From positions 2,888,501 through 2,952,500 of the forward strand of contig NC_134028.1 in NCBI RefSeq assembly GCF_964204645.1: a stretch of DNA of 64,000 nt. Direction: 5' to 3'. The stretch's first letter is position 1; each line of letters opens with the position of its first letter. The notes under the pieces are model-generated. The model saw nothing but the letters and a program-made list of their open reading frames with translations, was not told where the DNA came from and ran no database searches. A program made the translations under genes and the position numbers. The DNA is from Tubulanus polymorphus. Its lineage: Eukaryota > Nemertea > Palaeonemertea > Tubulaniformes > Tubulanidae. Positions 1-64,000 of the stretch are shown piece after piece.

Positions 1-1702
1 ATCAATTAGGGAATCATGAAATAAAATAACGTGGTTTCAAGTTTATTATCGATAAAATCACTCACCTTTATTTCACTTCTTTCCTTAGGCGCTATATCAA
101 CAAACTTAATAGAATCAGAATATAAACATCAGGATACCAGGTCCCTAGAAAATAACACATATTTCATTAATAATATCATTTCAGCGTAGGCCTGTCCTAA
201 GGCTTCTCAGTTTCACTTTTGGTTAAAAATCAAGAAAGGAAGTTTTTGACTTAAAAACAGTCATAGGTGTACCTATAGTTATCCTGGTATACGGCAAATA
301 TGACAATGACACTGATAAAAGACCAATGATTTATCATAATGATTGATAATTATCTTCCTGGAACATGATTTCATAGCAAAACTTCGAACTTGGTCTAGCC
401 AAAGAACGTACAATAGGCGACGGCGCTAATTTGTACATAACTGTGCAGGATGAAGGGATTTTGAAGTGCATCTTCCATTTTAAAAGTGGCGTAAATGTAT
501 ACTAAATGGACTGGATGTTCAATACCAGGAATAGCCTACAGTATCAGTACCGTCACTGTCTAAGATTAAGAAGCCCAGTCAGGATCCTCTGCCTGGCAAT
601 TCAGTTCAGAATTTAATAGGGCATGGCGTTTTTTATCAGGAACAAATTGACACACTTTTCTTTAACTTCTTCTTTTGTAGCATCCCTGAGACACTGTCAA
701 ATCATCATTTGTCAGAAAATTGGACTTATAAGTTGAATAGCTCTAGAGAATTGATAGACATTTAGTTGCAAATTGTTTTCCTTTTTTACCGCAGAATTAC
801 GTTTTGTTGCAGAATATCAGTTAAATCAAGGGGGACCTAGCTATACTGGCAAACGGTTTCTATGACGCTGAAATGAAAGAGGCCATTCGTTGGCAGCAGG
901 AACTTACAGACAAATAAATACTCCCATATATATATATTAGAGAAATGGAGCAATTTGGCAGCCATTACACCATTGACTGACGTCATCGTCTATCGAGAAA
1001 CAACCGGGAAATCCGGAAATGAACGATACATTTTACCATGACAAAATCACAATAGGGATCTCAATTAGGTCTTCCTTTATTTCTTTTCAGTATTTCTAGC
1101 TATCAAAAACTATCATCAAATTTATCTCCGGTGATGATGAAGGTTTATTTTGGTAAATTCGGAAACACCCTTTCGTAGCTCACTAATCGTAACCGTGAGT
1201 AATCCTCAAGGTCACGGCGCGAACCCGAAAATAAAATAAAAGTGTCCGAAAATTACATTCAAAAATTGACCCGGAAACCTCCCTATTTTCGCCGTGTCAC
1301 GCTTAAAGAGGTAATGCAAATCATAAGACACGTAGAATTTCAAATACAATGATTTTTGTCGATCAATATATTTGTCGTAATCATAGAAAGTGACTAATCG
1401 AGAGTTATTCTTGAGTACTATTTATCGACGGAAACCGTTGGCACACGGACAGAACAGTCGTACGTGTAAGGAATTAATGCCAGTACCGGTATATTGTAAT
1501 GCAGTTGATACCAAGTTTTCATTATGTGCAGATTACTACAAGGGTTAGGCTTTAAATGCAATTGGGTTGTATTTAGGGTACTTTATGTAAATATCCGATT
1601 ATTAAACTTCAAATTCAAATTATGTTATTATTATTAAAGACTTAAACCACTAATATACCTTGGAATCGAACTGCAGTACCATCTTTTTGTATATTGTATT
1701 TT
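1..1702. other. Intergenic or 5' intron sequence, no coding exon seen
   Basis: AT-rich sequence without long open frames or recognisable protein. The right edge is a splice acceptor (ttttag ending at 1703) eight bases before the POLR3H start codon, so part of this stretch is probably an intron in the POLR3H 5' UTR. The upstream first exon could not be placed. Confidence 0.5.
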
Positions 1703-1710
1703 AGGAGAAA

Positions 1711-2879
1711 ATGTTTGTGTTGGCAGAAATGAAAGACACTGTGCGCATAGCACCCTGGCTCTTCAAAATAGGGTTATTAGATGCAATAAAAGAAGCACTT
1801 AATAAGAAATTTGCGAACAAGGTGACAGAAGCGAAATTTGAAATATATTATAGGCACCTACTTTTGTTAATAAACATGTAAATTATGAAATCTCCCCTTG
1901 CAGGTCGTTCATAATGTTGGTTTGTGCATTGCCCTGTGGGACGTAACATATGTAGATGATAGTTATATTTTTCCCGGGGACGGATCGTCTCATACTGTAG
2001 GTACGGTAAAACCATTCAACACCTGCTTATTGTAGAACTGGCTACTCGTCCTTTTCACTTCCTGAAGATAAAACCATTTCATTTCAGTTCATTTTCGCTA
2101 TGTTGTATTCCGTCCGTTCATGGATGAAATTCTAATCGGTAAAATCAAAGGCTGTAGTAAAGAAGGAGTTCATGGTAAAGAATTCTAATTCATGGCTTTC
2201 GAATCTAATAATCAACGTTATTGACTGATTTATTTATTTCATTATTTGTATATTTTTATTTTCAGTGTCACTCGGGTTTTTCGACGATATTCTTATCTCC
2301 TCTGATGCTCTTCAACATCCTTCCAGATTGTATCCTTTTACTGCAGCTATTGTTAATGCTGTCAATATTTAGTAGAATTGATTTAATTTCCTTAATGAAA
2401 TAATCAATTAGCGATGAAAATGAACAACTGTGGGTTTGGGAATATGAAACAGAGGATGGAAAACATGACTTGTTTATGGATGTTGGAGAAGAACTAAGGT
2501 ACACCAGTGGATGACTTCATTCACCGTGCAGTCCTCTGCAAAGATACCTTTCGGAACCATAAGTTTGTTAATAATATATGTATGATATTTGGTACATGTA
2601 TGAATGATAAATTTGTATATTTTAGATTTCGAGTAGTAGATGAGATGTTTGTTGATATCACGCCAACCGGTCCAGAAGGTTCAACTGAGGCTGAATCCTA
2701 CGACTCTGAAATGAAAAAGCCTCCGTATTCAATAGTAGTAAGTACCTAACACATGAGTTGTTTGCTTACAGAAAGCAATATCTGTAACATCATCATATGA
2801 GTTGATATACCAAATATTCTGTTTACAGGGTTCTATTAGTGATCCTGGTTTAGGATTGCTATCATGGTGGAACAGCTGA
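1711..2879 (+). CDS. POLR3H: RNA polymerase III subunit RPC8 (RPC25/Rpb7-type)
   Basis: Coding exons: 1711-1821, 1904-2000, 2088-2174, 2266-2329, 2412-2498, 2626-2737, 2829-2879. All have GT-AG borders and compatible phases, giving 202 residues; the human protein has 204. The start is [13 protein letters not shown], matching the family N-terminus, and an acceptor in the 5' UTR ends at 1703. The N-terminal Rpb7-like domain (about 1-80) is followed by an S1/OB-fold region containing FPGDG, the LIGKIKGC strand and LGFFDDILI. The C-terminus ends [11 protein letters not shown], the family signature. By family knowledge this subunit pairs with CRCP/RPC9 to form the Pol III stalk that acts in initiation on tRNA and 5S genes in the nucleus. 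Nothing looks damaged. An AATAAA at 3133-3138 is the likely polyadenylation signal. Confidence 0.96.
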
Positions 2880-3132
2880 AGAGTTTAATTTTGCTTTTAC
2901 TGGCAAAATAAATCTAATGGTGCTAATGGAGGTGATGGTTCAGGCGTAGTGCTGCTCACAGAGAACAGTGACTGTAACTCCTACAGTACTGCCAATGGCT
3001 TCTGTACCTCTAAGCATGGACGTATATACGTCAATACGAAAATGATTTCCTGAGAAACATGCATGCTCTCAATTGGAGGGAGTGATTAAGTCAGTGTGAT
3101 GAAACATTCGACATATTTTATAAAAGATTTCC

Positions 3133-3138
3133 AATAAA
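3133..3138 (+). terminator. Polyadenylation signal of POLR3H
   Basis: An AATAAA hexamer lies about 255 bases after the POLR3H stop codon, within AT-rich sequence. It is the first good signal downstream on the same strand. Confidence 0.5.
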
Positions 3139-3149
3139 ACATTCATAGA

Positions 3150-5927
3150 AATTCATTGATGAATCATTTTTGTTCATAGTTTATTTCGTAGATGAGGATA
3201 GAGTCATTTTATTTTCAATGCCTATTGACTATCACTAAACTTTCACCTCTTTCTATCTTCTTAAAGCTGAACTGACAAAGAGGAATCCACATATCCACAA
3301 ACCTATCCCTCAACAAACACAGCAGCCAAATAATTAATAGTCCTTTGAGCTCTGATGACATGTGACAGTGAAAAACTAAGATTGAACTTAAAACAAAAAC
3401 TAAAAAATTGAAACAACTGATTTGGCATCTACATTTTTTTTTAATATTTTACTGTGCTTTGATAGAGATTCATACAATACATTTCCATAACAATTCCTTC
3501 TATAACAAATCTTTACATAACAATCTTTTAAATTTTCACCAATGTTTTCACTGACCGATGCATATACCTTAACTATGTCTTGGAACAGACAACAAGTCCT
3601 CAGAAAGAAAAATTGGTCTTAATTAGAGAAATATCTATTCACAAAACTCATTTGACTTCAGTGAAAATTTCGAACCTTTTCATGTACAACCAACCAGTCA
3701 TTTTAACCATAACCAAACTAGATCGGATGTGATAGGGAAAGGAGTACACAACATCAAGGCAAATACAAGCATTGAAAAAAACAACCATTTGTATACTATA
3801 GATCAAATTCCCTGGACTATTCAGTATTAGCTTTTTACCATTATTGCTTGAATGACACATTAATTTTGTGTAGAAATTCCACAAAACATTAATATGAATA
3901 TACATAAGTACTCGTATGAATAATCATCAATGTGACTGGTTCATTTCCATTCAGAGAGTCGGTGATCCAATATGACCTGGCATCTTTATAACCTGACCTA
4001 AGTACAGAGAGCTATTAAGTAACAATTATGCAATAAATATTCAAAATATTCCCAGCAGAATACATCAGTCCAAACATAAATAGGTCATTTTCTTCAAAGT
4101 TCTGTTGAATTCAAAATTTGGACACATAATTTATGATGAAAAGTACTGTTGAACAATCTAACTATTGGGAAGGGCACATATGTCTAGGCCTACTTACAGA
4201 ACCAATTGAAAATGGACGGTTTATCAGTATTTTGCACGGCACGTTTTGGTCGTCAGCAGTTTAGACAATCATAGGCCAGTCAAATATAGTTACATCAATG
4301 ATCTCTATATAAAAAATATACAATTTTGTGTGAAGAAAAATTTCAATTAAGACACATCTCGATAAAAATGATGTACATTTAGACGAGGAATAGGTTTGAT
4401 TTTTGCACCGGACGGTTCTCTATAGATTTGATTTTGATTATCGAAGTACATTTCAGTTCTCCAAATAAAATATTTATCAGCAGTAGAGAAATACAGCAAT
4501 AAACAAATAGATTCATTTGTATGGAAGAAATTGAAGGCATTTGGCATAAATTGATGCCATCAATCACAAGATTTTTAAGCATGGTTAACTGTTCTTTCTG
4601 ACATTGTTTCTGGTAATATTATTCCCAATTGAAATTAACTATTCTTTGTAGGCTACCGACAGAAACAAGGTTCGCCAGAACAAATTATCTAGTACAACTC
4701 TTTATGGTCAATTTCTAGCAAAACCGTTATCCATGACAGCTCAGTTACTTAGTAATTCAAATTTATGTACAAATAAAACATTTTAGTTAAAAAGCCAATT
4801 AATTACAAGCAGAAATACATGATCAGAAAAGAGTATTTCATAATGGACGGAATGTTCTATTATTGATGGCAATGCTATCTTTCATACAGAGATAGGCATT
4901 GATAACCTGAACAAATGATTTTGTGTTACAATATAATTAAAGCAATTTCAATCAGCATTATCTACGAATAAATACAACTGAAATGTTTGCAAAACCATTC
5001 TGCGAATCGAGGGATTTATACCGAAATATAGAATATGAGTACACAGGTTTTAACATAATTTCACGCATAAAAATATAATAATGAACATTGTAATTAAACA
5101 CAGTAGGACTACCTATACATCTGTAATGATAATTTCAGTAAAATAAATGCATTATTTTCAACAGACTAACGTAGAGCAGATATATATGTTCTCTGCGACC
5201 TGAAGATATTAATCACAGTAGACTCAAAAAACAACAAAAGCAAAGCAAATTTCAATTACTGGAAATTGCAATTTCATCTATCAATAATGATACATTACCC
5301 AATGTTAAAATCTTCTCGCCATACTTATATCTTGAGTTATATCTCAAACCAAGACAATTGCACCGATTGCCATTAACCAAAAAGCTACGGGTCACTCATC
5401 ATTGGTAGAAAATATCAATGAATCGGTTACCGTTTTGAATATAACAGATAAAATGCATTTGCCGGTATGTTGTTCACTGAGACTACTAAACGAGGACACA
5501 TTTTAAGAAAAGCGAGAATATATCAAAATATACAAATATATGATAATAATAATCATAATAATAATAATAAGACAATGATTCAAGAACAATAATACTAACA
5601 ATGACAACTAGCTAAGAGTAGTAAAATCTATTCATTATTTCACAGATCGTTTGATATGCTTTCCTGGGCGTGATTAAGAGAATCGTAATATGAATTTTCA
5701 AATTCGAGTTTGATCAAAATTCTTCACAATTCACAGCAATCCAGTTTATAGTGTAAGCGATGGAGACAATCATATATCTATGAGTAGTAAATAGTAAGAT
5801 GTATGAACAGCAACACACTTATAATAGTTAATGTACAACAGACGTGCTGGCAGTAGAGGTTGTGGTCACAGCAGTTTTTCTACGCAGACGGATTTCGATA
5901 TGATGTATATATTCAGCAGCTCTGTGT
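3150..5927. other. Convergent 3' region between POLR3H and PKD2
   Basis: No coding exon is supported on either strand. The two neighbouring genes point towards each other, so much of this stretch is probably the PKD2 3' UTR (read on the minus strand). Several TTTATT hexamers, which are AATAAA on the minus strand, occur near 3180, and an exact 3' end cannot be chosen. Confidence 0.45.
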
Positions 5928-8900
5928 TTACACATTTGTGGTGTTCATCCTTTCATCCTGAAAAAATATCAAATGATGAAACATTGATTTAATCGATTAA
6001 TACCACAATGAAAATGGTTAAATTTTTTGAGGGGCAATTCTATTCAAATTTTCTATTTCACCGCAAAAAGCACTTTCCTATTGAAAAAGGGCAGATCTAA
6101 AATATAAAGTGCCCGGGTACCTGAATAAATTATTTGAGAATGGATTACTTTTCGTTTTCCAAAAGAAACAACATGAATATTATGTCCAAATTTCTAAAAT
6201 CTTTTTACGCTGACTTTTCGAAGGGCAAAAATTTTAGAGGGTTCGTTTGCTATCCCTGAATCCACCTCGGCATGGGTCTGGTTCACATGATATTCTAGGT
6301 CAAGCTATGATTGACAAGATTTATGGCCAGTCTCGCTAAGACACATTTCAATTCTGGAAAAGGCATTCAGGAAAACATCAGTTAAGGTAAATTCAAGTTT
6401 ACATATTATATGGTGTTCATTCATGGGTAGTAACTTCATCATCTAATGTAACTACATTCTACAAGCAAAGACATGTGAATCTATTGTTTTAAATCTAAGT
6501 AAACTGGTAAAATCAACAATAAAAGACAGGATAAACGCATGCAACTAGTGAAGCTCTATCTAAAACTTTTATGAATTATGAAAACATTACTCAACAAAAT
6601 TGTCTTGTTTTTGAAGAAATGCAATCTATATGGAATCATTACTCAAATTTCTATTGGAAATTCGGATTCATCTTTGACGGCATTTCCTCTGACAAAACTG
6701 AGTTAGAGGTAGGATAATGAAGTTAGAATGATAATTCTAATGTTTGAAGTGCAAATGTCATGCATTACCTCTATTTGTGACCGCTACCATTTATAAGGGG
6801 GTATGTTTACAACTATAAAACATAGAACAACAAATTTCATGAGAGTAAAAACTACTGTATGAACAAATTCATGTGAGATAGTGTCGAGAAAGAAAGATCG
6901 ATTATAAAGTTGGATCAAGAGGTACCAGATTGGATGCAGGAGATTCCTTCTCTTTAAATCTAACATTCACAACACTGATATTTAACCTTCTAACAGCATT
7001 TATGAACTTTCGCAACTCGAATGCAGAATACAACACAAAATAAAACAATGAATGAATCCTAATTACACGACAGACAACGACCACTCACCGGTGTTTGGGC
7101 AGAGCCCTGTCCAGAGCCCGGTCGTGAACCTTGCGATCGTGGTCTCATAGGACCACCTCTTCCAGTGCTGCCGCTAGGTGAACCTCCGCGGGCGCTGTTC
7201 GGACCGATCGACGTTTCCGAATCCCAGCGTTCTAATTCCTCACGTACTAAACGTTCCATTTGTTCGCGTTTGACTTCGTCACTCGTTCCATCGGACTAGA
7301 AAATAACAACATAACATATCAAACTCTGCGTATCATAGCATCATCAGTCAGAAAACTCTCTGAAATCAATTGGTCAGGTTTTCTCGATGTACATCTCAAT
7401 ACAAATACATAGTAAAACATCCCCGATATACCGCCATACTCTCTATACCACCAAAATCATTCTACACTGATGTTGGCTTAGTCTAGTACCTAGCGGTTGT
7501 TCGTTGTAGGGAACCGGTAACAGCGACTGGTATTCAGACTAATGTGGGCAGTATATCGGGGGTGGACTGTATAAGTAGTTCACGAAAAAGAATTTCGATT
7601 TGGTTGATTTGATTCATACCTCTGTGATGCTATCCAGTATTTTTCCCATTGTTTCGCGACGTTTCAGCTTCGCTTTCTCCATCGCCTCTAATTTCACTAA
7701 TACGGCGTCAATTTTCGACACGATGCTGCCGATCGAATGTTCCATACGATCGACGCGTCGCGATAATACCGTAAATTCTTCATACGATACGCCACCTACG
7801 ACTCGTCCGCCTCGTGATGATTTCGTGCCGCTGTCTTCGTCGTCGCTGTCTTCACCGCTGTCTTCGTTTAAACTGCTGCGACTCGGCTGACGGGCTGTAG
7901 CCGGTCGTCCTCCTTTCTCTAGTTCCTCATATTCTTTGTTCAAAGCAACCTGAAACATAAATTGTTAATTATTTGCAGAGACATAAAATCATGCCCAGAA
8001 CAACTGCTCACACAGGTGCCAAATGGACCCATGCCTGTTTGACCGGACCAAAAATGTCCCACCAGCCCCAAGTCAAATCTTAGCATGGGTCGAAAGAATT
8101 GTTTGATGTCCAGTGCGCGAAAAATCAGTCTTGGCATGGGTCGAAGGACAATCAGTCTCTAATTAAGCATGGGCCAAATTTGATCAGGGCTTGAATCGTA
8201 CTGTCTTACTTAGGGCTACACAATTACATGTAATTCATTTCTAAAAATTTCCAGAATCTTCTCCAGACTAATTGAACTTAGATTACCTTTTGTCCCTCAA
8301 GATCTGCTTGCATTTTGCGTTGTTCCTCTTCGTCCAGCACTCGATCGCCATCCAAATCATACTTAGCAAAAACAGCTTCAATTTCTGTATCGGCATACCC
8401 ACGCCTAAAGAGTATCAATAAGAAATCAAAAGTTGAACAGGGTGGCCACTTTTATTTGATTTCCTCTCATCCCCACGTCATTTTCCCAGACTGGGTCTAC
8501 TAAAAATCGAATGAATTAACAGTCAACTATGCAAGACATAGACGGAACTGATCTTACATGCGATCCATAGCCATCTGAACAAATTTCCCCGATTATATCC
8601 TGACTTTTTAGAGAAAAGAAAATTTCCCGCTCTTCCCTGATTTTCAGGTAAGTGGCCACCATGTTTAAGCATATTATTTAATTTTTCAGACATGTATCAT
8701 ACACTTCACATGTTTAGATACTCACGTTTTCAGATCCTGCCTCCATTCTTCGAAGTCGAGTTGCTTATCTTGATTTATATCGGCCGACTGAAGCGCTTTC
8801 TGAATATCAACGATCTTGTCTCGTTTCAGGCTCAGTTTATCGAGCATCTTATTGTAGCCCTGTGAAATAACAAAACAATATGAGATGCTAGTGTATAGTG

Positions 8901-11900
8901 AATAAGCATTTTTTTCACTAAAATATTTTCAATTCCTGAATCCTACTAACCATGAATTTTCAAGAACTAAGTCAAAATAAGAAATTGTGAGGTAGTAAAA
9001 ATTCTCGGTTATGAAACAGACGGATATAAAATCTGTTATCTTGTTTTGAACAGTCACTCATAGTCATATAGTCTTTAGCACCTCCCGGTACATAATGAAA
9101 TAAACTAAACACCAAACTTAACGATAAACAAGTCCACTGTAACTTTCACAAAAAATTTTAACATTTCTACATCGAATCGACTTCAAAATGCTCCTCATCA
9201 TCTTCAGTATCGGTCATTTCTGCGATGCAAATCTCTCTTAATTCATCCATTCTTTCGGCTTGTTTTTTCGCGTACATGTAATACATTTTACGCACACCTT
9301 CCAGCGTAGCCATCTGTAAACGTCTGTTGTGCATAAATGCGCGTGTATTATCCGCACAAGCTCGTTCGAACTGCACGTCCAAATGACGTAATTTCTGATC
9401 GATAACATTCACTTTTTGACACGCTGCTCGAAATTTCTTATCCAAAGCGAGGAATTCTTGTACGGCTGTTGATGACATTTTCAGATATTTCTTTAACCGA
9501 GTCAATGATTTTTCTAATTGACGAAGAGAAGGTTCTCATTGAGCTCTATGAATGAACTGACAGTTATGGCAATTAGGTTTTATACCAACCAGGAGGACAA
9601 CACAAAGCCCAATTTCATCGACCAATCAAAATGTAGCCCTAATTTATTAAGGTGTGAACCAAACAGCTGGGAGGCATAGTACAAATACCCAATAAAAACA
9701 CACTATAGATTGTATAGATTAATCAGACACCAATAATGCAATTAAAATACTATCCTTACTTTGATGGTCAGTAATGATAAAAATCATACTTTACTTAAGT
9801 AATACTTTGTCAATGATTATTGTAAATGCGCAGTTTTTGTTAGATATTGTATTATAATTCTCTTCATGCAGTAAATATAAAGAATTTTGAAAAAAAGAAA
9901 TATTATATCAAAACCTATTTTTCCAACTGATATGAAGTCTATTCTACGTTCTTTTTTTTGAAAAAGATATTTCATCTTTTAGGCCTCGCAGAATCTGATT
10001 AACAACTGGAAAATGTCAGATTATCAGATATCAATCCAACAATAAACTGATGTCTTCGAATCATTGAAATAATCATCACCTGCATCCTGGATATGGGCAC
10101 ACTTCCACCCCGAGGGCCAATATTGATGCTGGACAGAATAACTGAGAGCCAGGTGCCAATAGTGTCAGGTGGCAAACTATGTCAACATAGGATCAGGTGA
10201 CACCAAGTGGCTGAAGTGTGCTAATAAAAAGCAGCTCACATCATTCCCTAATATTTTCCCAGTCTTTGATACTACCACTGATAGACACACAGTTAATCCC
10301 TGATGAATGATTACATGCACTTCACACATTCCAACAGATTTTATCACCATTTACACTTGTCCAAAATCCCTTACAATCTCCCAGATTAAATCAGGGACTT
10401 TACTCCTTCATCAAACCAGATTTCATCACTTTCACCAGTAATCAAAGAGACAGATTACTGTATAATCAGCCAGATCAAATAAACATTACATACAAATCAT
10501 GTATAAATATTATGAATGAATTATCAAATGTTGAATTGCAATAATTCTACTGTATTTTTGAGATGATGACATAAAACCTAAAATATTATGTATAAATCAT
10601 ATGTTCAACTGATACTGGAATATGCGGACATAATATGGCATAATATTCCTAACAACTTAGTCATTGAAATCTTTAAAAAATTCAGCTAAGCACATTTAAG
10701 AGTGATCACTGGTCTACTATGAGAACTGACTGTAAGATTATATACCAGAGGTCAGCTTTCACGTCTACCCAACCACAGACTATTCTATTGCATTATAAAT
10801 CCGATAACCGACAACCTTGAAAGCACTTGCACATGGACGTATAACTAGTCCATGCTTGCACTAACCGTACATGAGAATAATTTGTATAGTATACTATATA
10901 CGCATAGTAAAATATATGGGCAAATACTGAATCGTTTTCAAAATCTTTCATTCCCCAAATAACCAAAGATTGAAAAAAAATTACTGCTTCATGTTAGATG
11001 TGATGACTTTTTTTAAGACTATGATTAAATCAATATCGTTCACCGGTGCAGTACTAGATACTCAAGAAAACTCGAGATATTCTCCTTTGCAGAATGCGAA
11101 TCAAAGCGAGTGACTGAACACTTATCTTCATAATGATTTTATACTAGATGATTACTAGTGCAGCTATGGGAGCATTGAAACTGCTGAATACCTTTTGTAT
11201 TTTCAGAATTTTGAGGCATCCTGCAATTTAATATTTAACGGAATTACCAATCACATTCCTTTTGATGCTATTAATATTGAACTGCTGATCCATGGATCCA
11301 GCCTTTACCATTAGCCATAAACATCATCATTTCAACAGTCGAAAACTTTGTATTAACTCAAAACACTTTGAACAAAACATCTACTTCATAATATACTTTA
11401 ATAAATACTGCATATTTATTCACTAATTCACGTATAATCAATAAAGTCAACTTGGTCATAGTTATATAGTCTATAGCACCTCCCGGTACACAATGAAATA
11501 AATTAAACATCAAAATTAACGATGAATCAAGTCCACTGTAACTTTCACAAAAACATTAACATTTCTTCATCGAATCAACTCGATTGTGCTTCATCTCTCG
11601 TATTGGTCATTTCTGCGGTACAAATATCTCTTAATTCTTCCATTCTATCGCCTAGTTTTTTCACGTACAGGTAATACATTTTACGCACACCTTCCAGCGT
11701 AGCTATCTGTGATTGTCTGTTGTGGATCAAAGCGCGCGAATCATCCGCATAAGCTCGTTCGATCTGCACGTCCAAATGACGTAATCTCTGATCAATAACA
11801 GTCACTTTTTGATACGCTAATTGAAATTTCTTATTCACGACGTAGAATTCTTGTACAGCTGGTGATGACATTTTCTGATATTTCCTTGAACCAGTTAATG

Positions 11901-14900
11901 ATTTATTCCAAGGGGTTTCTAATTGACCAAGAAAGAAGGTTCTCATTGAAGTCTATGAACGAACTGACAGTTATGGCAATTAGGATTTCAACCAGAGGAC
12001 AACACAAAGCCCAATTCCTGTCCAATCAGGACATAGGCATATTTCATTTAGGCATAATCCGCTGGAAGACATAGTACAAATACCCAATAAAAACACTCTA
12101 CAGATTAATCACATACCACCATATACTTACTTATATGCTCAATAATATTTACATAGAAGTTACGTAGGTCTATGATTACTGTATATGAATATATGTGCAA
12201 CTTGTATTAGAATATAATTTTCATAATTCTCTTCATGCAATAAATATAAAGAACCTTCAAACTTTATATCAAAATCATGCATTCTCTTTTTGAATAGAAG
12301 ATATTCAATCTTTTAGGCCTGGCATAATCTGATTAACAATTGGAAAATGTCAGATTATCAGATATCAATCCAACAATTAACTGATGACTTCAAATCATTG
12401 AAATAATCATCACCTGCATCCTGGATATGGGCACACTTCCACCCTGAGGGCCAGTATTGATGCTGGACAGAATAACTGAGAGCCAGGTGCCAATAGTGTC
12501 AGGTGGCAAACTATGTCAACATAGGATCAGGTATCAGCTTGACACCAAGTGACTGAAGTGTGCTTAAAAAGCAGCTCACATCATTCCCTAATATTTTCCC
12601 AGTCTCTGATACTACCACTGATGGACACATAGTTAATCCCTGATGAATAATTACATGCACTTCACACATTCCAACAGATTTTATCACCATTTACACTTGC
12701 CCAAAATCCCTTACAATTCCCCAGATTAAATCAGGGACTTTACTCCTTCATCAAACCAGATTTCATCACTTTCACCAATAAACAAAGAGACAGATTACTG
12801 TATAATCAGCCAGATCAAATAAACATTACATACAAATCATGTATAAATATTATGAATGAATTATTGAATGTTGAATTGCAATAATTCAAATGTATTTGAA
12901 TCCAACTCAGAAGCCATAAGTTGAAATTTGAATCTGACAACTCCTAACTATGGAACAGGATCCAACTGGATTTAAATGAGCTGGCTGACTTTCAGGCAGA
13001 CATAAATTTTACCGATCGTGGAAACATTACTTTGTCAAATAACTAAAATCAATAGATATAGCAAAGACATGTAACTAAGAGATAAACTACTCTATAGCAA
13101 TAAAAGGAAAGGTCATATTGCCCAGAAACCAACTCCAGTGATTGCCTTGCAATAAAGCGATATCATAACTGTTATACAAACAAAAGGAATAAATTATCGA
13201 TTGATCAAAGTAAATGCGTGATCAAAGGATGTTTATGGTGTAATATTGCACCCTTATTGTTCAATTAAACCTAGCAACAGTACAGCACATCTGTTTATAT
13301 TTCATTTCAATTCAAAAGTTTCACACAAAGAAATAATCATTTAGAAATTTCTAGAGATATTATCTACTATTTCAACACCTAAGATTTAGTGAGTTGCTCA
13401 CCTTCTTGAAGTAGTCGGCCATTTCAAATTCATTTTTCTGGTTGGCGATGTCGGCTTTAACTTCAGAGTACGTGTCGTTGATGATGGCCAAGAACATGTT
13501 TATCAAAACGAAGAATACGAAGAAGACGTAAAGCAGGAAATACAACGGACCGAGGATGTAATGTGCGCGTTCCATTTCGTGGAAATCGAAATCACCGAGA
13601 ATGATTCGCAACAGTGTAAACCTGCAATAATATCAACATCAGTAAGTTAGTTGAACATCTAAGGGTGTGGCCACCTAAGAAATCCCTCCCAGTTTTCCCT
13701 GATTTATCCATGTGATTACAAAAAAATCCCTGAGTGAATCAGAGAAATTTCTAGATTTAAAATGTTACAATTCATTCATTTTTCATTGAATCATCTATTG
13801 ATAAAGAAATATGTGGTCAATAACAGTATCCACATTCCCCAAGTTTTCCATCATCTTTTCTAGATTTTTCTGATTCTCTAGAGTTTTCCAGGTCGGTGGC
13901 CATCCTACATGTGCATGTTCAAATTTCGTATCAGTTGTCCAGGAAGGTGACCACAATCACAGTTTTTTTCATAAGAAATTTTAGTAACTTCAAGAACCAA
14001 ATTGAAACAACTTTATCATTTTTTCTTGTCTATAGAACTGACAATGGCCTTGCATTACAGATCCCCCCCTTTTATTTTCAAGTTGACCATGTACATCCAA
14101 CCGTTCTGAAGGTACTTACACAGCGTCGAAGAAGCTCTTGAAATCACGAATCTGCGTACCGAAAATCAGATAACCGAGCTGAGCGAAGGCGAAGAATATG
14201 ATGAAAAACATCACGAAGAATCCGGCTAAATCTTTGGCTGAACGACTGAGGGTTGATGACAGTTGAGTCATTGTCTTGTTGAAACTGATGTACTTGAATA
14301 CCTACAACAGAAATTATACAGAAGTATTTAATGCATTTCAACTATATATGTGTATTTTTCTTTTTGATTTCAACGTATTAAGCAATTTTCATCTTTCATT
14401 TTGGGATTTGGTTATTTCCGTTTTTTGCTTATACCTTGATCCATGAGAAGAAGATGGTGATCGCGACAGCGTTGTTGAATTCGACTTGATAATAGCTCAA
14501 CTTTTCGAAGTCCATGAAAGACTGGCTGTTTTTCAGTAACGTTTCGAGTTTCTGCGTAACGACGAGCGTACGATAGATGTTGAACGCGATACATACAATC
14601 GATATGATAATCACAATCACGTCGAGAATGTTCCAGAAACTCTTGAAGTACGAAAACTTGTGTTTCTTGATCTGTTGAAAATGATATTGAATTTATCGTA
14701 TAGGTTCAAACAACTAAAAAGAATGGAGAATTTTTCTCAGAAAATTGGCGTCTTATTTAGATATAGTTGGATAAATGAACGAGGGTCAAGTCAGCAGGCA
14801 TCTTAATTGAAAATGAACTCGTTTTTGGAGTTGATAGAGAATAATTAGAATGTAACTGGGTCCTAATTTTTGTTGGCGATGAGAAAAGATATCAGAAGTA

Positions 14901-17900
14901 TTGCGATAAATTGTGCAACAAACAGCACAAATCGAAAGGGTGTTTGAAACGCACACCAGAATAATTGCACAATATATTTAACAGAGTTCACTGAATGACA
15001 TCTCAAAACATCACAACAATACTGCCAGTACTTTCACTCGTGTACAATACACACTAGAACAAAATGTATCTGAAAAACAGACACTCAGCAATACACAATG
15101 TACGGACACATGTGTAATGGACTGCACTGCAGCAGCGGTACCACACAATAGAACAGCGTCATAACAGGTGCGAGTTTGTTAGGGATGAAAGAACAAACCT
15201 CGATGAACTCCTCAACCATGTAATACAGTATATACAGACAAAATATACACTCGCAAACAAACACGAAACTATCCGTATTCGTATTATAACGAATCAGTTT
15301 CACAGTACGAAATACGGATGACGTAATCGCCCCACCTGTCGATGGGAACTCCATTACTAGTCTGAAATGGGCGGCGATGCGAGAGAAAAAGAGAATAGAA
15401 AAAAATATTTGATTAGATCGCGCGATTTATATGTATATTATGCGATGACCGATCGACTACAGTTTTGAACCTGAAACACTGGGAAAATAGAGTCCTACAC
15501 CGGAGAGACATTGACCCTGCGAAAATTTTGAGACTCACAGACCCTGCGAAAACCTCAGGGAGTTCGTTTCTATCAAATACTAGATATGGCATACGTCATG
15601 GTGTCAGAAATAAACAAAGGCAATAACTAAGATACAGTAAAATCCCATGATACAAAATGAGTCCCAATCGTTTCCTTGAGCTAGAAGTTTTTCTTCTATT
15701 TCATCTTGATAGTCATCTTCAGAAATACTAATATGGATAATCAAGGTATAATCGAAACGTTGAAAATAAACTACTAGCTTTTCAGACTAGTCGTTCTTTT
15801 TGTATTGCGAGATTCTACTGTATATCATTTCAACATGGTAATAACTAAGGTTATTGTGTAGGGTTCATCATTTTTCCAGTTTAGCAACATCTACTGAAGT
15901 CGCGTGATCAGTCATGCATAATACACTGAAAACTGACCTCGATAATTTCCTCAATCGAGTAGTAGATTATAAACAGAACGAAGATACATTCACAAACGAG
16001 GACAAAGTGGTCCAACGCGGTCGCGTAACGGATCAGTTTCACCGTGCGGAACACAGATGAGGTGATAGCGCCACCTGTTGCCGGGAATTCAAAAACCAAC
16101 CTGTAATTACATCAACAACAACGTGCTCATACAGAAACACACATAACATACACAGAAATGTTTTTTCTCGCAATTAGTAAAAGAAAAACATAAGCCGCGA
16201 TCACACGGGGAAAATCTTTCCCAGGTCAAACCGGCACGGACCAGACCTCAATTCAAATTTGCCCGTGCCTAATTAGCGAGTGCGTTCACACATAAATCAC
16301 TCACTTGTTTCAAAAAAATGCAGTGGCAAGTGAGGTGAGTTACATCCAGAACAAACTACCGGTAGAGCTTTCATACAAAATCATTTGACCCGTGCTAAAA
16401 TTTGGCGCCGACGTGGTCACACATATTTGATCAGGCCAAATTTCAAACAGGCACTGATGTGAACTGGCACTTGTCACAAAACTCTAGTGGGATCGCAGCT
16501 ATGATATAAGACAGTACACTGCAACATAGTGCAAGGTAAAATCAGTGTATTATGCATAGAAATTACATACAATATGAAGAATGACATTTTAATAAAATTT
16601 GACGACTGAGATCAAAACAATGATGCTAGCTCGATTAAGTAGAGATAATTGGATATCTTTTTAATTCTAAGTATTTGATCAAATTTCAATTCTCTACTTC
16701 TATGCAAATACCAATGAATTTAAAAGTTTCATAACACAGCTGCATCAACATACCTCACTACGCAGAATAGATTGATATTAGCATTGTAAACGGTAAAATC
16801 AATGAACACTACTCTCGTGCCTCTGTCCAACCACAGGTTATCTTTCAAAGCTCTGATTATTTCCGTAGATTCGGCTTTGGTCAGTTTCAGATCCTGCACG
16901 TAGCCACCCCCGCCGTACGATGTTATCTGACCCATGTGATTCGAACCGTCCAGGGCCGCCGAAGTCTGATAGCGCCACCTAGAAACGATAGCAGGAATGC
17001 GAATAGGCACATCTCGATACAAATTTTTATCAAAAGATTTTTCCTGGAAATAATTAAAGAGCTCTCATTATTATATTAACAGCTGCACTGAAAAACATTG
17101 ACTTGAGTAATTTCTAGACAATTGATCATACAAACTGCTCGCCCACAAGAACAGCAAACAGACGTGAATTCAACAACTATTCAGAGCTGTTAAACATCGA
17201 TTCTGGCAGGAGCTCTGGTAGAGTGCTATAGGCCATTCACCTGGAGCCGGTTCCACAGTCGTGTAGATGCTAGACTTAGTTAGAGAGTTGGAGTTGACTC
17301 ATTCGATATGAACTCCAAATCCACTCCAACTCATTGTGGTTAAGGATCCAGATCCAAATTTGTGATTTTATTCGGCGGTAATTCATTGAAAATGAACTGT
17401 TTTTAACTCAGGGAGAGTAAACTCTTACAACTGTGGAACTGAATCCTGAACATTTATAGTCTGTTAAGGAGAGGGGGGATATGATTTATTCCTCCCATTT
17501 CCGTAGTGAACGCGATCCTAGAATCAAGGTTATTTCAACCTCCCCGGCAGGGATTCGAACCTGATGGCATCGAGATTACCACGGCATGAAACCCTGCCAT
17601 AATCGACCGTGTGCGCAGATACATGCGCAGTTCAGATGATGTGATTTTTAGCCAATCAGAAATCCCGTTTTATTTTAGCCCGGGTTTTCCCATTTATAGT
17701 TCTTCCTTGAAATTTGCCTCAACGATTATACAACGAGCAATCTGATTGGTGCCGCCAGTTTTCGTTCGGAAAGCTGCGCATGTACCTGTGCACCCGGTCT
17801 ACTGATGCAGGGGTTCGTGCCGTGGCTGAGTGTAGCGATGCCATCAGGTTCGAGTCCCTGCAGAGGGAGGATGGGTTATTTCTCGCTGAAACTTACGCGG

Positions 17901-18389
17901 TGCTCGTGTTGTATTTCTCAAACGGCCCGAATGGAGACTTATCTTCAATGGTTTCCGCGTACGATTCGTAGCATTGTTTGATTTCGTCGGCGAAGTCAGC
18001 GTGAACGATGCACGAATTGTTGCGTACTTTCAGTTGTCGTAGACGCGGAACTCCGAGCAGTTTGTTCTCGTAGTAGATATAATGCAGTTCGTCAGCGCTC
18101 AGGTTTTTACCGTTATACCAATTTTCCCAGTATAGTCCATCGAGGAGTGGTCCTTCAGCGAACTGCAAATAGGTACAAATTGCTTTTTAATGTACAGTTA
18201 AAATCAGGAAAAAATGTTTTTATTTCACCCGATAAGAGCCGCAATAAGCATTTCATAACCAAATATGATAAGTCCCTTCCCACCGGTGCCAAATGGGTAC
18301 AATTAAGCGTCCTGGCTTTTTCAGTGACCACCTCAGTCGGAGAATTAGCGCTTTGAACTTTTTTATGGAAAGGCGCTATAGAAAAACTG

Positions 18390-18442
<53 letters not shown>

Positions 18443-21400
18443 CATTACATGTATGTTTCACACAGATCAAATCTGGTCCAATCAAAATCTGCAGACCAGG
18501 CCTGTGTCAAATTTCAGCACAGGTCAGATTACTGCATGTGAATGCTAACTGATTATTGAAGACCTCACTTGCCACAGCATTGTTCATCATCGAGTGAGTA
18601 GATTTCGCGTGAACGCACTTTCTAATTAAGCGTAGGTCAAATTTGACTCAAAATGACCAAACTTTGGTTCATCTAAATCTATTTTTTTAAGATAATTTTT
18701 GGTAGTTCTTACCCTCCAGAAGTCGGCCATCGTGTTGGAGCCGCGGAATGTGTTTTTTGTGTCGTTAAATTGAGAATCGAGGAACAGTTCACTCATCACT
18801 TTAGTGTAGTAATACATCGTAGTACTCGTCATACAAAACGACACTAAAATAAAAACAACGAATAAAGCAAAATATCAATAACATTATACAACAGCCACAC
18901 TCAGCCGTGGAGAAGTCAAAACCCTACTATATACTGATTATCAAGATTAAAATTCGAAATTTCTCAAAGACAAATTAAAATGAAATTGGACAGGATGTTT
19001 ACCATTATTTACTGACAGAACTTTTTTGAACTCACTGAAACGACAAACTGATGAACGAATGCCGCTAATTGCAGCACCATACGTCAAGAATATTCACTAC
19101 AAGTGAAAGACTGGTCGGAATGGTCCCCACTTAATTGATGATGATCATCATTATCATCATAATCATCATCATGATTCATTTTCACGCTCAAAGATTTTCT
19201 CTAGAGAGAATCCAAAACTTCTTCGTCAACTTATTTTACTAATGGCATATTAAGAATATATTATCATCAGAGATAGTGGGTGACTTTTTTCAGGAATTCT
19301 TTCATTATTTCAATCACTATTGCAAGCGTTTAATTTGTTCAAATTGCAGCCTTCAATATTATTTTTACCAGCCACAAATTTTCAAAATAGCTTTTATGGA
19401 TTAAATCAATTGAACGTGCGATGGTGCCAATCATCGTAAAACAATTTCATATACTGCGCATAAATAAAAAGTGAAAATTTCAGATCGGAAATCTCGTGCT
19501 GGTTGTTTTACTGATAATTTGATAGTGAATGCTTATTGACATACAATACAACAGAACCTGCGCAGGTTCCATTAACGTCTAGTTCACTACCCAACGCTGG
19601 TTCGTTGCCATGGTGAAATAAGATGCTTACTACCGGTTATCAATAATTGATGAAGTGAATTCTCGATAGCACGCCTCACAGGATACGCGCGCGCGCATAT
19701 ATATATACAAAATTTACTATTCAAAATTCGAAATTATTCCGAAATAGGCTTTAGGGCTAGATGTTTTTCTTTGAATTTTAATAAGTTTTACAAAACTTCT
19801 GTCAATGTTACATATACATGTAAATACATCTTCACGTGATACACGCGTCATCAAAAACATTTTCACAAATATTTCTGGAAAATCTTTTACATCCATACTT
19901 TTTTCACGTCATTTCTTAACTACTAAAAAAGCTGCTGTCAGTCTGTGGGCCATTTCATCTATTGATATATTCCCTCTTCAGGGAAGCATTTCGTAAAGTG
20001 CTCTGAGCAGCTTGCTGGATTTAGCACTTTATAAGCCGCATTATAATTATGCACAATGATATAAGCAGATGATGAAAATGTCAATTTGTGAAGAAAAAAA
20101 AATCTCTATTCTTATTTTGAATCGACCGTAAATATAATCTCCGCTCTTTTTTAAATCTTCAGTTTCATCATCAGTTAATTCCTCAATATTGATTATGCTA
20201 TTCAACGACATCAGGTTTTATCGAGGTTTCTATAGTGACGACCGTTTCATGTTGTCATTACGGGAGAAATCGCACGGAATCGTCGTCGCTCCTAAACAGG
20301 ACAATCTCTCCGCACGAACAGTTTAAAACCGCCAATATTGTTTTGACAAACTTTATCATATTTGCTAATATATAAAATCTAACACAATATATTTTCCAAA
20401 ACGATATTTTTTCCACAATTTTTCCCACAATAGCTGTGTCTCTTTGGAACAATATCGATCATACTCTCCGTCTCACACTATTTTTCATTAATCAGAATTG
20501 TGCAATTTTTTTGAAATTTCTCATCTGAAATATATTCAAGCACGTTTCAAAATTCAATTAGATAACAACTACAGATTCTGTGATTACATGACATAATAGA
20601 AATAGCATCTGCAACCAACACAAATGTTCATTTTAACAATGTAAATATCATCGATCAAAGACAGTTTATCTAATGAAAAGCAAATCAGCCCTTATAACAG
20701 GCCTTTAGGCTTATCCAGAAAGTGCCAAAAATTGTTATAGACTGAATCAAAGGGAAAACTGTGACAAGGAAAATATACTTACGAATTCCCAGGATGATCA
20801 AAAATATCAGATAAACGATTAACTCTCGCAATGTTGTCTTGACGTGCAGTTCTCTGTCCTGAGAGGTTTCTTCAGTCTGTCGTGTCGCCCATAACGCTGT
20901 AAAATAGAAAAAATGTTTCGGAATCAGCAAAATGATATCTTAAAACTCAACAATCAGCAGGTCTATACGAGGTTTTATGATTGTCTTTTATGAAAATGGA
21001 CCCAGTTGATGAAATATACCCTAGTCAATATGGTTTTTCTGTTGATGTTGAAGACCATGAACTAAAAAAAACTCTGACAAGACATTTGCGTAGATTTCAT
21101 CCATATCATTTATCAGTAAACATCAATCTAATCAGGTAGCAATTCAATCTGATAGGATCAAGGTCATTAAGATGAAGTTTCACATTCTAAATTGAAGCTA
21201 TGTTTTGAAAAACATTCTTTTGACTGAAACTCTAAATATCATTAATTTTCTCATAAAAATCAATCTTCTAGAAACATTTAAGATGCGTGCGTGTGCATTC
21301 CAACGCACAAAATCTTTTTCTTACGTCAAACGCCGGTTGCCATGACACGTAATCTATTATTGACAACTCGGACGAAAGCGGAACGTGCCACAATTCATCA

Positions 21401-22308
21401 GTGACACGGATAGAAGAGAAACACGACGCAGTAATTCCATGAATTATTTAATTTTCAATTAAATGCTATGCTACCTCATCAATTTTTCAAGTTAACAACC
21501 GTCAAGAGGCTAGTAACACCTGATGAATCTGAAGATTTTATATTCCAGAATTAGGGACCGATAAGATTTATCAATTCCCAATAATACCTTAGGCCTATAT
21601 CAGATTGAAGAATTTCAACTTCCTAAATGCTCAGTAATTTTCTATTTTGGAGGCCTAGGTGTTTATATCTTACGGAGTCTTCCCTTTTTGTCCCTTCCCC
21701 ATATTTTCACCCCTACCCATTTTTTCGATCATGCCCCTTTCCCACTGGGCCCTTTCTTTGTTTTTGATATTTTTTTCCGGTTATTTTCATTATTTGTTTC
21801 TTTCTATTGCCTTCATAAATACTATCAGTACACCCACTGAAATTTCTCTTTTCAAATACGCGTAAAACTTTCGAAACCAAAATCGAAAATTGAAATTCTG
21901 TTTAACCTTTGAAACAAGAAAGTGAGGAATAAGCAGATAAGTCAGAAAAATAGAATCAGCTTCAAAGTTAAATAAAGAATATTACATATCGTGATACTTA
22001 CAACGCAGGCCTCTTTTGAACTTGTACCAGCAGCCGTGAGGTTCTTCTACAACTACCTGTTGATCGGTCGGACCATCCATAACGCGAACGGCCCCATCGA
22101 CGTACATTTCACTTTCCATCGCCGCCGGTTGGTCATCGTACCGCGCCCCGGGATTATCGATACCATCGTCGCTCCACGCGTGACGCGATTGGGCACTGCT
22201 CGGGCGCTGTAGTCGATTCCGCGTGATGCTCCCAGTCGAGCCCATACGATCCATCTCTAGTGAATCGTTCGCCGACAGTCGCTGTGAACTCGTCGGGCGA
22301 CTACTCAT
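5928..22308 (-). CDS. PKD2: Polycystin-2 (TRPP2) cation channel, complete gene
   Basis: Exons in transcript order: 22308-22002, 20896-20783, 18843-18713, 18162-17897, 16978-16754, one of 16100-15938 or 15361-15199, 14671-14435, 14301-14120, 13621-13402, 8859-8726, 8404-8287, 7949-7620, 7295-7089, 5957-5928. Phases all join, giving 887 residues (human 968). The cytoplasmic N-terminus is followed by S1 ([16 protein letters not shown]), then the extracellular polycystin/TOP domain with [16 protein letters not shown] and [14 protein letters not shown]2-S6 follow, with the pore motif LRIILGDF (filter about 550-552) and S6 [19 protein letters not shown]. An EF-hand loop [12 protein letters not shown] lies at about 676-687, and the coiled coil [23 protein letters not shown] at about 755-780. 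The C-terminus is LVREELERW and finally NTTNV. The first ATG is preceded by an in-frame stop. Known role of the family: Ca-permeable cation channel of cilia and ER, partner of PKD1 proteins. Its introns host MITEs, a foldback repeat and two nested small genes. Confidence 0.96.
8438..8664. mobile_element. hAT-like MITE in a PKD2 intron
   Basis: About 227 bases bounded by CAGGGTGGCCACTTTT on the left and AGTGGCCACCATG on the right, an inverted pair typical of short non-autonomous hAT elements. The interior carries the ccctgattttc-type runs seen in the related copies at 13663, 28398 and 41052. No coding potential. Confidence 0.65.
9055..10557. repeat. Tandem segmental duplication, unit 1
   Basis: About 1.5 kb that recurs at 11453-12893. 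It includes the small gene copy 1, its 3' flank (cacctcccggtaca near 9080) and about 1 kb on its 5' side. The segment 10010-10557 is almost identical to 12345-12893, with only two differences in a 117-base stretch starting near 10083. The part at 9640-9900 is more diverged and carries indels. Confidence 0.9.
9167..9478 (-). CDS. Unrecognised small helical protein, intronic gene copy 1
   Basis: An intronless frame of 103 residues inside the PKD2 intron between exons 13621-13402 and 8859-8726, on the same strand. The start was chosen at MSSTAVQEF because identity with copy 2 (11575-11871) begins there; an upstream in-frame ATG would add nine poorly conserved residues. The protein looks wholly alpha-helical, probably coiled coil ([20 protein letters not shown], then [20 protein letters not shown]), and ends in an acidic tail (DTEDDEE). 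Of the first 91 residues, 63 match copy 2, and substitutions are mostly conservative, which argues that the protein was maintained after duplication. No signal peptide, membrane segment or known catalytic motif is seen. I do not recognise the family. It could be a retrogene or a lineage-specific gene. Confidence 0.6.
   Translation of the reverse strand: MSSTAVQEFLALDKKFRAACQKVNVIDQKLRHLDVQFERACADNTRAFMHNRRLQMATLEGVRKMYYMYAKKQAERMDELREICIAEMTDTEDDEEHFEVDSM
11453..12893. repeat. Tandem segmental duplication, unit 2
   Basis: Second copy of the block at 9055-10557, in direct orientation and separated by about 0.9 kb of unique sequence. It starts near tagttatatagtctatagca and ends near 12893, where both copies share gttgaattgcaataattc before diverging. 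It contains small gene copy 2. Confidence 0.9.
11575..11871 (-). CDS. Unrecognised small helical protein, intronic gene copy 2
   Basis: An intronless frame of 98 residues starting MSSPAVQEF, in the same PKD2 intron about 2.4 kb upstream of copy 1 in gene direction. The central block [12 protein letters not shown] is shared with copy 1. The C-terminus is different and shorter: after EMTNTRDEA the frame reaches TGA early, replacing the acidic tail of copy 1, apparently through a small deletion and frame change. The frame remains open 25 codons upstream of this ATG, so a longer N-terminus is possible but is not shared with copy 1. Function unknown. The pair lies in a duplicated DNA block whose non-coding part is much better conserved than the genes themselves. 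Confidence 0.55.
   Translation of the reverse strand: MSSPAVQEFYVVNKKFQLAYQKVTVIDQRLRHLDVQIERAYADDSRALIHNRQSQIATLEGVRKMYYLYVKKLGDRMEELRDICTAEMTNTRDEAQSS
13663..13906. mobile_element. hAT-like MITE in a PKD2 intron
   Basis: Bounded by AGGGTGTGGCCACC and GGTCGGTGGCCATCCT in inverted orientation, about 244 bases. Internal ttccctgatttatcc and tctagagttttccagg motifs match the other members. It lies 42 bases upstream (gene direction) of the pore exon acceptor. Confidence 0.65.
15199..15361 (-). other. PKD2: PKD2 alternative exon B (tandem duplicate of exon A)
   Basis: Also 163 bases and 54 residues, starting [10 protein letters not shown] and ending YYMVEEFIE, with a TTTCAG acceptor and a GTTTGT donor. 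Entry phase (AG + A = Arg) and exit phase are the same as for exon A. No stop or frameshift is present. Because 163 is not a multiple of three, including both exons would break the frame, so use should be mutually exclusive. The differences from exon A cluster in the linker before S2 (NTNTDS versus ATALDH) and along S2. Confidence 0.88.
15938..16100 (-). other. PKD2: PKD2 alternative exon A (end of TOP domain plus S2)
   Basis: A 163-base exon coding for 54 residues, starting [10 protein letters not shown] and ending YYSIEEIIE. It has an AG acceptor at 16101-16102 and a GTCAGT donor. It enters in the phase left by the exon ending at 16754 (AG + G = Arg) and leaves in the phase of the exon at 14671. 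It is homologous to exon B (41 of 54 residues identical) and is the closer of the two to human PKD2 at the LVEFPATGG segment. Confidence 0.9.
16193..16500. mobile_element. MITE-like element with AGCYGCGATC termini
   Basis: Left end AGCCGCGATCACAC and right end GTGGGATCGCAGCT are an imperfect inverted pair about 308 bases apart in a PKD2 intron. Interior motifs recur elsewhere in the window: a TCTAATTAAGC..GGGCCAAATT-type motif near 8157, 18621 and 62413, and GGTGCCAAATGG near 8011 and 18283. This indicates a dispersed family with several decayed copies. No coding potential. Confidence 0.55.
17480..17890. mobile_element. Foldback repeat with two inverted tRNA-promoter-like arms (copy 1)
   Basis: The left arm (read on minus) and right arm (read on plus) share the order TGCRCAC, GGTC, CAGGG, CGATGCCATCAGGTTCGA and TCCCTGC. 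Each arm contains a consensus RNA polymerase III B-box: GGATTCGAACC at 17551-17561 (reverse complement GGTTCGAATCC) and GGTTCGAGTCC at 17847-17857. An A-box-like TGGCTGAGTG lies before the latter. The inner parts also pair (TACATGCGCAG and CTGCGCATGTA). The right arm ends within about 10 bases of the donor of PKD2 exon 18162-17897. Confidence 0.6.
18391..18442. repeat. (TTA)n microsatellite
   Basis: About 17 nearly perfect ATT/TTA triplets in the PKD2 intron upstream of exon 18162-17897. The open frames across it are low-complexity artefacts. Confidence 0.95.
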
Positions 22309-24012
22309 TATTGTCTCTGACAATCAGATTTAGTTTACTAATCCTTATTACGACTTCACCAATAACAGTTGACAGAGAGGAAAATGTATGAATCGGTGCT
22401 TTTTTACTGATTTACTCCTTAAATTCCAAATTATTGTTTCACTCCTCGGTCGGTGTAGTAGTAGAAACAATTATCACTGACACTGGTCGGTGCGCTAGAA
22501 TTATTGTGGTTTACGCGTTTGGCTCGTCAGCTGTACTGTTTCATCGATCGATGAAACGCGTTCACTTTCCTCCGATAGAGTGGCGTTCTGCTTCGCTTCA
22601 CTTCGCAGAATTCACTTCCTGGTTCAGTTAACATGGTTTAGTTACAGTCGGGAAAAGTATGGTGACGTCAGAGTTATTGGGCTATCCCGATAGACTGGTT
22701 TCCGCGCTACCTGTCGAGCCCCTGCGTGGTGCATTGGTTTCCAGTAGATAAAATCCAAAATCCGCATGGAAATTAATATTTTGGGGTGAATAGATGTGAA
22801 ATGTCATTAAATGTTTCATTCGTGAAAACAAAAAGTTAAATATTTCAAATTTGTTCAGAATTCGGTCTATCTATTTTGGCGTCACTTGCTATCCATACGA
22901 CTTTTGGCGATCGCGAATTAAAAAGCTACTCGTTGTTTTTCTGTCAGCTGATAACTGTTTGACAGGTCACAGCCAGTGCTACATTTCAAGAGCGTTTGCT
23001 TCAGTCTAAAGTTGCGCTTTACTTTTAACAGAATATTCATTGCGAATGGCATGATATGAGGTAGGCCTTGATAGCATATAACCGCATATATTGCATGCAT
23101 TTGAATTGCAGTGAGGAGTCAGAAGATCGAATCCAAGATTTTGAAAAATGAAGGTGAAGATTTTCGAAGTACAGAATGGATTCCATATTCCATAATATGC
23201 GGGTTTGATATATTTACTTCTAGTGGGAACAGAAACAGGCTCATTTTAGTTGAAGAAGATGCAAATTTGACCTGTTGACTTTGATGTAAATTGACATGCC
23301 AATGCATGATTAGAACTTGTGCTTCTTCAAGCTCAGTCAGTTTTCTACAGTAAAATCACGAAGCCTTTTTACGGTGGCACAGCCAGAACTTCTATAAGTC
23401 ATACTACAAACTTGTGCAGTTATCTAATAGGATCAACACATTTTCATTACTCAAGCAGATAGCTTAGATTTACCCAGAATTGTAGCCTTTATCTGGTGTT
23501 TATGTTAGGCTATCTGTAGTTCTATCCATTCTAGTGAACTTAAAACTATTAAACATTGATCGTAAACATTAAGGTATGGTTTGATTGAAATATTCATGTT
23601 CTGGAATTTCAATTGACAGCGTTCAATTTATTAAACTATTTAATCGGGCATGTTAGTTTGATGTAGGCCTATGGAGTTTTTACTATAGGCCTATACTGTT
23701 GATTAAGCGATTGTTTAGACTAAATCGTTTTCATATAACGAAGGATTATTTCGTACTTGTAAATAGACAGATGTTTGCATAGATTATTTTATGTAACTGA
23801 AGTCAGCTGTGAACTGTCTAAATTCCTCATTCTAGTTTAAGCTACTTACAGAATATTATGCTTCGATGTATTATTCATGCATTTCTATACTTAACTATTC
23901 TGTTAAATCTTAACCCGGTAGATGCCACCGGTTACAAATGGTTGGTTTAGGAATCCTCACCAATCGGAGCCAATCTTTGCCTTGACAGATTTTTTATGAT
24001 TTAATTTTTCAG
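22309..24012. other. Divergent promoter region between PKD2 and the SLC16 gene
   Basis: About 1.7 kb between two genes transcribed away from each other. No coding exon is seen. The PKD2 5' UTR extends from 22308 upward. A splice-acceptor-like tttttcag at 24005-24012, followed by a CAG-repeat-containing stretch, may start the 5' UTR exon that carries the SLC16 start codon. No TATA element can be assigned with confidence. Confidence 0.45.
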
Positions 24013-24367
24013 GTTCCACCAGCAGAGTTCACTTGAAGCAGCAGCAGCAGCAGCGAGGTTATCGCCGCATTGTTTTCAGTTGGGTACTATGCCAGCCAGA
24101 TATACGATACACCGATCCATGCATAAACAGTCGACATTATATGCAAATATACCGTTCTGTAGTGATTATTTAATGACACAAAAAGTGACTACCAAGTGTT
24201 CGTTAATACGAGAAAACTCTGAGGATTTAAATCACCAAATAACGCTCTTTTCATTCTAATTAGTCAATGTCGTCAGTTTGAATTCAATTCGGGTCATATC
24301 CAAAATTCTAAAATATTAAATTTCCGAATCTTGCCACTGGAGATACAAAGTTTGTTGATTCATCGGA

Positions 24368-26917
24368 ATGCCAAAGTCTGGTCGAAATAGTCGTCATGCG
24401 AGCAAATCATCATCCTCGTCGTCGAGTAGCGACAGCGATTCCGATTCATCGGATTCCTCTACGTCGACTTTACCGATGCCAACGCCGCCCGATGGCGGGT
24501 ACGGATGGATCGTCGTTCTAGCAGCGTTCATCGCGAATCTCCTCGCGGACGGCGTCGCGTTCTCGTTCGGGGTTCTACTCGACGAGTTTCTCGATTATTT
24601 CAATGAATCGAAGAGTAAAACTGCGTGGATCGGTTCGTTGTTTCACGGTATTCCGCTCATCTGCGGCCCGATTTCGTGCGCGTTTATAAACAAGTTCGGC
24701 TGTCGTAAAGTCTGCATCGCCGGAGGCTTCGTATCCAGTATCGGGTTTATTTTGAGTTTTTTCTCGCCGAATATTGATTTCTTATGCTTTTCGTTCGGCA
24801 TACTCGCCGGTTTCGGACTGTCGATGGTTTACACGCCAGCCGTAGTCATCGTCGCGTTTTACTTCGAAAAACGGCGAGCATTCGCATCGGGGCTATCGGT
24901 ATCGGGTAGCGGTATCGGCGCCGTCATCTTCGCGCCCTTATGCGAGAAGCTGATCGAATGGTACGGCTGGCGCGGTACGCTATGGATCATCGGCGGTTTG
25001 ATGTTACATTTCATCATCTGCGGCGCGTTGTATCGACCGCTCGAAACGAAACGCGAACGAAAACGTCGTAAGCTGATGCGATCGTTGGATCGGTTGTCAC
25101 GTTTGCGAAACGAGTCGAGCAACAAATCGGAATCGAGCTCCGAAAGTTTAAACGACGGCAGCTATCATAAGAAAAACCACCGGCGACGATTACTACGTCA
25201 ATTCAGCGAACCTCTACATCATTCCCTTATTACATTTCCGACATTCATGAAGGCGTCTGCTCAAAATCATCCGAAACAATCGAAAAGCGATAACGTCATC
25301 GACGACATGACTTCGAATTCCAAGATACCCGACGGTGAAGATTCGCAAAAATTTTCCGTAAAGGCGAATTCGGTATCGTGTATCGACAATCCTGAAACGA
25401 CGGACACTCCTGAATCGACGTTATCCGATCCGGTCGTCATTCTTATAAATGGTGCTAGAAAACCCGAGGATCAGGCGCTTCCTGACAACGATCTGATGAT
25501 TAACTTTGCGAACAGTAACTCGGATACGGCTGGTCAAACCGTCGATGCGCCCGCAATCGATGAAATAAATACGTTAAACGATGCGACAACGTTACACAAT
25601 AATAAATCTAACGGTCACCATCACCATCGAAAGACAAGCGCGACGAAACGAGATGAGAGTCAATTTTTACCGCTGTACCGTCGAGATATATTCTACCGCG
25701 GTAGTTTACTACGATTGTCATCGATACGCGATCAGGTGACCAGTCACAGCTGTCCGAATGTCTACCAAATGCACGACGATGACTCGTCGTCGAGCGATGA
25801 CAGCAGCGACGGTAAACCGTGTCGATGTCACGGGCGAAAACACATCCGAAACGTCATCCGCGAAATGCTCGATATCACCATCTTAAAGAATCCACTCTAC
25901 TTGTTATTGTTCATTTCGAATTTTATTTTGTATATGTGGTTCGATATTGCCTATTTTTTCTTGCCGAACTACGCGACCGAGCTCGGTGTATCGGACCAGC
26001 GAGCCGCGATGGCGATATCGATAACCGGTATCGCTAATATGTTAGGACAGATCTTTTTCGGGGTGATCGGAGATCGTCCGGAGTTGAACACGGCGTATGT
26101 GTATGGTGCTGCTACCGCTGTCTGCGGTGTCGCCTCGTTATTCGTCCCTTTTTGCCGAGAGTTTATTAGTATTTGGGTATATAGTGCAGTATTCGGCTTC
26201 TTCATCGGAGCCAACTATTCTCTTGTCTCCGTGATTATTGTGAAAGCGCTGCTTTCACTGGAAAAACTAACAAATGCTTATGGCATAATAATGTGCGGTC
26301 AGGGTGTTGCAAATCTAATCGGACCTCCTTTGGCTGGTGAGTGACTTCTTATCCCCGATGCTTTAACCCTTTCGGTGTATCTACTCCGCAGTGCGATGTA
26401 TAAATCAGTGATGGACGTTGCTAGTGCACTGCACCGCTGTTTATTGATGTTATCAGTAATTACATTTTATATACCTGGTATATTGAAAATTGGCAGCACC
26501 TGTCAAACATAGCAAATTGTTGGTAAATAATGATACATGGTATTGCTGTTTAGACGCGTATAGCGGTTGCCCGTTATTCAGCACACAGTACTAAAAGGGT
26601 TAATAGATGTCAGGGATGTAACCATTCAATGCACTTTCCTGTAATCATAAACTGTATACTTTGTTTCAATTTCAGGATACCTGTACGACATCACTGGTAA
26701 CTACACGGCTACGTTTGTCTGCGGTGGAGTATGGATATTCATCTCTGGAGTTATGTTGTTCTTGGTTAAACCGATCAAGATGTGTCAGAAATGTTGCGCG
26801 AAATATCGCTCGAAAGAATCTTCATCGACGATGTCGGGCTCGTCGTCCAGGGAAACAAACTTGCAGACGACTTGTGACATCGAGTTAAAATCTGCGAGTC
26901 GCGGAGTGGCTTTATAA
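24368..26917 (+). CDS. SLC16 family monocarboxylate-type transporter
   Basis: Two coding exons, 24368-26336 and 26676-26917 (G + GA joins as Gly), encode 736 residues. A serine-rich, acidic N-terminus precedes the MCT signature DGGYGW (about 42-47) at the start of TM1. Six membrane segments run to about residue 225, then a long, basic and polar cytoplasmic loop (about 226-490, with RKRRK and HHHHRK), then TM7-12 (from about NPLYLLLFISNFILY). TM12 crosses into exon 2 (FVCGGVWIFISGVMLF), followed by a short tail with cysteines. The family moves monocarboxylates or related small acids across the plasma membrane, often with protons. The sequence most resembles the MCT12/MCT14-like orphan branch, so substrate is not inferred. 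The 265-residue central loop is longer than in MCT1-4. The exon is codon-rich in CG dinucleotides relative to flanking DNA. Confidence 0.92.
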
Positions 26918-28342
26918 TTTGACCAGCATGCTTTTAGAGAAGCCTCGCATTGCATAGATGTATCCTGGGTGCATTCATTCCCTTCAAAAAGCCGCACAAA
27001 TATCAAATTTATCTTTTGTGTTTCTGTTTGACTTGCCTAGTTCATAACTTGATTATCATTGAATACATATACATGTGTATATTTATGTATTGTCCTCTCC
27101 TAAAGTTCTGTTGCTCAGGATATTAATAGTTGAGTCGTATTTTTCCTGTTGAAAAACTTCAGGAATTGCATGGTTATGTACTACGTGCAAATGTATATCA
27201 TTGCCAAGAGCATGATTTACAGAATAAGAATAGTTGGACACTCTGTAAATACACTGGAAGCATTTAAGTTGAAAAAAAATTTTCTGAAAGTTCTGAATGA
27301 CCTACAATAAATATTACCGGTGTAGATACGGTTAAAGTTAAAAACTTGATGCCAGAGTCATACACTTATAGAAGAGCAAAAAGTGAAACTAATCTTAAGA
27401 CCTAAAATATGGAAGCTTGTTTTTCTTAATGAAATCTCTATCTTTACATCTTATTTCCACCAACAAAATCTGAAAAAGGAAATAATGTCATTTATTTTGT
27501 TTTTTTCTAAGATCTTTTTGTTATTTCTATGATATATTTTGCTGTGGGGGCTTCGTTTAGGTATGTTTTGAGCACTGAATCTAAAATTTGTGTATTTAAA
27601 TACACATCTGTATTAAATGACCAAAATCTTAGAGATTTATATTCAAAGAGTTATTGACTATTTGTTATATTCATATGTATGTATGTATGTATGTACATAT
27701 GTACGTATGTATGTACATATGTACGTATGTATATACCTGATTTTTGTCTTAGTTTGAACTGTAAGTTTGTATATGTTATGTATTATGTATTTTATTACAG
27801 AGATATCAGATTGGATTTTTTGATGTGATGAAGTTCCACTCGACCGATAGAATGAAACATTTTATCACTCAGATCAGTTATTTTGACATTTGCTTCAATA
27901 CTCACATGCTCGTCAGGTCATATGTCAAATTCATACACACAGAATTTGTGAAGCCATATGACATATATTTTTGCATGCAAGGATTAGTCAGTGTGTGAAT
28001 ATATTCTATTTTGTGCTCTTGAGTTAATTCTTTTTTCTCTATGAATATACGATAACTTGCCATGCATGTTCAGCATGTACCCTGCGTATTTAAATTGCTT
28101 TTAATTTGAGAAGACCTATAGTGTAAATTCTCCATATTGTACCTCACTGCCGCATAAAAACTAAGCTTATTCTCTTGCATTTATTGTATCAGTTTAGTAG
28201 TTTGATCTGATCACTGTAGTGTTGTGTTGAAGGCAAACTGATTTTAGTTGATTTGTTTGTGAGTGGAAAATGCTGTATGCACACGACAGAGTATTCGCGT
28301 ACTTGATTATCTGTTAATGTAATAAAGGTATTTCTAAATAAA
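26918..28342 (+). other. 3' UTR of the SLC16 gene
   Basis: AT-rich sequence without frames. It ends with two AATAAA hexamers at 28321-28326 and 28337-28342, which would give a 3' UTR of about 1.4 kb. It includes a TATG/TACG microsatellite at 27674-27733. The assignment rests on the signals and the absence of other exons. Confidence 0.55.
27674..27733. repeat. (TATG)n microsatellite with TACG variants
   Basis: About 60 bases of ATGT tetramers interrupted by self-complementary GTACATATGTAC blocks, within the predicted SLC16 3' UTR. Confidence 0.9.
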
Positions 28343-28397
28343 TATAACCAATTAATCGAAAATAGATTTGTGGTGTCTGTCTTTTCATCTTTTCAAT

Positions 28398-28450
28398 CAG
28401 AGGGTGGCCACTTTCTACACATTGACAAATCCCCCGAGTTTTCCCTGATT
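28398..28450 (+). mobile_element. hAT-like MITE fragment (left end)
   Basis: CAGAGGGTGGCCACTTT followed by a ccccgagttttccctga motif matches the left end of the GGTGGCCAC family. A right end could not be placed. A separate degenerate right-end-like stretch (tttccaggatcagtggccac) lies at 29320-29340. Confidence 0.45.
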
Positions 28451-29706
28451 TTTTCAAGTGATAACACAATTCATGCCGATATAGCTACGATCCTAATACA
28501 TCCACTTTTCAGGGATCTATCAAGATGCGTTTATCGCTTTTCATTGCTACTGAAACAACAGAATTGCTTTATGATGACGGCGATCGGGAGATAAAGCTAG
28601 TCGGCAGCCATAATACATCAAGTCATTTTAAATAGGGCGGGTGTGACAAGTTGGCCAAGTCAGCCAATCACTGATCGCTGTTCTACATGTGGATTCAAAC
28701 CACAAATTTCTTGAACTAGTTCATAAATTGACCATCACTGACCACCACTGACCAATTCAAACAAAAAAAATCAAAGCCAGGTGAATGGTACATTTTACAG
28801 TTCTGTAAATACTCTCATCTGTACACAGACCACCGCCTAACGTTAGAACTCTGAAGCAAGTTATACATTTGCTCTAAAATTGTTGGTACAACTTTTAAGG
28901 CGCACCGGATTGGTCAGTCGTCCAAGATACATTTAAATTATTTCCAATCGAAGAAATTGGTTTTTAACAAATGTTAAAAAAGCATAGCCAGTGTACAGAA
29001 CTGTAGGCGAGGGCCCCACAAATTTTGGCCAAGTCATGATTTTTAAAACATTAAAATCCAAAAACGAGAATATTACGCATATCAACTTTTTTATTGCGTC
29101 TATAAGTCTAAAACTTTATGTCGACATATTTTCACACATACAACTCTTTAAATCCTGACAACTTAAGGTTCAGGCTAAGCACATTATTTCACACTAAGCA
29201 TATAAAAAGAACCACTATTTCTAAGATTGGTTGATAGAAGACTAAAAGACCAATTCATCCAGGTTTATATGTATATTATGCATATTCCCTGATTTGATAT
29301 TTCTGACATTCCCTCAAGGTTTCCAGGATCAGTGGCCACTGAGTCAGTATGATATAGCCAAATCGATGACCCACGATCTAAGAACTATTTTCCATTGCGT
29401 TACATTTGTTGGTGGTCTAACATAAAATGACCAAATCTGTTGCCAAATTCCCAAAATGAATGTCCTCTTTGAAAAAAGTATAAGTGGTAGTTTTCATTGG
29501 ATTTCAAGATGTGGCATGCGAGGTATAGGCAATTTGGTGCTTTTCGCTTTCCGCAAATGTCAATTGAATATCGCCAGGTGGCGTGTCTTTTCTTGGAACA
29601 GCTGAAGTAAACAACAATAATTAGAAAAAGTAATTGAAAGTGACTGAAAAAACGATCGAACTACTCATAATATTGACAGTGTTGGCGCACTTAGCTTCAC
29701 TTGACG
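28451..29706. other. Intergenic region upstream of PDPK1
   Basis: No coding exon recognised. It includes hAT-MITE-like debris (29280-29342). The PDPK1 5' UTR and promoter should lie in its right part. Confidence 0.4.
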
Positions 29707-32700
29707 ATGGTAAGCAGATTAAACCTTTACATTTCAATGATTGATAAGTCATCGACGTGGTCCTGAAAAAAATTTCCAATTTGTCATTTAAAATAGTCTG
29801 TTTTTATTCCGTTCACATAAAGACAATTCTGCGCCGAATATCCTGACCCTGTATACTCGTTTGGTATCACATTTCCGCAATATATGGCACTAGTGTGACT
29901 TAGGGTTAGACCTAAAGGAAAGGGTTAAAGGGATTGAATTTAAACTTTTAAACTATAGATGCTCCAAAATTTCCAACGGCAAAATGTCACAATCTTTTTT
30001 ATTGCAGTCGACAGCCAGTCCAGGAGATTCGGGCAGCGGCTCTCGACGGGAGAGAAATGATCCCCCAATAAAGTCATCATCTCCAGTAGCTACTAGTGCT
30101 AAGACCCCACACAAAAAGAAACCCACCGATTTCAAATTTGGCAAACTTATCGGTGAAGGATCATTTTCATCTGTAGGTATCAAGCAAATGTCAATCAATT
30201 GCGGGTTATTTAAAAGATGAGAAATTAGAATCTAAATTTGTTGAAATTTCAGGTGTTCTTAGCGAAAGAAATAAGTAATGGCAAAGAATATGCAAGTAAG
30301 AATTACCGACTTACCGACTTAACCTTGTCCTGTTTTGGCAGTTGCGATTTATTGATTGATACCTCATTATTGCGATGCTCCTTTTTCAGTGAAAGTTTGT
30401 GATAAAGCACAGATAATTCGTGAGAAGAAAGTCGCGTACATATCACGTGAAAAAGAAATCCTGTATCGTATAAATCATCCGTTCTTCGTTAAACTACATT
30501 TCACTTTTCAAGATACGGAGAAGCTTTGTATCCTTTTTTGATGATGACAAAATGTGAGCATGTACCCCGCTGTCACAGGGAGCATGTACCCGTGCTGTCA
30601 CAGGGAGCATGTACCCGTGCTGTCACAGGGAGCATGTACCCGTGCTGTCACAGGGAGCATGTACCCGTGCTGTCACAGGGAGCATGTACCTGTGCTGTCA
30701 CAGGGAGCATTTACCCGCACTGTCACAGGGAGCATGTACCCGTGCTGTCACAGGGAGCATGTACCCGTGCTGTCACAGGGAGCATGTACCCGTGCTGTCA
30801 CGGAGCATGTACCTGTGCTGTCGCAGGGAGCATGTACCCGTGCTGTCACAGGGAGCATGTACCCGTGCTGTCACAGGGAGCATGTACCCGTGCTGTCACA
30901 GGGAGCATGTACCCGTGCTGTCGCAGGGAGCATGTACCCGTGCTGTCGCAGGGAGCATGTACCTGCACTGTCACAGGGAGCATGTACCCGTGCTGTCACA
31001 GGGAGCATGTACCTGTGCTGTCACAGGGAGAATTTACCTGCACTGTCATAGGGAGCATGTACCCCGCTGTCACAGGGAGCATGTACCCCGCTGTCACAGG
31101 GAGCATTTACCCATGCTGTCACAGGATAATCAGGCACGGAGTTCATGTTATGCCATCAAGTTCGGTCATCATGGCATTATAGCGTTAGCTGCTGGATAGA
31201 AATTGCTAATTAACTTCATGAGTTATTGATTCTTGACAAGTTTAATCGACAGATTTCGGATTAAGCTATGCAAGACGCGGAGAGCTTTTAGATTATCTCA
31301 AGAAACTCGGTTCATTCGATGAACACTGCACTCAGTTTTATTCGGCGGAAATAATTCTTGCCCTTGAACACTTACACAGTCAAGGTATCATTCATAGGTA
31401 AATCAGATTTAATCATCAAGAAACAATCGGATATTTCTTTCGATAGCTAAATGACTGAAGTTTCGAAGATTAGTCTACATCATTGTCAAACACGACCGGC
31501 AATTATTTGATTCATCTTTGTATCTGTAGGGACTTAAAGCCGGAAAATATTTTACTGAATGATGAAATGCATATTCAAGTAACGGATTTCGGATCGGCGA
31601 AAATTATGGACGGAAATCAGCATTCATCGACCAGTTCATCATCTTCATCAGCGAGTCAATCTTCAGGTATGTTCGACCTTCTAATTATGTACGGCGGCTA
31701 CTGATCTAACAAGTGTAAAGTGATTTTGGTGATGAAGATTAGTGTAGATGCTAAAAAAAAGTTTGTAGAGCAGGCAGTAAAAGGATTATATATTTTGCTA
31801 TATTTTTCTAGCAGACGGTAATGAATCTAGCGGAGTAACTCGTCGATTAGAGCGTCGTAACTCATTTGTGGGTACTGCTCAATACGTGTCTCCTGAGGTG
31901 CTAAAAAGTCAAAGTTCTTATTATAGGTAAAATCTTTTCCACTTCTAAAGCAGGGTCCCTATAACTCCTTGATTCCTTTAAGACTTGTTCTAAACAACAA
32001 ATGTTTTAAACGTGCTTGAAACTCCTTTTATTTGAGCAAAATGCATGAAAATCCTTCAATTTTGAGAAATTGGTAATTAGATAGATATTTTAGAAGTTGT
32101 ACAGCAGACTACCCCTAATTGTGTACAGTTGAAGTCTGGATTTTTGTTATCCAATTAGGTGGTTACCGTATTAAAAACCAAGTTTACATAGTGTAAAGAA
32201 TAAGATTTGTTTACAAAACCAACAAATTTACGGTTTACCAAGATGAACAGTACTGATTAAGGATGAGTCTACGAAAGTGATGCAGACACTTCCTCAAAAT
32301 TAGAAATTTCCTTGTTTGAAACTGCTTGAAAACTTAAATCCAGAAATGACTGATCTGTTGGGACCCTGTAAAGCCACACTGTGTATTCCATGCGCGTATT
32401 AGCTTATTTTTTCTGTTTACAGTTCGGATCTGTGGGCACTAGGTTGTATAATATATCAAATGTTGTCTGGATTGCCTCCGCTCAGAGGACGACATGAATA
32501 TGAAATATTTCAAAAAATCTGTAAATTAGAATATGAATTCCCTGAAGGGTTTAACCCGACTGCCAAACATTTAGTGGAATCGTTGTTGGTAAGTAACTGC
32601 ATACGAGATTTGGGATTGATTTGAAAATAGATCGGTACATGGTCATGAGTTAATCGCCTGGCTTTTGTTATTTTAGGTGTTAGATCCAACAAAAAGGCTC

Positions 32701-33961
32701 GGTTGTGAAGAGATGGGTGGTTATCCACAACTGAAAAGTCATTCTTTTTATCATAATATAAACTGGGATCAGTTACCAAATGAGAAACCGCCTCAACTAT
32801 TGCCATACCTACCTGCTACTAATACATCCATGGAAAACTTATGGAGTGAATGTACAGTAAGAATATTTCAACATTCATCTAGCTATTTGTTAAAATCATG
32901 AAGTCTGCTCTTTTGTGGTAAAATGGAAAGGAAGTTTGAACCATAGATAACAATACAACATCGCACCAAGTTATAGCTAACGCCGTTCGAATAGTCTGAA
33001 CCAAATACTGCCACATTCATTTTTTGTATTTTCAGGCTGGATTTGATGATGTACAATACTCCAGATTATTAGGTATAGAGCTTCATGACTCTCGTAAATC
33101 TCAATCAGAGGAAAAGAGGTAATCAGTTAAAACTCATTTCGAAAAAACTCGCAAAATAGATTCATTAAATGCAAAGGTTTATTCGTTTTTTAGCTCGGAA
33201 CAACTCAACGCAAAAAGTGAAAGCAATGGCACGGATGTGAACAACAGTAATTTGAACCACGCGACAGAAAGCAGTAGTAGCAGCAGCAACGTAGCGAGTA
33301 GCAGTGGATTAACGACAGTCCAGGAGAGACACAATTTACTCGTTAAACAAGCGGCAGAAAATGAATATCATCAGTTTGTAGAAGGGAATTTAATCCTCAA
33401 ACAAGGTCTAGTCGATAAACGAAAGGTATTCTATTTATATCGTTACTAGTTTGGTGTTTATAATAAGTCACTACATTTTCTGTAAATTTTGCCTCGTATG
33501 TTTTCAGGGCTTATTTGCTCGCCGTAGAATGCTGCTCCTAACCGAAGGACCACATCTTTACTACGTCGATCCTGCTAATATGGTTCTCAAAGGTGAAATG
33601 CCATGGTAAGTCGGTGACCGCACTGTTGCTAGAATATTCAATCGAGCTCGTCAAGCAGCGATTAATTCAATATTTTAGGTCCTCTCATCTGTGGCCTGAG
33701 GCGAAAAACTTCAAGATATTTTTTGTTCATACTGTAAGTAATTCCATTCTAAATTCCAGTTGAAACATAACGCTGAAGTTAAAAGCTACGAATACATCTT
33801 TTGTTTTTCAGCCAAACCGAACTTATTACCTAGAAGATCCTCAGGGTTACGCGTTGGAATGGGTTAAACGTATTCGCGAAGTGAAAGACTATTATTACGA
33901 GGACAATACTGCTTCACCGTCTAATTCTCCGCCGACAATGTCTAAAACTACAAAATCTTAG
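29707..33961 (+). CDS. PDPK1: 3-phosphoinositide-dependent protein kinase 1
   Basis: Coding exons: 29707-29709 (ATG before GTAAGC, inferred), 30008-30172, 30253-30295, 30390-30527, 31253-31397, 31530-31666, 31812-31926, 32423-32588, 32677-32856, 33036-33118, 33194-33425, 33508-33605, 33679-33733, 33812-33961. Total is 569 residues (human 556). Seen in order: glycine loop GEGSFSS, Lys72, PIF-pocket region, HRDLKPEN (Asp166), DFG (184-186), T-loop [13 protein letters not shown] (Ser228, equivalent of human Ser241), [12 protein letters not shown], and a C-terminal PH domain (LVDKRKGLFARRR to WVKRI). The family phosphorylates the activation loops of AKT, S6K, SGK and PKC downstream of PI3K at the plasma membrane. 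Between DFG and the T-loop serine there are about 26 more residues than in human, rich in serine. The start exon is less certain: ATG at 29984, with the intron retained, is an alternative. Confidence 0.94.
30555..31126. repeat. 25-bp minisatellite in a PDPK1 intron
   Basis: About 23 copies of a 25-base unit (cagggagcatgtacccgtgc + tgtca) with few substitutions, starting only about 28 bases after the donor of exon 30390-30527. Because 25 is not a multiple of three and the unit has no stop in the plus frames, all three forward frames are open across it. These frames are not genes. Confidence 0.97.
31810..31814 (+). other. PDPK1: Tandem NAGNAG splice acceptor in PDPK1
   Basis: The acceptor of the exon ending at 31926 reads TTCTAGCAG|A. 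Using the first or second AG changes the protein by a single residue (Ala-Asp versus Asp) inside the serine-rich activation-loop insert, and both keep frame. Confidence 0.6.
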
Positions 33962-34049
33962 TACCAGTACTACCTAAAAAAAAACTATATTAGTTTCAAT
34001 TCGTAATTTATTATTTATCATCGATCGTTCAGTGTGCTGCTGTTGCACC

Positions 34050-34410
34050 ATCGCAGGGATTACGCCGAGAAATATCCGTTCATTTTTCGTTCCGCTTCTG
34101 GACATCCTCCTGTGTAGGGATTCGAATCTGATAGCTTTCAGACACTGCCATAGCAGAACTAAGCGACCATTCGTGCACTAGGACATTTTATACCATTGAA
34201 TACAGCATTTCATTTAGCCAGTAAATTCTACAGAAAAGAAGATGTCAAAAGGCAATCTGTGCACGAAAAGCTACACTACTTAATAAGGGTTCCGTACTGT
34301 GGCAGAATCTTGTAATGCGATCAGCTTCAAATCTTTATGAGGGAGGATATTTTGATTCGCGTTGCAGTGCCGTGTGAATGCAGATGAACAGTTTTAACTA
34401 ATAGTCAGGC
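34050..34410. mobile_element. Foldback repeat with two inverted tRNA-promoter-like arms (copy 2)
   Basis: This has the same arrangement as 17480-17890: a minus-strand arm with B-box-like AGATTCGAATCC (34118-34129 region) and a degenerate plus-strand arm (ATCAGCTTCAAATC, then GAGGGAGGAT). Inverted GTGCACGAA motifs lie between them. It falls in the 3' UTR of PDPK1, before the AATAAA at 34485. The arms are more diverged than in copy 1. Confidence 0.5.
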
Positions 34411-34484
34411 ACTCCTCACTTGCCTGGGATGCCTCTGCATTTCGATGATGATGTGCTATATACTATATCCATGATGATATGTAA

Positions 34485-34490
34485 AATAAA
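34485..34490 (+). terminator. Polyadenylation signal of PDPK1
   Basis: An AATAAA about 525 bases after the PDPK1 stop, with no earlier exact hexamer. The predicted 3' UTR (33962 to about 34510) would include the foldback repeat at 34050-34410. Confidence 0.5.
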
Positions 34491-34501
34491 TTTGTTTAAA
34501 T

Positions 34502-34680
34502 TATTCCCTGATTAAAGCTTTCTCTCAGTATGAAATTTACGTTTCTATATCACATGATAATAATATTTCGTGCAATGTTTCTTGTATTGTACAGTTTAAG
34601 GTTCTTCATTTAAGTTCAGGGAACGTCATCGATCAGATACTCATAACTATATGACTTGGGACCAAAATCAGGTTTTTCGA
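34502..34680. repeat. Duplicated block upstream of ACO2 (copy 1)
   Basis: It shares with 35769-35945 the ordered landmarks cctgattaaagcttt, tctcagtat, tgtattgtacagtttaaggt, gttcagggaa, cagatact and ttgggacc-aaatcaggtttt. Direct orientation, moderately diverged. Confidence 0.75.
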
Positions 34681-34985
34681 GGCTTTTGATGGAATATTGT
34701 AGAAAAAATAATCATAATTCGTCAAACTATTTATTGTTTAAGCTGTTTCCATCTAATGGTTGCTGCTTCCTTGTAAGAAATTACCGAATAAATGATCATA
34801 TTATTTCCGAATATTGCATATTACTTTGTTGTGTTTGTCTTTGGTTAAAGAATTGGCCAATTCATCGACATTTGGGAGTCAATTGTGCAAATATACTCGG
34901 GATTCGAACCTTCGAACACCTTCATTACGGGTACCTGTTACTACGATCTAACTGCCACCTGAATAGAATAAGAGTTCGGGTCGCT

Positions 34986-41432
<6,447 letters not shown>

Positions 41433-42767
41433 TCTTCTGTCCCGTCGTTATTTTCTTTCTCGCGTGTAAACAATTTATATAGAACTACCGCAATATGACA
41501 ACCAGCGAAATATTGACAACAGACTTAGAAAAAATCTGCATCGAATTTTTAATAGCGATGTCTAATTCTAAGAAATGATATGTTGAAAGAAATTTCGAGT
41601 TGCTTAAGCATATTTGACACGATGAAATGAAGTATTTCAATAAACCGCTTCCAGAAATTCTGTTTAATATATTATTATCGTATGGTGAAAAAGTTAGTAT
41701 CGTTAGCAAGTCAAATTGTCGCATAAACTAACAACTATACATGTGCTCAAAGCCTGTTAAAAACGTGCTAAACATTTGTCAAATTGTTTATTAGTGTATG
41801 TAATGACTAAATTAATAAGAGAAATTTCTATGAATACTGATCGCCTGATGCATGTGGATTTCTTCGTTACGATCTAACTACTTATTCTTATCGTCCATAG
41901 TTTCCAAATTCTAAGATCCGAACCATTAACGTTAGATAAACACATTAAAACTGTGCTAAAAACTTCTATATAGGATTATTAAGTACAAATCTGTTAGTGC
42001 GAGTGAAATAAGTATAACTCGATATGTAATTAGGAATATTGTACAGTTTGATATAACGTTAGTAGAAAGAATATCACACGATACATGTGTGACCAGGTGA
42101 TATGCACGTCGTTAGGATCGGTTCTAATTCTTGCAGTGAATGTTATGTTGTTTAGTTTGAGTATTCTGTTATTTAGGGTCCAATAGACTGGCAGAAATAA
42201 TGTGCATCCCTTATGTATAGAGACATACATTTGTATTAGACAATAATAAATGATTTTTGTTGACCATACATGATGTCTTATTAGTTCATTCATTAAATCC
42301 GTGGTATTGAGCCTGGTCTTGGAGGTGATAGAGCTACAAAGCGTCATTGGTTCCCTGTCCAACAGTCAAATTAAATTGAAAAACAACACGTCAGAAATAC
42401 AGAAAAGGCAATTATTTTATACTTCCAGTATTTATTATAATATCTCAAAAAACGTACAAGTTAACAAAATGTAACTATGAGCTCGCAGATGCAGGTGTAC
42501 TGGTACATAGATTGATTTGACAGCATTATTAGCACGGCTAGTTTAACGACACATGAATTAAAATGTCATACAAATTGTAAATAATTCAACATAATTATAT
42601 TCTATTTCATAACTGATCTAAATATAACAAATAACAGCACTATATTAATATCATTCTCGACTAGAATAGATGAAGCAACATGTAAGGAATGTTAAATGCA
42701 TTGAAAGCATAAGATATCTTTATATAAAATCCATGCAGAAATGTGTCTCATCTGTCTGCGATCACGA
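41433..42767. other. Convergent 3' UTRs of ACO2 and PLA2G6
   Basis: On the plus strand, AATAAA occurs at 41639-41644 and 42245-42250. On the minus strand, AATAAA (TTTATT at 42431-42436) serves PLA2G6. The two genes therefore end about 180 bases apart, or further if the first ACO2 signal is used. No other gene is seen here. Confidence 0.6.
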
Positions 42768-45700
42768 TTATCGAATAAGAATATTCGCTAAAGTTTGAAT
42801 TTTATCTCGATTGTTGTATAAGTATACTTTAGTCTCCATCAGTATTTTCAACAATGTGGCGTTGTCGTGACAATCGAGAGGTACATCTTCGGATAACGGC
42901 GGACTGAATCTGAAGTACGGGATATTCAACATACCGCACCACGAACGAGCCCGGTCGACCGGTCGTCCTTCTGCATTCGTCGCCTGGTCTATCAGCAGAT
43001 TGCCTAAAGCCGAGATTCCGAACGCTGTCCTCGCTACATCGAGAATTCCCTCCGGTCGAAATACATCACAACTATCTACTTTAGATACGGGTATTCTTCC
43101 AGTTCCGAGTGAAACTACACATCCAACCGGTAATGATACATGTGAATCTCCCTGTTAACAGAAAAATATTACCAATTACTTCATGGTTTTACATCTGGAT
43201 CTAACTCCAATTGAAACCCAGGGATCAATATCAGTCTAGACACAAGTCTGCCTAACCACTTGCACCTGGGCCTAGAACTCTACCCTTACTCACCCTTGCC
43301 TGGGCGACAGTGTTGAATTCATGTATTTCTGTGAGCGTATCCAGAGTCGGATTATTAGCCACTAGTCCACCATCTAACATTCTTCCACAAGCTCTGAAAT
43401 ACGTGGGTGCTGCGCCACTGCACCGCGCTGCTCGCCAGACTAACTGGTCTGAAATACATGAGAGAGAATCATTCTAAATCTTTCTTAAGAATATCTAACT
43501 TAGGTTAAGAGGATCTCAATAATTTTCATTGTGCATAGTTTAAGATTATCGTTTGATTTACCTTTAGGCAGGGTGATAGGTGCAAAGTTTATATTCGTCG
43601 CCATTCCAGCCTGCTGATCGTAAGCCAATAAAGGTGGCTCATAATTACGAAATAGATGAAGATCAGCTGGATGTCGATCACCCAGGACACCAGTAACTAT
43701 AACTCTGTAATATAAATTACAACATAATAATCATTGATATTCTTTACATTATTAGTTTTGTATCTTGTTAATAGGGCGGAGACTCAGGAGTGCTCACCGA
43801 GGTTTAGTGACTTCGTTCATTTTTGTATGTTCGCCGAATTCTTTCTTGAGAAAGTTTTCAAGCGGTTCCGATGGATACGGCCGTTTACCACAAAATACAC
43901 TGTCTTTCAATCGGAAATACAAACCCTGCGTATATCTGACACTTTTACCTAATACAGAACAAATTCTAAGTATATTGTAAGATCCCAAATTTATTTAATA
44001 ATCAATTGAAATATCAGTATGGCATTGTCGTCTCACCGTGCACAATAGCTAGAGCCAGAATTCCACCAGTGCTCGTGCCGGATATCCAGTCAAAACAATC
44101 TTTTATAGGTCGACCAGTCGCTTCTTCGATAGCTTTCAATATCTGTATGAGGACGAGTCCTCGGATGCCTCCACCATCGAGACACAATACCTGCAACAGT
44201 ACATCGAGGCATTGAGAACAAATCATTTCATTAATTCACTGGGAAATCAGTGTTATTCTAGTTTACCCGATGTCCAGTAGTGTGAGCCACTGTGCTACGT
44301 GTTAGGGCTGCCGATATCGCTGCCGCTCCAATCAAATCATCATACACTAAAATATAAGAAAAAGCTTTTAGCTTCATAACTTGAGCAGAGTCTACTGTAT
44401 CGACTAACAGGCGGAAAAGCAATGCATTATTAACGAAGGCTTTACTTACAGCGGTTTTTAGCATCACCCATGAGATTAAGTTTCTGATTCACTGCGCCGA
44501 CATATGTTCCTTGGAAATGGCAGCCTGTATTGCAGCCACCCATCGTATCAGGACACCTGGCCGCTCCAATATTATGCAATTCATTCAACACAATATCCCT
44601 ATTTACGAATAAAACAATCCAACATTAATATAGACTTATAGTTATGTATCTAACATGGCAGTTAAACAAGAAACAGTTTTCAAATTATCCAAGATGTATT
44701 TCAGAATATTCTAGAATTTGTAGAATTTCTACCTATTTGGTAAACGACTGTTAGCTGCTAAATGTCGAGCAGTTTCTCTCTTAGAATTCGGAACATCGAT
44801 ATTCACCCCAAATACGATCAACGCTCGTACAATATCAATATTATCGGTCTAAAATATAAACACATAAATGAAAATATGAAAACTATTTTTAGCAATAGAA
44901 TTTCGCTGATACGGCAATACTTACAGCTATGGCTAAATGCAATGGAGTATTGCCATTTTGATCGATGACAGCGACATTAGCGTCCTGACACAATAACGCC
45001 ATAACACACTGTAACCTGTTGCGTCTAACCATTATGTGTAAAGCAGTTTCACCGGTTTTATTTCTCACCTCTAGATCGATCTTTTTATCGAATAACATGT
45101 GAACAGCCTGCAACAAACGAAACCGTTCAGCTTCTCGGCGAGAATAATTCAGAAATCGTTGGAATCGAGAATTTCGCCTACCTCAGCAGTTTTAGCCCAA
45201 TGTAAAGCAGTTCCTCCGTATTTCGAATCTTGGAGTTGAAGAACAGCACGACACCAACGAATCAGTTTCTCAGCACAACTAAAAACATACTTTTATGATA
45301 AGTGAGAGACGCAGGAAGATGAACAGGGAGAGAAAGAGGTAGGGCTGCCAAATTCTGAAAAGTGCTATCAGTAAAACATTTTTTTTCAGTAACATTTCAT
45401 TGAAATATTAAAGAAAATGTTCAAATTAATCAGTAATCAACAGTAAGACCCTCAGTAACATCTTTCATCTGTATATGTCAAAAAAAGCAAATCAGTATTT
45501 CTCATTATGAAATAGAGATGAATACTGAAAATAATAAGGAACAATTGGCAGCTCTAAAGAGGGACAGGAAGATGGACAGGGAGTTTGACAGGCAGGTTTA
45601 CCTCATACTATTTCCTTTCATAGCGCAGTGAATTGGGAATCTGAATGATCCACTGATGCGTGGATCAGCATTCCAGCGTAACAATAACTCAACGCAATCA

Positions 45701-47301
45701 GGCTGATTATACATACACGCAACGTGAAGAGCTGTTTCACCGGCGTTGTTTACTGTATTCACTATAGTCGGCTGCTTCGCGAGTAAAAACTATAAATCAA
45801 CGAAATTCCGATCAAATCATTTATAAGGGAACAATTTTTCAGAACGTTTTCAAATTTTTCAAAATAAATTTTACCCATCTATATACAGAAAAAGTCAAAG
45901 TAAAAAAGTCCCTTTAAGCTAATCATTCATTGATTCCATGTTTCGACTATGGCCTGATAGTCATCTTCAGGAATACTGGAGATGACCTAGTGAAGATGAC
46001 TACAGTATTTCTGAAGACCTATATCAGTGCGGAATTCTCAATATCATATCGTTACGGACAGTGTTTATCCATACCTGAATGATATTAGGATCCATCTGAG
46101 CAGCAAAATGTAAAACATTGTTACCACAACTGTCGTTGATATCGAGACGCGCGTTCAATAGGAGCAGTTCTTGTATGCAGGGAAGCTGACGTCCTAACAC
46201 TGCTACGTGTAACGGGGTTACTCCAGTCAACGGGTCTCGCTCGTTTATTTGCCTAAATTTCAAGAAATCTCCATCTGAACGCAACAAAGCCTTTATAAAT
46301 ACCCGCAATATTGAAGAAGATAAATGATGAAAAATTTTTCAGACTGAAGTTTTTGGATAGAATAACAGGGGCCTGATCCCAGGATCCTAAGTACTGGTAG
46401 AATGCTTCTACCTATTTTCAGAGATTCATTTGGAGAAATCGATGAAATCTATTCAAAATCCATTTCAAATAAATCACTGAAGATGGATTTTAACATTCTA
46501 CCTGAAATTTCAGTTTGACTTATTTTTCCATATCAATCTACAATTTTGTGAGTCTATCGTGAGACTAGTCTAAATAAATTTAGATGACAAAGCTTGTTAC
46601 AAATGTTCAGGAATAGTATGGCTATGTTAAGCAAGATTCTTACGCTGAAACTATATTGTGACGGAAACAGTCCATGAAGCCGAGATGAGCAGCTACGTGG
46701 GCACAGGTCCACGACGGGTTACTGCGAGATACATCGCACAATTTCTGTAACGCATCTTTACACAGAAGACTTGGATTAGCCGATGCCAAAGGCAATATAC
46801 GATCACCGATTGATTTGAATGTAACTCTGGATTCTGATAAATCGGCAATTCGGAACAAACTACAAAAGAATAGCAAGCAACTGTATTAGTACTAGTAGTA
46901 GGTAGGCCTCAATATAATGAAGGTATGCTCCATTTTTTACTGCATCCTTACTACAGTTTTATCTTGATGGTAGCCTTACCTGAATGCCTTATTTCTTGCA
47001 TAAAGTACAGCTTCATAATGCCGCGCAACACTGTACAGCTTGAAATTATCATTTTCAATCAATATGGCTTGCTGTCTGAAAGATATACAATTACAAAATA
47101 AGGGATTCGAACCGAACATGTACGAAAAAGGAACATCAGCCACCGGCTGGTCGAATCATTCGAGTCTTTAAAGAGAAATCACAGACAACTATACCTCTCA
47201 TAATCCAATGGCTTTACTTCGTTCACAGTGTATGGTGATATATTTGTAGATGAGGCCGTTTTAAGGAAGTCTCCGATGATTTTACCGAAGAAAGATGACA
47301 T
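42768..47301 (-). CDS. PLA2G6: Calcium-independent phospholipase A2 beta
   Basis: Fifteen exons in transcript order: 47301-47195, 47075-46980, 46859-46644, 46252-46075, 45789-45602, 45278-45182, 45107-44925, 44848-44733, 44598-44450, 44346-44267, 44190-44037, 43948-43798, 43704-43562, 43448-43294, 43151-42768. All phases join, for 798 residues (human long form 806). The N-terminal region with FFGKIIGDF is followed by an ankyrin array (about 145-395; repeats such as [33 protein letters not shown] and TPLHLAIA). A patatin domain follows, with nucleotide-like loop LDGGGIRGL (475-482), lipase motif GTSTG with Ser510, and catalytic Asp in LDGG (Asp645). By family it hydrolyses sn-2 acyl chains of phospholipids in cytosol and mitochondria, and human defects cause neuroaxonal dystrophy. 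The linker between ankyrin and catalytic parts has a Cys-rich stretch ([12 protein letters not shown]) not present in human. The catalytic residues are intact. Confidence 0.95.
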
Positions 47302-48414
47302 TTTGCCTGTAAATTCGCAAATTTCGCTGTGAGCGAATTTGGTTAATGTTGAAAGTTTTCGTACTGGAAGGTGGCGAAGGTGATGTCGAATACCACATTA
47401 TTGTTGGAGCGCGCTCGGAGGCAACGGAGCCTGAGTCCGGCAGTTGGAGGAGGGAATTTTATTTTTCACAGGCGCAGTGCGCATGCTCTTTGTTAAATTT
47501 GTAAACATGATACATGAAATCACTGATCATGCACACATCGTGTGTCAAAGCCTAAAATATAAATCCCCCAAACTAACTATTGCGACTTCTGTCACTCAGG
47601 TCGATCGAACGCATAAGGGTGACACGGCCAATGATTTTACTTCCCTCTTCCGGTATTGACGGTTACCGGTATTGACAGCAGTAATGATAACTTTAATTCC
47701 GTATAAACTATCAAATTTTATATATTTATCCGTCAGTGCACCGCATACATATATTGATATCCTTTTGAAATACAAATAATATTAAATTACAGAATAACAA
47801 ATAGCATGCAGAAATCTTTTTGCCTTGTCAATCACACGAAAAATTACTTCCATAAGTACATACCCTGGGTATGTACGAACTAGATTTTCCACGTGAAAAT
47901 TAAATTCTAAAGGGCCCAGACGTCTTTGTTTGATCATTTCAATTACAAAATCACAGAGGATTCTGTAACAGATGGCATTCTACACATTCCCGACACTGAT
48001 GTTACAGTACGCATAATGTTTATACATATATCTTAATGGAAATTTGTATTGCGCTAATCTACGGTAATTGAATCGTCATAATGGTTCAAATTTCATCTGG
48101 GACCAAATAAGGATAATTGTAGTGCGCCAGGGTTGGTTAGGTAATGGATGGATTTTTAATTAACTTTGATACATGAGATTATTGGGTGCGTGGTTTACGT
48201 GTTGAAATGAAGGAGAACATCTGTAAGGATGTGAACGATTTCAATTTAAAAATTCATTAATCAGACGTTCCTACAGTCTACATTCCACCAGGCTACTATA
48301 CTAGTAAATGAACACACTATTTCAACACGCAACGGAACTATTTCTGTAGTGTTTTATTCAGTCTAAAAACCGGCAGTATTGATTTACACCCGCAGTTCGC
48401 GATTCAGTCTTTAC
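47302..48414. other. Upstream region of PLA2G6, up to the transposon
   Basis: No coding exon seen. A short palindrome (acataccctgggtatgt) lies near 47860. The region should contain the PLA2G6 promoter and 5' UTR, and is bounded by the transposon target duplication at 48415. Confidence 0.45.
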
Positions 48415-48421
48415 CTACGAT

Positions 48422-48453
48422 CAAAAATTCATAAAGACTAAAAATGTACAACT
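48422..48453 (+). repeat. Left terminal inverted repeat of the transposon
   Basis: 32 bases beginning CAAAAATTCATAAAGACT and ending TGTACAACT, identical to the reverse complement of 54764-54795. Preceded directly by CTACGAT. Confidence 0.95.
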
Positions 48454-48876
48454 TTTTTGCTGACTTTTGAGGTAACTTTGAAAGCCTGTAACTCAAAAAG
48501 TGTTTGGGTTATATTCATCATGAATGTACCGCATGAAACAGAAGAACGTGCTTTTTCTAAGGGGCGTTAAATGTAATAGCCAGGAATAGCCAGAACCGTG
48601 TAATTAGCATTTATAAACTCCTATGAATGACTTCATTTAGGCCTTCATTCACAGGCAGTTTCCCTAGCACTCAGTTCCTAATGTGAAACACAGAGTGCAG
48701 CACTAGCGTATTCCATACATATATGGTGGGTTACTGGCTGGGTTCCAGCTTAACACGTGGGGTTATATTTTGATCCGAGTCCGTGGGTCAACAAAAGGTT
48801 ACCGACATGTGTTTTAAGATAAATAACATATAAGCAGCAATGTTTCAGTATTCTTCTCCACACTGCAATAGTGACC

Positions 48877-50070
48877 ATGGCAAGAAAACGCAAAACAAAT
48901 TCCGCTATCAAAATTATTGAATCAATATCCTTAATAGATATCTGTAAGGATGTAAAAGAGAAAATGTTGCAGACTAGACACTTAATTTTTTTTCCTCAAA
49001 GGATGGAAACTTGGGAAAAAATGTTGAAAGAAGGAACGCTAGTGAGTGATATCATTTTTGACCTGCACAAAACATTTCAATGTTCTTATAAAATAACCCA
49101 ATCCATGACGGATCCATATGTTAATTTCATGTTGGAGTGGAATGATAAACTTCGTCAATATTCGAGCAATGGGCCGTTTATATCTACTCCTCATGAAATG
49201 TTATGGGATCTTTTTCAAAAGGATAAAATTGAAATTGATTCAGCAGGAGCAATCATCCAAAGTATCGGTGACTATGTGAGAAATTATATACAGGCCAGAA
49301 TGAACATTTCTGAAGAAAGAACCGAGACGAGTATTTTGAAGCCGCAGTCAACTGCAGGACTGTATCTTGTTTCTGGTGGCTGTTTGGGACTTATGTTTTC
49401 TTTATATAAGCGTGAACGTCGAAGGGGTAATACAGAAGCCCAGAAAAAACTTCGAGTCCTTTCGAAAATGATAATTTTTGACAAAAGCAAGTCTTCAAAA
49501 TTGCCTGTTGAAGTTTGGTGCCGTGATAAAGGTGGACTTTACATATTCAAGCCAGAATTCATGGATATGGTAAAATCAATTGATACCGAAATCATGAATT
49601 GTGTAAATGTAACCGAATTGCAAAAACATAAAAAAAGAATTATCAGGGTAAGTAAACAATGTTTTAAAATATTTTTTATTGCTCTTAATACAAAAAATAC
49701 ACATCAAAATAAATTAAATGTTCATATTTTTCAGCTTACAACAGACAAAATTCTGCCAAACAAGGATCTTGAAGCAGTTTTTGTCGGACTTGTCACACAA
49801 AGTGTTGGATCAGAGGTGGCAGATGAACTGAGACTGAACATAGTTTCTGTTTGGACGGACTTTTTGCGTAAATACACTCATGCGCGCATAAATGGAATCA
49901 TAAAGGGAATATACGAGAAAAAAGTAGAAAAATCTGGTAAACGCCTGAAAGGAGGATCAAGCTTAAGAGAAACGCTTTATAATCTTGGAAAGACAAGAAA
50001 CCCTAAACATTCTAAATCAACTCCTTCAACTTCTAAAAAACAATCTGTTCGTAAAGGAGATAAACGGTGA
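48877..50070 (+). CDS. Transposon accessory protein, unrecognised
   Basis: The start is ATG at 48877 in a good context (gtgaccATGG); an in-frame GTG at 48871 is not a likely start. Read through, the frame gives 397 residues. However, 49648-49734 has a strong donor (agg|gtaagt) and acceptor (tatttttcag), is exactly 87 bases and encodes AT-driven residues. A spliced form of 368 residues, in the same frame, is therefore likely (...KKRIIR|LTTDKILPNKD...). The protein is basic, with a Lys/Arg N-terminus (ARKRK) and a Ser/Lys-rich basic C-terminal tail (KHSKSTPSTSKK). A central part contains LPVEVWCRDKGGLYI and FMDMVKS. No known nuclease, polymerase, zinc-finger or membrane motif is visible. Its position convergent with the transposase suggests an element-encoded partner, perhaps a DNA-binding or regulatory protein; that is inference only. 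Confidence 0.8.
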   Translation: MARKRKTNSAIKIIESISLIDICKDVKEKMLQTRHLIFFPQRMETWEKMLKEGTLVSDIIFDLHKTFQCSYKITQSMTDPYVNFMLEWNDKLRQYSSNGPFISTPHEMLWDLFQKDKIEIDSAGAIIQSIGDYVRNYIQARMNISEERTETSILKPQSTAGLYLVSGGCLGLMFSLYKRERRRGNTEAQKKLRVLSKMIIFDKSKSSKLPVEVWCRDKGGLYIFKPEFMDMVKSIDTEIMNCVNVTELQKHKKRIIRVSKQCFKIFFIALNTKNTHQNKLNVHIFQLTTDKILPNKDLEAVFVGLVTQSVGSEVADELRLNIVSVWTDFLRKYTHARINGIIKGIYEKKVEKSGKRLKGGSSLRETLYNLGKTRNPKHSKSTPSTSKKQSVRKGDKR

Positions 50071-50187
50071 CATGGTTATTAATTGAATAATAATACGATT
50101 CTTCATTTGATGTATATAAAGGTAACTAAGAAATTGGACAATACATGAACGTATATGTTTATATATAATCTATTTTTAGTTTGTTAA

Positions 50188-53100
50188 TTATTTTTTTCTC
50201 ATGAGTGGAACGTCCTGGGTATAAAGCGGTGTATCTCTGTAATAATTTCTCTTCTTTTTCTTCTGATGGCCATGGACCTCTCTTTTTAACATAACAGTTC
50301 TCCTTGCCTGTGGATAGTTCAATGACGTTAGTTTTCCACCCACGCAGTGTTTAAACTGCGAGAAGAGAGTTTCTACTGCACTGCCATTCACTGTGAGTGG
50401 GGTAATGTAATATCCAGGAAATTCAGTGAGATAGTCTTTACAAAATCCAATGAACCCAAACACCATAACACGAAGTAGATCATATGTCTGAAAATATAAA
50501 TAGTGTCTCCATTTCTTATAGATGCTCATTTAAAAAGATAGCCATAGGTGCTATTTCGTTGATATGTTATCTTAGTTTACCTGCCAACTAATAAATTTCT
50601 TTTGGGATGGAGAAATCATCTGGAATTCGTCAGCAACTGAAAATAAGATAGGAACCCAAATTTGAATTAGTTAATTTCTCTATGAATTATTTCGTCTGGC
50701 AAATTTATTTTAGACACATGTAAAATAATTTGTTATATCGGTGCATTCACTCACATTCATGGTGTAGATATTCACACCAGTCCCTGAAGTATTTATATCC
50801 TTCTGAGATGTTCAATATGATTGGGCTTTCCATGTCATGAATCTGGCTATTTCTTGTCATGTCATTTGGTTTTCTACTTTTCAGAAGTCCTTCTTCAAAA
50901 AGTTGGCTGCAAGCCACCAGGTAACTTCGGGTTGCCATAACATGTTCTGATTCCAATGGGATAGGAGAATTGTCGGGATTCGCGTAACTGTAGAGTTCGG
51001 CAAGCACTTGCGGTTGCTATAAATAAATACAGTTCGTGAAGACTAGGTTCTGACAGTTATCTCTTAATTAAGTTTGAATTAATGTTTTTTATACCTGCAT
51101 GATTTTTGCTGGTTTAACATTTAGCTTAGTCCAGGAATCTCGTTCTATATAAGATTTGATCAATCCTGGTACCATCCGAATATGATTATCATCTCTTCTT
51201 TGAGTTTCACGATTCCACATACTTTTTATTTCATCCCATCCGAATTCAACTCCATTCATGAAGTTTTTCGTTCCACCTGTTTGACTTGCCCACAACTGAT
51301 TAATTTGATTTTTAAGCTGTAAAAAGAAACATATCAATGAAAATGAGATCCTTCAATTATACTGTAAATTCCATATTTCAACTTGGATAGAAGTGTTTGC
51401 TTACTTGATGTGATGGACAGATGACAAAGTAAATTTTCTTTTCTGGTTCGTGGGGGTTCATCATCCAAGGTTCAACTTTATGTCGATCTTCCTGGGCATC
51501 CTTTAGACCAAAGGCACCGTGCGGATAACCACTGAGTGTTTTTATCATCGATAGGTTGGTGCTGGCTCCATCAGTCACCACCACCCTTGTCTGCAAAGAA
51601 ATTTGAAAATTAAAGATATCTGAAGATGCTAATCAATGGGTTTCATCAAAAATTATGAATTTTTGGTTTCATTTGCAATCAACTTAAAAACTTACCCTGA
51701 ATCCATACTCATAAAAGATTCTCAAGACATCATACAGACAAGCTGTCGTAAAAGCTGCATCCATTGTTGTGTGACAATTAAAATAAGGTCCAATAATATC
51801 GAAATCACTGCTTAAGTCCCTCCACAAAAACTGCAACTCATATTCAGCCGTCTCTGGTGTACATTCTCCGGATAATTCTTTGAAAATATCTTTCAAAGAA
51901 GACATTTCTGTGGCGTCCATAGCGAGCCCGTTGAGTTGTTTATTTTTACTATTCCACGCTACTTTACCGATAACTTTTACTTCATCGAGTATCAAAACTC
52001 CAGTTGAGGTTGGTGATTTTTTGCCTTTCGATGTACACTCATTTTTCCACAAATTATAACGGTTAAATGTGTCTTCTATATAATCATAATATGACTCCGT
52101 TCCAGGAGCCTGCAACAGTGCAGTAGAATAGTGCTGCAGTGAACTTCGCGAGGGCAGTTTGAAAATTCCCCACTCTTGAATCGCTTCGTAGGCTGCAGGG
52201 CTTCGACAGTATATTGACAGAGCAATTCGATAGGTGACCATACTCCAACGGTTTCCTTTTTGTCCAGTTTCTAATTTGAAAAATTAAAATATTTTGTAAA
52301 ATTGTCTGGATTTCACTTTTCAATTTGAAATTTGGATTAACAAATATATTGAGTTAAAAGAAGTCCAATTTTCATCTAGAATTGTGGGCTAAAGTATCCA
52401 ATATTGAGAAGTATATTGAAAATATCTAGTGGTTCAGAATTATATGAATTTTTTCATGAATTCAAAATGATAGAAATTCACTTACCATTGCGGTGCTGAT
52501 CGGCTTCCCAGGTAGTTTTTATTGCTTGCAATGTGTCTTTTTCTAATTCTGCTTCCGCTAAGACAGCTTCGATATCACCAGGCTTGACGTGAGAACAAAA
52601 ATCTTCCAATTCCTTACTTTGCGTCTGTTCAAGTTCGATGGTATAGTCATTTTGAATTTTCTGTGAGGTGTTAATTAATCGACGCTTTATATTTCTAGCA
52701 CTTGAACTCTTTCTCTCGATTCTCCGCTTTTTGCTTCGTGGTGTCAAATTAGTTATAGGATAGTTAGAATTTTTTTCTGAACGTCTTGCTTTAGTTTGCG
52801 GAGTAACCAATTGTTCACGCTTGTTCGTCTTTCGAAGATTGCGATAAGCATTTGAACATTCCGGACATCGAGACGTTGCTGATGATCTTGCTTCTCGTTC
52901 TTCTACCGTGGCATTGAATCGAAGTTTGAACCATTTTTTGCACTTTTTTGATATAAATGATGGCGGAATCTTTCTCTCGATAACGAACGACGGAATATAC
53001 TTGATTGACGAACAAACGCTGTCAAATTCCGGTCTGGATATTCCTGTGCAGAATACATATTCACTAGACATCCGACCAAGCATATCGTCGATTACATTCC

Positions 53101-53464
53101 AATCTATTCCCGTGTCCGATAGATATGATGTTTCGAATAATAATTCATCGCATAAGTAGTGTTTCAGAACACCAGATGTGAATATTAATATCTTCGACAC
53201 GGTTGCTGGTCCTCCCGTAGTGAATCCCACATCACATATTCCTCGAGTAATCTCGAGAAAAATATCTCCAGAGCAACTTAAAAATCGTATTTGTAATAAC
53301 GCAAATAGATCGTGAATATAGTTAACTATTTCTGACAATTCCGATGGACCAGCATTAAGAGCAATTTTGCTACTACCCGTTTGAGTAGTTTTATGGTCAG
53401 TTTCTTTAGAAAGTAATACTGGAACATAAATAACGGCGGGTTGCGCTGGAAAAAATGTAGTCAT
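50188..53464 (-). CDS. DDE transposase, P-element-like, seven exons
   Basis: Exons in transcript order: 53464-52486, 52270-51696, 51590-51405, 51316-51095, 51016-50755, 50636-50581, 50487-50188. All are GT-AG with matching phases, giving 859 residues without a stop. Exon 1 (1-326) has a CxxC (Cys200, Cys203) and a long basic Lys/Arg stretch (about 211-270), but no THAP zinc finger as in THAP9 and P transposases. The catalytic core follows: SRSSLQHY, then GVLILDEVKV (Asp422), VVVTDGASTNLSMI (Asp525), CPSHQLKNQINQLW with a downstream FGWDEIKSMW block (the P/THAP9 C-P-H-LK..N and W..I arrangement), and a C-terminal NGSAVETLFSQFK (Glu799 as candidate third acid). I assign the P-like superfamily from these motifs with moderate confidence. 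Cut-and-paste transposition in the nucleus is inferred. Confidence 0.85.
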
Positions 53465-54763
53465 CTTTTCAGCTTTACTTGTTGCAATTGAAAGACATTA
53501 TATGAATGCGGCTTTATATATGTTTTGAGTTGATCAGTTTGATGGTTTCTAGGGGTATGAACACTGATATTAGTCACGGTAATTAAAAAGAGCAACTGCT
53601 ATGTTTTAACCCGTGCACACAGTGATGCATGGCAACTGGTAAAACCATGAACAACTATCTTTTTCGTAGTCATACAAATTTACTTGAAAATCGATCTAGA
53701 TGTAATAAGTTCATTTTTTTATTCAAAGGTACTTATGAGTGGTTATGGCTTAAAACTCCCATTCATATTGCTTTTCTATATTACGGGTTGTCTAAGTCGT
53801 TATTCGAAAAACATCAAATGAAAAAAACCCGTGTAATTTACCTATCTGAGAAAAACTTGTAAAACTCATTTGTTCTCGTCGGTTTAGCAATTTTAAAGGA
53901 TTCGAGGTAGAGAATCGTATATATTTTCACTATCTCTATAAAATACCAAATCAAAAGAAGTTGTTTAGCCTAGTTGTTAAGTCTTTATTCGTTCCACTAA
54001 TGGGTGAAATAATGGATGAATACCACAGTAACTGAATATAAGGTCATTTTTAGGAATTAGGCTTTATACGTTTTCCGATTCGAAGTTTTTCATTGGGAAT
54101 TTTTCGAATATATACCGTGTGCAATTATGTAATTTCTCTAACTTTTTGTTATGCATTAGTAGACCATAGAGAAAACTCATAATTATACGCAAATATAATT
54201 GCATCAATCGAGATATTTCATAAAGATTCTTTGCTCCGGATACAACAAACGTGGCTTCAACCATTTAACTAAGATATTCTGACCATTCAAGATATCACTC
54301 AAGTCACACAGATTTTCCAGGTACTATAAGCTCTACAAGCTTATAGTGAGTTTACTATAGTTTTCTAAGTATCATTTGTTTATATAAACATAGGCTGTTT
54401 AAATGTCTGGGTCAGCAAACACAAATAGTAACACACCCGTGTACAGACAGACCACATGTGGTTAGGGACAGTACTGTTGTTGTGCTATGCTAATGACTTA
54501 CTTATATGCCAATATTCGATTGTGGTGCCATCTGGTTACTACAGGAGTACCCAGTAAAATGCTTGTGAGGCTATGAAAATCCATGAAAAAGAAGGGAGAT
54601 CTTTCGCCATCTAGTGAGAAAGTGTGCTACTTCTCATAGTTAAGCAGCTATGATCTATATAGGAGAGATTCCACTGAGTCAAACGATACCAAAATTGTAT
54701 TTTTAAGTTGAATAGTAAATCTGTCACAGAATCTCAAACAAAGGGAAAATAACCCATTTTACG

Positions 54764-54795
54764 AGTTGTACATTTTTAGTCTTTATGAATTTTTG
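54764..54795 (-). repeat. Right terminal inverted repeat of the transposon
   Basis: Reads AGTTGTACA...GAATTTTTG on the plus strand, the exact complement of the left terminus, followed directly by CTACGAT. Confidence 0.95.
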
Positions 54796-54802
54796 CTACG
54801 AT

Positions 54803-57800
54803 TAATAAATGGGAAGCGTTTTTAACCACAACTGGTGAAACGGGAATAGGAAATTGTTTTGATTTTTATAAGTAACTGAGGCCGGGATGTTGAACCCGTT
54901 GGGGCGGTTTTCCGAGAATGGAGCAAATCGGATGATAATCGGCCTGGATACACATTTGCTGTGTATTCACTGTGAAAACTTCTTCAGGTTATTTGCTGCA
55001 AAATAATCTTGTCTGTCGTCCTCTTGTCTATTGATAGAAAACCTGTTTAGCGCAGACTCACCGGGGATTTCCTGTCGACGAATCCACTAAAAAATCGCCA
55101 GTCTACTTCTCATCAAGAAACAAAAGCCAAGAAACTGACTTATAAATAATAACCTCAGCACTATATATTCTTGCATAATGAGTAATTTTTACATGCTCTT
55201 ATTTCACAAATACATCGTATACAATATACAGAAAATCAAGCACACCAATTACTAAATACAGAAGCAGTGTAAGTCCGGTGGGGGGGGGGGTGCAATACAC
55301 AGACTCCGAGCAGGATTGACATTTCATTATGATAAGAACACAGAGATTTGTATTCGTATTCATACACGTAAAGCACAGATTCAGAGCCCAGAATTATTCA
55401 TCATGTATCTAATAGCAGTTTCATTAATTCTAAAATATCCATCGCTATTGCTAGTATTCAAAGGTAATGTTACGAGACAAATGAGTAAAAACCCTATTAG
55501 AATTTGATATCAGATCCAGCTAAAAGCAAAAATATAACCTATCATAAACTTATCGTAATAGGCCGAGGTAATTCAGTCATGATACAACTATGTAGATGAT
55601 GCCAAATAACACATAACTAGATGACTTTTAAGAAATATCTTTAAAAAAAATTTTCGAAGGAATACAATTCTTTCCTAATTTCATTAAAACTGTTATTTCA
55701 CTCAAATTTTCTACTTGAAGTATCATGATATATTTCAGTCAGTATCAAATTAAATTCCGTATTTCATAAGGATTTTTCAACAATTCCGATCATACAGAAC
55801 TCATACAGACACTTACACAATTGACATTTATTCAACGATATTAAAACATCACATGAACCGCGATCATCTGATGCTCGAATACATAGAAAAAAACATTTCA
55901 AAAACACACATTCAAAGCAGTTTATGTTTTGACAACAATCACACAAATTGTCATACTTATTTTTTACAATTATCATTGAATATACACAACTGTTTTGTTG
56001 CCCAGTTAATGATGAAAGCGTTAACAGCTTTCAGAAGCTCATCTACAATTTCTGAATTAATGAAATAAGTTTGATTTTTACAGTGTTCATCATCAATATC
56101 TAGCGGAGTCTTCAAAATCTATCAAGAGTCCAGTCCCCCTTCAGTTCCAGCCAAATTATAAACGAAACCACCCGCATATTCCATGCCCTATACGGGCCTG
56201 AATTTCATCGAGGTTAGGATATAAATTATCGATACAATGAGACAACTTTGATATAAAAGCTCGTGCAAGGTTTTACTTCTGGGTCTAGTTTAGATCCTTT
56301 TCAATTCATATCCCACAACAGATCTGAACACTTGCATTCAGTAGATTTTAATTTCTATGATTAATCATAGCCTGGCATATAACTGGAAAACTAATTTAAT
56401 TATCCCATGATGGACCCTCATCCCACACTATTATAACCAGGATATACCCTATACATAATTGAAATTTTAATCACACGCAGTCAATTGAGTAGCATTATTC
56501 AATTCAGTTTTAATACATCCTCCCAGTGTTTAATTATCAAAGATGATACGAATGGAATAGATATTTCAGCATCAATATCGAAAGCAAAGATGAAAGATAT
56601 AAAGAAAACAACTCTTAAATCCTGTATGGCAATTGATGATTAGCGCAATCATAGCGCTAATAACTCACGCGTTGATGACACATTAAATGTTTGATGAGAC
56701 ATCGAAGAAACATTAAAATTTTGAACCGACGTCGGCAAAGCTTCAAAGCCGATCGTATCAAAGGCATTTTTCCATTAGTCATTACAGATATCTTGGAACT
56801 CAATATTTTACGGTCGTTTTGAGTATATCAGTTTTAGAATATCTAATTAGACCCCGCCATTCGACTCATGAAATAATGATCAAAGTCATTGTCATCGACG
56901 GATTTAGATGTCGATATAAATGACGACGAAGTATTTACTGATTGCCGTATAGCTGCTTTTCAGTATTTTCTTTCAACGGTTTGATGAAGAGGACATATCG
57001 ATAAATATCTCCACTTTCAATCAAATTATTTATTAAACCATATTTCAGTATTCATCTGAACAGTTTCGAAAAAGTCAGATCCGCTTAATTAAACCATATC
57101 ATTGATTCGAAATGAGTTTTAGTCCTAGCATTATTAACTATGTCGAATTATACTGAATTGTATATATATAAATTTGAGTTCTATTGTTGAATTCTATTTT
57201 CTCATGGGTTGGAAATATGTCGATTCTACAAAATTGAATTCGAAGCCTTCGCACCAATATCTACAAAGTTTATACATAGACAGAGCTGGTAGAATTTTCT
57301 TACCTACCGACCATGATTATATAAAAGATTTCTCCATCAACATCTAATTGCTCACTGGCTTTATTGCGCCCAGTAGATCATCACACAATAGGCATTAGAA
57401 CCCGCAGTAATAAATAATGTTATAACATTATCGACCGGTTATAGTTTTTACGATATTGTCACCAGCAAGACCTCGCAATATACATCATTCCTAACGTCTA
57501 CCGGTATATACCAGGTCTAGCAGCAACAACATAAGCTGTTAAACCAGCAGAAAATACAGAAGCAGGAAAGAGTAGCGATGTAACAGCCCTTAAAAATTTA
57601 AGAAAATTCTTTCTAAGTATCTCACTCTTTTTTTATACATTTCAATCCACTGATCTACCATTAAAGACCACAAAGTTATAAACCAATACAAAAAATGGAA
57701 ATTTTACTAGTAATTCAAAAACTACTAAACCAGTGACTGATAAAAAAAAATGCAAATTTCTTATTATTTTCTAACATATTTCATCACAATCAACCATTAC

Positions 57801-58804
57801 AAACAACAAATGATTTAGGCGTCGCAAAAACTAAATTCACATGACACCTTCCAGGTACAAAATGATTATTTTCAGTGGGTTGTTTCAGTTAACTGGTCTC
57901 AGCAGTGTCGAAAATACATAAAACATACGCGTACCTTCAACGACGAATTTATTGCATCAAAGAAAAGACTCAATTGAAAAATGCACATAAATAACCTTAA
58001 TACATCATCTATTTGAGAATTCAGAAATGGCTGAGCAACGTTGAGGAGTGGATTGCATCGAATATGTAATTTTTCTAATCTCAGATGTAAAGCCTCCGTT
58101 AGCGAAAGGAGTAAAATATGATTAGCAGTAACATGCGTCAGCAGACGATGAACAGACACTTAAGATTCTGTACAATTCAATGAAAACAATGAAATGCGTA
58201 TAGCACGCGACCGTCAGATTAAACATGGCGGCCATACATGATTTGAATAAGTTTTTATACCACTATCAAATGAAAGAAGCAAAGCATCTAATTTCTCTGA
58301 TGATTGATCATCGCGGGTTTGGTTTGGATGTCTAACTGCTGTTTTCTCACTGATAATCGCCGTTCAGATGATAAATCTCCCCGTTATACTCAAGACTGTG
58401 TCATTGTCGTCGCTAGTCGTTTCTGAAATGAAAGAAATAAACGAAATTCATAAATTTCAGCCAGCGTTGATTATTTAAGAGCCTTACGGGAATTGCGTCT
58501 GCTACACCACCACCTATCTGCTACAATAAAACTCACGCCCGAGTGATCGTTGAGATCTCTCGACAGTCTGCGTCAAACACAAACGACATAAGGCTGTAAA
58601 ACACGTATTCGTGAACTATCTATGACCTCTGAGGAGTTCATTTTTCTACTACACGCTGTGACACATAAAAACAAGTTATTCAAGAACGGCTCATGTTATG
58701 ATAAACCATACGGGAAACTGCGTTTCTCACAATCTCTCGACACCATAAATAAAACCACACACAAGTTAGTTGTCGAATAAACACTATAATCCGTGTAAAC
58801 TGTA
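54803..58804. other. Region without a convincing gene
   Basis: AT-rich non-coding sequence right of the transposon. A poly-G run lies near 55278. One minus-strand open stretch, 58158-57950, encodes leucine-rich sequence ending at a GTACGC donor, but has no good acceptor and no recognised homology (see rejected items). Confidence 0.5.
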
Positions 58805-59011
58805 GATAAATGAAGAAATCCCACACTTCGAATTTGAAATTATACGATCAAATTTATTATTACGAAACCACAACGTTTCGGCTGTTGACTAACAGCCATC
58901 ATCAGGTGGAATGATGATGGCTGTTAGTCAACAGCTGAAACGTTGTGGTTTCGTAATAATAAATTTGATAGTATAATTTCAAATTCGATATGTGGGATTT
59001 CTTCATTTATC
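58805..59011. mobile_element. 207-bp foldback (palindromic MITE-like) element
   Basis: Two arms of about 100 bases are inverted copies with only a few mismatches. The outer ends are GATAAATGAAGAAATCCCACA and its complement, the inner ends CCATCATCA and TGATGATGG, and the loop is about 7 bases. The arms contain CCACAACGTTTCGGCTGTTG. No coding capacity. Clear target duplications were not found. Such a structure would form a long hairpin if transcribed. Confidence 0.85.
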
Positions 59012-61012
59012 ACACACAAGTTTCTTTATGTTCGTCTTAGGAAATTTCAATAGAATACACTTCTCAAAACAGATGCCATCGATCGATATATCGAAGTCCT
59101 GCGCTTAACACGAACCACGAGTTTAGGAAGCAGTCCATTCGATCAGGATCTGGATAATGATGGTCTGGGCAGAACTTCATCAAATGGAATTTTCTAACTA
59201 AATATAAAACGAAGATTCATTAATCGTTAAATCATACGTTCTACATGCGAGGAAAATGTTGCTAATTCCTGTGGTCATCATCAATGAAATCGCACTTGAT
59301 ATAGTTTCCATTTATGAGCACTCTCTTATAATGATTTCCCTTTAAAACCGGACTCATTGTTTTCATATCCCTGATTTATCTACTGCACCCTACCATCCTA
59401 ATATATATACAGCCAATTTAATCGCAGACATCCATTTTTCCTACAGCGATATATAGATATCAAAATAGTCATCAAAAAGCAGGTCAAGAGTTATTTTTCA
59501 GACTCCTTCTACGAAGCACTCGATCCATACAAGGATAAAAATACAATATAATGTATTGTACACTTGTTGGTTAATAATATTTCAAGATTTCGACGAATAA
59601 TCTCCGTTTGAGAAGGTAAAGGGTTAATTACCGCTGGTGGCTAAACGACACATTTATATCATACTCACGCAGAACGATAATTAGATATTATCATATATGA
59701 CGCATTAAAAATGTCGGCGAGCTCACTAGACTCGTCTGAAGGCAGTTTCTGAAACTATTAATTTTTGTGACGTCGTATGATCAAAATACCTGCATGACTC
59801 CCTTTTCGTGAGTTAGAACTCAAAAGAGTTCACTTACATTATCGAAAGAGTCGCGAGTAAGAACTCAAAAGAGTTCACTTATTTCATCTAAAGAGTCAAA
59901 TAAACCAGGTGTCGAGGATACAAGAACTATTTCGTACTATTCCACATTTGGGATTTTGAAAACTATACGCCTAGATAACATTCACCGAGGATAATTTCAT
60001 GAAGAACACAAGCTGACTGGCGTGTGTACAGATATATTGAATTTCTAATTAAACTTCCCCGGTTCCCAACACAACACCATCTCGTTTGATTAAACATAAA
60101 CACACAACTTGTTATTACCCCGAAAATTACGGCAACAGCACTCAGCTGTTTAGAAGAGATACTTTACTGAAAAGCTATGAAGTTCATACAAACACAACGT
60201 TAAAATGCTCGGATTAAAAATGATGGCTAAGTCAATAACGTACAAGGTGCAGAAATCTCGAGTAATTCGAGGCTACTCGACGAGGCTGCTTCATCAACTC
60301 TCAAAATTGATGACTGAGTGAATCATATTTTGTACCGAATCGTTAACGACATCCATAAGATCCCTTTGTCTGTTTTAACTTTAAGATAACATCTTACGAA
60401 TCATACAATTTGCTTTGACTTCTCGTAAATTAAGTGAAAGTAGATCCTATGATATCGATGAAGAACTGCTAAATGAAAATGTGAATAAAAATCGAAAATC
60501 AACACGCTATTCTAAAAATAAAATCTCAAGTGGTGTGATAATTCTAAAAATGCAGTTGGTCTGTAAGCAGAAATTGAATGAACTAGGCCTATATTTCAGG
60601 CAATATATCCTCCTCTTCAAATTGGATTCCCAGAAAAAAGTTTTTAAGTTTTTTCCCTCTAATAAAAAAGGGACATAACATAAAAATATTTGCACCGGAT
60701 AATCGTGTATGGCTGCATATAAGTAATGTACAAACAGGGAGCTGTACGATTGAACGACCGATTCAGTTCTTTATGGTGCTTTCATAGAAAACAACGTTGA
60801 CACAGAATCGAGCCTCAATATCTCTTCTGTCGGTCAGTCCACTTTTCCTGGCAAAATAGTTCCTTATTTAGATTGTACCTAGATGTCTGTAGTAATACGA
60901 AACGACAATACGAACAGTGGTTATTCAGTACAAATTGATAATCTGAGTAAGAAAATTCCATCTAGGCCTATTTCAAAATAGATTCTTGTTATTAACAGGG
61001 ACCTTCCTCCTG
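59012..61012. other. Region without a convincing gene
   Basis: No exon recognised on either strand. A plus-strand frame at 60415-60678 is A-rich low-complexity sequence with no supporting motif. Confidence 0.5.
59809..59900. repeat. Two-copy tandem repeat with internal palindrome
   Basis: GAGTTAGAACTCAAAAGAGTT at 59809 and GAGTAAGAACTCAAAAGAGTT at 59857 start two related units of about 45-48 bases, each ending aaagagtc. Each unit contains the palindrome AACTCAAAAGAGTT. Confidence 0.75.
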
Positions 61013-61347
61013 CACCCAATACAGTACCCAATACAGCACCAAATACAGTAACCAATACAGCACCAAATACAGTAACCAATACAGCATCCAATACAGTAAC
61101 CAATACAGCATCCAATACAGTAGGCTACCCAATACAGCACCAAATACAGTAACCAATACAGCATCCAATACAGTACCCAATACAGTAACCAATACAGCAC
61201 CCAATACAGTAACCAATACAGCACCCAATACAGTACCCAATACAGTAACCAATACAGTAACCAATACAGTACCCAATACAGTAACCAATACAGTACCCAA
61301 TACAGCACCCAATACAGTAACCAATACAGTACCCAATACAGCACCCA
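61013..61347. repeat. 12-bp minisatellite
   Basis: About 28 copies of a 12-base unit (cagtacccaata and variants cagcacccaata, cagtaaccaata). The period is a multiple of three and the minus strand has no stop, so three minus-strand frames of Cys-Ile-Gly-Tyr or Tyr-Trp-Val-Leu type repeats are open. They are not likely genes. Confidence 0.96.
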
Positions 61348-61982
61348 TCGAAAACAACAACATTAGATAAGACACAGTAGATTGTGGAATGCCGAATTGC
61401 CTTTGGTGATTGTCGTCTTGAATTTTTCATGTATCCAAGCGGGAAACGTTCGAATGCAGCAGAAACGTGAAAGGAATGACATGAATCAGATTTACCCAGA
61501 ATAAACCCCGGTATGACTGTATAGAACGAGATACTGCCTGTATGGTGCAGCAGGACCGTGCTGTCGTTATCACACCAGACAGTGCGTCGTTATACCTGTT
61601 GCCGAGTGACTCACTGTCTGTTGCATTAGTTGCATCTCGAGGACAATCGGATTCATCGATCACGAATATATAGATTTCGCTTTCAATTACAGAACCCAGG
61701 TGATAATGGCTGGTTAAAAAGTTTAAAATGCACGGTTTATCAATAATGGACATGAAATTCATATGAAATTCAGACGTAAAGCGCGAGCCTCGAAATCACC
61801 TTCAAAAATCCGATATAACTTTCAATCATTTAAACCAGTCCAAAGTCAAGCGCCAAGTCACCCGTTATCATATCTATAAGATTTAGAAGTATTTGATACA
61901 AAGCAAGTACCGACTAGTCGTAAACCTTATGAACCAGGTAGGCCTACAACAGAAATTGGGGTAACGGAACAACTTGGTGGCT

Positions 61983-62048
61983 GTCTAATCAGTGAGTTAA
62001 CCAGTCTAATCAGTGAGTTAACAAGTCTAATCAGTGAGTTAACAAGTC
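61983..62048. repeat. 21-bp tandem repeat, three copies
   Basis: Three direct copies of agtctaatcagtgagttaac plus one base, differing at a single position (ccagt versus caagt). Confidence 0.93.
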
Positions 62049-62245
62049 CAAGGCAGAGATAACAATATTATCAGATGTAACTAAATAATTGTTTTAGGTA
62101 ATAATAACACAAGACAGATTCTTGTTCAGCGCTTTCTGAGAACAGTGGTTCACACACAGACACACACGCGGCTTTGAAAGATCTGCTGTAATCTGACAGT
62201 AATAAGATCAAATCAGATACAAAATTTCTAGAATACCGATCAAAA

Positions 62246-62515
62246 GCCATGATCACACGAATGCTTTTGGCCCGTGCCAGATTAGGCCCAGGCAAAAGGC
62301 TCACACGGGTACCAAATGGGTAAATACCTATTCGACAGAGGCCCACCAATCATACCGAACTATATCCAAGCCAAAGTTTACAAGCAAAATGATTGCATGT
62401 AAAATATGCACTCTCTAATTAAGCGTGGGCCAAATTGTCTCCAAGTGATGGCAATTCATATATGAGTAATCTACTGGGCAGATGTGAACTGCGAGAACTG
62501 GTGGTTAATTTGTCA
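62246..62515. mobile_element. Decayed copy of the GATCACAC/TCTAATTAAGC repeat family
   Basis: It begins with ATGATCACACGAATGC, contains GGTACCAAATGGG and CTCTCTAATTAAGCGTGGGC, and ends near GATGTGAACTGCGAGAAC. These are the same landmarks in the same order as the copies in PKD2 introns at about 7985-8195 and 18275-18655. Confidence 0.5.
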
Positions 62516-64000
62516 GATGTTCCAATGGTAGGCCTACTGGATGCGTGCATAGCAAATTAGATAATCGTAGATGGAATTTAGGAGAGACGTGTCAGTGAGA
62601 CTCCCAGAGATAAACAATGAAATCATAGGTTATAAATAATCTATTCTGAATAACCACGACATATTTGTAGTAGACAAAGAATCGATGGTTGTGTTGGTGT
62701 AAGCCACTACTGCTGACCACAATCCACACTTCTTATCCAAAATCAATACATACATGGATGCTGAGGTAGCCACAACATCAGCAGCCGTAAATTACACCCG
62801 CGCCTATATACGGATTTGCTGCACACCTGGGAAGAAATCGATAATAAGGGCATGGAAGTGTCCTATCCGAAATAGAGGCCAACTACGATGATATGAAATA
62901 ATAGATGAGAGAGTCGGAGCTCTATCGACTAATGATGGATGTTTGGTATCATTATACCCGTAACAAATTCACCCTAGAAACAAGAGGTCCGTAGAGAAAT
63001 ATACCGATTACATCTTCTACATAGTCAAATAGCCATCTAAAGTGATACCAGGTGAATATACACTGTGGCCACTCAACACAACGTTCACGTCGATATCAAA
63101 AATATATGCATGACAGGATTTATATAGTTTCATCATTATGTAATTGCATGGAATTCATTTTAGCTATGAATAAATTATGGGCAAAAATATTGAATTCTGA
63201 GGGTTCTCTTCGATAGGATCGCTGCTTCTTCAACTTAAACTTCATTCCTTAAAAAAAAACATTCTATGTCAGCTTATATTCAATATCTATACAGCGATCG
63301 TAGGTAATTGTTAAAAGCACGTATCTGCAAACCGTATTGCCGGTAGCAGAAATCCGATGATTGGCTGCGTTTTGGTGAATGAACAATTATTGATGACAGG
63401 ATTTTGAATCAATCGATCATTTCTACGACGGGAGAAACATACAGTTCACTTAAACAAAGTCTATATCAATTATATCAGAGATTAGGTAGAGGCCTACAGA
63501 ACCCATCTGAGGAAAACGGATTTACTGAACGCGAAAACGTCTGACCAAGACTTATGTGATTAAATCTGAATCTAATCCTCTCATCAGAGAAGGTTTCATC
63601 GATAGGTTCACAAATTCACAATATCGATTAATTAACTTTTAACGAGGTTTCACGTTTACATTGAACAAGGGTTTCATGTTTCACAAGAGCTACCTACTGT
63701 CTGTCACCTCGACAAAACTATACACCAATCCTGAAGTATTTCACTAGGAGTAAATTAGTTTAAATCATGAATAAATACTCAGACAATCGTTTTATCATCA
63801 AACTACTTCTATCCTCTGTCCAAAACAATACATGCCACTGGATAAATTACATGAATTCATAATTCAAGCTGGTAAATACATTGTTATTCGAGCTAATTTT
63901 AGCAAGGCTGAAGCATGAGATAAAAAGAGACTAAAAACTATTATTCATACTGGACTCGTGCAGATAGTTTTTTTTAAAGTTTTATGGAACAATTAACTGT
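62516..64000. other. Region without a recognised gene
   Basis: AT-rich sequence, with no frame above background and no recognisable exon. Confidence 0.5.

Follow-up and report, generated by a model that had tools for sequence, protein, structure and literature searches.

A two-gene P-superfamily transposon of the nemertean Tubulanus polymorphus, with a second gene that may encode a detached C-terminal domain of its transposase

The DNA considered here, referred to as the window, is a stretch of 64,000 nucleotides from Tubulanus polymorphus (contig NC_134028.1, positions 2,888,501 to 2,952,500). Within the window a 6,374-bp transposon spans 48422-54795, that is, a pair of terminal inverted repeats (TIRs), bordered by a target-site duplication (TSD), enclosing two genes which face each other. 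With the TSDs the element occupies C4:2936915-2943302 of the genome. The term 'second gene' is used for the shorter of the two genes, which lies opposite the transposase gene. Features, as numbered within the window, are as follows:

48415..48421, no strand: left TSD, CTACGAT (sequence read directly)
48422..48453, plus strand: left TIR, 32 bp (repeat comparison)
48877..49647, plus strand: second gene, exon 1 (gene model, GT-AG intron)
49648..49734, plus strand: second gene, intron of 87 nt, open in frame (gene model)
49735..50070, plus strand: second gene, exon 2, ending at the stop; encodes the basic C-terminal tail (gene model)
50188..50487, minus strand: transposase exon 7; includes the stop codon and encodes catalytic E799 (gene model, alignment)
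50581..50636, minus strand: transposase exon 6 (gene model)
50755..51016, minus strand: transposase exon 5 (gene model)
51095..51316, minus strand: transposase exon 4 (gene model)
51405..51590, minus strand: transposase exon 3; catalytic D525 (gene model, alignment)
51696..52270, minus strand: transposase exon 2; encodes catalytic D422 and the P-type RNase H N-terminal domain (gene model, Pfam, alignment)
52486..53464, minus strand: transposase exon 1; encodes the N-terminal region, in which Pfam finds no domain (gene model, Pfam search)
54764..54795, minus strand: right TIR, 32 bp (repeat comparison)
54796..54802, no strand: right TSD, CTACGAT (sequence read directly)

The two TIRs are 100% complementary over 32 bp and CTACGAT directly adjoins both, just as a sequence-only reading of this DNA had claimed. 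A script whose sole criterion was inverted 12-mers with matching flanks, returned this as the only such pair in 48001-55500. In the 268-Mb genome the 32-bp TIR pattern has 19 matches at three or fewer mismatches versus 0 for the reversed control, and thus is not a product of chance. As both frames are open and the ends perfect, the window copy looks recent, and it may indeed be active at present. With its perfect ends, its TSD, and its two intact genes, the element bears out the earlier description of a complete, young, apparently autonomous two-gene transposon of the P type. Relatives were not found in viral and phage collections. Elsewhere in the window, at 30493-31199 and 60973-61589, there are apparent tandem repeats, the long overlapping open reading frames of which look spurious.

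A search of the genome for further copies with the 32-bp termini, which had been proposed as a check, did find such copies, and their readable TSDs are all 7 bp. The second full-length copy (L001, on C6) is 6,382 bp long, 99.2% identical, flanked by GTCATAC, and broken in its coding regions by frameshifts and a stop. Its ends match those of the window copy, agreement of boundaries being a point on which the sequence-only reading had staked its case. Another copy, on C1, is in pieces scattered across about 51 kb with GTAATAT at both ends, which would reflect either nested insertions or rearrangement. There is also a 232-bp derivative, L019, with both ends present (TSD ATGATAT), along with a diverged family, L014/L015 on C3, which possesses both genes in the same layout (TSD ATTTTAC) and has stops within its transposase gene. 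Identity among copies of the window family lies anywhere between about 80 and 99%, and to judge from that spread this family has been on the move for a long time. The pairs L003/L004 and L042/L043, on C1 and on C2, resemble mutual inverted duplicates.

Seven TSDs are readable, all of 7 bp, i.e., those of the window copy, L001, the C1 copy, L019, and L014/L015, plus those of two more distant P-like loci, L026 (GGTAAAC) and L042 (GTATAAG). All seven have A at position 6 and six have T at position 2, and their self-complementarity is above random (P 0.011, for this small sample). Galileo, a Drosophila element of the P superfamily, likewise makes 7-bp TSDs, with consensus GTANTAC (PMC2775673, PMC4168063), which fits both the T and the A; it differs in that its inverted repeats are long and its one gene encodes a THAP domain. 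Duplication of 8 bp by P types had earlier been taken as a distinguishing mark. Since Galileo makes 7 (PMC2775673, PMC4168063), TSD length does not set the present element apart, and as a sign of novelty it was rejected.

The transposase gene, on the minus strand, consists of seven exons with GT-AG introns and encodes 859 amino acids without a stop, a structure already claimed and now reproduced by the gene model. Its product matches PF21787, the P-type RNase H domain, at E 8.5e-8 (33 bits versus a cut-off of 24.6 in Pfam), and D422, D525, and E799 align with D230, D303, and E531 of P. Based on this domain and on conservation of the catalytic triad, the element is thus assigned to the P superfamily, an assignment which previously had been drawn from motifs and which the profile search, proposed as a further check, has now placed over a curated cut-off. 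Identity with other P-like proteins of the genome is 22-25%, and among those P-like loci L026 (E 5.7e-13) and L032 (E 2.9e-20) match Drosophila P transposase (6p5a) directly.

As to the GTP-binding insertion domain, PF21788 was not detected by Pfam in the window transposase. Residues of P transposase have been reported to bind GTP (PMC7776569), and one alignment places G, N, L, and S of the window transposase at K385, K400, N447, and D528, respectively. By that alignment V401, S409, and F443 are kept, and L026 keeps most of the GTP-contact residues, results which are alignment-dependent. Exon 1 gave neither a Pfam THAP match nor a C2CH pattern, in agreement with the earlier claim of no THAP finger, the pattern being a weak test as it also missed a THAP9-like stretch of L032; nor was THAP recognised in the sister P-like families. 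The window transposase stops 60 residues past its catalytic glutamate and seems too short to hold a P C-terminal domain, which it appears to lack.

The second gene, on the plus strand, has two exons and encodes 368 amino acids, with 117 bp separating its stop from the transposase stop; a second intact gene on the opposite strand, facing the transposase, had indeed been claimed. No Pfam domain was found in its product, which ends in a basic tail of +12 over 45 residues. As the 87-nt intron contains no in-frame stop, an unspliced product of 397 amino acids is possible. Splicing, however, is supported, in that diverged relatives have an intron at the same position, a much longer one, and an indel of L001 lies inside this intron. 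Compared with L014/L015, synonymous differences are saturated in both genes (pS 0.82 and 0.76 in transposase and second gene, respectively), whereas dN is 0.23 and 0.40, and both genes therefore appear to have been long maintained as proteins under purifying selection. In the same comparison the transposase is about 91% identical over its last 99 residues, versus about 52% over its first third.

Nor are facing second genes confined to the window family. At least four further, diverged P-like families possess a gene facing the transposase and just downstream of it, first seen in L026, L027/L028/L033, and L029/L030, and found as well in L034, L036, L037, L038, L039, and L042/L043. The second gene thus is not an isolated acquisition, and the earlier label of a 'novel accessory gene', if read as a one-off, does not survive, given recurrence of the gene in diverged copies and of a facing gene in these families. 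One sister element, L026:329-6218, is complete, with 5,890 bp, 31-bp TIRs starting CATGG, TSD GGTAAAC, and two facing genes. Sister second proteins display AGY, RGGL, and E motifs, with motifs in the same order in the window protein. By comparison, L032, a one-gene element, runs on past the end of its RNase H region without a change of strand, passing between frames and over what look like breaks, and there has YVTGY, CxxC, GGL.MP, and CE.VF.

Other features of these sister loci may be recorded. Transposases at L028:1853-3733, L031:1689-2078, and L029:3508-3960 have an N-terminal zf-AD-like finger (E 5.8e-6, short of the curated cut-off); that of L029 resembles as well the importin-binding region of RAG1 (E 0.009). 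A PHD-finger-like open reading frame lies upstream of the second gene and on the same strand at L036:2003-2323 and L037:3756-4076 (E 0.0013, below cut-off), a layout recalling RAG1/RAG2 by analogy only. L044 is a P-like locus with facing open reading frames lacking known domains (785-2399 and 2904-4199), its RNase H C-terminal match being E 0.0044, below cut-off.

The idea that second proteins are detached C-terminal domains came from the AGY, RGGL, and E motifs together with features of P and THAP9 proteins, and predates the fold search. For that search the second protein of L037 was modelled from 14 sequences, the window sequence among them, giving about 100 core residues above pLDDT 70 (overall 51). 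Foldseek against solved structures gave nothing significant. Upon realignment of its candidates, residues 617-734 of Drosophila P transposase chain B came first, at Z 11.2 with the next at 5.6, superposing at 2.6 A over 118 of 118 residues, that is, over the whole of the C-terminal domain. With helical bundles, a Z near 11 can arise by chance. A profile of sister second genes found no match among PDB sequences. PF12596, the Pfam model of the P transposase C-terminal domain, had one sister match, at E 0.045 and below cut-off, and found no match in the genome, its controls there being likewise silent.

For the second protein of the window itself, similarity to the sister second proteins is moderate. 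Against a profile of sister genes from which the window and C3 families were left out, the spliced protein reaches 12.5 bits, whereas the highest of 500 shuffles reaches 5.4; the unspliced open reading frame scores 6.5 bits. Profile against profile, the score is 27.5, which no column-shuffled control equals (maximum 23.9 among 200), with hhalign P of 0.007-0.018 at low probability. Its own model, made from the unspliced 397-residue frame, is poor (pLDDT 49), and a fold search with it did not show the P domain, the best rows looking unrelated. Given these moderate scores and the poor model, the C-terminal-domain reading is stronger for the sister families than for the window's second protein, which would nonetheless be expected to share the fold of its L037 counterpart.

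Taken together, the element probably is an autonomous, cut-and-paste transposon of the P superfamily whose transposase has been split over two facing genes, the second being the detached C-terminal domain; this is favored by the match of the L037 fold to the very domain that the window transposase apparently lacks. The minus-strand gene would supply a catalytic protein that comprises an N-terminal region, an RNase H fold carrying D422/D525/E799, and an insertion region, and the second gene would supply the C-terminal domain as a separate protein. The two proteins presumably act together, assembling on the TIRs, excising the element, and reinserting it with a 7-bp stagger. A more tentative extension, possible though rather doubtful, is that an entire branch of the P superfamily employs such a two-subunit transposase, with the C-terminal domain provided in trans, and that the window lineage, having lost GTP-contact residues, transposes without GTP, the cofactor characteristic of P transposase.

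From a different perspective, the second protein might be an unrelated accessory, such as a regulator, a targeting factor, or a DNA-binding protein, captured by a P-superfamily transposon, its likeness to sister proteins being a matter of positional convergence plus chance. The absence of a Pfam domain, an uninformative model, and only moderate HMM similarity are all as such a capture would have them, and unrelated facing genes do occur elsewhere: KolobokP, also a DNA transposon with an opposite-strand second gene downstream of its transposase, differs from the present element in its Kolobok-type transposase and long terminal direct repeats, and its second gene encodes a His-Me finger nuclease (PMC9587614). 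Capture nevertheless is unlikely, as it must contend with second genes of the same position and orientation in four or more further P-like families, a motif order held in common with their products, a profile score exceeding all 200 shuffled controls, and a transposase seemingly too short for a C-terminal domain of its own. That the second gene belongs instead to the host and was picked up by chance in the window copy has in its favor the lack of a known domain, and nothing further; as the gene is found in several copies and at the same place in a family 40-57% diverged, under purifying selection, this is hardly credible.

Lastly, the element might represent a separate DDE superfamily, having only its RNase H core in common with P. 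The window transposase had no Phmmer match in the PDB, and in a tree the window family and that of C3 occupy a very long branch whose placement is unsure; the altered GTP contacts and unrecognised THAP point in the same direction. Against this are the curated P RNase H model, exceeded over its cut-off, kinship to P-like proteins that match 6p5a, and a Galileo-like target preference, all of which render a separate superfamily very improbable.

With the Drosophila P element and THAP9 the window element shares the RNase H domain, the catalytic triad, TIRs of comparable length (those of P being 31 bp), and, presumably, a cut-and-paste layout. P, however, encodes THAP and C-terminal domain in a single protein from its one gene and makes 8-bp TSDs, whereas the window element has two genes facing each other, TSDs of 7 bp, no recognised THAP, and several GTP-contact residues that are not kept in one alignment. 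There is a likeness also with L026 and the L028, L034, and L037 groups, which have a facing downstream second gene and, where readable, 7-bp TSDs; several of these differ in possessing a zf-AD or RAG1-N-like finger, and their second proteins are only moderately similar to that of the window. Such a finger invites comparison with N-RAG-TP of Aplysia, but was not seen in the window transposase. RAG-like transposons (RAG1L/RAG2L) also pair convergent catalytic and partner genes (PMC7204232), with a Transib-type core and an unrelated partner protein, so that the likeness is one of layout only. Within the literature covered, Repbase Reports and most subscription journals being outside that scope, no P element was described as carrying an additional gene opposite its transposase. 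Of the suggestion of a distinct lineage there stand the divergence, the two facing genes, and the lack of a recognisable THAP, but not the 7-bp TSD, shared as that is with Galileo.

The facing layout of catalytic and partner genes is thought to be ancestral to RAG1/RAG2, and the present element lengthens the list of transposons in which a catalytic subunit is accompanied by a facing partner gene. If the split is real, then here is a natural division of a P-type transposase, separating functions which are fused in the enzymes that have been studied. The role of the C-terminal domain, whether in strand path, target contact, or contact with the partner subunit, would then become testable simply by supplying or omitting one of the two proteins.
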